Assembly: GCA_017563185.1 (NCBI GenBank)
Contig: JAFXIL010000039.1
Span: 1 to 49,672, forward strand
From: Kiritimatiellia bacterium
GTDB lineage: Bacteria > Verrucomicrobiota > Kiritimatiellia > RFP12 > UBA1067
Direction: 5' to 3'
Length of the DNA stretch: 49,672 bases
The position numbers were made by a program, and so were the translations under genes. Shown here piece by piece: positions 1 through 49,672 of this stretch (within the stretch, counting starts at the first letter, position 1; each line of letters begins with the position of its first letter). The notes below the pieces were generated by a model that was given only the letters and a program-made list of their open reading frames with translations, was not told the origin of the DNA and made no database searches.

Positions 1-55
1 AATCGGATAGAAGCAGACGGTCAAATGAAAACTCCGTGATGCACGGCGCAAGTGC

Positions 56-118
56 TATACTATTTCCTTGCTTTATGGAGCGTAGGCTTTTCGCTTACGA
101 GCCTAAAGGAAGGAGGTA
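56..118 (+). promoter_or_regulatory. Candidate -10 box, small hairpin and strong Shine-Dalgarno for the giant surface protein gene
   Basis: TATACT at 56-61 matches the -10 box seen before several other genes here; no convincing -35 lies 17 bp upstream. The leader then holds a 6-bp inverted repeat (TAGGCT 83-88, AGCCTA 100-105) and a strong GGAAGGAGGT ribosome binding site (108-117) 8 nt before the ATG at 126. The ribosome binding site is clear; the promoter is inferred from the box alone. Confidence 0.5.
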
Positions 119-125
119 AAAGAAC

Positions 126-3100
126 ATGAATTTCGTGAAAAAGACAGTACTCGGCTTCCTTGTTGCGCTGCTCTGCGGCGCGGCGTGGTGCGGCGTAGCC
201 GCGAACGGCCATGCGGGCGCAAGGCGCGTGAACCATCTCACGCGCGTAAGCAGCCACGGCCGCATCGCCGTGAAGGCTGAGGGCAACCGGTTCTCCGAGA
301 GCGCAAAGGTCTCCTTTTCGCGCACACGCGCGGACGGAGTGAAGCGCAGGATCATGGAAGGCCTTGCGAAGAAGCGCCGTGGCGGTCCGCGCCTTCTCGG
401 TGCGGCGAAGGAGCCTTCCTCTCGCAAGGAGCCGTCCGTTCTCGCGATGTACGACATCTCGATCGAGTCGGACGGCGCCAAGTGGCAGCCCGCAGCTGGC
501 GAACCCGTCCAGGTTGACGTGACCCTCGACGAGCCGGTGGCCATAACGCCCGGCGCGACGCTTGGCGTTGCTCACCTTGCGGACGACGGCACGGTGGAGG
601 CGCTACCCGCATCGCGCTACAGCTTCACCTACAACGCCGCGAAAACGGCGGTCACGGCCTTCTCCTTCTCCGCCGAGGGCTTCTCCGTCTATGCAATCAC
701 CGAGGGCGATGACCACACGGCCGACAGCGATCCCGCCCGCCGAATCTACCAGTTCTATACGCTTGACGAGTCGGATAGCTACGTTCCATTCTACTTCGTC
801 GCCGACGACAACACACGAACCTTCCGCCAGATCGTCAAGGACGGGCAGAGCCTCGCGCGTCCCGAGATGGTGTCGTCCAAGGGGCGCACCTTCATGGGTT
901 GGTATCTCTTTGACGGCACTGACTATGCGGCCGCCCCGTTCGACTTCTCGAAGCCCATCACGTTTGACGCGAACGAAACCGGCGAGCACGTGTACACTCT
1001 CCGCGCCCGCTTCGGCGATGTGGGCTATGTGATCTTCCATGACCAGTCCATGACCGTGGGCGCCGACAAGAAATGGCCCATCACCGTCGTCCGCCGCGCG
1101 CCGCTCACGAAGAACGGCGACGTGCTGGAGGCCACGGTAGAGATCGACGACGTGACGGTGACGTATGACGAAAGCGCCAATAACAACGCCGGGGAAGAGG
1201 AACAAGAGAACTCGGCGCCCAAGATGATCTTCCGTGGATGGTCGAGAACGCCAGTCGATCCCGGTGAACCGAAGGACATACATGGAGACGACGTGGTGCG
1301 CGTTGAATCTCCGCTCACATTCACCCGTGTGGAGGGCGACAAGGTCAGGCCGGTCGATCTCTATCCAATTTTTGTGCCGATCCACTGGCTGTCATACCAG
1401 TCCGCCAAGACCGGCGAGGGCGCTTCCTACTGCCCGCCCGAGTGCCTCTACGAGGACGAGGGCAAGGACGAGCTTCCCCAACCCAACCGCACCGGCTATA
1501 CCTTCGCCGGCTGGTACACGGAGGCAGATGGCGGCGTGAAGGTGGGCAATGCCGACGGCACGCTGAACACCTCGGCCGACCTCACCGGCTGGGGCGGATA
1601 CTTCGATGGCGGCAAGCTGAAGCTTCGTGCCGACGTGAAGCTGTACGGCCACTGGACGCCTACGTTGACGCGGTACTCCGTCGTCATCTGGCGGCAGAAG
1701 GCTACCGACGATCCTTATCTTCCGAATGCGGAGAAAAAGTATGACTTTGCCGAGAGCATTGAACGCACTGACCACTATGCCGAAGATGTTGTTGACGTTG
1801 AGTCAGATCCGTACAAGAACTACGCTGGGAGCGGGAATTATGTCGGTTTCCACTATAGCCACTGTGATGGGTCTGCAATCGTGAGAGGTGACGGCTCAAC
1901 CGTCCTTAACGTGTACTACGACCGCAACGTCCACACATACAGATTCTTCCCAACCACAACAGCAGGTACCCTCACTCCAACGTATAGCTACTCATACACG
2001 CCAGTTCCCTGCAGTTTCACTTACACAGAACACAATTGTAACGTCACGTACACGACATATGCGAGCACTTATACTTATGTTTCTTATAGCTATGTGTACA
2101 CCAAAACTGAAACGTCAAGAGTTCGGCGTAGTAACAGTTCAGCAAATGCGGATGATAATATGCTTAATAACCAAAAAACGATTGGCGGAATTGCAGTTAC
2201 TTATTCGGGTACTACTTATTACATAAAATATGACAACTCTTGGTATCGTCTTAATAATGATAGTGGTAGTGGCAGTGATTTGTATAACAATGCGAAGACG
2301 ATTACGGTCGGCAATAATAGATATTATACATACACTAAGGATACAGATGGGACTTTTACGATTGGGAATGAAGTTATCGATCAAACATATTTGAACACTT
2401 TGAACGGGACTAATAAGAAAACCGTATCTGGGTACAGCATCTCTTATTATAGTAGTTGGGGGTGGTATTCGACAACTTATTATTGTATTGAGATTGATGG
2501 CAGGTGGTATCAAATATCTTCAAACGATCAGGATGTTTATAATAATGCCACAGCCATTAATCGGACGCCGAATACGACAACTGGGTCGTTCACCCTTGGG
2601 GCTTCGTCGGATGCGACTACTGCATCCGCCCTTGAAGCAGGCAAAAAGAGTGTAGGCGACTATGAGGTGTCTACCTATAACAATACCTACTACATCAAGA
2701 TCAATGGTGCGTGGCGTCAGATTGCGACGAATGGAGAGACTGTTTACAACAATGCTACTTCCATTACCGTTACGCCGAACGCAAATGACAGCACACAGTC
2801 ATTTGCCCTTGGGGCGATTGCCGGTGCTGCCGATGCAGCCACGTTGGAGTCTTCTGCATGGAAGAAGACTATAGGTGGTAATGATGTTTCTTACATTGGA
2901 AGCGGAGCCAGCCGTACTTATTACGTGAAGTATGAGGGCACATGGTACCAGATTCCGTCCTCTTACGGAAGCATCGTGTATGATGATGCGACGGTCATTG
3001 CTATTACGTCGAATGCAGCCAATGCGTCCTTCAACCTTGTGGAGACTGCGGTTGCTTCAGACGTAGCCGCTTTGGATTCTGCCGATTGGGAAAAGACGGT

Positions 3101-6100
3101 TGGTGACTACGAGGTGTCGTGCATCGGAATCGGCACCAGCCGGACTTATTACGTGAAGTCGGCGGACACTTGGTACAAGATTCCTGCCGCGTACGGAAGC
3201 AGCGTGTATGACAATGCGACCGAGATTACAGTCGGAACGCCTTCGTCTCCAGTCAGTGGCACATTTACCGTCGGCACTACTGCCGTTGACAATTCGACAG
3301 ACATTGATACGCTTGAGTCCAACAAACGGACTGCGGGAACTTTCGATGTTTCCTACAATGGCTCGACATATTACATCAAGCTCGTAAAGGACGGCAAGTG
3401 GTATCAGATCACAGGTAACAATGGCAGTGTCGTCTACAACAATGCCACAGACATTACCGTAGCTATGACTTCGACTCAGCAGGGGTACTTTGACATCACG
3501 GCTTTGTACGGGGCTAACATCAGCAGCTACTTCTCCATGTATATCAGCGATGACGCATTTGCAAGCAGCGGAACATTGTATTCTTTTGATGTCTCCAGCC
3601 CTAATTCTGCTCCTTATACTGAGCGACTGGTTGCTCTCGAAACCATGGATGATTATGATATTGTATTCAAGCGTAACACCTACAACTATACTGGCGGCAC
3701 AATCAACTACTATGTAGAGGTGGACAGAGAGGAATATGACGAGACTGAGTCCGAGAAAAGGTCGACTTTCAACGGCAAATACTATGTGCTCTACAAGAGC
3801 ATTGCGCATAACTTTAATCATTTGACTTATGAGGAGGACTATCATCCTCTCACTGGATATTCAAGAGATAAGTCGCATGCATCTCCCAACACTTTTGGTG
3901 CAAATAACCAGGCGAGTATCCCGAACAGTGGTGTCAACAACCTCTATTACGATCGAGAGTCGAAGGAAATCGAATTCGTAGATTCCTATGGTAATCTAAC
4001 GCTTGATTCGATGTCTATGTTGTACACGCAGAAGCTCGCCCCGAAGGTCGATGAACTCTTCCCGAATGGCCCCACGTCTAGACGTGAAGGTTATACGTTC
4101 ACCGGCTGGTATGCGGATAGTTCCTGCACTACCCGCGTGTTCTTCGAGGAGGATGAAGAGTACAACAACTACACAAAAAACAAGGTGCTCTTTGACAGAG
4201 TACCGGCTTACAATCTCCAGATTTTCGCCGGATGGGAGACGGAGTGGTATCTGATCCAGATTGATCCGAACGGCGGACAGCTGTCGGAGACCGACTCCAC
4301 ATGGTTCTGGGAGCCGTACGGCGGCGAGAACGTCTATGAATACAACACCGCTTCGCGCAGCTTCATACCGTCGGCGAGCGGCGAGTGGTTCTACGTGGTC
4401 AAGAACCGCGACTACTACAAGAGCGCGCTTGCCGGCGAATACGGCGACCAGGGCGACTTCGACAAATTCGTGGCCGATACCTGGAGCGACTTCGAGGATG
4501 ACAATGGAAAGACCATTCTCGGCGACCGCCGCGCGTACTACACGAAGGACGTGAACGATCCAGGCATCACGGACTTCACCCGATACGAGAACCGTGTCAA
4601 TGCATACCGCTACTCCGGGTGGTACGAAGTGCTGATGGACGATAACGGCAACGAGATCGGCGAGGCGCTGTACAAGTTCGGGCAGAAGGTCACGCACGAC
4701 ACCACTCTGCGCCTGCATTGGAAGAGCCTTGGAACGTACGAGCTGCACTACGTCGCCGGCGATGGCACGATAGACCGCCTGGACGACAACGAGGAACACA
4801 CCTTCCAGGAGGCTCTCGACGTCGCGGTGTTCAACGACCATTCCGACCTCGTCGTCACCCGCACCGCCACTGCACCAGAGGGCAAGTATTTCGTGGGCTG
4901 GACCGTCCGCAACGGCGATGGCACCGTTTACTTCCCCGGTCAATCCTTCGTGCTGGATGCAATCTACAGCGAGGCCGACTCGGCCTCCAACGTCCGAGTG
5001 GTCTATCTGGACGCCGTCTATGAAACCATCAGGACCGTGAGCCTCACGCTGGACGTCAACGGCAGCTCGCTCGCGAACGCGTCCATAGGCGACGACGCCA
5101 CCTCTCTCACGCTCGCCCATCCGGATCCGGCCGACAAATTCACCTCGGGCACCTCCGACACCACCCGCACGGTCTCGGGCCTCCCGAACAACGCCTACGG
5201 CCACCTGAGCGACGGCACGGGGTACACCTGCACCATCGGCGACGAGACGCTCACGTTCCTCGGATGGAACACGCGCAAGGACGGCACGGGCACGCACTTC
5301 GCGCCCGGCGCGTACGTGGGCATCGACGCGCTCGACACGCTGGACGGCAGCGGCGCCAACACGCTCTACGCCGAATGGGCCGTGAACGTGTACTTCGACA
5401 AGAACAACACCCAGTACACGTGGGAGCCGGGCTCTGCCGACGCCTGGAACGCGAATGAGTTCACGTACATCGCCGAAGGCGCCAACGCAGAGCGCTACAG
5501 CCAGCAGACGACGCTCAACGGCCACGTCCGCAACCCCGGCGTGCTGCACGACATCGTGGACGAGGAGACCGGCAAGCCGATGATGTTCGACTTCTGGAGC
5601 ACGAAGCGCTATCAGGAGACCGCGGACCTCGAGGCGTACAACTTCGAGGAGACCCCCGTTGAGGGGCCGCTCGTGCTGTACGCCGCATGGCGCGACCTCA
5701 TCGAGGTGCCGCTGCGCGTGGTGGACGCCTCGGCGGAGGAGATCGTGGAGCACAGCGAGCTCATCGACAACGGGGGCTGGCTAACGCAGCTGTCGATCCA
5801 GGTGGGCAACACCACCGATGTCTCGTTTAACGATTCTCCCACGCAGTACGTGCAGCTGCCCAGCGAGGGCAACTACCAGTACGCCTTTGCGTGCGTCGCA
5901 ACGTCCAAGGACGACATCTCCGAAGGGCGCAAAATCAGCCGCGTCTACTACAACACCTCAGCGCGCAGCGTCTATGTGGAATACGCCGACAGAACCAGCG
6001 AGGCGCTTCCGAGCGAGATGAAGGTGTTCATGGTGTACTTCAAGAACCCGAGGCTCATCAACATCGGCTATCGCGAGATGGGCCTGGACGGGTTCACGAC

Positions 6101-9100
6101 GGTGACGGCCAAGACCACCGCGCCCACGGAGACGAGCGTGGGAGCGGAGGCCCTGAACGTGGCGGAAAGCCTGCTGGCGACGCCGCTCCAGTATCCCGAG
6201 AGCGGATCGTACCAGCACTACGCCTACGCGCTCGGCGACCCCGACGCGACTGCGGCCGCGCAGCTGCACTACATCACCGAGACGAAGACGAGCGACGGGT
6301 CGCGTCCCGCGCTCCAGATCAGGAACACATGGCGCGGGTTCGAGTACTCCTCTGACGGTGGTACGACGTGGACCCGCTACGGGTTCGACATGCAGCTCTA
6401 CGTGGTGTACTTCACCGCCCAGCCCACGATCATCACCCTCCGCGAGGAGACCATCGGCACCGCGGAAGACATCAGTGCCGAGTTCACGTACGACGTCGTC
6501 ATCTCGGGCGGTGGGTCGTCCGAGTCCTCGACCGTCACGCTGAGGAATGGCGAGGCGGAGTCGCTCACGCTGTTCGCGAGCTCGTCCGTGCAGCAGACCA
6601 TCTCCATAACGCAGAGGCCGAAGGATGGCTTCACGACGACGATCGGAATAACTGAGGACGACGCCGGCGTGAACGGCACGGCCAACGACTTCGTGTACAC
6701 CGCGACGGCCGCCACGAGCGGCGGCGCGGAGACGGTGACCTACACCAACAGCCGCGGACTGCTGCCGCTTGAGCTGAACGTGGCGTTCGGCAGCGGCGGA
6801 GAGGTGACGAACGTCAACGGCGAGTACCGCACCGACGCCGAGAGCGGGTACACGCTGAACGTGCCGATCCAGGCGGGCGATCCCGCGCCCACGCCTTTCT
6901 CCGTGACGGAGCAGGCGCTGACGGGCCGCAACAAGGTCTATGCCGAGGGCACTGCGGCGGATGGGCTTCTCTCCAAGGAGGTCGGCGCCACGCACGTGTT
7001 CGTGGGCGTGTGGTACGGTCGCCCGGCGCAGGCCGATGGCGAGGCCGAGGAGGGCGACAAGGTCGAGCTCAAGGGGCGCGTCACGTCCGTCGGCTTCGTG
7101 AAGCTTGCGCGCGAGGACTACTACGGAATCTGCCTGAACGACGATCCAGAACTTCCGCTTGGAAGCTACAAGCTGTACTACGTGTACAGCGAGATGCCGA
7201 GAATCCACTACGTGAAGGAGGGGGCGAACGGCACGCTCGTGAAGCTTGAGACGTTGGCGTATCAGGGCGTGGCGTATGAGAACGTGATGCCGCAGGATTC
7301 GATGATGTCCGTCGGTGAGGCGGAAGCCCTGTCCGTGCAGTTCGGCGGAAACGGCGTGAGCTCCGAAGTCGTCCACGTGCCGTTCATCCTCGACGGCTCC
7401 CATCCGGGATCGCTGGATGCGTTGACCATCGCGGCAGGTCCGGAGAAGGATGGCTCAGTCAAGGAGAGCGACTTGGACGGCCAGACGGTCATGACCTCCG
7501 ATCCCCTGAAGCTTCAGATCAGGGACGGTCTGGTGAAGTGGAGCCTGAACGGCGAGACGTGGCATGACTTCTCCGGCTCTCCCGCCGTGTACGTAATCTA
7601 CCGCGAAGTGGGCTACAACCTCACGGTGAAGATGACGGCCATCGCGAACGAGACCGACAAGGCGCAGGCGTTCACCGTGTCCATCACCTCCCCGGCGCTC
7701 GCCGACGGCGTCTCCTACGAGATCGACAAATACAGCGTGGACAGCGTCACGCCGACGGTTGGCTCGGGAACGGGCACGATCACGCTTTCGCTCAAGGACG
7801 GCGACGAGGTGACAATCCGCGCGCTGCAGAGCGGAAGCTACTCCATCGTCGAGACGCTGGTGGACCGCTTCACGCTGACGCACGTCGAGGAGGGCGGGAA
7901 CTACATCGACGATTCGCAGCTGATCAAGAACGCCGACGATGCGCTGATCGGCGTCAACGTGGTCATGGAGAAGAACCGGTCCGCTGAACTCGTGAACGAG
8001 AAGAAGTACAGGGTCAAGTTCGTGGACGAGGACAACATGACGGTGCTTAAGGATGAAGTGACCTACGCGTTCCAGACCACGGCGGACGAGGTCGCAAAGC
8101 CGGAAGACGATCCCACGAAGCCGATGAACGACGAATACACCCTCCTCTACCGCTTCGAGGGCTGGTCGGAGGACGGCAAGACGGTCACGGACGTGGCTGA
8201 CGTCACCAAGGACGTCGTCTACAGGGCGAAGTACCGCGAGATCGAGGTTCCGAAGCTCAGGCAGCGCGCCGTCGCGCTCGACCTCGTGATCAGGCTTGCC
8301 GAGCCTGAAGAGACCGACGCGGCCGAGAGGAAGCGCAAGTACGAGGCCAAGCTCATCGACGCGCTTGCCGCGGCGGGCGTCACGCTGAAGGACACTGGGT
8401 TCTTCCACGAGAGCGACACGGCGTACGACTACCTCAATGAGATGCAGCCGAACGGACTGCGCCTCTGGGAATGCCTGCGTACCGGCACGCCGGTAGAACA
8501 GAAGCTCCTCGACACGGCTCTCGGCGAAGGCGCGAACCAGTTGTCGCTTACAATGGCGGCCGCTCCTGTTGGCATCAAGGACCTTGGCTATGATGTGTAT
8601 CATGTGCTGCGCAAGTACAAAGAAAACGGCGAAAGCGTAACCTGGGATGACGTCAGCGCTCGTGTGGAGGGCGAATATCCCAACTTCGAAAAGCCCGCGT
8701 TTGCAATAGACCTTCTTGATGAAGAAGGAAAGTCCAAGAACGCATCGGGCTTCTACCGCGTCGTCACTCAGATCGTGCCGAAGTACAACACGGAAGAAAT
8801 CATCAACGAAATACCGTCTCCAAACATCATCGCCGTACTGGAGGTGAACAGCGGGCTCAAGAAGACCATGACGGCCATTCCGTGGGTTGCGCTTCCGAGC
8901 GATCCCGACGCGGCGGAGCTGCCGTCCATCACCGTCAACAACTACGTCCAGACCGGCCAGCTCAGCGCGAGCGACGCGGTCTACTCCATCGACGCCAATG
9001 GCATCTACGAGAAGTGGATTTTGGGTGGCGGCGACGGCCAGCAGGGCGCGCTCACATGGACGTCTGCTACGACGGTCGCGAATGGCTCAAGCGGAGAGAC

Positions 9101-9590
9101 GGTGGTGCAGGATGCGCCCGATCCGGCCACGCACGGTCTCAGCCGCGGCGCCGCCACGTGGGTGGAGCGCGTAAGCGAGGGCAAGCCGTACTTCCTCGTC
9201 GGGCAGTATGCGCCCGGAAACATCACCGTGAACATCGCCGGAGGGTCCGACACGGTTCCGGCCAGCACGATAATCGCGAACCCGAGCATCAATGCGCTCC
9301 CCGTCAACTCGATCGCCTGGGGCGACAACCCCACCACCAAGGACACGATCGAGGTGTACAACGACAAGAACATCTGCTACAACCTGCAGTGGAACAAGAA
9401 GAAGAAGGAGTGGGGCCGCTCCGCAAAGGTGTGGGACGAAACCTTCCAGGCATACCGCAGCCAGTGGCAGAACGACTTCACCATCCCTGCCGGCACCGGC
9501 GTGAGGTACAAGCGCTGCGGAGGTGCGTTCACCGTAACGGTCAGCGCCGACCAGGTCAAAGAAACCGTCCAGTCGGGCACGGGCGAGTAA
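126..9590 (+). CDS. Giant secreted InlB-type (Listeria-Bacteroides) repeat surface protein
   Basis: This 3154-residue protein starts with a signal peptide (MNFVKKTVLGFLVALLCGAA). InlB B-repeat-like units marked by GWY/GW...W motifs recur around residues 257, 459, 1324, 1495, 1587, 1709, 1821 and 2677. Between residues about 684 and 1129 lie six tandem units of about 75 residues rich in Tyr, Asn, Ser and Thr, in a stretch visibly lower in GC than either flank. No LPXTG, PEP-CTERM or autotransporter barrel is visible; the C-terminus is a beta-type domain ending SGTGE. InlB repeats are common in bacterial adhesins, so a surface adhesin or structural role is likely but unproven. The start is supported by the strong Shine-Dalgarno. 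It is followed 30 nt later by a PEP-CTERM protein gene that may be co-transcribed. Confidence 0.85.
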   Translation: MNFVKKTVLGFLVALLCGAAWCGVAANGHAGARRVNHLTRVSSHGRIAVKAEGNRFSESAKVSFSRTRADGVKRRIMEGLAKKRRGGPRLLGAAKEPSSRKEPSVLAMYDISIESDGAKWQPAAGEPVQVDVTLDEPVAITPGATLGVAHLADDGTVEALPASRYSFTYNAAKTAVTAFSFSAEGFSVYAITEGDDHTADSDPARRIYQFYTLDESDSYVPFYFVADDNTRTFRQIVKDGQSLARPEMVSSKGRTFMGWYLFDGTDYAAAPFDFSKPITFDANETGEHVYTLRARFGDVGYVIFHDQSMTVGADKKWPITVVRRAPLTKNGDVLEATVEIDDVTVTYDESANNNAGEEEQENSAPKMIFRGWSRTPVDPGEPKDIHGDDVVRVESPLTFTRVEGDKVRPVDLYPIFVPIHWLSYQSAKTGEGASYCPPECLYEDEGKDELPQPNRTGYTFAGWYTEADGGVKVGNADGTLNTSADLTGWGGYFDGGKLKLRADVKLYGHWTPTLTRYSVVIWRQKATDDPYLPNAEKKYDFAESIERTDHYAEDVVDVESDPYKNYAGSGNYVGFHYSHCDGSAIVRGDGSTVLNVYYDRNVHTYRFFPTTTAGTLTPTYSYSYTPVPCSFTYTEHNCNVTYTTYASTYTYVSYSYVYTKTETSRVRRSNSSANADDNMLNNQKTIGGIAVTYSGTTYYIKYDNSWYRLNNDSGSGSDLYNNAKTITVGNNRYYTYTKDTDGTFTIGNEVIDQTYLNTLNGTNKKTVSGYSISYYSSWGWYSTTYYCIEIDGRWYQISSNDQDVYNNATAINRTPNTTTGSFTLGASSDATTASALEAGKKSVGDYEVSTYNNTYYIKINGAWRQIATNGETVYNNATSITVTPNANDSTQSFALGAIAGAADAATLESSAWKKTIGGNDVSYIGSGASRTYYVKYEGTWYQIPSSYGSIVYDDATVIAITSNAANASFNLVETAVASDVAALDSADWEKTVGDYEVSCIGIGTSRTYYVKSADTWYKIPAAYGSSVYDNATEITVGTPSSPVSGTFTVGTTAVDNSTDIDTLESNKRTAGTFDVSYNGSTYYIKLVKDGKWYQITGNNGSVVYNNATDITVAMTSTQQGYFDITALYGANISSYFSMYISDDAFASSGTLYSFDVSSPNSAPYTERLVALETMDDYDIVFKRNTYNYTGGTINYYVEVDREEYDETESEKRSTFNGKYYVLYKSIAHNFNHLTYEEDYHPLTGYSRDKSHASPNTFGANNQASIPNSGVNNLYYDRESKEIEFVDSYGNLTLDSMSMLYTQKLAPKVDELFPNGPTSRREGYTFTGWYADSSCTTRVFFEEDEEYNNYTKNKVLFDRVPAYNLQIFAGWETEWYLIQIDPNGGQLSETDSTWFWEPYGGENVYEYNTASRSFIPSASGEWFYVVKNRDYYKSALAGEYGDQGDFDKFVADTWSDFEDDNGKTILGDRRAYYTKDVNDPGITDFTRYENRVNAYRYSGWYEVLMDDNGNEIGEALYKFGQKVTHDTTLRLHWKSLGTYELHYVAGDGTIDRLDDNEEHTFQEALDVAVFNDHSDLVVTRTATAPEGKYFVGWTVRNGDGTVYFPGQSFVLDAIYSEADSASNVRVVYLDAVYETIRTVSLTLDVNGSSLANASIGDDATSLTLAHPDPADKFTSGTSDTTRTVSGLPNNAYGHLSDGTGYTCTIGDETLTFLGWNTRKDGTGTHFAPGAYVGIDALDTLDGSGANTLYAEWAVNVYFDKNNTQYTWEPGSADAWNANEFTYIAEGANAERYSQQTTLNGHVRNPGVLHDIVDEETGKPMMFDFWSTKRYQETADLEAYNFEETPVEGPLVLYAAWRDLIEVPLRVVDASAEEIVEHSELIDNGGWLTQLSIQVGNTTDVSFNDSPTQYVQLPSEGNYQYAFACVATSKDDISEGRKISRVYYNTSARSVYVEYADRTSEALPSEMKVFMVYFKNPRLINIGYREMGLDGFTTVTAKTTAPTETSVGAEALNVAESLLATPLQYPESGSYQHYAYALGDPDATAAAQLHYITETKTSDGSRPALQIRNTWRGFEYSSDGGTTWTRYGFDMQLYVVYFTAQPTIITLREETIGTAEDISAEFTYDVVISGGGSSESSTVTLRNGEAESLTLFASSSVQQTISITQRPKDGFTTTIGITEDDAGVNGTANDFVYTATAATSGGAETVTYTNSRGLLPLELNVAFGSGGEVTNVNGEYRTDAESGYTLNVPIQAGDPAPTPFSVTEQALTGRNKVYAEGTAADGLLSKEVGATHVFVGVWYGRPAQADGEAEEGDKVELKGRVTSVGFVKLAREDYYGICLNDDPELPLGSYKLYYVYSEMPRIHYVKEGANGTLVKLETLAYQGVAYENVMPQDSMMSVGEAEALSVQFGGNGVSSEVVHVPFILDGSHPGSLDALTIAAGPEKDGSVKESDLDGQTVMTSDPLKLQIRDGLVKWSLNGETWHDFSGSPAVYVIYREVGYNLTVKMTAIANETDKAQAFTVSITSPALADGVSYEIDKYSVDSVTPTVGSGTGTITLSLKDGDEVTIRALQSGSYSIVETLVDRFTLTHVEEGGNYIDDSQLIKNADDALIGVNVVMEKNRSAELVNEKKYRVKFVDEDNMTVLKDEVTYAFQTTADEVAKPEDDPTKPMNDEYTLLYRFEGWSEDGKTVTDVADVTKDVVYRAKYREIEVPKLRQRAVALDLVIRLAEPEETDAAERKRKYEAKLIDALAAAGVTLKDTGFFHESDTAYDYLNEMQPNGLRLWECLRTGTPVEQKLLDTALGEGANQLSLTMAAAPVGIKDLGYDVYHVLRKYKENGESVTWDDVSARVEGEYPNFEKPAFAIDLLDEEGKSKNASGFYRVVTQIVPKYNTEEIINEIPSPNIIAVLEVNSGLKKTMTAIPWVALPSDPDAAELPSITVNNYVQTGQLSASDAVYSIDANGIYEKWILGGGDGQQGALTWTSATTVANGSSGETVVQDAPDPATHGLSRGAATWVERVSEGKPYFLVGQYAPGNITVNIAGGSDTVPASTIIANPSINALPVNSIAWGDNPTTKDTIEVYNDKNICYNLQWNKKKKEWGRSAKVWDETFQAYRSQWQNDFTIPAGTGVRYKRCGGAFTVTVSADQVKETVQSGTGE
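2175..3510 (+). repeat. Six tandem ~75-residue coding repeats in a low-GC island
   Basis: Units begin at about 2175, 2415, 2643, 2862, 3090 and 3324. Each follows the pattern K-[KT]-x-G-x-[YDF]-x-V-S, then TYY[IV]K, then WY[QKR]I, then VY[ND][ND]AT, closing with a T/S-rich segment. The later units are closer to each other than to the first two. AT-rich codons dominate from about 1740 to 4200, unlike the GC-rich codons on both sides. Confidence 0.85.
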
Positions 9591-9620
9591 GGCGTAGGGC
9601 AAGATAGGGGATTAAGACAC

Positions 9621-10205
9621 ATGAAGACAGTTCGCAAGACATTCCTTCTGCTTACGGCGTTCTCATTGTTCGCGAATGCATTTGCCACGGATCCCGAGAT
9701 CCTCTGGTGGCGTGTCCAGGACGAGGACGATCCGGAGTCTTTCGAGAACGTCAAGGTGACCGCGCTGGACGGCTCGCAGGTCAACGCCGTTGACCTTAAA
9801 TACCAGGGCAAGAGCGTGAACGCGGCGCGCCTTCACGTTGTGGGCGGAGGTGTTGACACCTACCTGCCGTTTGCGGATCCCGACGTGTCGGGGATGAGCC
9901 AGACCTTCGCCCCGCTGCCCGGTGACTTCTACAACGACCTCAGCGCCTATACGGGCGCGGCGTACTCGTTCGCGGTCGAGCTGGGCAACTGGCAAGACGA
10001 CAGCTGGACGATAATGGCGACTTCGGGGTATGTCACGTTTGACACGCTGAAGAACGACATGCACCATGTCCACAACTGGACGGACATCACCACGAACATC
10101 GCCATGCCCTGGCTGCCGTCCTTCACCGTGCCCGAGCCGTGCAGCGGCCTGCTGCTTCTGCTGGGCGGCGGCCTGCTCGCGCTGAGGCGCCGCAGGAGAG
10201 TGTGA
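9621..10205 (+). CDS. PEP-CTERM sorting-domain protein
   Basis: A 194-residue exported protein with an N-terminal signal peptide (MKTVRKTFLLLTAFSLFANAFA). Its C-terminal tail has VPEP, a hydrophobic Leu/Gly helix and an RRRRR end. This three-part tail is the recognition signature of exosortase systems, which cleave near the PEP motif and pass the protein to the cell surface or extracellular matrix. The middle (about residues 25-165) matches no family I recognise. It lies 30 nt after the giant InlB-repeat gene and could share its transcript. No exosortase gene lies in this window. The sorting call is strong; the specific role is unknown. Confidence 0.8.
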   Translation: MKTVRKTFLLLTAFSLFANAFATDPEILWWRVQDEDDPESFENVKVTALDGSQVNAVDLKYQGKSVNAARLHVVGGGVDTYLPFADPDVSGMSQTFAPLPGDFYNDLSAYTGAAYSFAVELGNWQDDSWTIMATSGYVTFDTLKNDMHHVHNWTDITTNIAMPWLPSFTVPEPCSGLLLLLGGGLLALRRRRRV

Positions 10206-10210
10206 GAGAG

Positions 10211-10238
10211 TTTCGGGTTTCGGGTTTCTGGTTTCGGG
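10211..10238 (+). repeat. Four 7-bp tandem repeats (TTTCGGG)
   Basis: Four consecutive heptamers: TTTCGGG, TTTCGGG, TTTCTGG, TTTCGGG. They lie in the 280-nt gap after the PEP-CTERM gene, 6 nt past its stop codon. No function is evident; replication slippage is the likely origin. Confidence 0.8.
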
Positions 10239-10300
10239 GTCTCGAAGGTCTGAGAGTGACCTGTTGTTCGTGGTCTAACAATTGCTGCGCGCCTGATTCC

Positions 10301-10330
10301 TAGCCCGGCCTAGCCTGGCCTATACCGGCC
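10301..10330 (+). repeat. Three 10-bp tandem repeats
   Basis: Units TAGCCCGGCC, TAGCCTGGCC and TATACCGGCC sit head to tail, followed by a degenerate TATTCCTACT. They occupy the same noncoding gap as the heptamers. No gene is visible in the gap. Confidence 0.75.
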
Positions 10331-10349
10331 TATTCCTACTCCCTCCACA

Positions 10350-10410
10350 GGCTCCCGGCACTGGCGCGTCATTGTGAAGCGACAAGAGTGTCGCTTCCCC
10401 GATGGGAGCC
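10350..10410 (+). repeat. Nested palindrome (cruciform-like) in the intergenic gap
   Basis: An outer 7-bp arm pair (GGCTCCC 10350-10356, GGGAGCC 10404-10410) encloses a perfect 9-bp hairpin (GAAGCGACA 10376-10384, loop AGAG, TGTCGCTTC 10389-10397). No T-tract follows, so it is not a canonical intrinsic terminator. It could be a REP-like element or a transcript-end structure for the upstream genes. Confidence 0.7.
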
Positions 10411-10430
10411 GCGTCCGCATTCGGGGGTAC

Positions 10431-10459
10431 TGTACAGGCGGCGCGGACTTTGCTATAAT
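10431..10459 (+). promoter_or_regulatory. Candidate promoter of the beta-propeller/tatD pair
   Basis: TGTACA (10431-10436), a 17-bp spacer and a consensus TATAAT (10454-10459). Transcription would start near 10466, leaving a short leader with an AAAGGA ribosome binding site before the ATG at 10486. Confidence 0.6.
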
Positions 10460-10485
10460 TTTAGACCGAAAGGAAATTCGTCGAC

Positions 10486-11415
10486 ATGAAGATCTTCTCG
10501 CTGACAGTTCTTGCGGCCGGTGCCGCGTTCGCAGGCACCCTCCAGATGCCGCCCACATGCACCACGCCCGACGGCATGGCCGTCGATCCCTCGGGGCGGC
10601 TCGTGATCGCCGCGCCGAACAACAACCACAAGCAGCCCGGCGCGCTGTTCCGCCTCTCGGCGCCAGGCGGCGCGCCGGAGAAGTGGTTCGACGTGCCGGC
10701 GTACGCGGAAAGCGGATGGGCAAGCCCCATGGGCGTGTGCTTCGGTCCGGACGGCGAGCTCTACGTGTGCGACAACCAGAAGGCCGGCCATGGCCGCCTG
10801 CTGCGCCTCACGTTCAAGGACGACAAGGTGGCCACATGCGAGACGATCGCCTGCGGCCTCGAGAACGCGAACGGCGTCAAGTACCTCAACGGTCGCCTCT
10901 ACCTCACGCAGGCGTTCCTGCGCTCGATCCCCGCACCCGACGGCGCGCTCACGAGCGGGCTCTACATGTTCAGCGCCAAGGACCGCAACGTGCGCGTGAC
11001 AAATACAGAGAAAGATCCGCAGCTCGTCTTCAAGGACGTCACCGCCGGCCGCGTGAAGGTGGGCCTCAACGGCGTGGCCGTCACCTCCAAGGGCGTGATC
11101 TACACCGGCAACTACGGCGCGGGGCGCGTGTGGAAGCTCACACCCGGCGAAGACGGGCGCATCGCGAAGAGCGAGGTGTTCGTGAAGCCCGAGGCCGGCG
11201 TGAAGACGCCTGACGGCCTCTGCGTGGACGACGACGACAACCTCTACATCGCCGACATGCACGGAAACCAGTCCGTGAAGGTGACGCCCGCAGGCGAGGT
11301 GAAGGTGGTGCAGAAGGGTGGCTTCAGGGCGCCCAGCGAGCCCTGCGTGTGGCGCGGCAACCTCTACATCTCGAACTACGGCGGCACCACGGTGGAGGAG
11401 ACGCCTCTGCGCTGA
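10486..11415 (+). CDS. Secreted SMP-30/gluconolactonase-like beta-propeller protein
   Basis: A 309-residue protein with a signal peptide (MKIFSLTVLAAGAAFA), so it acts outside the cytoplasm. Repeated PDG, G-x-LYV-x-DN, NGV and G-x-[LI]Y-x-[AG]-[DN] motifs are typical of NHL/SMP-30-type six-bladed beta-propellers. Such folds include lactonases and sugar- or ligand-binding proteins; no substrate can be read from the sequence. It resembles the longer protein at 26459-27595, which shares PDG...D..G, PMG...G.LYYCDNQ and the A-N-[AG] segment, so the two are probably paralogues. The stop lies 2 nt before the tatD ATG, implying co-transcription. Confidence 0.75.
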   Translation: MKIFSLTVLAAGAAFAGTLQMPPTCTTPDGMAVDPSGRLVIAAPNNNHKQPGALFRLSAPGGAPEKWFDVPAYAESGWASPMGVCFGPDGELYVCDNQKAGHGRLLRLTFKDDKVATCETIACGLENANGVKYLNGRLYLTQAFLRSIPAPDGALTSGLYMFSAKDRNVRVTNTEKDPQLVFKDVTAGRVKVGLNGVAVTSKGVIYTGNYGAGRVWKLTPGEDGRIAKSEVFVKPEAGVKTPDGLCVDDDDNLYIADMHGNQSVKVTPAGEVKVVQKGGFRAPSEPCVWRGNLYISNYGGTTVEETPLR

Positions 11416-11417
11416 AC

Positions 11418-12209
11418 ATGCCCGAGCTCTACGACACGCACGCCCACTTCGGCGCGGAGGATGACGTGGACGCCATCTTCAGACGCGCGGCCGAGGCGGG
11501 CGTTTCGCATATCCTGGCGATCGGAGGCGACGACGAGCTGAACCGCAACGCGCTGCGCGCGCCGGCACGCGTGGCCCTTGGCTTCGACCGCGACCAGACT
11601 TCTCTCGCCGCCGAGGCGTGCGCCGCGCTGTCCGGCCTCGTGGCGGCGAACCGCGCGCGCGTGGCGGCAATCGGCGAGATCGGCCTCGACGCGCACTACG
11701 CGCCCGAGACGCTTCCGGCGCAGTGCTCGCTCTTCGCGCAGCAGCTCGCGCTTGCCGACGAGCTGGCGCTCCCCGTGGTGGTGCACACGCGCGAGGCGGA
11801 CGACGCGACGCTGGGCGTGCTGGACGAAGTTCCCTGGCGCCACGGCGAGCGACTGCGCGGCGTGATACACTCCTACACCGGCTCCACCCGCTTCGCGGGC
11901 CGCCTGCTCGACCGCGGCTTCTGCGTGTCGTTCTCTGGCATCGTCACGTTCAAGCGCTCCGACGAAGTGCGTGCATCCGCGCGGTACGTTCCGGCCGACC
12001 GTCTGCTCGTGGAGACCGACTCGCCGTACCTCGCGCCCGAGCCGCTGCGCGGCCGCAGGTGCGAGCCGGCGTTCGTGGCGCACACCGCGCGCCGCGTCGC
12101 CGAGGAGCGCGGCGTTCCGTTCGAAGCGCTCGCCGCGCTCACCACTGCCAACGCGCTCGCCTTGTTCGGATTCTCACGGTGTTTGGATACGCAGGGTTCG
12201 CAGACATAA
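11418..12209 (+). CDS. tatD: TatD family metal-dependent deoxyribonuclease
   Basis: A 263-residue cytoplasmic TIM-barrel hydrolase. The TatD signatures occur in order: DTHAHF (His8, His10, metal ligands), GEIGLD (Glu87), VVVHTREA, a HSYTGS counterpart of the HCFTG motif, and ETDSPYLAPEPLRGRRCEP near the C-terminus. Length fits the family (about 260). TatD proteins are Mg-dependent 3'-5' exonucleases linked to DNA repair and turnover. The ATG at 11418 is 2 nt after the preceding stop, so translation is probably coupled. The stop codon overlaps the start of a hairpin that serves as terminator for the convergent gene. Confidence 0.9.
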   Translation: MPELYDTHAHFGAEDDVDAIFRRAAEAGVSHILAIGGDDELNRNALRAPARVALGFDRDQTSLAAEACAALSGLVAANRARVAAIGEIGLDAHYAPETLPAQCSLFAQQLALADELALPVVVHTREADDATLGVLDEVPWRHGERLRGVIHSYTGSTRFAGRLLDRGFCVSFSGIVTFKRSDEVRASARYVPADRLLVETDSPYLAPEPLRGRRCEPAFVAHTARRVAEERGVPFEALAALTTANALALFGFSRCLDTQGSQT

Positions 12210-12236
12210 AAAAGGCCGCAGCACTAGCCACGGCCT
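12207..12236 (-). terminator. Intrinsic terminator of the minus-strand lipoprotein gene
   Basis: On the minus strand AGGCCG pairs with CGGCCT around a 12-nt loop and is followed by six T residues. On the plus strand it directly overlaps the tatD stop codon, so the hairpin may also end that transcript, without a T-tract. Confidence 0.8.
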
Positions 12237-12268
12237 CTAGGTAGGGCATACGCCCAGATCTCAATCCG

Positions 12269-12721
12269 TCACTTGCACGCACATGGAGTCTTGTTCTCGA
12301 TCAGCTCTACGCCGGTGAGCGAGGCCGGATAACCCGTGATCTCGGCGTTGATTTTCTTGAACACAAAGTAGTCTTCGGTCGTGACCTTGTACCTCGCACC
12401 AACGACCTGGTCGCACTTCGCAGCGTCGCAGGCGTTCGCGTACGCACCATTCTTTGCCTTGGCGACGGCGTTCAGGAACGGCCCCTGGCCACATACAGCA
12501 TCGGAGATGTGCGTGGCAGAAGAGCCCCAGCAAATGAAGCCAAACAAGCAGTTGATCTTGTCTTGCGCCGAGATAGTCTTGTCACTTACTGCGAACTTCT
12601 CATGCACGATGTCCTTCGCGATGCAGGGCGTGCGGCACGCGTTACCGCCGTCGTTCTGACGCACAGAAACGCAGCCGCACGCGAGTGCCGCGATGGTTGC
12701 GCCGATAATGATTCTTTTCAT
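12269..12721 (-). CDS. Small Cys-rich probable lipoprotein
   Basis: A 150-residue protein beginning MKRIIIGATIAALACGC, a short signal sequence ending in a lipobox-like Cys. The mature part contains further Cys residues (ACRTPC, NCLFGFICW, AVCG, NACDAAKCD, PCACK), more than usual for the window. The start at 12721 is chosen because AAGGAAAG lies just upstream. I do not recognise the family; the AVAKAKNG...VVGARYKVTTEDYFVFKKI segment faintly recalls small TRL-like lipoproteins, but this is weak. It has its own candidate promoter at 12782-12810 and a terminator at 12207-12236, so it is monocistronic. Confidence 0.7.
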   Translation of the reverse strand: MKRIIIGATIAALACGCVSVRQNDGGNACRTPCIAKDIVHEKFAVSDKTISAQDKINCLFGFICWGSSATHISDAVCGQGPFLNAVAKAKNGAYANACDAAKCDQVVGARYKVTTEDYFVFKKINAEITGYPASLTGVELIENKTPCACK

Positions 12722-12781
12722 CTTTCTTTCCTTTCTTTCGGGTTGTTGTTCAGCAAGAGGCACACGACCTCCGTTAATTGT

Positions 12782-12810
12782 ATTGTATCAAAACAACGGT
12801 TTGAGTACAA
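12782..12810 (-). promoter_or_regulatory. Candidate promoter of the small lipoprotein gene
   Basis: Reading the minus strand: TTGTAC, 17-bp spacer, TACAAT, with the extended context TTTGATACAAT. Transcription would start about 55 nt before the ATG at 12721. The same TTTGATACAAT string appears in the divergent promoter at 12929-12957. Confidence 0.65.
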
Positions 12811-12853
12811 GTCCATGTTTGGACTTGGGACTTGGGAACTTGGGAGGTGGTTT

Positions 12854-12893
12854 GCGGAAGTGAACGCACCCGATTGGGTTCGTTTACTTCTGC
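12854..12893 (+). other. Long RNA-like hairpin in the divergent intergenic region
   Basis: Positions 12854-12871 pair with 12876-12893 around a GATT tetraloop: 18 pairs with one C/T mismatch and two G-U pairs. The G-U pairs exist only if the plus strand is transcribed. A T-rich tract (ATTTTTTTGATTTTTTT) begins 8 nt downstream. It is preceded by a small perfect hairpin (12811-12824) and an ACTTGGG triplicate (12821-12846). It may be the end of an unannotated small RNA or a barrier before the next promoter. No plus-strand promoter is obvious upstream. Confidence 0.5.
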
Positions 12894-12928
12894 AATGAAA
12901 ATTTTTTTGATTTTTTTCAGAAACCCTC

Positions 12929-12957
12929 TTGCGCAGGGCAAACGGATTTGATACAAT
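12929..12957 (+). promoter_or_regulatory. Candidate promoter of the secreted protein gene at 13124
   Basis: TTGCGC (12929-12934), 17-bp spacer, TACAAT (12952-12957). Transcription from about 12964 would give a 160-nt structured leader. Confidence 0.6.
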
Positions 12958-12961
12958 GTGT

Positions 12962-13123
12962 GTGCTTTCGAGCACTAAAGGCTTTTGGGCGGTCAGGCGG
13001 TGCCTAGGAACCCGGCTGGCGGTAACGCCGAAGAGACTACAGTGTGGTAAAGGCAAGGTTAACCGCTTCCGAAGGCGATGCCGGGTGGCAGAGCTGGAGG
13101 AGGTAAGAAAAGGAAAGAAACAA
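12962..13123 (+). promoter_or_regulatory. Structured 5' leader, possible cis-regulatory RNA
   Basis: The 160-nt untranslated leader holds several clean helices: GTGCT/AGCAC with a TTCG loop (12962-12975), AGGC/GCCT (12979-13005), and a long-range CCCGGC/GCCGGG stem (13011-13016 with 13080-13085) enclosing GGCG/CGCC with a GTAA loop (13018-13029), plus GGTTAACC and CTT/AAG elements. A GGAGGAGGT (13096-13104) lies 19 nt before the ATG, too far for a usual ribosome site, and AGGAAAG (13111-13117) is closer. The organisation resembles a riboswitch or protein-binding leader, but I cannot match it to a known class; it lacks the conserved boxes of c-di-GMP, TPP, cobalamin, SAM or FMN riboswitches. 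Confidence 0.5.
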
Positions 13124-13879
13124 ATGAAGAAGCTCATGATTGCGGCTCTCGCCGCTTGCTCGATCGGCGCCTATGCCGCTGACAACACCTGCGCTCCTGG
13201 CGAGGCGCCGGTTCCTACGCTCGTCTACAAGTTCAAGGCGACGGTCTACACCCCCAAGGGGATTACCCGTACCGAGGCCGCTGTTCCCGGTTCTGTCTGC
13301 CTTCCTGGCGACACGGGCACGGCTGGCGGCACGAACGTGATCCGCGCCAAGGACAAGACGAAGTTCGCCGGCTGGATTTATGACTGCAACGCCACCTGCG
13401 ACACGGTCGCGACCGGCTCCATCGTTGTCTGGGACAGCAAGCGCAAGGCTCAGCTGAACGAGGCGGCGATCGACAGCAAGTTCATCCACGTGATCGGCAA
13501 GAAGCAGAAGGATGCCGAGTGGCGTTGGGACCTCACGGGCGGCGCTGCCACCTACAACTACGGTGTTGCCACCTACACGCTGAACCTCGCCGGCTTCGGC
13601 AAGTACAGCGCCAAGAAGGGCTTCTACACGTCCTTCAAGGGCAACTTCGCCGGTGACGTTGATGCGGTGACCTATGTTCCGAAAGGCCGTCCTTCGTCTG
13701 CTGACGACTGCGTGCCCGCCGGATACTGGCTCTGCACCGACCTGACCACGCTCGATACCACAGATGCCGCCGTTGCGTATGGCTGCTGGTCTGTCAAGTA
13801 CAGCAAGTCCGCCTCCAAGAAGTTCAACAGGAACGGCTACCTCAAGGTTCCCAACTACGTGGTTGTTGCTGGTGAATAA
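13124..13879 (+). CDS. Secreted protein of unknown function with a structured leader
   Basis: A 251-residue protein with signal peptide MKKLMIAALAACSIGAYA. The mature part is small-residue- and Lys-rich, with paired Cys (CAPG, SVCLPG, YDCNATCD, DDCVPAGYWLC, YGCW) suggesting disulfides in an extracellular beta-rich fold. The frame stays open upstream, but the ATG at 13124 is chosen because it gives the signal peptide and the upstream part is the structured leader. A GW-containing segment (KTKFAGWIYDC) is loosely similar to the InlB-type motif but too little to call. No family recognised. It has its own promoter and is followed by two hairpins, so it is probably monocistronic. Confidence 0.75.
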   Translation: MKKLMIAALAACSIGAYAADNTCAPGEAPVPTLVYKFKATVYTPKGITRTEAAVPGSVCLPGDTGTAGGTNVIRAKDKTKFAGWIYDCNATCDTVATGSIVVWDSKRKAQLNEAAIDSKFIHVIGKKQKDAEWRWDLTGGAATYNYGVATYTLNLAGFGKYSAKKGFYTSFKGNFAGDVDAVTYVPKGRPSSADDCVPAGYWLCTDLTTLDTTDAAVAYGCWSVKYSKSASKKFNRNGYLKVPNYVVVAGE

Positions 13880-13887
13880 GCAAAGGT

Positions 13888-13945
13888 GCTGATTAAATCA
13901 GCGACAAGAGGGGGTGTCATGGCGCGAGCTGTGGCACCCCCTGTC
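13888..13945 (+). terminator. Two stacked hairpins between transcription units
   Basis: First, GCTGATT/AATCAGC is a near-perfect inverted repeat (13888-13902). Second, 13910-13923 pairs with 13928-13941 without mismatch (allowing G-U) around a GCGA (GNRA) tetraloop, extended by GACA (13903-13906) with TGTC (13942-13945). No T-tract follows, so it could be a terminator lacking one, an mRNA 3'-end stabiliser, or a leader structure of the next gene, whose ATG is 10 nt beyond. Confidence 0.5.
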
Positions 13946-13955
13946 GGGTTAAGAG

Positions 13956-15137
13956 ATGTCATATAGAAAAAACATAGCGGTTCTTCTGGCTGGTTGCTTG
14001 TTTCTGCTTGGGGGCTGCGGCAGAGACGAAGCGGCGAATGGCATTAAGAAAGATGTCGAGAACAATGTGGCGGCCGGCGTGAATCCCTGTCTCGGGAAGG
14101 ATTCCGATGTGCTTGTTGTGGTGAACGGACAGCCTGTGACAAGTGGAGATTTCAAGCGGCGTCTTGATCTTGAGCGGGCGATAGTGCGCTACAGGATCAG
14201 GCAGGTCGTCAAAAACCCTGATCGGAAAGATGCAGCGGCAGGGGTGGACAAATATGTTGACGACTACTCGAAAGACCGCATGCCGCGTATCATACCTGAG
14301 CTGGTGAACAACGTCCTTGTGGCGCAGGCCATGGTGAAATACGGCGTTGTCGTCTCCAACGAAGCGGAAAAGGCGGCGATAGAGCGTTCGAGCCTGTCGT
14401 TCGGCGTGAAGAAGGGCGGCGAGAGCGAGGTGGCGAAGAAGCTAGGGTACAAGGACGCTTCGTTCTTGAGGGAGCAGTTTCTGCTTCCCGGCAGGTACAA
14501 CGCCCTGCGCGAGAAGATGCAGCCCGAGAGCATGGTGGTGACGGAGAAGGAGATTGACGAGGGGCTGGAGCGTCAGAACAAGTACTACGAGCGTGCGATT
14601 GCCTCGAACACCGTCACCTATGCAACCTGCTCCAATGTTTTGGCGCAAATCAAGGCAGGCAAGATCGATTTTGCCGAAGCGGCGCGGAAATATGCGCAGG
14701 TCAATCCCGAAGCGGCTGTAGATGGGGAGGATTTTGACAATGACGATTTCGAGCCGGAGGACGACGAATACAAGAAGCCGCTCGCCGATTTGAAGAAATG
14801 GGCGTACAAGGCGGAGATAGGCGATGTCTCCGGTCCATGGGAAATGGAGGACGGCCTTTCCATCGTGAAGCTGCTCGCCCGCACGGGGCGCGGTGCGAGC
14901 GCCGAAGAGGAGTCGGACGAACCGGACGAAGTGAAGCTCGCGCGGATAACTTTCGTGATGCTGGAACCTGAACCCGAGCCGCGCACCCGCGAATTCGTGA
15001 AGGAAAGCCTGCTGAAGTGGAAGGCCGGCAAGGCGCAGGAGGCGATGTTCAAGAAACTTCATGCGGAGATGAAGCTTGAATATCCTCTCGGCACGAACTT
15101 CAGCTTTTCAGTTTCAAGCGTAAAGGAAAGGAAATGA
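13956..15137 (+). CDS. SurA/PrsA-like peptidyl-prolyl isomerase lipoprotein
   Basis: A 393-residue lipoprotein: signal sequence with lipobox LLGGC. A SurA_N-like region follows (VLVVVNGQPVTSGDFKRRL, then helices with an open-ended LVAQAMVKYGVVVSNEEAEK-type pattern). A parvulin-like (PpiC) segment occurs near residues 210-310 (FAEAARKY, AEIGDVSGPWEMEDGLSIVKLLAR). The C-terminal helical arm ends in VKERK. SurA-type proteins escort unfolded envelope proteins and catalyse prolyl isomerisation; membrane anchoring here is inferred from the lipobox. Only one parvulin-like unit is visible and it is divergent, so enzymatic activity is uncertain. The stop is 1 nt before the next ATG, so it is translationally coupled to the giant thioredoxin-fold protein, a likely client or partner. 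The Shine-Dalgarno is weak. Confidence 0.75.
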   Translation: MSYRKNIAVLLAGCLFLLGGCGRDEAANGIKKDVENNVAAGVNPCLGKDSDVLVVVNGQPVTSGDFKRRLDLERAIVRYRIRQVVKNPDRKDAAAGVDKYVDDYSKDRMPRIIPELVNNVLVAQAMVKYGVVVSNEAEKAAIERSSLSFGVKKGGESEVAKKLGYKDASFLREQFLLPGRYNALREKMQPESMVVTEKEIDEGLERQNKYYERAIASNTVTYATCSNVLAQIKAGKIDFAEAARKYAQVNPEAAVDGEDFDNDDFEPEDDEYKKPLADLKKWAYKAEIGDVSGPWEMEDGLSIVKLLARTGRGASAEEESDEPDEVKLARITFVMLEPEPEPRTREFVKESLLKWKAGKAQEAMFKKLHAEMKLEYPLGTNFSFSVSSVKERK

Positions 15138-15138
15138 G

Positions 15139-18100
15139 ATGAACACGAGAAACATCAGAGGGTGGCGTTGCCTGCTGGCTTCGGCCATGTGCCTGTTGGC
15201 GGCCTTGGCCGCGAACGGCTTCAACAAGACGATGCACCCCTACGAACTTCCGGCGGGTAAATTAGGCGCGGGAATGGGGTGCACATACGCGACGGCCGGC
15301 ATGAAGCTCGAGCTTGGCAAGTGGTACACAAACTGGTCGGTGTGCAAGGACTACTGCGACAAGAACGGCATTCCGCTCGTCATGATCTGGAGCAACGCCA
15401 CGTGCATCCACTGCTGGTACTGCGACGTCTGCTTCATACAGGATTCGTTCAAGGAGTGGGCCGCCACGCACAACGCCGGCAAGGTGATCTACTGCTTCAT
15501 GGCCGGCGGCGACAAGCACGGCGCGCCCGACCAGATAGGCTCGGCCGCTTACAACTGGATGTACTACGGCGGCGGCAGAAAGCTCTCCGCGTATCCTTAC
15601 ATGCCCTCTGGTGGAAGAAGAACGGCGTGAACGTGCGCAAGACGGGCGACGAGCTCTGCAACAGCAAGAGCTTCACGGACGCGAGCATCCCCACGCGCAC
15701 GGCCAACATCATAGCGGAGATGGAGGCGGCGTTCGCGGGCTGGGCGCCGGTCGAATACGCTGGCGGCAAGATGGAGCTTGATGAGACGGAAGGAAACCGT
15801 CTCGAGGCCGATTCGGGCACGAAGGAGATCGAAATCGAGCTGGTGCGCGGCGAGGACGTGAAGGACATCGCCACGAACAATCTCGTCGCCGTTGTCGGCC
15901 CGGACGGCGCGACGAAAGACACCGTCAATGTCGCCTGGAAGAAGGGCGAGACGAAGAAGATGGTCAAGATCGACATCTCGAAGGCGGGGTTCACGGCCGA
16001 CGGGCAGCAGGCCTCGCTCGTGTTCAAGGACGCGGACGGCACGGCCCAGTCGACGAACCACGTGACGTTCGTGGAGGGCAATTCGGTTGACAATCCGCTT
16101 TGGATAGGCGAGCGCAGCGCTTCTGGGGCGGGCCTTCAGGATGCATCGTCCACTCCCGGTCTCGCGTTCGGCGAATGGACGATGGATCTCGACGTCGCAA
16201 AGCAGAGGGTTGCCGCTGCGGAAGGCGACGCATACACGCTCGTCGCGGTTGTCGGATCGCTCTGGTGCCACGACTGCGCCAACACCACGCGCAACTTCGT
16301 GGACGTAAAGGACGCCTCCGGGAACAACAGGCTGGCTGCGTGGGCCAAGGCCAACCAGGTGGCGCTCGTGACGGTGGACGTCCCCAACTTCTCCACGAAC
16401 TCTGTCGAATGCGCGTCCCCCACGCTTCTTTCGCGCAAGTCGTATTCCACGCAGCTCGCGTTCGAGCTGCCAGAATACGGGATGTACGACGTGTCGAAGG
16501 GCGGCGCGCCCGAATCGCTCACGCAGGCGACGGCCCGCAGCGGGCTTGGCTACCTCACGCGCAAGGGCGCAACGGACGACGAGGCGCTTGCGGTGCTCAC
16601 GCGCAACTACAACCTCGTTTCAAAGGACATTTCGGAAGGCGGCTTCCACAGCGGCCTTGATTCGCGCGCGTACCGCACCGGCGTGCCGATCTACGTGCTT
16701 CTCGACAAGCAGGGCAATGTGGCGGCGAGGATGACGCGCTTCGCCTCCGTGAGCCCGCTTGCCGCCGACAAGGCGCAGTGGGACAACATAATCAAGCGCT
16801 TCGACGAAATGCTCGCGATCGCCAAGGGCGGGGAGCACGCCGACGGCGGAGTTTGGCAGAACGACTGTCCGTCTGCTGACGTTGCAGGGTTCAAGGCAAA
16901 CGGCGGAAGTGCAGCCGGAGAGATCAGCCATGCGGACGCGCAGGACGTGTTCAAGCTTGAAGGCGTGGGCGGAAACGCCCTGCAGAAGATCACCGTGACC
17001 GGCGAGAGCGACGCCGAGGTCTCCGTGCAGTTCATGAAGCTGAACGCCGAAGGCAAGGCCGAGAAGGTGGGCGAGGCCGCGAGCGGAAAGCTTTCGGCTG
17101 GTGTTGTGCTCGAGCAGACGTTCACCGAGGCCGGCGACTTCTTCGTGAAGGTGGCGGGCGACGTGGCCGGCAAGGACTTCGGCGCTACGAACGCCAAGGC
17201 CGGCAACTTCGTTCCCTACGCCCTCTCCGGCGCGGTGGTGCTGGTGCCGCAGGAGACGAAGGCCACCGGCACTGCGGCAGACACGTCCGACACTGTGACG
17301 ATGCGTCTCGTAAAGGACGGCGACTACAGGCTGCAGGGCGTCGACACCACGAAGATCGCCGGGCTGCTGAATCCCTATACGGAAGAGGCCAACTGCAAGT
17401 TCTTCACGGCGCTGGTGGACGGCGACGTGGAGATACCGCTCTTCTACGGCCAGGGCGGCGACATCACCTACCAGCTGTGGGTGCCGTGCACGGTGGGTTT
17501 CGCCGCCGGGGAGGCGAGCGTGGGCGAAGACGCGGGCGAAGTGAAGGTGGCTCTGGCGCGCAAGGACGGTAAGTCCGGCGAAGTGACGGTGCGCGTGACG
17601 CTTGACGACGAGAACACCACGCTCTACGAGTCCGACGAAGGAAAGAAGCCGCGCTTCGAGTTCGAGCCTGCCGAAATCACCTGGAAGGAGGGCGAAGACC
17701 ATGAGACGAACGTCGTCGTGAAGGTGCTCAAGGAGGGCAACCGCTACGACGGCGACGGAGTGGTGGCGCTGAAGGTGGAGCTTGTCTCGGACGAGAACCA
17801 CGATACGAAGCTCGCAACGACCAGCTTCACGCTCAAGGTGACGGAGAAAGACGAGGCGAAGCCCGGCGAGGTGGCATTCGCGGACGCCGAACCCTTCTTC
17901 TCCAAGGCGCAGACGGTGTTCGTGCGCGCGGGAGAGGGCGCGAAGATATACGCGAGCCGCCTGAACGCGAGCGACGGCGCGGTGACGGTGAAGGTCAACG
18001 CGACGTCCGGCGCCACGGTGGAGATAGACGGCGTGCAGACGAACGTCATATCCTGGGCGAACCACGATTCCGCCGACCGCGAAGTGACGGTGAAGGGGCT

Positions 18101-19760
18101 CTCCGCCGGGCGCTCGGCGACGCTGACTCTTGCTTCGCCCACGGGCGGACTCGTGCTTTCGAAGGCGCAGAGCAAGGTGACTGTGACTGCGGTGGCGGCG
18201 GACGGGCCTGAGTTCCAGAGCCCCGAGGCCTCCGAGATGCTCACGCAGTACGTGGCGTTCTCCAACGTGTACAGGCTCGCGAGCGCGCCAGCGGGGCGTG
18301 TGGCGTTCGCGAAGGTCTCCGGGACTCTGCCTTCCGGCCTGAGGGTGAGGTACAACGCGGCCGAGAACGCGATGGCGGTGTGGGGCGTGCCCACGAAGGC
18401 TGGAGAGTACACGGTGGTCTATCAGGCGAAGGACGGGAGCAAGGCCGGACTCGCGCAGAAGATCGACTTCAAGGTCGTCAGCCCCGTACAGGGCGACGGC
18501 GAGGCCGGCGTGGCGGCCAACGGATCCGTCGCCAAGGCTCGCTCGTTCACCGGCATTCCCGTGATCGATTCCGAAGGAAAGCGCCTTGCGGGACTTCTGA
18601 ACGTGACGATTCCCACGAAGGGCAGCGTCAGCGCCAAGTACAAGTGCGCGGCCGGGACGATCTCGTTCTCCGCGAAGAGCTGGGTGGACTTCGACGCCGC
18701 GACCGGCGCGCTCACGGCCGAGCCACTGACGCGCACGAAGGGCTACGCCATGACCGTGAGCGTGGCCGCGGACGGTTCGTTCGAGGCCACGCTGAAGGAT
18801 CCCGCCGGCGCTGCGCTTGCGGTGGCGCACGACGGCAACGTGTGGAGCAAGACGAATTCCGCCGAGGACTGGAAGGGCTACTACACCGTGTCGCTGCCGT
18901 TCGCGGGAGTGGTCTCCGAGGGCAGGGATGGGATTGCGCCGCGCGGCGCGGGCTACCTAACGCTCAAGATGAACACCAGGACCGCCTGGAACAAGGGCGA
19001 GGTTTCGTGGGCCGGAAAGCTTTCCAACGGCACGGCCGTATCCGGGAAGTCGCTTCTCGTGAAGGCCGAGGACGACTGCCAAGCGTATCTGCCGGTGTTC
19101 GCGAGGTCGTCGGTGGACGTGTTCTCCGCCTACGCGCGGATCAACGCGAAGGCCATGGAGAACAAGGACGAGGTCGGATGCCAGGCCGTGTTCGAGCATG
19201 AAGACGTCCATGCGGGCTGGACCCACACGGAAAGGTACGACGAGACCTCCTTCCAGGTCGATCTCGATGTGTTCGGCGGGCTCTACGACTCGTCCGAGGA
19301 CTTCGCCGCGACTTACGAGGTGTTCTACCCCGCCACATCTCCGGTCCTTGGGTTCGACCTCTCGGGACTTGGTGGCTGGGTGCTGGATAACGGCGTCGCC
19401 GGAGAGGTAGAGGACCTCTCGGCGGAGATCGGCACGAGCACGATAAAGATCGCCTCCGGCCAGACGAACGCGCAGAGGGCCACGCTCTCCTTCAACCGCT
19501 CCACCGGCATCGTGACTGGCTCGTTCAAGCTGCCCTACACCGATGCCAAGGGCGCGCAGAAGACCATTGCCGCAAAGTACGCGGGCGTGGTGCTGATAGG
19601 CTGGGGCGAAGGATGCGGATGCGGTCCCGAGCAGGTCGAAACGGTGCTGCCGTTCGTCAACGGCTCGTTCTTCTTCTCCGACAAGGTCAAGTCCGGCACG
19701 AGGAGCGTGACGGCCAAGCGCGGCGGATGGATGCTGGTGGGCGCCGGAGTGCAGGACTAG
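15139..19760 (+). CDS. Giant secreted protein with two thioredoxin-like domains, Calx-beta and Ig-like domains (frameshifted)
   Basis: Read as one gene of about 1540 residues. The first frame (15139-15606) gives a signal peptide and a thioredoxin-like domain with a CIHCWYCDVC motif (Cys89, 92, 95, 98). The frame then shifts by -1 at the CCC of ATGCCCTC near 15604-15606, giving PYMP-LWWKKNG and continuing to 19760. Next come a second thioredoxin-like domain with SLWCHDC (Cys377, Cys380), a PPC/beta region, a Calx-beta domain (about 790-910), an Ig-like He_PIG segment (about 1040-1115), and a C-terminal module (about 1137-1535) shared with the next gene. A single missing C explains the break, so sequencing error, real mutation or slippage are all possible. 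It is the second gene of a compact operon. The function is probably surface redox or adhesive. Confidence 0.75.
15601..15612 (+). other. Frameshift site within the thioredoxin-fold gene
   Basis: The upstream frame would run to a stop at 15628-15630 (…SGGRRTA). Adding one C to the CCC run restores M-P-L-W-W-K-K-N-G and joins the open frame that continues for 4.1 kb. The upstream frame ends the thioredoxin domain abruptly, and the downstream frame supplies its missing end. Confidence 0.8.
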
Positions 19761-19788
19761 CGGACTGGCCGAGGAGGGGGGATAATAG

Positions 19789-22700
19789 ATGGTGATGCGT
19801 TATTTCCGAATGCTGGCGTTCGCGCTGGCTACGCTCGGGGCGTTTATCGCGATGGCAAAGGGTGGCGGCGAATCCGGCGCCGCCTCCCTGAAGGGTTCGC
19901 AGACGGTGGTGCTGGTGAACGAGAAGGACGAGGACGGCGAGCGCACGGACATCGGCGCATACTACTTCAAGCTCACGCTGAAGCGCTACGCCTCGTATTC
20001 CGTGTGGATAAACACCAACAACCTCGAGGACGTCTCGCTCGAGGTCTATACGAACGACGAGGACGCCGGCGCGGACTTCGACGTGGACACTTCTAACGAC
20101 GGAACACTCTATGCCCGCATCGGCTCTGAAGACTGGGACGAGGAGGATCCTTCGTCGGTGACGTTCTACGTCTATGTGACCGGCAACGTCGGCGATCGCG
20201 TGACGGTGAAATCGTCGGCCGGATACATGAACTTCGAGCCGAAGGGCTCGCCGGACAACATCGCGGCCATATCCTTCGACGAGAGGGAGAGGCGGCTTTC
20301 GACGCTTTTTGTCGATGACGAATACTGGATGAGCGCATACATGAGGCAGGGGCGGATGTACCGCGTGCAGACGACGGGCGGCACTCCTGACGAGCCGATA
20401 TCGTTCGAGATCGACGGGAAGACCGTATCCTCCCGCGACGAAGACATCGCCGAAGACGAGGACGACGACATCAAGGACTTTATTGTCATAGACGACCCGA
20501 GATATGCGGACGACACGAACAACGTGGCGGTGGTCGTATCCCCCGGCGAGACCAAGGCCTATACGTTCCTGCTCTCAGGCGGCACCAATGCGAACTTCTC
20601 GCTCACATACCAGCTGCTCAAGGCGCGCACGCCGGCGGACCACAAGCCGAAGCCGCTGGACGCGTCCAACGGTTTCCAGGCCACGTTCGTGCCGGGGCGG
20701 CAGATTGCGAACTGGGACTACGGCGACCTCGTGATAGATGACAATCTCTTCTCCGTCGCCCTCGCCAAGGGCCAGCGGTGCGCGTTCGAGACGTCCGGAT
20801 CGACGACGAATCTGATGATTGCCGTGTATGACGCCAAGGGCAACATTCTTTCGGAAAACACGTCGCTTGACGGCGAAAGCCTGGACGTGCGCGCCGTCTT
20901 GGAGGCTCCGTCCGCCGGCACGTACTACGTAGGCGTGTGCAACTCGGATCTTGCGCCGTACTCTGAGGTGACGGGCGGAAAGGTGACGCTTTTCATGTAT
21001 TCCGCTGCCACTCAGGACGGTGACCCCGACGAATGGGATGCCTTCGACGACACAACCGAAGGCGCCTCGGGACTGGAGGTGGCGCCCGGCACCTCGGAGT
21101 CGCTTCCGCTCTCCGCCGGAGCGACCCACGGGCCGCATCGTCTCTCGGCGACGGACTGGGCGGATAATTTCGTCGTAGCCGCGCGCAAGGGCGTGGTTTA
21201 CCGTGTGGGGCTGGAGTTCGCGGATCCGGAGGAGGCTTCCGGCCTTCCGCTGAACGTGGAGGTGTTCACGCTTTCCGGCAAAAGGGAGGTGCCGTTCGAC
21301 TCAAAGGAGATAACTCCGGGCGAGGACGCCTATATGGAGTTCATGGCCACGGTCCATGTGCCGATCTACGTCCGGGTCTCGGTGGCCGACGGCGCGGGGC
21401 TCGACTATCCCGCGTACAACGTGCGTGCCGTGGCGTATTCGCAGGCGGGGGACGCGCTTGGAGTGCTGACGGTGAATACTCCGGGGGCGAAGTCGGCCAC
21501 ATGGTCGCTCGACAGGGAGGTCGTCAAGTACCCTGCGGGGTCGTCCGTGCTGGTGAGCGGAACGCACACCGTGAAGCCGTCTGCCGTCTCGGGCTACAAG
21601 GCGGCAGTGGCGTCCACCAACGTGACGGTTGCGGCCGGGACTGCGCCGACCGTGGTGGAGATCGTGTACTCCGACACGTTCGACCCCAAAGACGACGCCG
21701 CTGCCGGCGCAACGGCGCTTTCTCTCAAGAACGCCGAGACCGACTACGCAAAGCGCACGCTCTGGCAGGGCGATCCCGGGGACAATTTCTCGATTGCCGG
21801 AACGGACGGACACTACTACGATCTCGCCTTGAAGAACGTGGAGGGCGACAACGTGATTTTCTCGATCACGAACGCCGAAAACGGCGTGATGGCCGAGAAC
21901 GTGGCGTCGGTACGCCAGCTCACGCTGCCGAAGACGAAGAGCAAGTACATCCTCACCGTGAAGAACAGCGACGGCGCGACGGCGTTCGGCGGCTACACGC
22001 TTTCCGGAAAGTTCGCCAATGTGGGGGCGATCAGGTTCGCGTCACAGGCGTTGAAGGTGAAGGAAGACGCCGCAGGCGTGACGTTCACGGTGAACCGCGG
22101 GGCGAAGGACGGCAGAGTGCGCGTGAGGTACGGCACCGTGGCCGGAACGGCGAAGCCCGGCGAGGACTATGTAGCCCAGAGCGGAGAGCTGGAGTGGGCG
22201 GACGGCGACAACAAGGCCAAGAAGATCGTCGTGAACCTTATTCCCGATCTCGTCCCGGTTTACGAGGGTGACAAGACATTCTCCATGCGCCTTGAGCCGA
22301 TAGAGGCGGAAAATCTGGCGGTGGACGAATATCCGGCCTCCGTAGCAGACGGCGGCGAGTGCGTCGTGACGCTGCAGGAGACGGCGAAGGCCGGGACGAC
22401 GGCCGACGACGCGTACGCGAAGGTTCGGCCCAAGGCGGCGACGACGAAGACCGAGGACGTGCCGATCGAGAGCGGCACGTTCTACGGAGTGCTGAAGGAG
22501 GATGGGTCAGTGCTGACAAACGGCCTTCCCAGGCTTGCCGCCGTGACGTTCACGGCGTCTGCCGCCACAGAGTCCAGACCTGCCAAGCTCTCCGCAAAGG
22601 TGGCCATCGCCGGCAAGACGTATACGTTCTCGGGCAATGGCTGGGATGACGGCGACGGCGAGAAGACGAAGACGCTCGAGCTTGCGCAGCGTGTGAACAA

Positions 22701-23898
22701 GTTCGACGAGGAGACCGGCAAGTCCACCGCCGTTATGGTGACGAACACGCTCGTCGTCGCCGTGGCGGCTGGATCCACCGCCGACAGCGGAGCCTGGCTG
22801 AAGGCGGGCGGCGAAGTGGAGCTCGTGATGAACGTGCCGGACGCGAACAACAAGGGGCATCAGGAGGAGGTGCTGTATCGCGGGGATATCTACAGGAACA
22901 ACGCAAAGATACAGGAATACCTGAATGTCGCGACGAACTTCACCGGGTACTACACGGCGGCGCTCGTGCCGGATACGACTGTAGGGGACGGTGTTCCGGC
23001 GGGGAATGGATATCTCACGCTGACCATTGACGGCAAGGGGACGGCGAAGGCCGCGGGAATGTTGGCGGATGGTTCGACGAAGCCGTCGATTTCGGCTGCA
23101 GCGTGCGCAATCGTGGAGGATGCGGAGTCATCCAGCGGATATTCGATGATGGTGCCGCTTTTCCTCGCGAAATCGCCATTCTGCTTCGGCGGCGTCGTGC
23201 GCCTGTATGCGGACGCGGAGGGGACGGTCGTTGTGGATTCCTCGGCAGCCCTCGTGTGGAACAACGACAACAAGGCGCTGACGTACGACAACGAAAACGG
23301 CTACCAGATCGAGCTTGCGCCGGTGGGCGGGTGGTACGACAAAGTGATAAACCTCCAGAGGCACTACCTTGACAGGGCGTTCAGCATTGAGACGGCGGAG
23401 GCGGATGAATTGCCGGCTGAACTGCTGGCGGACGGGTATGGTTTCGTTTACGGGACGGGCCCGAACGAGATGGAAGTGGATCTTGCGGGCAACGTATTTT
23501 CGGTGGAGAAGCAGAGTCTGACCAAGAACGGCAGAATCTACGACCTTGAAAACAGCGTGAACCCAAGCGGTCTGCAGTTCAAGTTCACGCGCGCAACCGG
23601 CATCTTCACGGGGTCTTTCGCCATATGGAGCGAGAGCGCCGACGGGTCGGCGCAGAAGCAGATCGGCCGCGTCAAGGCGAACGGGGTGATGATGCTCGCT
23701 AGAGACCCCTATTCGCCGATTGCGACAGATGTGGCCGCCGCTGGTTTCTTCGTGCAGCAGACGACTGTTGTGGATGAAGATCCCGATACCGGGAAAAAAC
23801 GTAATCGTAAATGGACATTTTCGGCTCCATTTAACTTGATTGGCGTAGATTTGGGGGATGTTGACTGGTGGGCGGACGACTGGGGCGAGAGTGATTGA
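19789..23898 (+). CDS. Giant secreted Calx-beta protein, paralogous at its C-terminus to the preceding gene
   Basis: A 1369-residue protein with signal sequence MVMRYFRMLAFALATLGAFIAMA. Beta-sandwich regions resembling pre-peptidase C-terminal (PPC) domains lie around residues 40-140 and 305-385. A clear Calx-beta domain follows at about 744-850, with the VRVRYGTVAGTAKPGEDY signature. The last ~420 residues (about 890-1310) match the C-terminus of the preceding gene: SAK...G.W, GYYT...G.GYLTL, PVF/PLF, F.R.TGI.TGSF and GV. Calx-beta and PPC domains bind Ca or shape adhesins. The start at 19789 follows GAGGAGG (19771-19777); an in-frame ATG at 19795 is an alternative. It ends the operon starting at 13956 or continues to 23977. 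No anchor is visible. Confidence 0.8.
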   Translation: MVMRYFRMLAFALATLGAFIAMAKGGGESGAASLKGSQTVVLVNEKDEDGERTDIGAYYFKLTLKRYASYSVWINTNNLEDVSLEVYTNDEDAGADFDVDTSNDGTLYARIGSEDWDEEDPSSVTFYVYVTGNVGDRVTVKSSAGYMNFEPKGSPDNIAAISFDERERRLSTLFVDDEYWMSAYMRQGRMYRVQTTGGTPDEPISFEIDGKTVSSRDEDIAEDEDDDIKDFIVIDDPRYADDTNNVAVVVSPGETKAYTFLLSGGTNANFSLTYQLLKARTPADHKPKPLDASNGFQATFVPGRQIANWDYGDLVIDDNLFSVALAKGQRCAFETSGSTTNLMIAVYDAKGNILSENTSLDGESLDVRAVLEAPSAGTYYVGVCNSDLAPYSEVTGGKVTLFMYSAATQDGDPDEWDAFDDTTEGASGLEVAPGTSESLPLSAGATHGPHRLSATDWADNFVVAARKGVVYRVGLEFADPEEASGLPLNVEVFTLSGKREVPFDSKEITPGEDAYMEFMATVHVPIYVRVSVADGAGLDYPAYNVRAVAYSQAGDALGVLTVNTPGAKSATWSLDREVVKYPAGSSVLVSGTHTVKPSAVSGYKAAVASTNVTVAAGTAPTVVEIVYSDTFDPKDDAAAGATALSLKNAETDYAKRTLWQGDPGDNFSIAGTDGHYYDLALKNVEGDNVIFSITNAENGVMAENVASVRQLTLPKTKSKYILTVKNSDGATAFGGYTLSGKFANVGAIRFASQALKVKEDAAGVTFTVNRGAKDGRVRVRYGTVAGTAKPGEDYVAQSGELEWADGDNKAKKIVVNLIPDLVPVYEGDKTFSMRLEPIEAENLAVDEYPASVADGGECVVTLQETAKAGTTADDAYAKVRPKAATTKTEDVPIESGTFYGVLKEDGSVLTNGLPRLAAVTFTASAATESRPAKLSAKVAIAGKTYTFSGNGWDDGDGEKTKTLELAQRVNKFDEETGKSTAVMVTNTLVVAVAAGSTADSGAWLKAGGEVELVMNVPDANNKGHQEEVLYRGDIYRNNAKIQEYLNVATNFTGYYTAALVPDTTVGDGVPAGNGYLTLTIDGKGTAKAAGMLADGSTKPSISAAACAIVEDAESSSGYSMMVPLFLAKSPFCFGGVVRLYADAEGTVVVDSSAALVWNNDNKALTYDNENGYQIELAPVGGWYDKVINLQRHYLDRAFSIETAEADELPAELLADGYGFVYGTGPNEMEVDLAGNVFSVEKQSLTKNGRIYDLENSVNPSGLQFKFTRATGIFTGSFAIWSESADGSAQKQIGRVKANGVMMLARDPYSPIATDVAAAGFFVQQTTVVDEDPDTGKKRNRKWTFSAPFNLIGVDLGDVDWWADDWGESD

Positions 23899-23976
23899 AA
23901 AAAATAATGAATTTTTTTGTCATCCACCGCCAGTCTTCGCATATCTTAACATTGAAGAGTAGTTTCTAAGGACGTC

Positions 23977-24864
23977 ATGTCTATGTTGAAGCAAAAGAAA
24001 TTTCTAGTTGCATCTCTTGCGGTCACGCTGGTTGTCGGCGTGGCAGGGGTTGTTTACATGATTACTCCGTCCGCATCTGAGAATCTGGAGGAGCCGGTAA
24101 AACAGACCGTTGAGGCCACAAAGCACCAGAAGCGTCCGCGCAGAGCCAGAAAGTCGCTTCGTGTGGCGAAAGACGTGGAGACGGCGGAGAGGATAGAGAT
24201 GCCGGCTCGCACGGGGGTGAAGTTCAACTTCGATGCGGAGGAGGAGGCCAAGCTCACGGAGGAGCAGAGGAAGCTTCTGGCGGAACTTCGTGCGGCGCTG
24301 GACGATGAGCAGCTGAAGCGCGTTCGTGCGGTTTCCGACAAGATTCAGGCCATGGGCCTTGACAATGTGCCGCCGTTCCTCCAGAAGGAGGTACTCGACG
24401 CGCTGGGCTGGTTCGACTCGAAGACCATGCCCGAACTGCTGGGCTATCTAGGCAGTCCAGACGACGAAGTGCGCGAGTCCGCCGCCGAGGAGCTTCTTTC
24501 CGCGCTTGACGACGAGTCGCTTGGCGACAGGGCCATCAAGGAGAGTGTCGTGAGCCTTGCGAAGGTGCTTACTGACGAAGACATGCTTGAGGATCTCTTT
24601 GCCTATTTCGACCAGGTGCGCAATTCCGTGGCCGTGGATGGATTCAAGGCGATAATGGCTTCAGGCTCCGCGAAGGCCAAGGAGATGTTGTTGGATGCCA
24701 TTGCGGACTTCACCGACGCCGAAGGCATCGTCACGCAGCAGAAGCTCGACGAATGGCTGCAGGCGAATCCTGACGGCGATGACGACGATAACTTCTACGG
24801 CGGCGACGATGGATTCGACGACACCGTTGATGGCGACGACGACGATGACGACAACCAAGGTTGA
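23977..24864 (+). CDS. Membrane-anchored HEAT-like protein with an acidic C-terminal tail
   Basis: A 295-residue protein with one N-terminal membrane segment (FLVASLAVTLVVGVAGVVYM) preceded by Lys, so it is probably a single-pass protein with the rest outside the cytoplasm. A basic linker (KHQKRPRRARK) and a Glu/Leu helical region follow. Then come short helical repeats like HEAT repeats (LLGYLGSPDDEVRESAAEELL). The last ~30 residues are almost all Asp and Gly (DGDDDDNFYGGDDGFDD...), a possible Ca-binding or electrostatic tail. It lies 78 nt after the giant Calx-beta gene and could belong to that operon or use its own weak promoter (TTGTCA at 23917-23922). The transcript ends at the 24890 terminator. 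Function unknown. Confidence 0.75.
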   Translation: MSMLKQKKFLVASLAVTLVVGVAGVVYMITPSASENLEEPVKQTVEATKHQKRPRRARKSLRVAKDVETAERIEMPARTGVKFNFDAEEEAKLTEEQRKLLAELRAALDDEQLKRVRAVSDKIQAMGLDNVPPFLQKEVLDALGWFDSKTMPELLGYLGSPDDEVRESAAEELLSALDDESLGDRAIKESVVSLAKVLTDEDMLEDLFAYFDQVRNSVAVDGFKAIMASGSAKAKEMLLDAIADFTDAEGIVTQQKLDEWLQANPDGDDDDNFYGGDDGFDDTVDGDDDDDDNQG

Positions 24865-24889
24865 GTTTCGCATCGTGCATAAATCAGGC

Positions 24890-24922
24890 AAGGCCACGCG
24901 TTTCGCGTGGCCTTCTTTTTTT
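24890..24922 (+). terminator. Intrinsic terminator after the acidic-tail protein gene
   Basis: AAGGCCACGCG (24890-24900) pairs perfectly with CGCGTGGCCTT (24904-24914) around TTT, followed by CTTTTTTT. A textbook rho-independent terminator closing the 13956-24864 region. Confidence 0.95.
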
Positions 24923-25038
24923 GTCTCGTGTAACAGGCGTGTAATAACTTTTCCTCCGAGATGTGCTTTAATGTCTTCCGCCCGCAGGATCTGGCGCCAT
25001 GGTGGCGTCTGGCCGAGCGCGGGCGGAAAGGCGTGTGC

Positions 25039-25479
25039 ATGGAAGAAGTGGAGACTGTTGGGCAGAAGGAGGTTGGCGAGGCGAACAGGAGGCGCGGCGC
25101 ATGGGGAGAAAACGTGGCGGCGCGCTATCTTAGGGCTCGCGGGTGGCGGATCATGGCGCGCAATGTGCGTCCGTGCAGGAGCGACCGCCGATGCGAGATC
25201 GACATCATAGCGCGCACGCCCGATGGCGGAGTTGTGTTTGTGGAGGTGAAGACGCATTTGCGCCGCAGCACTTGGGCGGGGCGCCTCACGCGGATAGACG
25301 CGCGCAAGAGGCGCAATCTGCTCAGGGCCTGCGCCAACTGGGTGATGCGGCACAAGTGGCATGGCAACTTCCGCTTCGACGTGGTTCAGGTTTACGGCGC
25401 CGAGAACAGTCCTTCGGCGCCCGAGATCGACCACGTCGAGAACGTGCGCATGTTCCCGCCCAAATGGCGCTTCTGGTGA
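25039..25479 (+). CDS. yraN: YraN family (UPF0102) putative endonuclease
   Basis: A 146-residue cytoplasmic protein. The UPF0102 pattern is present: RRGAWGENVAARYLRARGWRIMARNVR, then EIDIIARTPDGGVVFVEVKTH and a conserved R-x-x-K-R-x-N-L-L helix. EIDII...FVEVK is the PD-(D/E)XK nuclease core. The family is widespread but of undefined physiological role; Holliday-junction-related function has been proposed. I start at 25039 because GGAAAGG lies 8-14 nt upstream; an in-frame ATG at 24961 would add 26 residues not typical for the family. It stands downstream of a terminator, so it has its own promoter, not obvious to me. The stop is 260 nt from the next gene. Confidence 0.85.
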   Translation: MEEVETVGQKEVGEANRRRGAWGENVAARYLRARGWRIMARNVRPCRSDRRCEIDIIARTPDGGVVFVEVKTHLRRSTWAGRLTRIDARKRRNLLRACANWVMRHKWHGNFRFDVVQVYGAENSPSAPEIDHVENVRMFPPKWRFW

Positions 25480-25739
25480 CCGTGCTATGCAAGTGCGTCA
25501 TGATGTCTGGCGCTGGCGCGCGACCACCGAAGCCGTGCGTGACGGCAATCGCTGACGCGATCCATCGCGTCGAGACGGCGCATGACCTCGAGGCTGTCGC
25601 CTCGGCCAGCGCCGCCTCGCCGCGATGCGCCTTCGGCTTGCCGTCCCGCACGGACGCGGACGCGGCCTTCGGCCGACACAGAAGGGCGCAGAATCGTAGT
25701 TGTCCATAGAACTTGCGTTTAAGAGGATATGCTTTTCAC
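25480..25739. other. Noncoding hairpin-rich left flank of the GxxExxY gene
   Basis: No gene is visible. The stretch holds several perfect short palindromes: GACGCGAT/ATCGCGTC (25554-25571), CGGCC-TTC-GGCCG near 25670-25683, and a CCTCGGCC...GCCTCG group. It begins with CGCGCGACCACCGAAGCCG (25517-25535), which recurs inverted (17 of 19 matches) after the next gene at 26334-26352. Confidence 0.6.
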
Positions 25740-26352
25740 ATGAACTCCATTCTCATTTACGAAGAAGAGGCTTACGCCATCCGCGGTGCAATATTCGAAG
25801 TCTACAAGGAGATGAAGAACGGCTATCGCGAAGAGGTGTATCAGCAGTGTCTAGAACTGGAACTATCGGCAAGGGGCATAGCATTCCAGTCAAAGCCTGA
25901 ACTACATGTCATCTACAAGGGCACGCCTATTGAGAAGACATATATCCCCGACCTTGTATGCTACGGCAAGATAATCGTAGAGCTGAAGACCGTAACCACT
26001 CTCGCCGACGAACACCGAGCGCAACTTCTAAACTATCTACGGCTTACGAAGATGCGTCTCGGCCTGTTGGTGAACTTTGCGTCATATCCCAAGGTGGTAA
26101 TCGAACGCTGGGTTCTCGGCCCGAATAACCGCGACAATCTAGAATACCTCGCGAAGCCCCAGTAGGTCAGCAATTCCGTGCAATTCCGTGTCCCGCAAAG
26201 CGGGCTTCCGTATCCGGACGCAGGGCGAAACCCGCAGGGTTGCGGCATGGCGCGGCACGGGCGGCGAGGCGAAGCCTCAGGCCGGCACGTGCAGCGCCGG
26301 CCGCAAATCGCCGCAGGCGATTCGCCATGCGTCCGGCTTCAGTGGTTGCGCG
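25517..26352. mobile_element. Inverted-repeat-bounded cassette carrying the GxxExxY gene
   Basis: Imperfect 19-bp terminal inverted repeats (25517-25535 and 26334-26352, 17 matches) enclose hairpin-rich noncoding DNA and the single GxxExxY gene, whose base composition is lower in GC than its neighbours. There is no transposase, so it would be a non-autonomous element. Short repeats could arise by chance in palindromic GC-rich DNA, so the boundaries are tentative. Confidence 0.4.
25740..26165 (+). CDS. GxxExxY family protein (PD-(D/E)XK nuclease-like)
   Basis: A 141-residue protein with the signature GYREEVY (G-x-x-E-x-x-Y) after AIRGAIFEVYKEM. A nuclease-like core follows, PDLVCYGKIIVELKTV, with the QLLNYLRLTKMRLGLLVNF helix typical of the family. 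The conserved Asp and ELK fit a PD-(D/E)XK fold. The family is small, widespread in environmental genomes and of unknown role. Codons are less GC-rich than in surrounding genes. Start at ATG 25740; a TTG at 25713 in frame is an alternative, and no strong ribosome site supports either. It sits in a hairpin-rich, inverted-repeat-bounded segment. Confidence 0.85.
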   Translation: MNSILIYEEEAYAIRGAIFEVYKEMKNGYREEVYQQCLELELSARGIAFQSKPELHVIYKGTPIEKTYIPDLVCYGKIIVELKTVTTLADEHRAQLLNYLRLTKMRLGLLVNFASYPKVVIERWVLGPNNRDNLEYLAKPQ

Positions 26353-26388
26353 TAAGCGCCCCGCAGCGCGGCGCGTTTGCTTATGCAT
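26166..26388. other. Noncoding right flank with a chain of 3-nt-loop hairpins
   Basis: No gene is visible. Perfect short hairpins follow one another: AACCC-GCA-GGGTT, GAGGC-GAA-GCCTC, GGCCGGC...GCCGGCC and ATCGCC-GCA-GGCGAT. The last arm of the cassette's inverted repeat ends at 26352. Confidence 0.6.
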
Positions 26389-26418
26389 TTGCACTTCTGG
26401 AGGCAAATGTGATATACT
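26389..26418 (+). promoter_or_regulatory. Candidate promoter of the propeller-nfo-glycosidase operon
   Basis: TTGCAC (26389-26394), 18-bp spacer, TATACT (26413-26418). Transcription would begin near 26425, with an AAAGAAAGG ribosome site before the ATG at 26459. Confidence 0.6.
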
Positions 26419-26458
26419 TACCTGCAATTGCAACGGCGAGAAAAAGAAAGGCATTGAA

Positions 26459-27595
26459 ATGAACAGACTCTTTGTTGGATTCACTCTTGGCGCGGCAGCT
26501 GTGACGATCGCTGCGGGCGACCTCTTCGCGAAAGTCGAGACGTGGGGCGACGAGAAGTACCGTCCCAGACTCTTCAAGCGCTTCGGCGACATTGTGAACG
26601 TGCCGGACGGCCTTACGCAGGATGCGAAGGGCAACATCTACCACTCCGCTCCCAACCTCGTGAACAAGGACTATCCCGGCGTGATCGTGAAGCGCGACTT
26701 CCGCAACGGACGCTGGAGCGTTCTCTGCGCCGGCCTGCGCTCGCCCAAGACCGGCTTCGGCCGCCCGATGGGCCTTGAGTACTGCCCGGAGGACGGCAAC
26801 CTCTACTACTGCGACAACCAGTACTTCGATTCCAAAGACTACGCCAGCCGCGTGATGCGCGTTGTGCTCGACAAGAACGGCGAGGCCGTGCGCATCGAGA
26901 CGGCGGTGGACAACGTCAAGCTTGCCAACGCCATCCGCTTCTACAAGGGCGACATGTTCATCACCGACACCTACTTCGACCTCGACCGCAAGGACGGCAT
27001 CGGAGTCGGTGGCGTGTACCGCATTCCGCTCGCCGCGTGCAAGACGAAGACCGTGTCGCTTCTGCCCAAGACTGAGTACAAGAAAGACCCCTACTTCCTC
27101 TGCGAGACCGATACGAAGCCCCTTGAGCGCAAGGACGATTCCGGCGCGGACGGCCTCGCCATCACCAAGGAGGGCCATCTCTACTTCGGCACGTTCGGCT
27201 CGGGCCGCTTCTACACCGCCAAGCGCAAGGCCGACGGCTCCTACGAGCCCGCGAAGCTCATCTTCGAGGATCCCAAGCGCTTCCCCTGCTGCGACGGCAT
27301 CTGCTACGACGAGGCCGAGAACCGCATCATCATGAGCGACAGCTGCCTCAACGCCCTCCACACTTGGGACATCGCCAAGGAGAAGGCCGGCAAGTGCGGC
27401 TTCGGCGAGCTCTGGCGCAACAGCGACGACACCGGCGCGCGCGGCCTTCTCGACCAGCCCTGCGAGCCGATGGTGTGGAAGGACAAGAAGGGCAAGCGCA
27501 AGCTCATCGTCGCCAACTTCGACATGACCTTCCCAGGTCTCGAGAACAAGAAGAACGATCCCTACCACACGCTTTCCGTGATCGACCTGGAGTAG
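26459..27595 (+). CDS. Secreted beta-propeller protein (SMP-30/NHL-like), paralogue of the one at 10486
   Basis: A 378-residue protein with an N-terminal export signal ([24 protein letters not shown]). Repeats such as [68 protein letters not shown] and [17 protein letters not shown] match SMP-30/NHL propeller blades. Several blades align with the protein at 10486-11415, but this copy is longer. The start is chosen at 26459, where the signal peptide and AAAGAAAGG ribosome site agree. The stop is 7 nt before nfo, so the genes are probably co-transcribed. A lactonase or carbohydrate-sensing role is possible but not shown. Confidence 0.75.
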
Positions 27596-27602
27596 TGCAG
27601 CG

Positions 27603-28460
27603 ATGCCGTTCAAGATCGGATGCCACCTTTCGAGCGCCGGCGGCTATCTCGCGATGGGGCAGACCGCCGCCTCGATCGGCGCGAACGTGTTCCAGTTCTT
27701 CACGCGCAATCCGCGCGGCGGGGCGGCGAAGCCCATCGACAAGCAGGACGTAAAGGCGTTTCTCGCCTACGCCGCTGAAAACGGGATAGGTCCGATTCTC
27801 GCCCACGCGCCGTACACGCTCAACGCGGCCGGCGCGGAGGATCGCGTGCGCGAGTTCGCCGAGGCGACGATGGCCGACGACCTGAAGCGCCTGGAGCTCA
27901 CGCCGGGCGCGCTCTACAACTTCCACCCCGGTTCACATGTGGGCCAGGGTGCGGAGAAGGGCATAGAGCTCATTTCCGACATGCTCGTTCGTATCCTCGA
28001 GGGCTTCGGCGGTGTGCCATCCACCACCATCCTCCTTGAGACGATGTCCGGCAAGGGCAGCGAGGTGGGCCGCGACTTCGGAGAGGTGCGCGCGATAATC
28101 GACCATGTGGAAACGCACATTCCCGACGCGCCGCTCGGCGTATGCCTTGACACGTGCCACGTATGGGACGGCGGATACGATGTTGTGGGCGATCTCGACG
28201 GCGTGGTGGCGGAGTTCGACCGCATTGTCGGCCTCGCCCGTCTCAAGGCCATCCATCTAAACGATTCCATGAACGCGCGCTCGGCCCACAAAGACCGCCA
28301 TGCCTGCATCGGAAAGGGCAAGATCGGCCTCGACGCACTTGCGCGCGTCATAAACCATCCCAAGCTGCGTGATCTGCCGTTCTACCTCGAGACGCCGTGC
28401 GACCTCGACGGCTATCGTGCGGAAATCGCGCTGCTGAAGAGTTTGAGAAACTTTGAATAG
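27603..28460 (+). CDS. nfo: Endonuclease IV (AP endonuclease)
   Basis: A 285-residue cytoplasmic DNA repair enzyme that cuts DNA at abasic sites, using three zinc ions. The family's metal ligands are visible in order: [57 protein letters not shown] and YLETPC. Length and the [14 protein letters not shown] start fit Nfo. It lies 7 nt after a beta-propeller gene and 14 nt before a glycosidase-like gene, an unusual setting for a repair enzyme. No ribosome site unusual enough to note. Confidence 0.95.
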
Positions 28461-28474
28461 TACAAGGAGAGCAA

Positions 28475-30517
28475 ATGATGAAGAGAGTGACTTTGGCGGT
28501 GTGCGTGATGGCGTGCGCGGCGGCGCTGGCGGGCCCGAAGAGGCATCCGTCGTACGAGCCTGACGGCAAGCCCGTCTCTGGCAAGGCCTCCGAGACGGCA
28601 AACGTGTTCCTGAATGCGAAGGCCACTGCGACAGGGCAGTTTGAGAAGCATGTTCCGGGCCTCGCGGTCAACGGACGCCGCAACAACTCGGCGGAGCACT
28701 GGTGCGCGGAGAACCTCCCGCAGGCGCTGACCGTCGACATGGGCGCTGCCAAGCCGATCTCCGAGATTCTCTTCGTGCCGTACTGGACGGATGGACGCAT
28801 CTACGGATTCAAGATCGAGGGCAGCGTGGACGGCAAGGCGTGGAAGATGCTCGCCGACCAGACGGCGAATTCGATCTGCGCCGGGGCTGCTGGCTTCACG
28901 CTCGACTTCGACCCCGTGGAAGTGCGCTACGTGCGCGCCACGATCGTCGCCAACAGCCGCGGCAAGAAGAACGGCGCGCACATCGTGGAAATCGAAGGCT
29001 ACGCACGCGCCGGCGGCGCGAAGGGCGTGAAAAGCACATTCCTTGCCGGCGACGTCTTCGCGCGCTACGACCGCGACGTGATGGTGGATGCGAAGACGCT
29101 CTCTCCCGTCGCGAAGCTGCGCGGCTGGCGCGGCGAGCGCGTGAGCGCGATGCTGGTGGCGTCGTCTCAGGGCGGTTTCCAGGAGCTGCGCCTCTCTGCG
29201 GCCAATCCTGCCGCGCGCCTCGACGTGCTACGCTACACGCTGGGCAATGGCAAGCTATACGGCGACATCCTCGACGGCACGACTGAGACTTCATTCAAGG
29301 GCGTGACGCGTCCAGTTGTCTACACCTTCGACATCCCCCGCGACGCCTCAGGCACGATCCGCGATGTCGTAACGGCGTTCATCAACGGCGAGAAGCGCGA
29401 GCTTCCCGTGGAGATCGCGGTTGTGCCGCGCACGCTGCCGCCGGTCAAGGACTGGAAGTTCCATCTCGACCTCTGGCAGCATCCCGACGCCATCGCCCGC
29501 TGGCATGACGTGCCGATGGGAAGCGAAGAGCATATGCGCCTGCTTCTCCCCTACAACAAGGTGCTTGCCGACCTCGGGCAGAAGACGATCACCACCACGC
29601 TCATCGACGAGGCGTGGAACCAGCAGACTTACGACCGCTTCCGCTCGTGCGTGCAGGCCACGAAGCGCGCGGACGGTTCGTGGGCGTACGACTACACACT
29701 CTTCGACAAGATCGTGGAGAACATGGAGGCGGCCGGTGTGAAGGGGCAGATCGACTGCTATTCGATGCTTCCCTGGTCGCTGAAGTTCCGCTACTTCGAC
29801 GAGAAGTCCGGCCGCAGCGTGGCCCCTCGCATGGAGCCGGGAAGCGCGGAGTTCGAGGACTTCTGGGGACATCTTCTCGCGGACCTCTGCCGCCACACGA
29901 AGGCGAAGGGCTGGTTCGAGCGCACCAAGATCGCCCTTGACGAGCGCCCCGACAAGCTCATCAAGCCCGCTCTTGCCGTGTTGCGCAAGTACGCGCCTGG
30001 CATGGGCCTCGTGATGGCGTGCAACCATCCCTCCTCGCTCAACGCAGAGGCATTCGACGTGTCGTACGGCTATCGCCACAGCGAAGGTCTCGTAAAATAC
30101 GCGGCGGAGCGCCGCGCCCAGGGCAAGTTCACCACGTACTACGTGTGCTGCAGTCCGGCGCGTCCCAACACGTTCGTGTTCAGCGACCCTGCGGAGAGCG
30201 CGTGGCTGGCGCCGCTTTCGGCGGCGATGGGGCTTGATGGACTCCTCCGCTGGGCGTGGTGCAGCTGGGTGGAGAATCCCTTTGACAGCCAGGACTTCAC
30301 CGCATGGCCTTCTGGCGACACATCGCTCGTCTATCCAGGCCCGCGCCTCTCGCTGCGCGCGCTTCTGCTGCGCGACGGCATCGAGACGTTCGAGAAGGTG
30401 CAGATTCTCGGCAGGGACAACATTCCCGAGCTTAAGATCTTCACGGTGAAGCGCGGCGGCGAGGCGGGCGTGCACGCCGCCGACGTCCGCGCGCTCGACG
30501 CCGCCGTCAACAAGTGA
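28475..30517 (+). CDS. Secreted discoidin (F5/8 type C) plus GH123/DUF4091-like glycosidase
   Basis: A 680-residue protein with signal peptide MMKRVTLAVCVMACAAALA and an AAGGAGA ribosome site. Residues about 30-180 resemble an F5/8 type C (CBM32-like) carbohydrate-binding domain (VNGRRNNSAEHWCAENLPQ, KIEGSVDGKAWKML). A beta-sandwich linker follows. From about residue 320 a TIM-barrel-like region matches the DUF4091/GH123 group, with an Asp489-Glu490 pair in KIALDERPD, the position of the catalytic pair in GH123 beta-N-acetylgalactosaminidases, and the WAWCSW segment near the C-terminus. Exact specificity cannot be read. It ends the operon with nfo and a propeller gene, followed by an intrinsic terminator. 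Confidence 0.75.
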   Translation: MMKRVTLAVCVMACAAALAGPKRHPSYEPDGKPVSGKASETANVFLNAKATATGQFEKHVPGLAVNGRRNNSAEHWCAENLPQALTVDMGAAKPISEILFVPYWTDGRIYGFKIEGSVDGKAWKMLADQTANSICAGAAGFTLDFDPVEVRYVRATIVANSRGKKNGAHIVEIEGYARAGGAKGVKSTFLAGDVFARYDRDVMVDAKTLSPVAKLRGWRGERVSAMLVASSQGGFQELRLSAANPAARLDVLRYTLGNGKLYGDILDGTTETSFKGVTRPVVYTFDIPRDASGTIRDVVTAFINGEKRELPVEIAVVPRTLPPVKDWKFHLDLWQHPDAIARWHDVPMGSEEHMRLLLPYNKVLADLGQKTITTTLIDEAWNQQTYDRFRSCVQATKRADGSWAYDYTLFDKIVENMEAAGVKGQIDCYSMLPWSLKFRYFDEKSGRSVAPRMEPGSAEFEDFWGHLLADLCRHTKAKGWFERTKIALDERPDKLIKPALAVLRKYAPGMGLVMACNHPSSLNAEAFDVSYGYRHSEGLVKYAAERRAQGKFTTYYVCCSPARPNTFVFSDPAESAWLAPLSAAMGLDGLLRWAWCSWVENPFDSQDFTAWPSGDTSLVYPGPRLSLRALLLRDGIETFEKVQILGRDNIPELKIFTVKRGGEAGVHAADVRALDAAVNK

Positions 30518-30528
30518 AGCCCCGGGAC

Positions 30529-30558
30529 GCGCCAGCGCCCTTTTCAACTGGCGCTTTT
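30529..30558 (+). terminator. Intrinsic terminator after the glycosidase gene
   Basis: GCGCCAG (30529-30535) pairs with CTGGCGC (30548-30554), followed by TTTT. The T-tract is short, so efficiency is uncertain. Confidence 0.65.
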
Positions 30559-30635
30559 ACTTGCGCGTAAGGCGACGATGCCGCAGCTGCCTGTACCCGC
30601 GTTTGCCGACGGCACGAAGTTCTTCAGGTGACGAG

Positions 30636-33431
30636 GTGGATGCGCTGAGAGAGTTTTTCCGTCCTTTGCCGTCCGGTGTGCTGCTTGTACTGCTGGGGGC
30701 GTGCGTTGCGGTTGCGGTGGCGTGGTTCGTGTGGAATCGCATCCTTGCGCTCGCATGGCTTGCGAAGTGTCACAACCTTGCATTGGCGCTGCTGCTGGGC
30801 GCGATGGCGGCAATGGGAGTGCACAGGGGCTTTGCAAAGCTGCCGCAGAATTATGGCATTGAGGAATTGTGGAATTATGGAAATGAGGCATTGGGCATTG
30901 TCGGCGAAGCCCAATTTCATAATGCCACATTGACACAATTGCATAATTCCACAATTTCAGAATCAGACGTCTCCAACGGTTGGCGCGTGGTGGACATCCG
31001 CGAGAACCGCGAGATTGTCGGACGCGATTCATTCGCCAATCCGCAGATACGTATGCCGTGGTTGTTGCGTGGCGGCTACGAGGACGCGGCGCGAATCGTG
31101 CCTTCAGGTTGGACTTTTCCGTGGCGCGACGGAATCATGAACGGGATCACGGTGCTCTCAAGAGGCGAGATTCGCCCGGACGTCCGCACGCGCTATTTCC
31201 CGCAGCCGTTTGAAGAGCCGCTTGCGGTGGTGCCGTCCTTCAACTGGAATCTTCTGCCTGGCGGAGTCTCAAACGTGTTCTGGCACGCCGTCTCGCCGTC
31301 CAACTCGCTGGTCGTCACATGGGAGAACTCGCCCGTCAACCGCGACGTGAACACCATCACGAACTTCCAGGCAGAGTTCTTCGTCGATGGATGTTTCGCG
31401 TATCGCTATCAAGATCACGCCGTTGAATACGCACCCGTGTTTCCTTTTGACTGGGATGGTGACGGCCTTGAAAATTCCGTCGATCCCGAACCTCTCATCG
31501 CAGGGCCTGACGCCCACGGTACAAACGTCGAATGGTACAACAACGTATGTTCAAATGTGTACGAGGCGGCTGAGGGAGGGCCGGGCGCCGTCCCGGCCAT
31601 GGCCGACACGGAGGTCGGCCCTCCCGGCATTGTTCTTTCGCCGCGCACTTCCGATGTGAACACCAACGCATACTACTTCGTCGAGGTTGTGGCGTCTCGT
31701 GGTCCCGCGCCGATCTATTTCACGGCAGATCGTGAATCGCGACTTGGCTCTCCAGTTGTTGTTGCGCGTGGAGGTGAAACCAACCATGTGCCGCTTCTGA
31801 TGGGCATTGAGTACGCGGTGACGTCCACAGTGCCGTTCTCCGTTTCAGCGCCAAGCAACGCAGTCGCGACAATGGCGGGATTCAATGACGGACGTGCGTT
31901 CAATGTCAAGTGGCCGCTGTTGTTCGATCTCACAGTTGACGACGACGGCTATGCGATTGACGTCGGGCCGTTTGATCCGGGCGGCACGTTCTCGTGGGGA
32001 ACGGGCGGTGCGCCGCATCTTCTCGGCGGTCCTCCGGCTACGTGTCACCACCAGACCTTCTCGAACCGTGTCGCCTTTGTTGGATGTGGGGATTGCAATT
32101 GTGGTGGGGCTACTGTGAATGGACAATACTGCATTGAAAATGCCACATTCGGCCTTCCGGCTGTATTCTGTCAATGCATGGGGTACGGAGGGGCTAGTCC
32201 GCAGGCGCCCATGGATCCGGACGTGCCGCACTTCGAAGTGTCATTCAGCAGGCCCGTTGTGATATTCGAAGATGCATACGAGACTTCACCTGGCATCATG
32301 GTGGGACGGCGTTCCACCGACACGGCTCTCTCGCTTTACGCATACGGCGGCACTAACGGAGCCACCGTCACCATCTCAACGGCAAAGCTGAAGAATCTGG
32401 CAACATCGTCCGGAAGTCCCGTTATCCTGCCCGAACGCATCATCCTTTCACCCTACAGGTCGTTCTGCGCGGCATTCACCTGCGAGGGCGTCGATTACAG
32501 TGTTGGTGAGAATGATGTGCGTGTGCAGGGTATCCTCACTGAAGGCAACACGGGGGCAACGATTGAGGACGATGCGCAATTGACGGCGATACGGCTTGAC
32601 ATTCTGGCTACGAAGGATGCTCCTCAGAACAAGTGCATACATAGGCACAAATACGGAATTGGTGAAAAGACGTTTGTTTTACAGAATCCAGCATCACCTG
32701 AAGTGCATTTGGACTTTAACGATGCGGTAGTTCGCGGCAGTGGAGGGTCGAGAAGCATAGAGTGGGGGCTTGCAGATGTTGACCACCACCTCCGTATGAC
32801 ACTGTCTGGGGTCGAGTACATCCCCCAGATTTCGATTGTTAAGCCGTCGGGCATAGTTGGAACCGACGTTCATGCAACGACAAACGGGCAACCGGTTGGC
32901 GTGGCAGGAGGCATTGCATTGGTTCAGCGCTATCGTGTACTTCCGCTTGATGTCCTGTTTGACGGCATATATATAGAGGAGGTGCCGTGCTATGACGTGA
33001 TTCCGCCAACAGGGTATTTTGCATTTACGCCTCCTTCGACATTTCCACGATCTCACACACGTCAGGCCGGAGCCGGAAAATGGCTGAAGGTTCAGAAGGA
33101 AAACTATGTAGGGGAAGAGAAGGGCCGTGACTCTGCGATGTTATACGGGGCCCTTCCGCGAATGATGCCGGATGGGACTGTAACCACGAATACCGCCTAT
33201 GGCTGGCTGGGTGGCTCCCTTACGTGGAAAGTGCCGTTCGGCTGGGGCGGAAAGCCGGCTGCTTCGGATTCTGATCCGATTGGCGTCTTTGCGGAAGATG
33301 TGCGGCAGGTGTTCACGATCACGCCGCAGGGAGATCTTAAGATCGAGAAGCTCGGACATAGCGCAGAACGGAAAATAGACGGAAGAATTTTCGTCGGCGG
33401 CGTGGAGCAGTTCAACGTGTCAGGAAGATGA
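30636..33431 (+). CDS. Large membrane-anchored or secreted protein of unknown function
   Basis: About 931 residues from a GTG at 30636 (start uncertain; an in-frame TTG at 30561 would add 25 residues). Residues about 15-60 contain two hydrophobic stretches (VLLVLLGACVAVAVAWFVW and LALALLLGAMAAMG), suggesting N-terminal membrane anchoring. The rest is a long extracytoplasmic beta-rich region with DWDGDGLENSVDPEPL (a Ca-binding DGDG-type loop, as in thrombospondin type 3 repeats) and a Cys cluster (FVGCGDCNCGGATVNGQYC). No family recognised. Two palindromic repeats are read in frame (30865-30956 and 31574-31625). It is coupled to the downstream lipoprotein gene, which starts 23 nt after its stop. 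Confidence 0.7.
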   Translation: MDALREFFRPLPSGVLLVLLGACVAVAVAWFVWNRILALAWLAKCHNLALALLLGAMAAMGVHRGFAKLPQNYGIEELWNYGNEALGIVGEAQFHNATLTQLHNSTISESDVSNGWRVVDIRENREIVGRDSFANPQIRMPWLLRGGYEDAARIVPSGWTFPWRDGIMNGITVLSRGEIRPDVRTRYFPQPFEEPLAVVPSFNWNLLPGGVSNVFWHAVSPSNSLVVTWENSPVNRDVNTITNFQAEFFVDGCFAYRYQDHAVEYAPVFPFDWDGDGLENSVDPEPLIAGPDAHGTNVEWYNNVCSNVYEAAEGGPGAVPAMADTEVGPPGIVLSPRTSDVNTNAYYFVEVVASRGPAPIYFTADRESRLGSPVVVARGGETNHVPLLMGIEYAVTSTVPFSVSAPSNAVATMAGFNDGRAFNVKWPLLFDLTVDDDGYAIDVGPFDPGGTFSWGTGGAPHLLGGPPATCHHQTFSNRVAFVGCGDCNCGGATVNGQYCIENATFGLPAVFCQCMGYGGASPQAPMDPDVPHFEVSFSRPVVIFEDAYETSPGIMVGRRSTDTALSLYAYGGTNGATVTISTAKLKNLATSSGSPVILPERIILSPYRSFCAAFTCEGVDYSVGENDVRVQGILTEGNTGATIEDDAQLTAIRLDILATKDAPQNKCIHRHKYGIGEKTFVLQNPASPEVHLDFNDAVVRGSGGSRSIEWGLADVDHHLRMTLSGVEYIPQISIVKPSGIVGTDVHATTNGQPVGVAGGIALVQRYRVLPLDVLFDGIYIEEVPCYDVIPPTGYFAFTPPSTFPRSHTRQAGAGKWLKVQKENYVGEEKGRDSAMLYGALPRMMPDGTVTTNTAYGWLGGSLTWKVPFGWGGKPAASDSDPIGVFAEDVRQVFTITPQGDLKIEKLGHSAERKIDGRIFVGGVEQFNVSGR
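30865..30956 (+). repeat. Long inverted repeat inside coding sequence
   Basis: AATTGTGGAATTATG (30865-30879) recurs as its exact inverse CATAATTCCACAATT (30942-30956), with further partial pairing such as CATTGGGC/GCCCAAT between them. It is translated in frame as N- and H-rich peptide (NYGIEELWNYGNE...HNATLTQLHNSTIS). AT-richer than the gene around it. Confidence 0.85.
31574..31625 (+). repeat. REP-like palindrome read in frame
   Basis: GGGAGGGCCG (31574-31583) and CGGCCCTCCC (31616-31625) are perfect inverses, with the palindrome GGCCATGGCC (31595-31604) inside. It encodes a Gly/Pro/Ala-rich insertion (AEGGPGAVPAMADTEVGPPG) in the large protein. Confidence 0.8.
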
Positions 33432-33454
33432 TGACATCTGGAGGAGATGAAGTA

Positions 33455-34243
33455 ATGAGAAGTCAAGCGATGTCACTGGTGTTTGCGCTTCTGGCGCTTC
33501 TTTGCTGCTGCTCAAGGGAGGAGAAGTCGGCGCCAGTGCTCAAGTCGGCATGCAAGGCAAATGAGGTTGCCTTCGACAACTGCGGCACTGGGCTGCTCTA
33601 CAAGATCAGGAACGCATCAACCCTGATGCTTGACTATAGGTTTGACCATAGGGCCATCTGCCAGGAAATAGCGGCTGTGCCGGACGAAAAGCTGCGGTTG
33701 CGGCTTTTCGAGGAATTCATGGACAGTGCGGCAAAGATTGATTTTGGGGCGGTGACCAATATGCATTTCAAGGAGTCCAGCGATTCTTCAAAAAAGAGGA
33801 GTGCCAGTTCTAGCGGCGATGGCGTTTCGTCGCCGTCCGCATCTGACACTGATAAGCCTGTTCCGTCAGAATGGAGAGGTGTGGTACTAGTCTCCAAAGA
33901 GGATATGGCAAGGAGGAACTTGCGACTTCGTTATGACATTGCCTATGGAACGCTCCAAGATGTGGCAGAGGAGATATGGACGCATCTGTTTCTTTCAGAT
34001 GCGCCACAGCGGAATCAGTGGGAACCTTTGTTCAAGTATTTTGCGAAGATGCAGGACGAACAAAGGCGTACAGGTGATGGTGAATTTGAGAGTCAATGCA
34101 TGGGTAGTGTCAAGATGGCAGAGCGTTTTTTCAGCCTCAGCCTGCGTGATGGCAAGGTCAAGCCGGATGAACTTGAATGGTTCAAGCGCCGATTTGAGGA
34201 AACCGTAGGCCGTCCGCCAAAGTTGGATCCGTCGCCGCAATAG
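33455..34243 (+). CDS. Lipoprotein of unknown function
   Basis: A 262-residue protein beginning MRSQAMSLVFALLALLCCCS, a signal sequence with lipobox-like Cys. The start at 33455 is chosen because GGAGGAG (33440-33446) lies 8 nt upstream; an in-frame ATG at 33428 overlaps the preceding stop but has no ribosome site. A Ser/Asp-rich linker (SSDSSKKRSASSSGDGVSSPSASD) divides an N-terminal helical part from a C-terminal helical part (QWEPLFKYFAKMQDEQRR). No family recognised. It is probably co-transcribed with the large upstream protein. Confidence 0.75.
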   Translation: MRSQAMSLVFALLALLCCCSREEKSAPVLKSACKANEVAFDNCGTGLLYKIRNASTLMLDYRFDHRAICQEIAAVPDEKLRLRLFEEFMDSAAKIDFGAVTNMHFKESSDSSKKRSASSSGDGVSSPSASDTDKPVPSEWRGVVLVSKEDMARRNLRLRYDIAYGTLQDVAEEIWTHLFLSDAPQRNQWEPLFKYFAKMQDEQRRTGDGEFESQCMGSVKMAERFFSLSLRDGKVKPDELEWFKRRFEETVGRPPKLDPSPQ

Positions 34244-34441
34244 GACATGTGTATTTTCGGGGAGGTTGCACATTCCGCAACGCAGCGCCCTTGGGCCAGC
34301 GCGCTCGACTTCGCCTGCCTCACTGCAAAAGGCGCGCGCTCGGCAAACGCCGCGCTAACTGCCATCACGCAGAAGTTGTTTTTGGGAATGGGATTTAGCC
34401 TAAAAATCGCAGTTGAAGTCAATAGTGCATCTGCCCGTCAG
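34244..34441. other. Noncoding gap
   Basis: About 200 nt with no credible gene. It contains a GC-rich stretch (34280-34365) of a composition unlike the AT-rich 34380-34440 region beside it. It separates the plus-strand lipoprotein gene from a minus-strand regulator remnant. Confidence 0.5.
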
Positions 34442-34630
34442 TTAAAGTTGGCGGGCTGAAGTGGCGATGATGCCGTCGAAGCCCGCGAACGGACGCCGGC
34501 CGCGCAGGTCTTCGGGCGACATCAGGCGCATGAGCCAGTCGCGGCGGCTCTGCGCGAACTTCGCGATGCCGTTCAGGAACTCCCGCCCGAACGTCCGAGA
34601 CGTCTCAATGAGCAACGCTATTTTCTTCAT
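34442..34630 (-). pseudogene. Truncated XylR-like (LacI-type ligand domain) regulator remnant
   Basis: A 62-residue minus-strand frame begins MKKIALLIETSRTFGREFLNGIAKFA and continues to FDGIIA before a stop. This is the start of the periplasmic-binding-like sensor domain of XylR/LacI-type regulators of AraC architecture (about 390 residues in full). The remaining sensor and the DNA-binding helices are absent, and no frame beyond the stop restores them. It lies divergent from the beta-helix gene at 34765, the kind of target such regulators usually control. Confidence 0.7.
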
Positions 34631-34697
34631 GGCGGAGGACATGATACCATTTTAATATTTCGCAATCAAGCATTCTGTATTTTACAAGCCTTTTTCG

Positions 34698-34727
34698 TTG
34701 AGCCGCCGCAGCCGCACATGGTAAAAT
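34698..34727 (+). promoter_or_regulatory. Candidate promoter of the beta-helix gene at 34765
   Basis: TTGAGC (34698-34703), 18-bp spacer, TAAAAT (34722-34727). Transcription would begin near 34734, with an AAAGGAA ribosome site before the ATG. Confidence 0.55.
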
Positions 34728-34764
34728 AGTGGTAGCGTTTCAATGTAAGAAAGGAATTTTCTGA

Positions 34765-36852
34765 ATGAAAGCGAGCAATCTGGCGGCATGTGCACTGGCG
34801 ACGGCGGTCGCCGCTCTCCCGATGGCGGCGGGGGCCGTCACCGTCGAGGTGAACGGCGCGGCGTACCACGCGGTCGTGCCCGTCGCGGTGACGGCGGCGG
34901 AGTATTTCGTCGCGCCCGATGGTGACGACGCGGCGGACGGCTCGGCGGCAAGGCCGTGGCGCACCATCCAGCGCGCGGCGGACGTGGCGAAGGCCGGCGA
35001 CACGGTGACGATCCGCGGCGGGACGTACCGCGAATGGGTGAAGCCCGCGCACGCGGGGCGCGCGGACGCGCCGATCGTCTACCGGGCGGCAAAGGGCGAG
35101 CGCGTGGTCGTGACTGGCGCCGACCCCGTGACCGGATGGACGCGGCGTCCCGACGGGCTCTGGATGGCGCAGGTGCGGTACGACTCGTTCCGGGGCATGA
35201 ACCCGTTCACCGACTCCATCTCCGGCGACTGGTACGAACCCTACGGCAAGCGCCACCTGCGCGCCTGGATGATTCAGGGCGGCAAGGCGTTGAAGACGCA
35301 TCCCGTCGAGCTTTTCTGGGACCAGAACGCTCACGGCGTGCCGATCGTCAACATCGATTCCCTGGCGTTCGGCCCGCACAGGCTGAAGAAGGGCGGAAAG
35401 CAAGGTGAAAACGGCAAGGTGCAATACGACGGACTCAACCTCTCTGCGCCGGAGGTGAGGCAGCTCTCGTTCAGGACCTCCGCGCAGAGCACGGACGCCG
35501 TGGCGTACCTCTACGACGCCAATTCGCCGACACAGCTGCTGACGAAAGTGGTTCTGAAGGCGACTGGCGGCTGGGACAAGTTCCGCGAGACCCCCGCGAC
35601 ATTGCCGGACTCTGCCGCAGGCGTCAAGTCCATCCTCGTCGTCGTCCTCTTCGGCGGCCATTCCTACAAGTACGACGTTGCGCCCAAGCTGCTGCCGCCC
35701 GGCAGCGCCGCGCTGATTCCGGGCATGGTGACGGGGCGCATCCTCGCGGCGTTCGAGCAGAACCCCAACGTCGTCACGCCGGAACTCGTCACCCGCCCCG
35801 CGTGCTTCTACCCGATCAAGGAGCACCGCGACTACATCACCCTGCGCGGCATCGTCTTCCAGAACGCCGCGCCCAACTGGGGCACGGCCAACGGCGAGCA
35901 GGTGGGCGTGGTGGGCACGCACTGGAGCCGGGGATGGGTCATCGAGGACTGCGAGGTGAGCGGATCCTCCTGCGACGGCATCGCCCTCGGCAAGCACGGC
36001 GACGAGTTCGACAACGCCGGCCCGTTCGTGCGGTGCTACTACGACACGATCAGGCGCGCCGCGAGCAACGGGTGGGAACGCGTGGGGCACCACGTCGTGC
36101 GCCGCTGCAAGGTGTCCGAATGCGGGCAGAGCGGCATCCACAGTTCCCTCGGCGCGGCGTTCTCGACGATCGAGGACTGCGAGATCTTCCACTGCAACTG
36201 GAAAAAGCGCTACGGCGGCGCGGACATGGCGGGCCTCAAGCTGCTCTGCTCGGTGGACGTGACGATACGCAACAACCGCATCCACCACAATGGCGGGTAC
36301 GGCGGCATCTGGCTCGACTGGATGTCGCAGGGCGCGCGCGTGGTCGGGAACAGGCTGTGGGCGAACAACTGGAGCGACGTGTTCCTTGAAGTCGACCACG
36401 GGCCGATTCTCGTCGAGGGCAACGACATGCTCTCCCCCCAGGCGACCTTCACCTGCGCCCAGAACGTGGCGTTCGTCGGCAACCGGATCCTCGGCAAATA
36501 CCACATTCAGAACGACACCCGCTGCACGCCCGTGTTCAAACCGCATTCGGTGACGCTCGAGTCGATTGACGAGGTGCCGAATCCGAACGGGGCGTTCGTC
36601 TTCATGAACAACATCCTCGCGGTCGATCCCCGCAATACGAAAGACCTGCTTCCCAGCCACTACGAGGACAACTGGATGATTCCGGCGGCGAACTGGAAGA
36701 TCGACGACGCCACTGGCGCGGTCACGATCACGCCCCCGGCGGGATCGAAGCCGCCGGCGTTCAGGCCGGTCGATTCCAAGCGCCTCGGCAAGCCCTGCTT
36801 CGTGGAGCAGGAGTTCCCCGCGCCTTCCGTCAAGGATCCGCTCCGCAAATAG
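34765..36852 (+). CDS. Secreted right-handed beta-helix protein with a DUF1565-like start and a CBM6-like insert
   Basis: A 695-residue protein with signal peptide MKASNLAACALATAVAALPMAAGA. YFVAPDGDDAADGSAARPWRTIQRA...AGDTVTIRGGTYRE (about residues 48-92) is the DUF1565-type start of parallel beta-helix proteins. A segment with TSAQSTDAVAYLYD...GWDKF.ETPATLPDSAAGVKSILVVV (about 230-310) resembles a CBM6-type carbohydrate-binding domain. The helix coils (VIEDCEVSGSSCDGIAL, VRRCKVSECGQSGIHSS, IEDCEIFHCNW, IRNNRIHHNGGYGGI) follow. Such folds are typical of polysaccharide lyases and glycosidases; no catalytic residues can be assigned. Ribosome site AAAGGAA. It sits beside the truncated XylR-like regulator. 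Confidence 0.8.
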   Translation: MKASNLAACALATAVAALPMAAGAVTVEVNGAAYHAVVPVAVTAAEYFVAPDGDDAADGSAARPWRTIQRAADVAKAGDTVTIRGGTYREWVKPAHAGRADAPIVYRAAKGERVVVTGADPVTGWTRRPDGLWMAQVRYDSFRGMNPFTDSISGDWYEPYGKRHLRAWMIQGGKALKTHPVELFWDQNAHGVPIVNIDSLAFGPHRLKKGGKQGENGKVQYDGLNLSAPEVRQLSFRTSAQSTDAVAYLYDANSPTQLLTKVVLKATGGWDKFRETPATLPDSAAGVKSILVVVLFGGHSYKYDVAPKLLPPGSAALIPGMVTGRILAAFEQNPNVVTPELVTRPACFYPIKEHRDYITLRGIVFQNAAPNWGTANGEQVGVVGTHWSRGWVIEDCEVSGSSCDGIALGKHGDEFDNAGPFVRCYYDTIRRAASNGWERVGHHVVRRCKVSECGQSGIHSSLGAAFSTIEDCEIFHCNWKKRYGGADMAGLKLLCSVDVTIRNNRIHHNGGYGGIWLDWMSQGARVVGNRLWANNWSDVFLEVDHGPILVEGNDMLSPQATFTCAQNVAFVGNRILGKYHIQNDTRCTPVFKPHSVTLESIDEVPNPNGAFVFMNNILAVDPRNTKDLLPSHYEDNWMIPAANWKIDDATGAVTITPPAGSKPPAFRPVDSKRLGKPCFVEQEFPAPSVKDPLRK

Positions 36853-36995
36853 CCTCGTGCGGGAAATGACGCGAAAGGGGGCCAGAGGGTCAGCCTCCAC
36901 TGGCGACGATCAGCAGACCTTCGCCGGCAATGTCACGCGCATCGTGCGCGATGGCGGATTCGCGTGCGGAAATCAAGGAAGCGCTGCATTCACTC

Positions 36996-37025
36996 TTGCG
37001 CTCCGCGGGGGGGATGTGGTATCAT
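36996..37025 (+). promoter_or_regulatory. Candidate promoter of the four-repeat protein gene
   Basis: TTGCGC (36996-37001), 18-bp spacer, TATCAT (37020-37025), then an AGAGGAG ribosome site before the ATG at 37060. The gap from 36853 holds nothing else I can identify. Confidence 0.55.
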
Positions 37026-37059
37026 TGTGCAGTCTGAAATGTAGAAAGAGGAGTATGCC

Positions 37060-40000
37060 ATGGGAAAGAGAATGATTGACGTCGCCACTCGCGCAATCAG
37101 GCGCAATCTGCGCCGCATCGCGCTTGCGTGCGCCGCGGCGGCGTTTTTGGCGACGGCGTTTCTGCCCGCGCGGGCCGTGACGACGCACTACATGCCGCAG
37201 GCGGATCTGGCGTATTCGGGCGGCTTCATCACGTCCGAAGGAGCTCTGGTGTTCCCCGGCAAGACCCTTGCGGACCTCGAAGGCTGCGGCTTCTGGGGAC
37301 GCATCGCCGGCAATGCCATCGCCTGCGTGAAGACCGCGCTCTCCAACGCCGTGCAGGCGTTTCCCGTCGGCGCGACAGGCGACGCCATTGAACGCTACGA
37401 CTTCGACCTCGTGGCCCTCGAGAACAATACTGTGAAAGCTGTCCACATCCAGCTCTACAACGGCGAGGGCGGCGTCTATGCCAGGGCCGTTCAGGGGTGG
37501 TATGTTGATTACAAAGCGAATCAGGTTGCGTCCGGGATGCCGACGATCCACTATACTGTCGATGCAACCACGGGCGAGTTGACATGGAGCGGCGTGAATC
37601 TCAGACAGCCTGCCACAGGACCGAATGTTGTCGACTACGGCATCCGCGCGCTCGGCGTCGCGCGGCCCGTCACGACGACGGCGACGCTGGCATATCCGGG
37701 ACTGACGGTCGCCGCCATCGCGAAGAACGCGTCCGCCAAGCTCTCGGCACGGATGTCCGGAACGTACATAAGCGCCTTTCAAGGATATGCCGCCGTCATC
37801 ACGCCCGCCGTCGTCACGGCCGGCACGGCGGATGCTCCCACTGCGATTCGCTGCGAGGCGCAGATGCTCGACGGCGCGATGGTGAAAAGCGCGGCATTTG
37901 AGCTGACAGACGGCGTTGGAGGCGTGCATGTGCGGCTCATCGGCGGATACTACAAGAACAACTCAACTTCCATTGGCGAACCGCTGCTGGCTGCGGACGG
38001 AACGCAACCTAGCGGCATCGGCTCCAGCCCGAGCGCTTCGACGCTTCTTGCTACTGGCTATGGACTTTACAACCTCGAGGTAAACGAGGAGGCGCGTGTC
38101 GAGGCCGACACGTCGTACGTGTTCGAGCAAAACACCTACCTGACTTCGACGGCGCAGCTGGTGTTTCCCGGCGCGACGCTCATGGGACTGGAGGATTGCG
38201 CGTTCTACGGAATAATGGACGGCGGGTATATCGGTCACGGCGACCAAGTCAAGGAAGACGCCTACGCTCATGTCGTGAAGCGCTATCCTGAAGATGTATC
38301 GCAGCCGGTGCAGAAGCTTTTTCTGCAGATGTCTCACTGGGACACGACATACACGAAGAACGTCATCGTGGAGCTGACGGGCGGAACCGGCGGCGTTTAC
38401 GCGCGGGCCGTCCTTGCGTCTCATGGCGGCAAGGGGAACAACAAGGTGACGCTGCAGTCATTTGGCGTCAAGGACGACGGGAGCGGGGTGACGAACCTCG
38501 TCGGGTTCACGAATGCGAGCGTTGCCACGTTCGACCACGCCAACGGCTACGGCATCAAGAAACTCGGCGCGACGCGGATGGTGTCGGGCGCCGCCCGTCT
38601 GGCGTTTCCCGGCTTAAAGGTCTCCGAGATCTTCCGCGGCGAGATACTGGGCAGAACGGCGGGCCGCTCGATAAACGACTCTGACCAGTTTACTCCCTAT
38701 TCCGCCTGCAACCGTGTCATTACCTCCACCGACGCCGCGACCGGCGCCATCACCGGCTTCCGCGTGGAAATGCAGACATACGTCGGATACATCAAATGCG
38801 TGGAGCTGCGTTTCACGGACGGCGAGGGCGGCGTGTACGTGGAGGCCGTGCGCGCATGCTACGCCGATACGCCCTACGCCTCCGTCGGGCGTAGGATGAT
38901 CGCGCTGGACGATTCCGACAAGGCGGACGGCACTAAGACCGCCAACGTCGCCAGCGGTTTTTGGGATGGCGGCTACGGCGTGTGCAATCTCGCGGTGGCG
39001 CTTCCAGACGACGCCTCGACCGGGCCTGCGACGGCGGTGTGGAACGGCGGCGACCCGGCGCTCGCAGCGAGCTGGACGTGCAAGGCGGGCGACGGTAAGG
39101 CGCTTCCCGGCGTGTTTCCTGACAAGCACACCCAGGTCCTCATCGCATCATCCGTCACGATGACGGCGGACGCCGATTTGACGCCCTACGCCTCCATGAT
39201 GACGACAGCCGCCAATTTCACAATCAACACGGCTGGGCACAAACTCTACGTGAAATCCCTCGATCCCTGGCACGTGACGACGATCACGGACACCGCCGGC
39301 GGCGGCGAGTTGCATCTCGTCGTCCCCGAAGGCTACCAGACGTACAACAACATCCATCCGCTTTCCGGCAAACTGAAACTCGTCAAGGACGGGGAGGGCC
39401 TTTATCTCGCGGTCAGACTGAAGCAGGCGTATTCTGGCGGCACGGAGATCAAGGGTGGCATCGCCACGACATACGGGAACGCCCCCACCTCCCTCAGGAA
39501 CTGGAGCATGGGCGGAAACGGGATCAACAATCCATCCGGGCAGGTCATTACCGTCAGCGAGGGCGGTACGCTCGACATCAACGGCAACACCGCATTGGGC
39601 TACACCTCGATCATCTTCAACGGCGGCACGGTGTACGGCGCATCGACGCAGTTCAACGGCGTCAAGCGACTTACGGCGGACTCCTTCCTTGTCGTGACGG
39701 ACACGTTCAAGGTGCAGAACGCGAGCTATCCGCTTGAACTGAACGGGCATAAGCTGTCCGTGCAGATCACGGGCGGGAAGAGCCTCCATTTTGAAAGCTG
39801 TCCAATCAAGGGACCCGGAACATTCGAGGTGACGAGCGGCGGATGGCTGAACCTGACGTCAAGCGATCTCGTCTGCACGGACGCGGACTTCGTCATCCAC
39901 TGCGCGCTCAACATCGGCAAGACCATCGACGTCCACGACTACCGTGCGCGGTACAACTACGACGCCAACACGTGGGGCGAGGCCGCTGCGCTGAACGTGC

Positions 40001-40335
40001 ATGGAACGTTCACGCCGGAAACGGACTACTTCACGGCGGCCACGCTGATGGACGGCGCGACGCTCGACCTCTCGGAGAAAACGGGCGTGTGGTCCACCAC
40101 GTCCCTTTTCACGAACGGCAACACGCTCTCGTTCGCGGCGGGCACGATCTACGTGGACCTCGGCGAGCGCGAGATCGACTTCGGAGAATCAGGCCTTGTG
40201 AAGATAGTCTCGTGGGCCGAGAAGCCCGCCGACGTCAAGTTCAAGACGACTGTTCCGAAGCGCTACAGTCTGTCGCCAAGGGACGACGGGCTCTACTGCG
40301 TCAAGACGTCCGGAACGGTGGTGTTCGTGCGCTGA
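37060..40335 (+). CDS. Secreted protein with four ~150-residue repeats and an autotransporter-like beta-helix
   Basis: A 1091-residue protein. The N-terminus (RRNLRRIALACAAAAFLATAFLPARA) is a long signal peptide. Four units start near residues 63, 210, 368 and 514, marked by L-x-[FY]-P-G, a W/F-Y-G-R/I turn, E-x-T/D-G-x-G-G-V-Y/H-x-R-A-V and YGI-x-x-L-G. From about residue 655 a passenger-like beta-helix begins (TAVWNGGDPALAASW, GGTEIKGG, DINGNTALGYTSIIFNGGTVYG), similar to autotransporter-associated repeats. There is no beta-barrel at the C-terminus, so it is not a classic autotransporter. The unit matches no family I know. Confidence 0.8.
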   Translation: MGKRMIDVATRAIRRNLRRIALACAAAAFLATAFLPARAVTTHYMPQADLAYSGGFITSEGALVFPGKTLADLEGCGFWGRIAGNAIACVKTALSNAVQAFPVGATGDAIERYDFDLVALENNTVKAVHIQLYNGEGGVYARAVQGWYVDYKANQVASGMPTIHYTVDATTGELTWSGVNLRQPATGPNVVDYGIRALGVARPVTTTATLAYPGLTVAAIAKNASAKLSARMSGTYISAFQGYAAVITPAVVTAGTADAPTAIRCEAQMLDGAMVKSAAFELTDGVGGVHVRLIGGYYKNNSTSIGEPLLAADGTQPSGIGSSPSASTLLATGYGLYNLEVNEEARVEADTSYVFEQNTYLTSTAQLVFPGATLMGLEDCAFYGIMDGGYIGHGDQVKEDAYAHVVKRYPEDVSQPVQKLFLQMSHWDTTYTKNVIVELTGGTGGVYARAVLASHGGKGNNKVTLQSFGVKDDGSGVTNLVGFTNASVATFDHANGYGIKKLGATRMVSGAARLAFPGLKVSEIFRGEILGRTAGRSINDSDQFTPYSACNRVITSTDAATGAITGFRVEMQTYVGYIKCVELRFTDGEGGVYVEAVRACYADTPYASVGRRMIALDDSDKADGTKTANVASGFWDGGYGVCNLAVALPDDASTGPATAVWNGGDPALAASWTCKAGDGKALPGVFPDKHTQVLIASSVTMTADADLTPYASMMTTAANFTINTAGHKLYVKSLDPWHVTTITDTAGGGELHLVVPEGYQTYNNIHPLSGKLKLVKDGEGLYLAVRLKQAYSGGTEIKGGIATTYGNAPTSLRNWSMGGNGINNPSGQVITVSEGGTLDINGNTALGYTSIIFNGGTVYGASTQFNGVKRLTADSFLVVTDTFKVQNASYPLELNGHKLSVQITGGKSLHFESCPIKGPGTFEVTSGGWLNLTSSDLVCTDADFVIHCALNIGKTIDVHDYRARYNYDANTWGEAAALNVHGTFTPETDYFTAATLMDGATLDLSEKTGVWSTTSLFTNGNTLSFAAGTIYVDLGEREIDFGESGLVKIVSWAEKPADVKFKTTVPKRYSLSPRDDGLYCVKTSGTVVFVR

Positions 40336-40547
40336 GCCGGCGCGCCATTGCGGCGGCCAGAGGGCTGGCCGCCCTACCGGCCGATAGGGGTCACGCGGCC
40401 TGCGTGACCGCCGAATAACTGGCGATGAAGTTGCCAATGGCTGGCGCATCGCGGAGATGCGCGAGGGCTGGGAAATGGTAAACGCGCGAGGGCTGGGAGA
40501 TGGTAGGGCGCGCTGCCCCCAGCGCGCCGAAAATCAGGTTGAATTTC
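40336..40547. repeat. Noncoding hairpin array with direct repeats
   Basis: Perfect hairpins: GGCGGCCAG-AGGG-CTGGCCGCC (40352-40373), GGTCACGC-GGCCT-GCGTGACC (40389-40409), GCGCATC/GATGCGC (40444-40462) and GGCGCGCTG-CCCC-CAGCGCGCC (40507-40528). A 22-nt direct repeat with one mismatch lies at 40459-40480 and 40484-40505. No gene and no T-tract are visible. Confidence 0.8.
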
Positions 40548-40576
40548 TTGCGTTGGTGTGGTGGAAATGATATACT
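40548..40576 (+). promoter_or_regulatory. Candidate promoter giving a leaderless or near-leaderless transcript
   Basis: TTGCGT (40548-40553), 17-bp spacer, TATACT (40571-40576). The ATG at 40584 is only 7 nt after the -10 box, with no ribosome site between, so the transcript probably starts at or next to the ATG. Confidence 0.6.
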
Positions 40577-40583
40577 TCAGCGC

Positions 40584-42119
40584 ATGAAAAACATGAGAGA
40601 AATGTCTTTTGTGCTGTCTGTTGCGGCGCTGGCAATCGTGTGCCAGGGCATGGCGGCGGTGCCGTCCCTGAAGGGTTCTGCCGAACCCGCAGGCGCAATG
40701 GGGCTCAAGGTGCGTCCGCTCGCGTCGGCGCAGGCGGTGCCGGCGCCCACGCCCGAGGCGAAGCGCTATGGTTGGAAGCGCGGCTCCGAAAGCGGCGAGG
40801 TGACGCACCATGACGTGCGCGAGATATGGCTGCTGCATGAGCGCGGGTGCCAGTGGAAGGACCGCAAGGGCAACAAGCTCACGCTCGCCACGGTCTCTTC
40901 GCTCTGCCCCGAGTTCGAGTACGACCACGAGGAGCGCGCGAAGATCGAGGCGGCGATAAAGGAGGGCACCGCCGCGTTCAAGGAGCCCACGAACGAACAG
41001 CTCGCGAAGTGGGCTTCGCAGTTCACCGGCAAGCAGATTGCGTCCGATGCCATTTCGTCATTCGCCGCAAGCAGAGTCCTTGAGGCGAAGCTCGTGGACT
41101 TCGGCGGGGGCGCGCGCTGCGCGGCCTTCTTCAAGTCGAAGGACGGCGCATGGCGCTACGCCGAGTTCCTATTCGCCCAGGAGGCGAAGGAGAGGGACGC
41201 CCAGCGCCTCATGAAGCAGTTCCTCTCCGGCGTGGTTGTGGACAAGACGAAGTCCGCCGCCGGCAGCGTTGTCACCGAGGGCAAGTGGACCACCATGAAG
41301 GTGCCGGGCTACATCTTCAAGACGGACCTTCCCCCCTCGCAGCGCGGCGCGTTCCTCAAGGACACCTCGCGCTACATGGTGGCCATGCAGGCCGCATACC
41401 GCCGCTACGTGCCGCCGCAGCGCAAGCTCGGCGACTCCACGATCCGCGTGTTCGCGGATAAGGCCGACTACGACGCCTATGCCAAGGACACCACCGGCGA
41501 AGACAATACCCGCTCCATCGGCCTCTGGAATCCCTCCCGCGAGGAGCTTCTCATCCTCAACCAGGGCAAGGACGTGGCCGAACGCCGCGAGACGATGAAG
41601 ATCATGCGCCATGAGGCGTTCCACCAGTACCTGTTCTACGCCACCGGCAACGGAAACCACGCCATGTGGTTCAACGAGGGCCACGCGTGCTTCTTCGAGA
41701 ACGTGATGTACAGCCCCAAGAAGAACACGGTGCGCTTCTACGAGGACCTCAAGGACCGTCGCGCCGGTGCCGTGGCCGAAGATCCAGAGAAGTACGCGAA
41801 CCTCGTTCCGAAGATCCTCTACATGAATCGCGCTGCCTTCTATGGCGGCACTCTTCAGGCCGTGAACGACAAGTACACCGCCGCGTGGGCAGCCACTTAC
41901 TTCCTCGAGAAGGGCGCGCCTTCGTTTGAGGAGTTCGCCGCCTACCGCAACGTGCTGCCCACGTATCTTAAGGAGACCGCCGCCGGCAAGAGCTGGGAAG
42001 AGGCCACGAAGATCGCGTGGGAAGGGCTGGAGGCGGGTTTCCCAGCGGCGTTCATGAAGTTCTGGAACAAGCGCGCCGGCGCTCGCAACTACGAGCCGCC
42101 CGAGCCAAAGGCAAAGTGA
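40584..42119 (+). CDS. Secreted gluzincin-like metallopeptidase (DUF1570-like)
   Basis: A 511-residue protein with signal sequence MKNMREMSFVLSVAALAIVCQGMA. The zinc-binding HEAFH (His343, Glu344, His347) is followed 18 residues later by the glutamate of WFNEGHACFFE (Glu365), the HExxH...E arrangement of the peptidase MA/gluzincin clan, as in DUF1570 proteins. The N-terminal ~250 residues have no recognised fold. The frame is open upstream to 40500, but the signal peptide starts at 40584, immediately after the -10 box. It converges on the minus-strand beta-helix gene 27 nt downstream. Substrate unknown. Confidence 0.8.
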   Translation: MKNMREMSFVLSVAALAIVCQGMAAVPSLKGSAEPAGAMGLKVRPLASAQAVPAPTPEAKRYGWKRGSESGEVTHHDVREIWLLHERGCQWKDRKGNKLTLATVSSLCPEFEYDHEERAKIEAAIKEGTAAFKEPTNEQLAKWASQFTGKQIASDAISSFAASRVLEAKLVDFGGGARCAAFFKSKDGAWRYAEFLFAQEAKERDAQRLMKQFLSGVVVDKTKSAAGSVVTEGKWTTMKVPGYIFKTDLPPSQRGAFLKDTSRYMVAMQAAYRRYVPPQRKLGDSTIRVFADKADYDAYAKDTTGEDNTRSIGLWNPSREELLILNQGKDVAERRETMKIMRHEAFHQYLFYATGNGNHAMWFNEGHACFFENVMYSPKKNTVRFYEDLKDRRAGAVAEDPEKYANLVPKILYMNRAAFYGGTLQAVNDKYTAAWAATYFLEKGAPSFEEFAAYRNVLPTYLKETAAGKSWEEATKIAWEGLEAGFPAAFMKFWNKRAGARNYEPPEPKAK

Positions 42120-42146
42120 CCGTTGCCACTTCCCGCTCCCCACGAG

Positions 42147-43007
42147 TCACGAATCACGCACCCGCAGCGCCCTGCCATTGGCGCGTCGATTGTCAAAGCG
42201 ATTGTTCTCGTTTTTGAACGAAGAGTTCGGGTATGGACCTTCTTCGCCGATTGAGACCATTATGCCGTTTGGCGCCACTGGGCTTTGCACGAGCGTGGAG
42301 CGTTCAAGGCGCACCTTGCCGCCGTTCGGGCAGTTTACGAGGTAGCTTGAAAGGCCGTCGTTGCCGTCGTCGAAGCGGCAGTTGACGATTTCGGTGGCGA
42401 GTGCGCGGCTTTTGAGGCAGTGGCCCTGATTGCAGTGGTCAGAGACGATTCCTTCGCATACGAGGCGGCCGACCTTGCCGACGTAGATGTTGTGGGAGTA
42501 GCCGTCGCCGTGGCCGCAGCTGCGGAACGTGCTGTTCTTGATGAAGATTGCGGCGCTGGGTGCCGCCGTGGTGAGCATGCCGTTTTCGTTGCGGGCGAAG
42601 GAGCAGCGGTCAATGCGGGTTGTGCCGGAGTTGGCGCCGATCCAGAGCCCTGCGCCGTTCTTGTCGGGGCAGCGGGCGCCTTCGAACGAGATTCCGGCGA
42701 TGCGTATGTCGCTTCCGTAGAGCACCCAGAGACCTTTGCGCTCGGCGAGGCGTCCGCCTTCTGGGGGCAGCACCTTGACCTCTCCGGAGGAAGCGGATCC
42801 CTCGATGCTGAGCCGGTTCGCACGCCACACGCATGCGTCGCGGTAGGTGCCGGGAAGAATGCGCACCGTGTCGCCGTCGCGTGCGGCGCGCGCGGCGGCG
42901 GAAGGGGTGGTGTACTTCTCGCCCGGACCCACGACGAGCGTGGCGGGGGTTGCCTGTGCATGAAGCGCAGCTGCGGCCATCGCCGCTGCAAGGATAAGTC
43001 TCGGCAT
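42147..43007 (-). CDS. Secreted right-handed beta-helix protein
   Basis: A 286-residue protein with signal peptide MPRLILAAAMAAAALHAQA. Start chosen at 43007, where AAAGGAGAT lies upstream; the open frame extends 25 codons further. The first part (GPGEKYTTPSAAARAARDGDTVRILPGTYRD) is the typical entry to a parallel beta-helix, followed by coils such as IRIAGISFEGARC, TRIDRCSFARNENGM, IFIKNSTFRSCGHGDG and TEIVNCRFDDGNDG. Cys lines up on successive coils. A polysaccharide-binding or -cleaving role is possible; no catalytic residues seen. It has its own candidate promoter on the minus strand. Confidence 0.75.
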   Translation of the reverse strand: MPRLILAAAMAAAALHAQATPATLVVGPGEKYTTPSAAARAARDGDTVRILPGTYRDACVWRANRLSIEGSASSGEVKVLPPEGGRLAERKGLWVLYGSDIRIAGISFEGARCPDKNGAGLWIGANSGTTRIDRCSFARNENGMLTTAAPSAAIFIKNSTFRSCGHGDGYSHNIYVGKVGRLVCEGIVSDHCNQGHCLKSRALATEIVNCRFDDGNDGLSSYLVNCPNGGKVRLERSTLVQSPVAPNGIMVSIGEEGPYPNSSFKNENNRFDNRRANGRALRVRDS

Positions 43008-43038
43008 TGGAATCTCCTTTGTTGTCCCGTCGGCTTTT

Positions 43039-43067
43039 ATTCTATCAAACACGACCCTGCCGGGCAA
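43039..43067 (-). promoter_or_regulatory. Candidate promoter of the minus-strand beta-helix gene
   Basis: Minus strand: TTGCCC, 17-bp spacer, TAGAAT. Transcription would start about 25 nt before the ATG at 43007. Confidence 0.6.
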
Positions 43068-43126
43068 GAGCAGACGCATCACGAACCACGAGGCATTTTC
43101 TTTCTCCGCAACACCGGGATTTTTGA

Positions 43127-43132
43127 TATACT
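43127..43132 (+). promoter_or_regulatory. Candidate -10 box of the ExbD-like lipoprotein/CotH operon
   Basis: TATACT ends 9 nt before the ATG at 43142, so the mRNA would start about 2-3 nt upstream of the ATG and have no ribosome site. The -35 is weak. Confidence 0.45.
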
Positions 43133-43141
43133 TATAGCATC

Positions 43142-43570
43142 ATGAAACGCGTTTCAGCCATTTTTCTTCTAGGCGCGCTGCTGTTCTGCGGCTGCGCTTC
43201 TAAGTATTACATCTCCGACGCCAAACACCCTGAAGTGGTGATCACCGCGGCCGGGGGGGTGACTTTTCGCGGGCGTTTCGTGGAGCCTGAGGATCTTCCC
43301 GGCCTGCTGCGCAGCGCGTCGTTCAGCCGCAAGGATCCAATCTACATCGGAGCGCCCGACGACATGGCCGACTGGCGCCTCAAGCGCAAGGTGATGGGCA
43401 TCCTCACGCGCGGCGGCTATACGCGCCCGATTCTCGTGGGCGCGGAGCATTCGTTTTCCGAGGTGGGCCGCACGGCCCAGCAGCGGCGCGAGGATGCGGC
43501 GCGCGAGCGCCAGCGCAGGCTTGAGGAACTGAGAGATCGCGGAGCGAGAAGGAGAGTGAGGTACAAATGA
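43142..43570 (+). CDS. Lipoprotein with an ExbD/TolR-like periplasmic domain
   Basis: A 142-residue lipoprotein (lipobox LFCGC). Residues about 36-100 resemble the ExbD/TolR periplasmic domain: FRGRFVEPEDLPGLLRSASF, DPIYIGAPDDM, W-x-x-KRKVMGILTRGGYTRPILV, the two-strand, helix, strand order of that fold. A charged Arg/Glu-rich tail follows. Known ExbD/TolR proteins are anchored by one N-terminal transmembrane helix and work with ExbB/TolQ motor proteins; here a lipid anchor would replace the helix and no partner motor gene is present. The stop overlaps the next ATG (ATGA at 43567-43570), so translation is coupled to the giant CotH protein. The fold call is from pattern only. Confidence 0.65.
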   Translation: MKRVSAIFLLGALLFCGCASKYYISDAKHPEVVITAAGGVTFRGRFVEPEDLPGLLRSASFSRKDPIYIGAPDDMADWRLKRKVMGILTRGGYTRPILVGAEHSFSEVGRTAQQRREDAARERQRRLEELRDRGARRRVRYK

Positions 43571-46500
43571 AGGCTAAAGGTACATTTCTTCTTGGTGCGG
43601 CGCTTCTGCTTGCATTCGCGTTCACGCCGAGCGCGCGTGGTGAGACGTGGTTCAACTCGGGGATAAACGGCTACACGGCGTGGCCGATGGACGGGACGGA
43701 CAAGGTGGTGCCAGGCGCGGGCGTGTGGTCCGGCACGGGCGGCGCCGACCTCGTTGGCGAGCCGGGGGCGCGGCGACTGAGCATGGCGACGCCGGATGAC
43801 CGTCCTCTCGAGTTTGCGCCCATCCAGCCGTGCTCCGCGACGACCGACGAGGTGTCCGTGACGTTTGACATCCTCATATCCGCAGGCGACCATGCGCCGG
43901 AGATCGACCCGGAAATGAAGGGCGCCTTGACGGTGCTGATGCGCGGCGAAGAGGATAGCTACTATCTCGGCCTAGTGAAGGATCCAGCAGGTTCCACGAA
44001 CGTGTGGACCGAACTCACCGGCGCCATGCCGGATCTTTCGAATGCGGTGACCATCAAGATCGCGCTACGCACCATGAACGGCGTGAGGCAGGTGAAGTAC
44101 TCAGTGAACGGCACCACGCTTAGGTCCGGCGCTGGCGAATGGGCGCCGATCGCGTTTTCCGCAGGTGCCGAGAACGTGGTGGCCGCAGGTTGCCTTGGCG
44201 TGGGCGACCTCGGGGGGCTTCAGGCCGAGACGTCGCGCGAGGCGGAGTACGTGACGCTCACGGTGCCGCCGGTAGATTGGATGACGCTCGCCTCGGTGAC
44301 GGCGAACGGCGAGACGGTGGAGCCGCAGGCCGACGGCACGTATCTGATCCAGAAGGGCGCGTACGCGGCGGTCACGTTCACGCCTTCGCCGGGTGCGTTC
44401 CTGAGCAATCCGACGATGGTGTTCCAGGTGAACGAGTCGATGACGCTGCCCGAGGAGGGAAGGCCGACTGTGGTGCCGCCGAGCGAGGTGCTGTCGATCA
44501 ACGAGATCATGGCTTCGAACGGAACCTCGCTCAGGACGGCGAGAGGCGGCACGGGGTTCGACTGGATCGAGATCAGAAACAAGAGCAACAATGACGTTGA
44601 CATAACGGGGTGGTATCTCTCCGACAATCCGGACAAGAAGCCGTCCAAGTGGGAGAAGATCCAGGGCCGCTGCGTGGTGCCTGCCAACGGCTACACGATC
44701 GTGTGGGCGGACCAGGGCTACATAGACTTCACGGAGAACGAGGCGTACACGAGAATAGGCCTGTCTTCCGACGGCGAGACGGTGTTCCTCGCGACGCCTC
44801 TTGCGGAGATGGTGCATTCCGTCACTTTCGGCCAGCAGATAAAGGACATCTCTGTGGGCGCGGGCAGGCGCACGGACATGCTCGTCACGCCCGACGCCGC
44901 CGCTGAATGGCGCGTGGGTTCAGGCGCATGGACTCCGGCGAGCGGCCCCGTCGGCGCGGCCGGCGAAGGTGCGGGATTCACCGTGACGGCGATTGCTCCC
45001 GGCGGCGAGAGCACGGTGAGCGTGCACGATGTCGTCACGTCTGAATGCGGAGTCGCGGGCGCTGGGGCCATGCTGAAGGCCGAAGGCGCCATACACGTGC
45101 CGCATGCGGGGCAGTGGACGTTCTACTGCGGCGGCACGGGCACGAGCGTGCTCACGATCTCGAACCGCGACGTGGAGTGGAAGCTTGAGTATCCGCAGCT
45201 CACGATGACGCTCGACTTCCCTGCCGCAGGCGACTACGACGTATCGCTCGTATGCACCGCGCGGGACGGCGCCGCCGCGCCGGATGTTCTCGTTGGCGAG
45301 GGCGAGCTCGACTGCGAGGAGGACGCGGAGAGCTTCTCGCCGCTCTGCTCCGCCGCGAGCGGCTTCACGCACGCCGGCAAGTACGCCCCGTGGATTGCTA
45401 CCAACATAGCAGACCAGCTCGGCGACGAGACGTCGTTCAGCTGGCGCACAACGTTCTCCGTCGAGGCGCCGCCCGCTCCGGCCGACACTATCAAGCTGCG
45501 CGTGAAGTACGCCGACGGCTTCACCGCAAAGCTGAACGGCTCCACCGTGGCCGCTGCGGCGGCGGAAGGCGCGCGCGCAAAGGCGGAAGCGCTCGAGTGG
45601 GCGGAGTTCGATCTGCCTGCCGTCGCATTCGAGGCGGGCGAGAACACGCTTCAGATAACGGTGGACGGCGCAGATGGCGCGGACCTGCTGGTTTCGGCCG
45701 AGCTGCTGTGGAGCAAGGCCGGCGGAGACATGGTGTACTACTTCCCGAGATCGACGCCCGGAGCGGCGAACGGACTTGACACGAAGGACGGGCCAACCCC
45801 GCGCGTCGCGTTCTCCGAGCCGCACGGATACAAGACAGCCTCGTTCTCCTTGGAGCTCACGTGCCCCGACGATCCCTCCGCGGCGATCTACTACACGACG
45901 GACGGCACGGCGCCGAGCGTGAGGAAGACGCTCTACACGGGCCCGATCTCGATATCGCGCACCACGGTGGTGCGTGCGGCGGTGCCGAATGCCAACTCGG
46001 TTCTGCAGCTCGACACGTCTGCCACCTACCTCTTCCCGAATGACATCGTCACGCAGAGCGGCACGCCCGCTGGCTTCGCGGCGAACAGCAGCAAGCAGAA
46101 GATGGTGTACGGAATGAACTCGTCCATCGTGAACACGTACCGCAGCAACATCTACGACGGGTTCACGAACGGCATCGACACGATCTCGCTGGTGATCGAT
46201 CCCGCAAACCTCTTCAACTCGTCCACCGGCATCTACGTGAACGCCTCGAACGGCGGCCGCACGTGGGAGCGCATGACGATGGTTGAGCTCATCACGCCCA
46301 CGAATTCGGCGGGCGGCTTCAGCGTGCCCTCTGGCGTGCGCATCCGCGGCGCGTTCAGCCGCGGTAGCAGCTATCCAAAGCATTCGCTGCGCCTCTTCTT
46401 CCGCAACGAGTACGGCATGAGCAAGCTCAAGTATCCTCTCTTCGAGAAGGAGGGCACGGACACGTTCGACAAGATCGACCTGCGCACCGCGCAGAACTAC

Positions 46501-49221
46501 GCATGGTCTAACGGCAACGACAAGTTCACGCTCATCGAGGAGGTGTTCTCGCGCGACTCGCAGCGCGACCTCGGCCAGTCGTACCACCGCTCGCGCTACT
46601 ACCACCTCTTCATAAACGGCATCTACTGGGGCGTGTATCAGACCGAGGAGCGCACCGACGGCAACTTCGGCGAGACCTACTTCGGCGGCAATGCCGACGA
46701 CTACGACGTGGTGCGCACGTCGCAGCCCGGATACGTCACCGGCGTGGTGGAGGGCCAGGAGGCCGCCTGGTACGACTTCTGGAACATGTCCGTGAACCAG
46801 GGCTATGGCAGCGCCTATCCCGCCAACTACAACAAGGCGCGCGGCCTCAACGCCGACGGCACTCCGAATCCCGCGTATCCCGTCTATCTGAACCCCACAA
46901 ACGTGGCGGCGTTCATGCTCACGGCGCATTTCTCGAACGACACCGACTGCCCGGCCACCTCCGACAGCAGCAAGGCCAACAACATGGCCGTTCTCCGCAA
47001 CCGCTGCGACGGCACGAACACGCTCGGCGGCATATCCTACAAGGGCTGGGCGTTCCACCGCCACGACGCGGAGCACTCGCTCGGCGTTCGCGGCGACGGC
47101 GCTTCGGCCGACAAGCTTCTCGTGGGCACCGAGAGCAAGAGCTCCAACATGAGGCAGTTCAAGAACTTCAACCCGTCCGAACTCCACTACAAGCTCGAGG
47201 AGAACGCCGAGTACAAGATGCTCGCGGCCGACCTTCTCTTCCGCAGCTGCCTGAAGGAGGACGGCGCGATGACTGCCAACGCCGCCGCCGAGCGCTTCCG
47301 CACGCGCATGCGCCAGCTCGGCAACGCCATCTCCTGCGAGGCGGCGCGCTGGGGCGGCGGCTCGCGCACGCCCGCCACGTGGACTAACGCATGCAATTCC
47401 TGCCTCAGCTACATCAACTCGCGAGTGCCTCATCTTGTGAGCCAGTATAGGTCCTATGGCTGGTATCCTTCGGTTGACGCGCCGCGCGTGGTCAACTCCA
47501 TCGCCAAGTACGTCTATGACGGCACCTCTATGGAACGCGGCGAAAAGGTGTTCATCACAAGCACTTCTGCGGGCACGATCTACTACACGACGGACGGCAC
47601 CGATCCGCGCCTTGTGGGCGGCGCGGTGAACTCCGCCGCGCGTGCATACACGGGCGGCGCGCCGATGGTCACGTATGTGAACGTCGTCGAGAAGGGCGAC
47701 GCATGGAACTGCTTCGACTGGGGCAGGGCCCCGGCCAACGACTCCGCAGGCAACACGTGGAAGGCCTCCGGATACTCCGCCGACTCGCAGTGGCGCACGC
47801 TGAACGCGCTTCTCGGCTTCGGCAGCAGAACGGGCTTCACGGTGTCTGGTCCGCTCTACAAATATGCGAACCACGCCTCGAGCGGCACGCAGACCTCGGC
47901 CTTCTACTTCAGGAAGTCGATCACGATGCCCGCGAGCGCGCCTACGGTGACTGAGCTGAAGCTGAACGTGTGCTATGACGACGGCTATGTGATGTACATC
48001 AACGGCGTGGAGGTCGACCGCGTGAACGTCGCCGATGGCGAGACGTACTACGGCATGTTCACGCCCTCGGCCTTGAACCCAGAGTGGATTGACCGCACGA
48101 TAACGATTCCCGCGGGTCTTCTCAAAGCCGGCGAGAACGTGATCGCCGTTGAGCTGCACCAGTGCAATGGTACCAGCTCGGACGCATACTGGGGGCTGCA
48201 GATGTCCTATCCTGTTCCCGGCGCGGCGACGGGCGGCCTTGAGATGCCGGCCGACGGACTGAAACTGCGCGCGCGCCTGCGCTCCTCCTCCGGTGAATGG
48301 AGCGCGCTCGAGAGCGTGGACATAAGCGACGTTGCGGCGCCTTCCGACGATCCGTTCACGTGGGGCCTGCGCGTTGCCGAGGTGATGAGCTGCTCTGCCG
48401 ACAACTCGGGCGACGGTGCGGAGTTCATCGTGCTCACAAACCTCCTTCCCTTCGCGTCGCTCGACCTTGAGGGCGTGCGCATAACCAGCACGAAGACTGG
48501 CAACGCCACGTCTTCGCTCGACCTCACGCTCCCCGCCGGCGTCTCGATCGCCCCAGGCGCCTCGGTCACTCTCACCAAGGCGGAGTTCTGGCCCGAGGCG
48601 AAGATCACGAACGGCAAGGTGGACATGGTGGTGTACGACGCGAGCGGCTCCGTGGTGCAGACCGTGCACATCGACACCTCCTGGTTCGGCGCCGCGTGCG
48701 ACGAGACGGGCGCGAGCTTCCTCGCCCTCGACTTCGGCGCCGCCGTCACAGAGGAGACGCAGTGGGCGCCGTCGTTCGTGCCGCCGGCCGACGCGACGGG
48801 CGCGAAGGGCGTGCGCAACGCGATCGCCGAGGACGATGCCGTGCGCCTCTGGATGAACGCGCTCTGGCGCACGCAGGAAGGGCAGGCCGCAATAGGCGCC
48901 TTCGCCGGCAAGAAGGGCGTGTTGCGCAGCTGCTACCTGGTGAACGCGCTTCCCGAGACGGAGCCGGAGATCGAGATATCGATTCCATCCATCGAGATCG
49001 ACGCCATCGGCCGTGTCGTCGTGGGCGGCAGGCTCACGCTGCATGGGGTGGAGTCGGCGCGCGAAGTCAACGGCAAGGTGCGCCTGTACCATGCGCCCTC
49101 TCTGGATACGCTTGGCACTGCCACGGAGTTCGTCCCGCTGGAAAGCGCATTCCCGTTCAAGACCGTTCCCCTTGAGCGTCCTGCGGGAGCGTCGCGCTTC
49201 TACCAGCTGCGAGTGGAGTGA
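43567..49221 (+). CDS. Giant secreted CotH-kinase family protein with lamin-tail and hexosaminidase-like domains
   Basis: A 1884-residue protein with signal peptide MKAKGTFLLGAALLLAFAFTPSARG. Residues about 30-240 look like a LamG/concanavalin-like sandwich. A lamin-tail domain occurs near 309-405 (VLSINEIMASNGTS...GFDWIEIRNKSN). A chitobiase/hexosaminidase C-terminal-like domain lies near 740-810 (IYYTTDGTAPSV). A CotH region spans about 865-1240 (LVIDPANLFN, VRIRGAFSRGSSYPKHSLRLFFRN, GIYWGVYQTEERTD, AFHRHDAEHSLG). A second hexosaminidase-like unit (IYYTTDGTDP) and a second lamin-tail domain follow, ending FYQLRVE. CotH proteins phosphorylate proteins in spore coats and are also found in surface proteins. 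Active-site residues cannot be verified by eye. The start overlaps the ExbD-like gene. Confidence 0.85.
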   Translation: MKAKGTFLLGAALLLAFAFTPSARGETWFNSGINGYTAWPMDGTDKVVPGAGVWSGTGGADLVGEPGARRLSMATPDDRPLEFAPIQPCSATTDEVSVTFDILISAGDHAPEIDPEMKGALTVLMRGEEDSYYLGLVKDPAGSTNVWTELTGAMPDLSNAVTIKIALRTMNGVRQVKYSVNGTTLRSGAGEWAPIAFSAGAENVVAAGCLGVGDLGGLQAETSREAEYVTLTVPPVDWMTLASVTANGETVEPQADGTYLIQKGAYAAVTFTPSPGAFLSNPTMVFQVNESMTLPEEGRPTVVPPSEVLSINEIMASNGTSLRTARGGTGFDWIEIRNKSNNDVDITGWYLSDNPDKKPSKWEKIQGRCVVPANGYTIVWADQGYIDFTENEAYTRIGLSSDGETVFLATPLAEMVHSVTFGQQIKDISVGAGRRTDMLVTPDAAAEWRVGSGAWTPASGPVGAAGEGAGFTVTAIAPGGESTVSVHDVVTSECGVAGAGAMLKAEGAIHVPHAGQWTFYCGGTGTSVLTISNRDVEWKLEYPQLTMTLDFPAAGDYDVSLVCTARDGAAAPDVLVGEGELDCEEDAESFSPLCSAASGFTHAGKYAPWIATNIADQLGDETSFSWRTTFSVEAPPAPADTIKLRVKYADGFTAKLNGSTVAAAAAEGARAKAEALEWAEFDLPAVAFEAGENTLQITVDGADGADLLVSAELLWSKAGGDMVYYFPRSTPGAANGLDTKDGPTPRVAFSEPHGYKTASFSLELTCPDDPSAAIYYTTDGTAPSVRKTLYTGPISISRTTVVRAAVPNANSVLQLDTSATYLFPNDIVTQSGTPAGFAANSSKQKMVYGMNSSIVNTYRSNIYDGFTNGIDTISLVIDPANLFNSSTGIYVNASNGGRTWERMTMVELITPTNSAGGFSVPSGVRIRGAFSRGSSYPKHSLRLFFRNEYGMSKLKYPLFEKEGTDTFDKIDLRTAQNYAWSNGNDKFTLIEEVFSRDSQRDLGQSYHRSRYYHLFINGIYWGVYQTEERTDGNFGETYFGGNADDYDVVRTSQPGYVTGVVEGQEAAWYDFWNMSVNQGYGSAYPANYNKARGLNADGTPNPAYPVYLNPTNVAAFMLTAHFSNDTDCPATSDSSKANNMAVLRNRCDGTNTLGGISYKGWAFHRHDAEHSLGVRGDGASADKLLVGTESKSSNMRQFKNFNPSELHYKLEENAEYKMLAADLLFRSCLKEDGAMTANAAAERFRTRMRQLGNAISCEAARWGGGSRTPATWTNACNSCLSYINSRVPHLVSQYRSYGWYPSVDAPRVVNSIAKYVYDGTSMERGEKVFITSTSAGTIYYTTDGTDPRLVGGAVNSAARAYTGGAPMVTYVNVVEKGDAWNCFDWGRAPANDSAGNTWKASGYSADSQWRTLNALLGFGSRTGFTVSGPLYKYANHASSGTQTSAFYFRKSITMPASAPTVTELKLNVCYDDGYVMYINGVEVDRVNVADGETYYGMFTPSALNPEWIDRTITIPAGLLKAGENVIAVELHQCNGTSSDAYWGLQMSYPVPGAATGGLEMPADGLKLRARLRSSSGEWSALESVDISDVAAPSDDPFTWGLRVAEVMSCSADNSGDGAEFIVLTNLLPFASLDLEGVRITSTKTGNATSSLDLTLPAGVSIAPGASVTLTKAEFWPEAKITNGKVDMVVYDASGSVVQTVHIDTSWFGAACDETGASFLALDFGAAVTEETQWAPSFVPPADATGAKGVRNAIAEDDAVRLWMNALWRTQEGQAAIGAFAGKKGVLRSCYLVNALPETEPEIEISIPSIEIDAIGRVVVGGRLTLHGVESAREVNGKVRLYHAPSLDTLGTATEFVPLESAFPFKTVPLERPAGASRFYQLRVE

Positions 49222-49240
49222 AAAATTTTCACTTTACCCC

Positions 49241-49269
49241 TTGCCTTCCCCCATCTCTTTTGATACACT
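49241..49269 (+). promoter_or_regulatory. Candidate promoter of the tRNA-Thr/tuf transcript
   Basis: TTGCCT (49241-49246), 17-bp spacer, TACACT (49264-49269). The tRNA begins 23 nt after the -10 box. Confidence 0.7.
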
Positions 49270-49292
49270 ATACGGGCTTGTCGCAAAAAAGG

Positions 49293-49368
49293 GCCACTTT
49301 AGCTCAGTAGGTAGAGCACATCCTTGGTAAGGATGAGGTCGGCGGTTCGATTCCGCTAGGTGGCTCCA
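49293..49368 (+). tRNA. tRNA-Thr (anticodon GGT)
   Basis: A 76-nt cloverleaf with acceptor GCCACTT/AGGTGGC (one G-U), D-loop AGCTCAGTAGGTAGAGC, anticodon stem CATCC/GGATG with loop TTGGTAA (anticodon GGT), T-arm GGCGGTTCGATTCCGCT and an encoded CCA end. It reads threonine ACC/ACU codons. It lies 38 nt before tuf, the arrangement common in bacteria. Confidence 0.95.
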
Positions 49369-49406
49369 ATTGCGGCGGACAAAGAAACAACTCACAGGAG
49401 CATAAA

Positions 49407-49672
49407 ATGGCTAAGGAAACATTCGATCGCGGCGGTAAGCCGCACGTGAACGTCGGCACGATCGGCCATGTCGACCACGGTAAGACCACTCTTACGGCCG
49501 CTATTACGCACGTCCAGGCGCTCAAGGGCCTGTGCGAGGAGATCAAGTACGACCAGGTGGCGAAGGCTTCCGAGTCCGCCGGCCGTCGCGACGCCACGAA
49601 GATTCTCACGATCGCCTCCTCCCACGTCGAGTACGCCACGGCCAACCGCCACTATGCGCACGTTGACTGCCC
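49407..49672 (+). CDS. tuf: Elongation factor Tu (partial, runs off the window)
   Basis: The first 88 codons: [20 protein letters not shown], then [14 protein letters not shown] (the G1 P-loop), and NRHYAHVDC before the window ends. EF-Tu delivers aminoacyl-tRNA to the ribosome. Switch I reads [16 protein letters not shown], where most EF-Tu proteins have RGITIN; the conserved G2 Thr is kept, while the Arg-Gly-Ile context and following Asn differ. A strong AGGAG ribosome site lies 7 nt before the ATG. The variant resembles EF-Tu of some PVC-group bacteria as I recall it, which I cannot check here. Confidence 0.95.

Follow-up and report, generated by a model that had tools for sequence, protein, structure and literature searches.

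The window, meaning the whole 49,672-nucleotide stretch of DNA that was analysed, carries a giant gene with a low-GC island of repeats, and this island is probably what varies within a giant surface adhesin's exchangeable binding segment; rumen Kiritimatiellae have this adhesin, and rumen Bacillota share it. The exchange of the block that contains the repeats is well supported by gene comparisons, which show it replaced whole between relatives that keep 95-96% identical flanks. The binding role of the block is putative.

Table 1. Coordinates in the window of the giant gene, its modules and repeats, and its neighbour.
Feature	Position	Strand	Basis
Giant secreted protein	126..9590	+	single open frame, 3154 codons (3154 aa); signal-peptide-like N-terminus; Listeria-Bacteroides (InlB B) repeats
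Exchanged low-GC block (modules a + b plus linker)	1710..3968	+	blastn vs L043, GC4, trees, AU tests
Module a, beta-grasp, MUB/SraP/YwfG-like fold	1671..1931	+	homology with L046 model residues 1-84
Strand beta1 of module b (HTYRFF), left edge of insertion site	1932..1949	+	alignment; DSSP strand 85-91 of L046 model
Tyr/Thr-rich leader of insert	1950..2165	+	direct reading; relatives lack it or differ in it
Repeat unit 1	2166..2411	+	unit profile
Repeat unit 2	2412..2642	+	unit profile
Repeat unit 3	2643..2861	+	unit profile; 73% identical to G032 unit 4
Repeat unit 4	2862..3089	+	unit profile; modelled together with unit 5, pLDDT 77.9
Repeat unit 5	3090..3323	+	unit profile
Repeat unit 6, shortened to 55 aa	3324..3488	+	unit profile; 69% identical to G032 unit 7
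Strand beta2 of module b (ITALYG...), rest of module b, linker	3489..3965	+	alignment; L046 strands from 97-104 on
Module c, InlB B-repeat (end approximate)	3966..4250	+	L046 model residues 244-344 vs 2y5p_C
Small PEP-CTERM protein, neighbour	9621..10205	+	NCBIfam TIGR02595, 24.1 bits vs cut-off 16

A sequence-only reading had described a low-GC repeat island in a GC-rich gene, and the measurements agree: GC is 0.630 over 126-1709, 0.457 over 1710-3968 and 0.618 over 3969-9590, with six diverged units at 2166-3488. When all 49.7 kb were scanned with 1323-bp sliding windows in 100-base steps, each of the twelve with the lowest GC overlapped 1710-3968. That reading located the repeats, but the low-GC stretch is wider than it supposed (about 1710-3970), and the last unit is short (55 aa). 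Four-fold degenerate sites have a GC of 0.49 within the block (n=368) and 0.87 in the flanks (n=500; Fisher p 2.6e-35); because third positions drop too, amino-acid composition alone does not account for the fall. Within the island GC climbs from about 0.36 to 0.5. The low-GC, divergent stretch reaches ~450 bp before and ~480 bp beyond the units, G044 and L057 have no units yet show low four-fold GC in the block, and in 3 of 17 orthologues this GC is no lower in the block. Low GC is not bound to the repeats alone; it probably marks descent from another allele pool and not recent in-place duplication. The repeat segment does look foreign within an existing surface protein, as had been proposed.

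The relatives are from species-level genomes; in one set of 43 loci L043-L063 were read and L064-L085 left aside; the Kiritimatiellae sequences are mostly MAGs, G056 has no coverage of the site, and G011 covers it on two frames. Against the closest relative, L043, blastn aligned 39-1710 at 95.8% and 3969-10236 at 95.3%, and the sole piece between these flanks was 103 bp (1845-1947) at 79.6%. With gaps scored as mismatches, identity within the block is 36%, with sharp edges on both sides. Four-fold sites differ by ~5% in the flanks (0-11 of 94-113 per 200-residue window), whereas in the block most of the few comparable ones differ (11/13 and 7/11, for example) and are saturated, which makes the block much older than the flanks, and not just quicker in protein change.

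The trees point the same way. In the block tree G013 pairs with G032, a member of another genus (support 100/98), and in both flank trees G000 pairs with G013. For groups chosen after the identities had been seen, AU tests gave p 0.002 against G000+G013 in the block, and against G013+G032 p 2.9e-49 in the N flank and 1.5e-4 in the C flank. Trees and pair counts kept 15 of 17 rows (L055 and L059 were dropped for poor alignment), and the block tree 14, with G044 also dropped. Judged by these trees, the ancestry of the block differs from that of the flanks. No donor of the block was found; a direct Bacillota donor was considered and dropped, as G000 groups with Kiritimatiellae rows in the block tree (87/92). 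The proposal of an acquired repeat domain was right about a foreign segment, but the exchanged object is larger: it comprises two beta-grasp modules, spans 2.26 kb and includes the repeats. The window's six units do not recur in relatives with the same divergence as the remaining protein, and GC varies along the gene.

Across 105 pairs, the correlation of identities is 0.83 between N flank and C flank, and 0.48 between flanks and block. Among the four closest pairs, L053/L054 shows no exchange (block 0.69, flanks 0.68-0.70) and G014/G005 is intermediate (block 0.54 vs flanks 0.68-0.71). L057 vs L056 is a further case of exchange, with flanks at 0.58-0.64 and block at 0.25. In distant pairs the block is at 0.351 and the flanks at 0.387 (75 pairs without G044), so faster protein change adds somewhat. 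The units and the post-insert segment have different nearest relatives, which makes the block itself a mosaic.

It is unlikely that the block simply evolved faster in place, by diversifying selection or hypermutation and with no replacement. Fast evolution is common in surface proteins, and the slight deficit of the block even between distant pairs would fit. However, saturated synonymous sites beside flanks at ~5%, abrupt edges and a strongly supported change of tree position speak against it, as does the failure to find a diversity-generating retroelement of the reverse-transcriptase kind (reverse transcriptase PF00078 in 0 of 1 own genome; control positive in 3 of 14 genomes).

Also quite unlikely is an assembly artefact in which foreign sequence, from a different strain or species, was joined into the MAG gene. 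The window genome is a draft of 206 contigs and the GC of the block differs, but the frame of 126-9590 is open across both edges of the block, and on separate contigs G013 and G032 each have a block of their own in this position. Two Butyrivibrio genomes that are not labelled as MAGs in their record titles show this pattern too: between LC3010 and VCD2006 the flanks have 0.75-0.78 amino-acid identity and the post-insert block 0.27-0.32 (AU p 2e-71). Rumen Bacillota, including these two genomes, appear by comparison of their genes to have made the same exchange independently.

Antigenic-variation style switching from silent cassettes in the same genome would also replace a whole block at a fixed place, but is very unlikely, since the repeat region has one match only in its own genome (a draft, 97.4% complete by the tool).

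The structure of the orthologue L046 was modelled with AlphaFold2, and modules a to c of the window protein were placed by homology to it. L046 module a aligns with the MUB/MucBP beta-grasp modules (3i57, SraP, YwfG), at a VIA-align Z of 7.0 to 3i57_A and rmsd 2.4 over 70 residues, which is under the tool's safe level. The window's own module a differs in giving no Pfam match (window 1680-1970), and the fold alone implies no mucin binding. Residues 244-344 of the model match 2y5p_C (Z 8.9, rmsd 1.6 over 73 residues), and Pfam Flg_new falls on L046 263-315, in module c. The conserved beta-grasp modules a and c each take one edge of the block at their first strand; in module c this is the right edge, within EIEFVDS. 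The insertion hairpin of L046 (strands 85-91 and 97-104, pLDDT about 87-92) is predicted to be tight. By alignment to this model the repeats sit in the beta1-beta2 turn of module b, a third beta-grasp module besides the edge ones. Long Tyr-rich loops are found at the same site in L060-L062, and the distant G016 carries a different Tyr-rich insert.

The ~75-residue units are 30-48% identical to one another within the window gene. A profile built from units of three genomes, the six window units among them, recovers all six at E 2.5e-20 to 1.5e-29, which is partly by construction; it matches 4 of 345 genomes of the class, solely at this site. Seven relatives that were read, of different species, have 7, 6, 3, 1 or 0 units, in line with the length variation that had been anticipated; the idea that the repeats form a propeller was abandoned, since the unit number ranges from 1 to 7. 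Recent expansion had also been suggested, and this the units contradict: they are closer to those of G032, in another genus (66-73% between window unit 3 and G032 units 3-4, and 69% between window unit 6 and G032 unit 7), than to each other. The repeats are old, since a DNA tandem-repeat search over the region found no match. A recent in-place tandem expansion of one repeat, varying length as in Periscope Proteins, is highly improbable and already contradicted for the window: unit number does range over 0-7 and one unit was duplicated in G032, where units 4 and 5 are 82% identical, but the window units are diverged and roughly collinear with the G032 array, and the divergent stretch extends well past them on both sides.

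Searches for known families agreed with the earlier view that the units match no known domain: no family matches the ~75-aa unit with confidence, and it is a candidate new repeat family. None of 16 units had Flg_new among its listed families at E 1 or below. PDB sequence matches were antibody heavy chains only (best E 8e-4), taken as chance because the matches shown span the V-J junction; PHROGs gave a best E of 0.01, each family matched by just 1 of 16 units, and phage records gave no match. Big_14 (PF20251) resembles two multi-unit stretches above its whole-protein cut-off of 27 (30.8 bits for window 2640-3509, 30.1 for L045 2934-3785). It differs in that only 4 of 16 single units match at all (best E 0.042, far below cut-off), the longer window stretch 2160-3509 yields no match, and the model of units 4 and 5 alternates hairpins with helices. 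With that two-unit model Foldseek found nothing at E <= 0.001 and VIA-align reached a best Z of 4.0; hairpin matches to the Ralstonia fucose lectin RSL (Z 2.4-2.9) were treated as a common arrangement. The unit profile matched 0 of 397 Butyrivibrio-family and 0 of 295 Ruminococcus-order genomes, which shows little as there was no positive control there, and a repeat-region scan of genome contigs confirmed 0 of 15 pattern matches.

In the exchange that we favour, incoming alleles would recombine homologously with the conserved flanking modules and replace the block; homologous recombination is suggested because each edge falls in sequence common to relatives. The block would be the predicted ligand-contacting part, with the repeats forming a long arm, partly redundant, for binding or spacing; the hairpin turn of module b, which carries 0 to 7 copies, would accept repeat insertions. 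Exchange may then alter the cell's attachment target, or allow escape from phage, protozoa or host recognition. A wider picture is doubtful: an interchangeable-head system in two rumen phyla, in which species trade a two-module putative binding block, with conserved first strands as the anchors of recombination, the hairpin turn is a landing site for new repeat domains, and attachment specificity spreads independently of the carrier gene. If the block does set attachment, rumen specificity would move between species faster than the surrounding genes. Modular exchange in a giant surface protein can be tested on this case, which comes from a gut lineage that has hardly been studied: the insertion turn and the exchange edges are defined, the repeat family is a candidate new one, and the cultivable genus Butyrivibrio has homologues.

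Among known surface proteins, InlB B-repeat proteins (PF09479, TIGR02543) share the repeats above cut-off in the host protein and the fold of module c in the L046 model, but the ~75-aa unit matches neither family; a literature search found no account of a repeat array in a beta1-beta2 turn, or of block exchange. Periscope Proteins likewise differ in repeat number among relatives, but their arrays are highly similar repeats that build a stalk, whereas the window units are diverged, form no DNA tandem array and sit inside another domain's hairpin (PMC8201768). The Apilactobacillus proteins Giant1-3 are very large surface proteins with intragenic recombination and exchange across genera, all of which the window protein resembles; their ligand domain is a beta-solenoid, whereas the window protein has beta-grasp modules, a single block that is swapped, and homologues in each of two phyla (PMC12863079).

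The giant protein matches Pfam PF09479 in 3 stretches (58.8 bits vs cut-off 27), PF24547 DUF7601 (28.6 bits vs cut-off 27) and NCBIfam TIGR02543. Its surface display is suggested by an LPXTG anchor in orthologue L046, a prepilin-like N-terminus in L049 (score under cut-off) and the PEP-CTERM neighbour. Open reading frames with similar tails adjoin the giant gene in L045, L051, L024 and L025, taking neighbours as the longest non-overlapping frames, some of which are wrong-strand shadows. The PEP-CTERM neighbour is kept in relatives, and its protein is 98% identical in G013.

The giant gene, first in the window, encodes a product with Listeria-Bacteroides repeats above cut-off and a match to DUF7601. 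Along this gene GC falls from 0.63 to 0.457 in a block and then rises to 0.618, and the drop is equally strong at four-fold degenerate sites (GC4 0.49 in the block vs 0.87 in the flanks). Within the block lie six successive repeat units. The sequence-only reading had described a low-GC repeat island here, and given the two falls and the successive units that observation stands, with wider limits than it had set.

Features of the giant gene and of the sequence downstream, in window coordinates
Feature	Position	Strand	Description
Giant gene, first in window	126-9590		one open frame, 3154 codons
Low-GC block	1710-3968		edges at residues 529 and 1282
Six repeat units	2166-3488		contiguous, 55-82 residues each
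Small PEP-CTERM gene	9621-10205		downstream neighbour of the giant gene
Short tandem run	10210-10238		7-base unit GTTTCGG, directly past the PEP-CTERM gene
Interspersed palindromic element	10376-10406	+	arms GAAGCGACA / TGTCGCTTC, then CCCGATGGG

The window was compared with its closest relative, G013, by blastn. The two align at 95.8% over 39-1710 and at 95.3% over 3969-10236, and between these flanks 103 bp alone align, at 79.6%. Block length is 2258 bp in the window, against 1508 bp in the relative (L043). In the flanks, 0-11 of 94-113 four-fold sites differ per 200-residue window, whereas in the block the majority of comparable sites differ, a contrast that protein-level change alone could not produce. 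Trees of both flanks join the window's genome with G013 (supports 100/98 and 100/100), and the tree of the block after the insert that holds the units joins G013 with G032, from another genus (100/98). AU tests, with groups chosen after inspection of the data, reject the alternative groupings (p 0.002, 2.9e-49 and 1.5e-4).

Among the four closest pairs, exchange is clear in two, intermediate in G014/G005 and absent in L053/L054. Butyrivibrio LC3010 and VCD2006 (L049 and L050) have flank identities of 0.78 and 0.75 and a post-insert block identity of 0.27-0.32. The L050 block groups with the L053/L054/L056 type (100/99) and the L049 block with the L046/L052/L057 type (99/98), and joining the two in the block is rejected by AU at 2e-71. 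Their identity also dips near residues 600-800 and 1000-1200 of L049, a longer protein, so the block is not the sole variable place in this pair. The exchange pattern is seen again in L057 vs L056 (flanks 0.58-0.64, block 0.25). Over 105 pairs, the Spearman correlation is 0.83 for flank vs flank and 0.48 for flanks vs block.

GC4 is lower in the block than in the flanks in 14 of 17 orthologues, strongly so in the window's genome, G013, G032, G014, G044 and L057. The exceptions are L054, L055 and L059, and in L052 the values are equal to two decimals. Low GC tracks the block, not the repeats alone, and fits repeated import from lower-GC alleles, for which a donor was not found.

The insert-free orthologue L046 was modelled with ten relatives (362 residues, pLDDT 78.2, pTM 0.59). 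Residues 1-84 align with MUB-type modules (module a; Z 7.0), 82-159 with SUMO/UBX beta-grasp folds (module b; Z 5-6) and 244-344 with the InlB B-repeat (module c; Z 8.9, rmsd 1.6 over 73). The insertion point is the five-residue turn between strands 85-91 and 97-104. On the left the block's edge lies just past module a's first strand, and on the right it lies within that of module c. For the InlB B repeat, published work (PMC8900821) suggests strand beta2 and the adjoining loop as the functional site.

A two-unit model (pLDDT 77.9, pTM 0.51) has strands and two helices per unit, and found no confident match among solved structures. Two multi-unit stretches match Pfam Big_14 above cut-off, with single units and the whole array below; the unit is taken to represent a new family that may be distantly related to Big_14. 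In an alignment of 16 units drawn from three genomes, one Trp never varies and V, Y, I and A hardly do. The recent expansion proposed from sequence alone did not hold up. The window's units are 30-48% identical to one another and correspond by position to those of G032 (unit 3 is 66-73% identical to its units 3-4, and unit 6 is 69% identical to its unit 7), so the array predates the present arrangement and was not amplified recently in the window. One more recent duplication is visible in G032, whose units 4 and 5 are 82% identical.

The repeat region has a single match in its own genome, where neither a second copy nor a reverse transcriptase was found. It is matched in 4 of 97 related genomes, its own included (E <= 0.001), one of which, G058, was left out as a relative (weak match, frame with stops); a 3'-flank query found the giant protein in 10 of the 97. 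The seven genomes with a readable insertion site have seven units (G032), six (the window), three (G013), one (G014) or none (G044, G005 and G011). Across 345 genomes of the class, a profile built from the units has hits in 4, all at this site. The more distant G016 has a different Tyr-rich insert there. Other long Tyr-rich inserts, seemingly unrelated to the ~75-residue unit, occupy the same hairpin site in L060, L061, L062 and L024.

A homologue scan of the giant protein gave 43 loci. Its Kiritimatiellae loci originate in the rumen or omasum of goat and the omasum of roe deer, and two further loci are titled Lentisphaerae or Verrucomicrobia. The rest of the best 15 of 43 share 33-43% identity and belong to Lachnospiraceae, Butyrivibrio, Oscillospiraceae and Ruminococcus or are unnamed Clostridiales/Clostridia. 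The protein core is thus common to gut bacteria, largely from the rumen, of two phyla. All nine Bacillota loci read (L046, L047, L049, L050, L052, L053, L054, L056 and L057) have a short loop and no unit at the site.

Context supports a surface location: L046 has an LPXTG anchor above cut-off, L049 a prepilin-like N-terminal start below cut-off, and in Kiritimatiellae a PEP-CTERM protein gene adjoins the giant gene. The giant protein is best read as an adhesin that carries an exchangeable block, with an inferred role in binding; rival readings ranked weaker. Prepilin-like starts in the Bacillota homologues L049, L050 and L047 suggest that the same core may be pilus-borne in Butyrivibrio. The small PEP-CTERM gene is kept downstream beside L045, L051, L024 and L025, which suggests a two-gene unit in Kiritimatiellae.

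The palindromic element further downstream has 15 copies in its own genome with at most two mismatches (reversed control, 0). Parts of the stretch are present in G013, G014 and G005, and copies are clustered on some contigs at a spacing of ~66-85 bp.

Follow-up and report, generated by a model that had tools for sequence, protein, structure and literature searches.

Long structured 5' leaders are known from the mRNAs of surface-layer proteins, where they precede the gene of an abundant exported protein, and covarying structured leaders with a fixed gene partner are found among the orphan cis-regulatory RNA motifs and candidate riboswitches of the type collected in Rfam. In Escherichia coli, 5' structure shields mRNAs such as those of ompA and papA (PMC3997798, PMC7509114). 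The leader described here, which lies in a window of 49,672 nucleotides (the whole stretch of Kiritimatiellia DNA that was analysed), resembles each of these in part. With the ompA and papA 5' untranslated regions it shares a base-paired 5' end (here predicted), a folded body, an unstructured ribosome site and an exported or surface protein as product. Unlike those stem-loops, it is much larger, contains conserved motifs and has modular 3' domains, and the likeness is one of principle and not of demonstrated sequence or structural homology. With the surface-layer leaders it has in common its length and a putatively abundant exported protein, but no homology was found and the nature of the partner does not imply a surface-layer identity. 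It differs from the Rfam-type motifs in lacking an Rfam match and a recognizable expression platform, and in that its partner is the gene of a rapidly diverging exported protein instead of a metabolic gene.

The sequence-only reading had proposed a novel structured leader between a good promoter and the ATG of a secreted protein gene. The features of the leader and of the genes behind it are collected in Table 1. The promoter was recovered (TTGCGC, 17 nt, TACAAT), followed by around 160 nt of leader and the ATG at 13124; a simple promoter scan listed none, because the -35 element is weak. Judged from the promoter position, transcription is predicted to start around 12964, and in most relatives the -10 element is followed after 6 nt by stem P1. 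Just upstream of the promoter, at 12852-12895, we observed a long near-perfect inverted repeat (TTGCGGAAGTGAACGCACCC / GGGTTCGTTTACTTCTGCAA) that is followed after a few bases by T-runs on the + strand. Its appearance is that of a terminator or a boundary element, and it drew chance microRNA matches in Rfam.

Table 1. Coordinates of the leader, its elements and the genes behind it
Feature	Positions	Strand	Basis
Promoter-like -35 TTGCGC (12929-12934) and -10 TACAAT (12952-12957), 17-nt spacer	12929-12957	+	sequence
Structured 5' leader, ~160 nt	12964-13123	+	homologues, covariation
Stem P1: UGCUUU 12963-12968/AAGGCA 13050-13055; GCACU 12972-12976/AGUGU 13041-13045; CUUUU 12982-12986/AAGAG 13031-13035	12963-13055	+	predicted fold, covariation
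Core, rod form: GGCGGUCAG/CUGGC...CGCC, with CCUAGG (13003-13008) in the apical part	12988-13029	+	window-type covariation
Core, alternative multi-hairpin form with P4 GGCG-GUAA-CGCC (13018-13029)	12988-13029	+	canonical relatives
Conserved linker AAGGTTAACC	13055-13064	+	alignment of relatives
Small hairpin P5: CGC 13064-13066/GCG 13075-13077	13064-13077	+	by-eye comparison; support weaker than for P6
Hairpin P6: UGCC-GGGU-GGCA, conserved GRGU loop	13079-13090	+	13 distinct stems
GGAGGAGGT, earlier proposed ribosome site	13096-13104	+	paired in predicted fold, not conserved, 19 nt from ATG
Likely ribosome site AAAGGAAA, open A-rich strip	13109-13116	+	recurs in most relatives, predicted unpaired
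Exported beta-rich protein, 251 aa, first gene after the leader	13124-13879	+	homologues in 63 of 115 family genomes
SurA/PrsA-like peptidyl-prolyl isomerase	13956-15137	+	Pfam Rotamase, E 1.2e-7; follows the secreted gene in relatives
Thioredoxin-like protein	15139-15630	+	named from sequence; syntenic in relatives

A BLAST search with positions 12940-13140 recovered leaders in genomes G011 (93% identity), G025 (77%) and G013 (66%), and a match of 84% identity over 91 nt in the 3' half of the leader of G026 (E 2e-20). Within the draft genome of the window itself (G000, in which the window is contig C182), copies elsewhere were short matches only, mostly to the ribosome-site region. When the upstream regions of protein homologues were collected, a recognizable version of the leader was present before most genes whose product starts with MKKLMIAA. 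The canonical core reads C-GGAC-nnnnn-GUCC-G, then GGCCUAGG-nnnnn-CCGGGC, then CAAYGAAAGUUG, and behind the core three kinds of 3' domain can be discerned: a short one, which the window has; a second with GUUAACCAC and GRGU hairpins; and a third with GCUGAAUGGCAUAACAUGUGUGUCGACC. The model built on the canonical core (R2) did not match the window, which represents another subtype (R1). The G026 leader scores 72 bits with R2, and the window subtype is tied to the canonical family by its DNA identity to G026, by the same gene partner and by shared motifs, namely the GRGU hairpin and the linker.

In five genomes (G027, G064, G137, G029 and G063; loci L051, L084, L082, L047 and L125) a different leader precedes a related gene, with repeated promoter-like modules (TTGACA... 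then TTTTTGGA...TCAGCGA...GTCGCT). Two copies of the leader core were found close together in G127 (L096), before divergent genes, and in G136 (L100), before two genes on opposite strands, which suggests a recent duplication of the leader-gene cassette.

A single-sequence fold of the window leader was only mildly better than those of shuffled sequences (z = -1.6), and the case therefore rests on comparison. Among the canonical leaders (34 distinct sequences), 10 of the 19 pairs had changed on both sides, against 5.5 in shuffles (0/500 as high), with 50 doubly changed cells against 17.5, in an alignment that was fitted to the model and thus leans towards its structure. The MAFFT alignment from which the model was built gave a weaker signal, with five both-side pairs, no more than in shuffles, and 29 doubly changed cells against 11.4 (0/500). 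For the window-type leaders, aligned from five members (G000, G011, G001, G016 and G013), 10 of 28 pairs had changed on both sides, where shuffles gave 4.7 and slid controls 2-4; related sequences are included in all of these counts. Hairpin P6 could be compared over 13 distinct stems, in which the first three pairs were intact in all and the fourth in 12, with up to five pair types, the choice of the loop by best stem introducing a small bias. Covariation in homologous leaders is thus present and far above controls, and on these sequence comparisons the leader is almost certainly a real structured-RNA family, a single element that is kept by compensatory base changes.

The window and 14 related loci had no match in Rfam 15 at the gathering threshold, and permissive E-values yielded only sub-threshold, unrelated matches for the window leader and two relatives. 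The earlier reading could not place the leader in a known riboswitch class, and neither scan returned anything credible. Of the two outcomes that would have refuted that reading, a match to a known RNA class and missing covariation among homologous leaders, neither was thus obtained, which supports the proposal that a new structured leader precedes the gene of a secreted protein. A literature search returned no paper joining Kiritimatiellae and riboswitch. Matches to R2 at E<1e-10 were restricted to one family (f1), in around 40 of the 162 draft genomes of the order and mostly one per genome. Among 388 genomes of the phylum, only weak matches were obtained outside this family (E >= 1.5e-5, the E-values being rough as they derive from a short calibration), and these were treated as chance. 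The exact core pattern occurred on 16 contigs among around 85,000 species genomes, with titles naming Kiritimatiellae, Verrucomicrobia, one Lentisphaerae or uncultured bacteria, and was absent from viral contigs. The named close relatives in this family are uncultured Kiritimatiellae or Verrucomicrobia genomes, several of which are labelled ruminant gut. As far as these sequence searches reach, the leader is confined to a single family of uncultured Kiritimatiellae, for the most part from the rumen, in about one copy per genome.

Several of the helices described earlier could be followed into the relatives. The 6-bp long-range stem (UGCUUU/AAGGCA) exists and is kept in relatives by compensatory change; the three helices of P1 were paired in 90-96% of the cells of the window-type alignment, with changes on both sides. 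The GTAA hairpin (GGCG-GTAA-CGCC, 13018-13029) has counterparts such as CAAC-GAAA-GUUG. The TTCG hairpin (GTGCT-TTCG-AGCAC, 12962-12975), on the other hand, is not kept in relatives, in which its strand forms the long-range stem instead. Nor is the multi-hairpin core the preferred fold of the window, since energy prediction places it around 8.5 kcal/mol behind a rod. The best fold is a rod in the window subtype and several hairpins in the canonical subtype, built largely from the same strands. Such competition between two core folds could point to a switch in the window.

The leader was also said to be positioned such that folding could control a ribosome site, GGAGGAGGT. This element, whose end lies 19 nt short of the ATG, shows no conservation and is probably not the ribosome site; judged from conservation and predicted folding, the conserved and exposed purine element AAAGGAAA is the likely one. 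Of 36 leaders, 34 were predicted to have a ribosome region that is more open than the body of the leader. No intrinsic terminator was found on the + strand within the leader, nor an anti-SD switch, and no metabolic gene is associated with it. Covariation of both canonical and window-type leaders points to a conserved, structured aptamer-like domain, but neither a terminator nor a sequestered ribosome site was recovered as expression platform, and with partner genes outside metabolism and transport the qualification 'riboswitch-like' is not supported. A tiny upstream open reading frame (AUG GCA UAA) noticed by eye in class III leaders was discarded, as its bases could equally pair into a hairpin and the stop codon is lost in some of the variants.

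A signal-peptide protein (MKKLMIAA...) was encoded downstream of all 29 strong leader matches that were inspected. In relatives the gene order is the same as in the window: the secreted protein, the isomerase, the thioredoxin-like protein and, in fourth place, a very large protein (at 15585). The 251-aa exported protein had no match in Pfam; its structure model was of low confidence, with weak matches to OmpA/Ail-like barrels, and was not used. Codon bias did not clearly mark the gene at 13124 as highly expressed. Elsewhere in the same genome (L054, contig C19, 20593-21234) a segment inside a 730-aa open frame is 75% identical to the secreted protein, which suggests domain duplication or shuffling. 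Further upstream in the window, positions 126-9590 encode a protein of 3154 aa that carries Listeria-Bacteroides repeats (Flg_new) together with a DUF7601 domain; the gene of a small PEP-CTERM-like protein comes next, at 9621.

The sister species G011 has a ribosomal protein L3 that is 99% identical to that of G000, an upstream backbone of 94% and a leader of 90-93% identity, but the secreted proteins are only 34-38%, the isomerases 26-28% and the thioredoxin-like proteins 35% identical. This indicates an operon that either diverges fast or is exchanged, behind a leader that stays constant in this pair. Aligned to the G011 locus (L187), the window differs strongly on both sides of the leader (12172-12890 and 13139-19760) and is near-identical elsewhere. 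In G013, with an L3 identity of 97%, the leader shares just 66% identity, which shows that a leader, too, can change along with its operon.

The explanation that we favour, to which we give about an even chance, is that the leader acts as a 5'-capping stabiliser of the mRNA, with an open ribosome site, for a fast-diverging exported-protein operon. The transcript would start at the first base of P1, so that its 5' end is base-paired; the leader body would be folded and the ribosome site would lie in the open A-rich strip before the ATG. The paired end would block 5'-end-dependent decay, and an abundant exported protein would be translated steadily and at a high level, as with a stabiliser of the ompA type and not with a switch. 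In 35 leaders the first six bases from the predicted start were paired at 0.76 on average, against 0.46 in shuffles (p = 3e-8), a score that is lowered by several leaders in which the automatic -10 call lies a few bases too far upstream. Both ompA-type hallmarks, a base-paired 5' terminus and an open ribosome site downstream, are hence predicted, and the covariation, the fixed partner, the restriction to one family, the lack of a terminator and the combination of an exported protein with folding helpers in the operon are consistent with this reading. What argues against a plain stabiliser is that the leader is more elaborate, and its motifs CCUAGG, GGUUAACC and GRGU more conserved, than would be needed; the rival core folds of the window, as a possible switch, likewise count against it.

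The same motifs, being single-stranded or in loops and exceeding the needs of stability, speak for a leader that is regulated through binding of a protein or small RNA, or as a thermosensor, for instance in feedback on the abundant exported protein. The interchangeable 3' domains behind one core and the strict limitation to one target operon agree with such regulation, but no candidate partner was identified and the ribosome site remains open in the predicted fold, and we consider this reading possible but rather unlikely. An unlikely extension would be a modular leader, with one core and three alternative 3' domains, that marks and regulates a single fast-diverging exported protein per genome via a partner (protein, RNA or ligand) recognizing these three motifs, with the operon behind it exchanged between lineages. 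A riboswitch of a new class, sensing a metabolite or ion, would account for the compact, highly conserved core with its junction-like hairpins, for the alternative core folds of the window subtype and for the lack of an Rfam match; considering the exposed ribosome site, the missing terminator and the fact that its targets form a single gene family, not a metabolic one, within one family of bacteria, it is distinctly doubtful.

Conservation could also act mainly on the DNA, the leader being the homology border where a hypervariable operon has its alleles swapped. The window and G011 indeed share a 90% island with non-matching DNA on both sides and matching backbone farther upstream, and the operon alleles do not track ribosomal-protein relatedness: the large protein at 15585 is 52% identical in G026 and 31% in G013, at L3 identities of 75% and 97%, respectively. 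As it leaves the compensatory base changes unexplained, we regard this as very unlikely to be the main cause, but it may hold alongside an RNA role. Finally, the modest fold z-score, and an open frame that (in the window only) runs through the leader from a TTG at 12929 in phase with the gene, might point to chance folding of GC-rich intergenic sequence or to a misread coding stretch. This has a negligible probability, being contradicted by the covariation, by homologues in dozens of genomes and by leader lengths and indels that vary freely among relatives and not in multiples of three.

With this leader, an uncultured gut lineage whose molecular biology is almost unknown gains a structured RNA family that Rfam does not contain, and the core motif, model seeds and coordinates provide a precise handle for its annotation. 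The leader also flags an operon in which species that are near-identical elsewhere differ strongly. Since the conserved leader lies beside highly divergent genes, the expression and the change of a major exported protein become directly testable.
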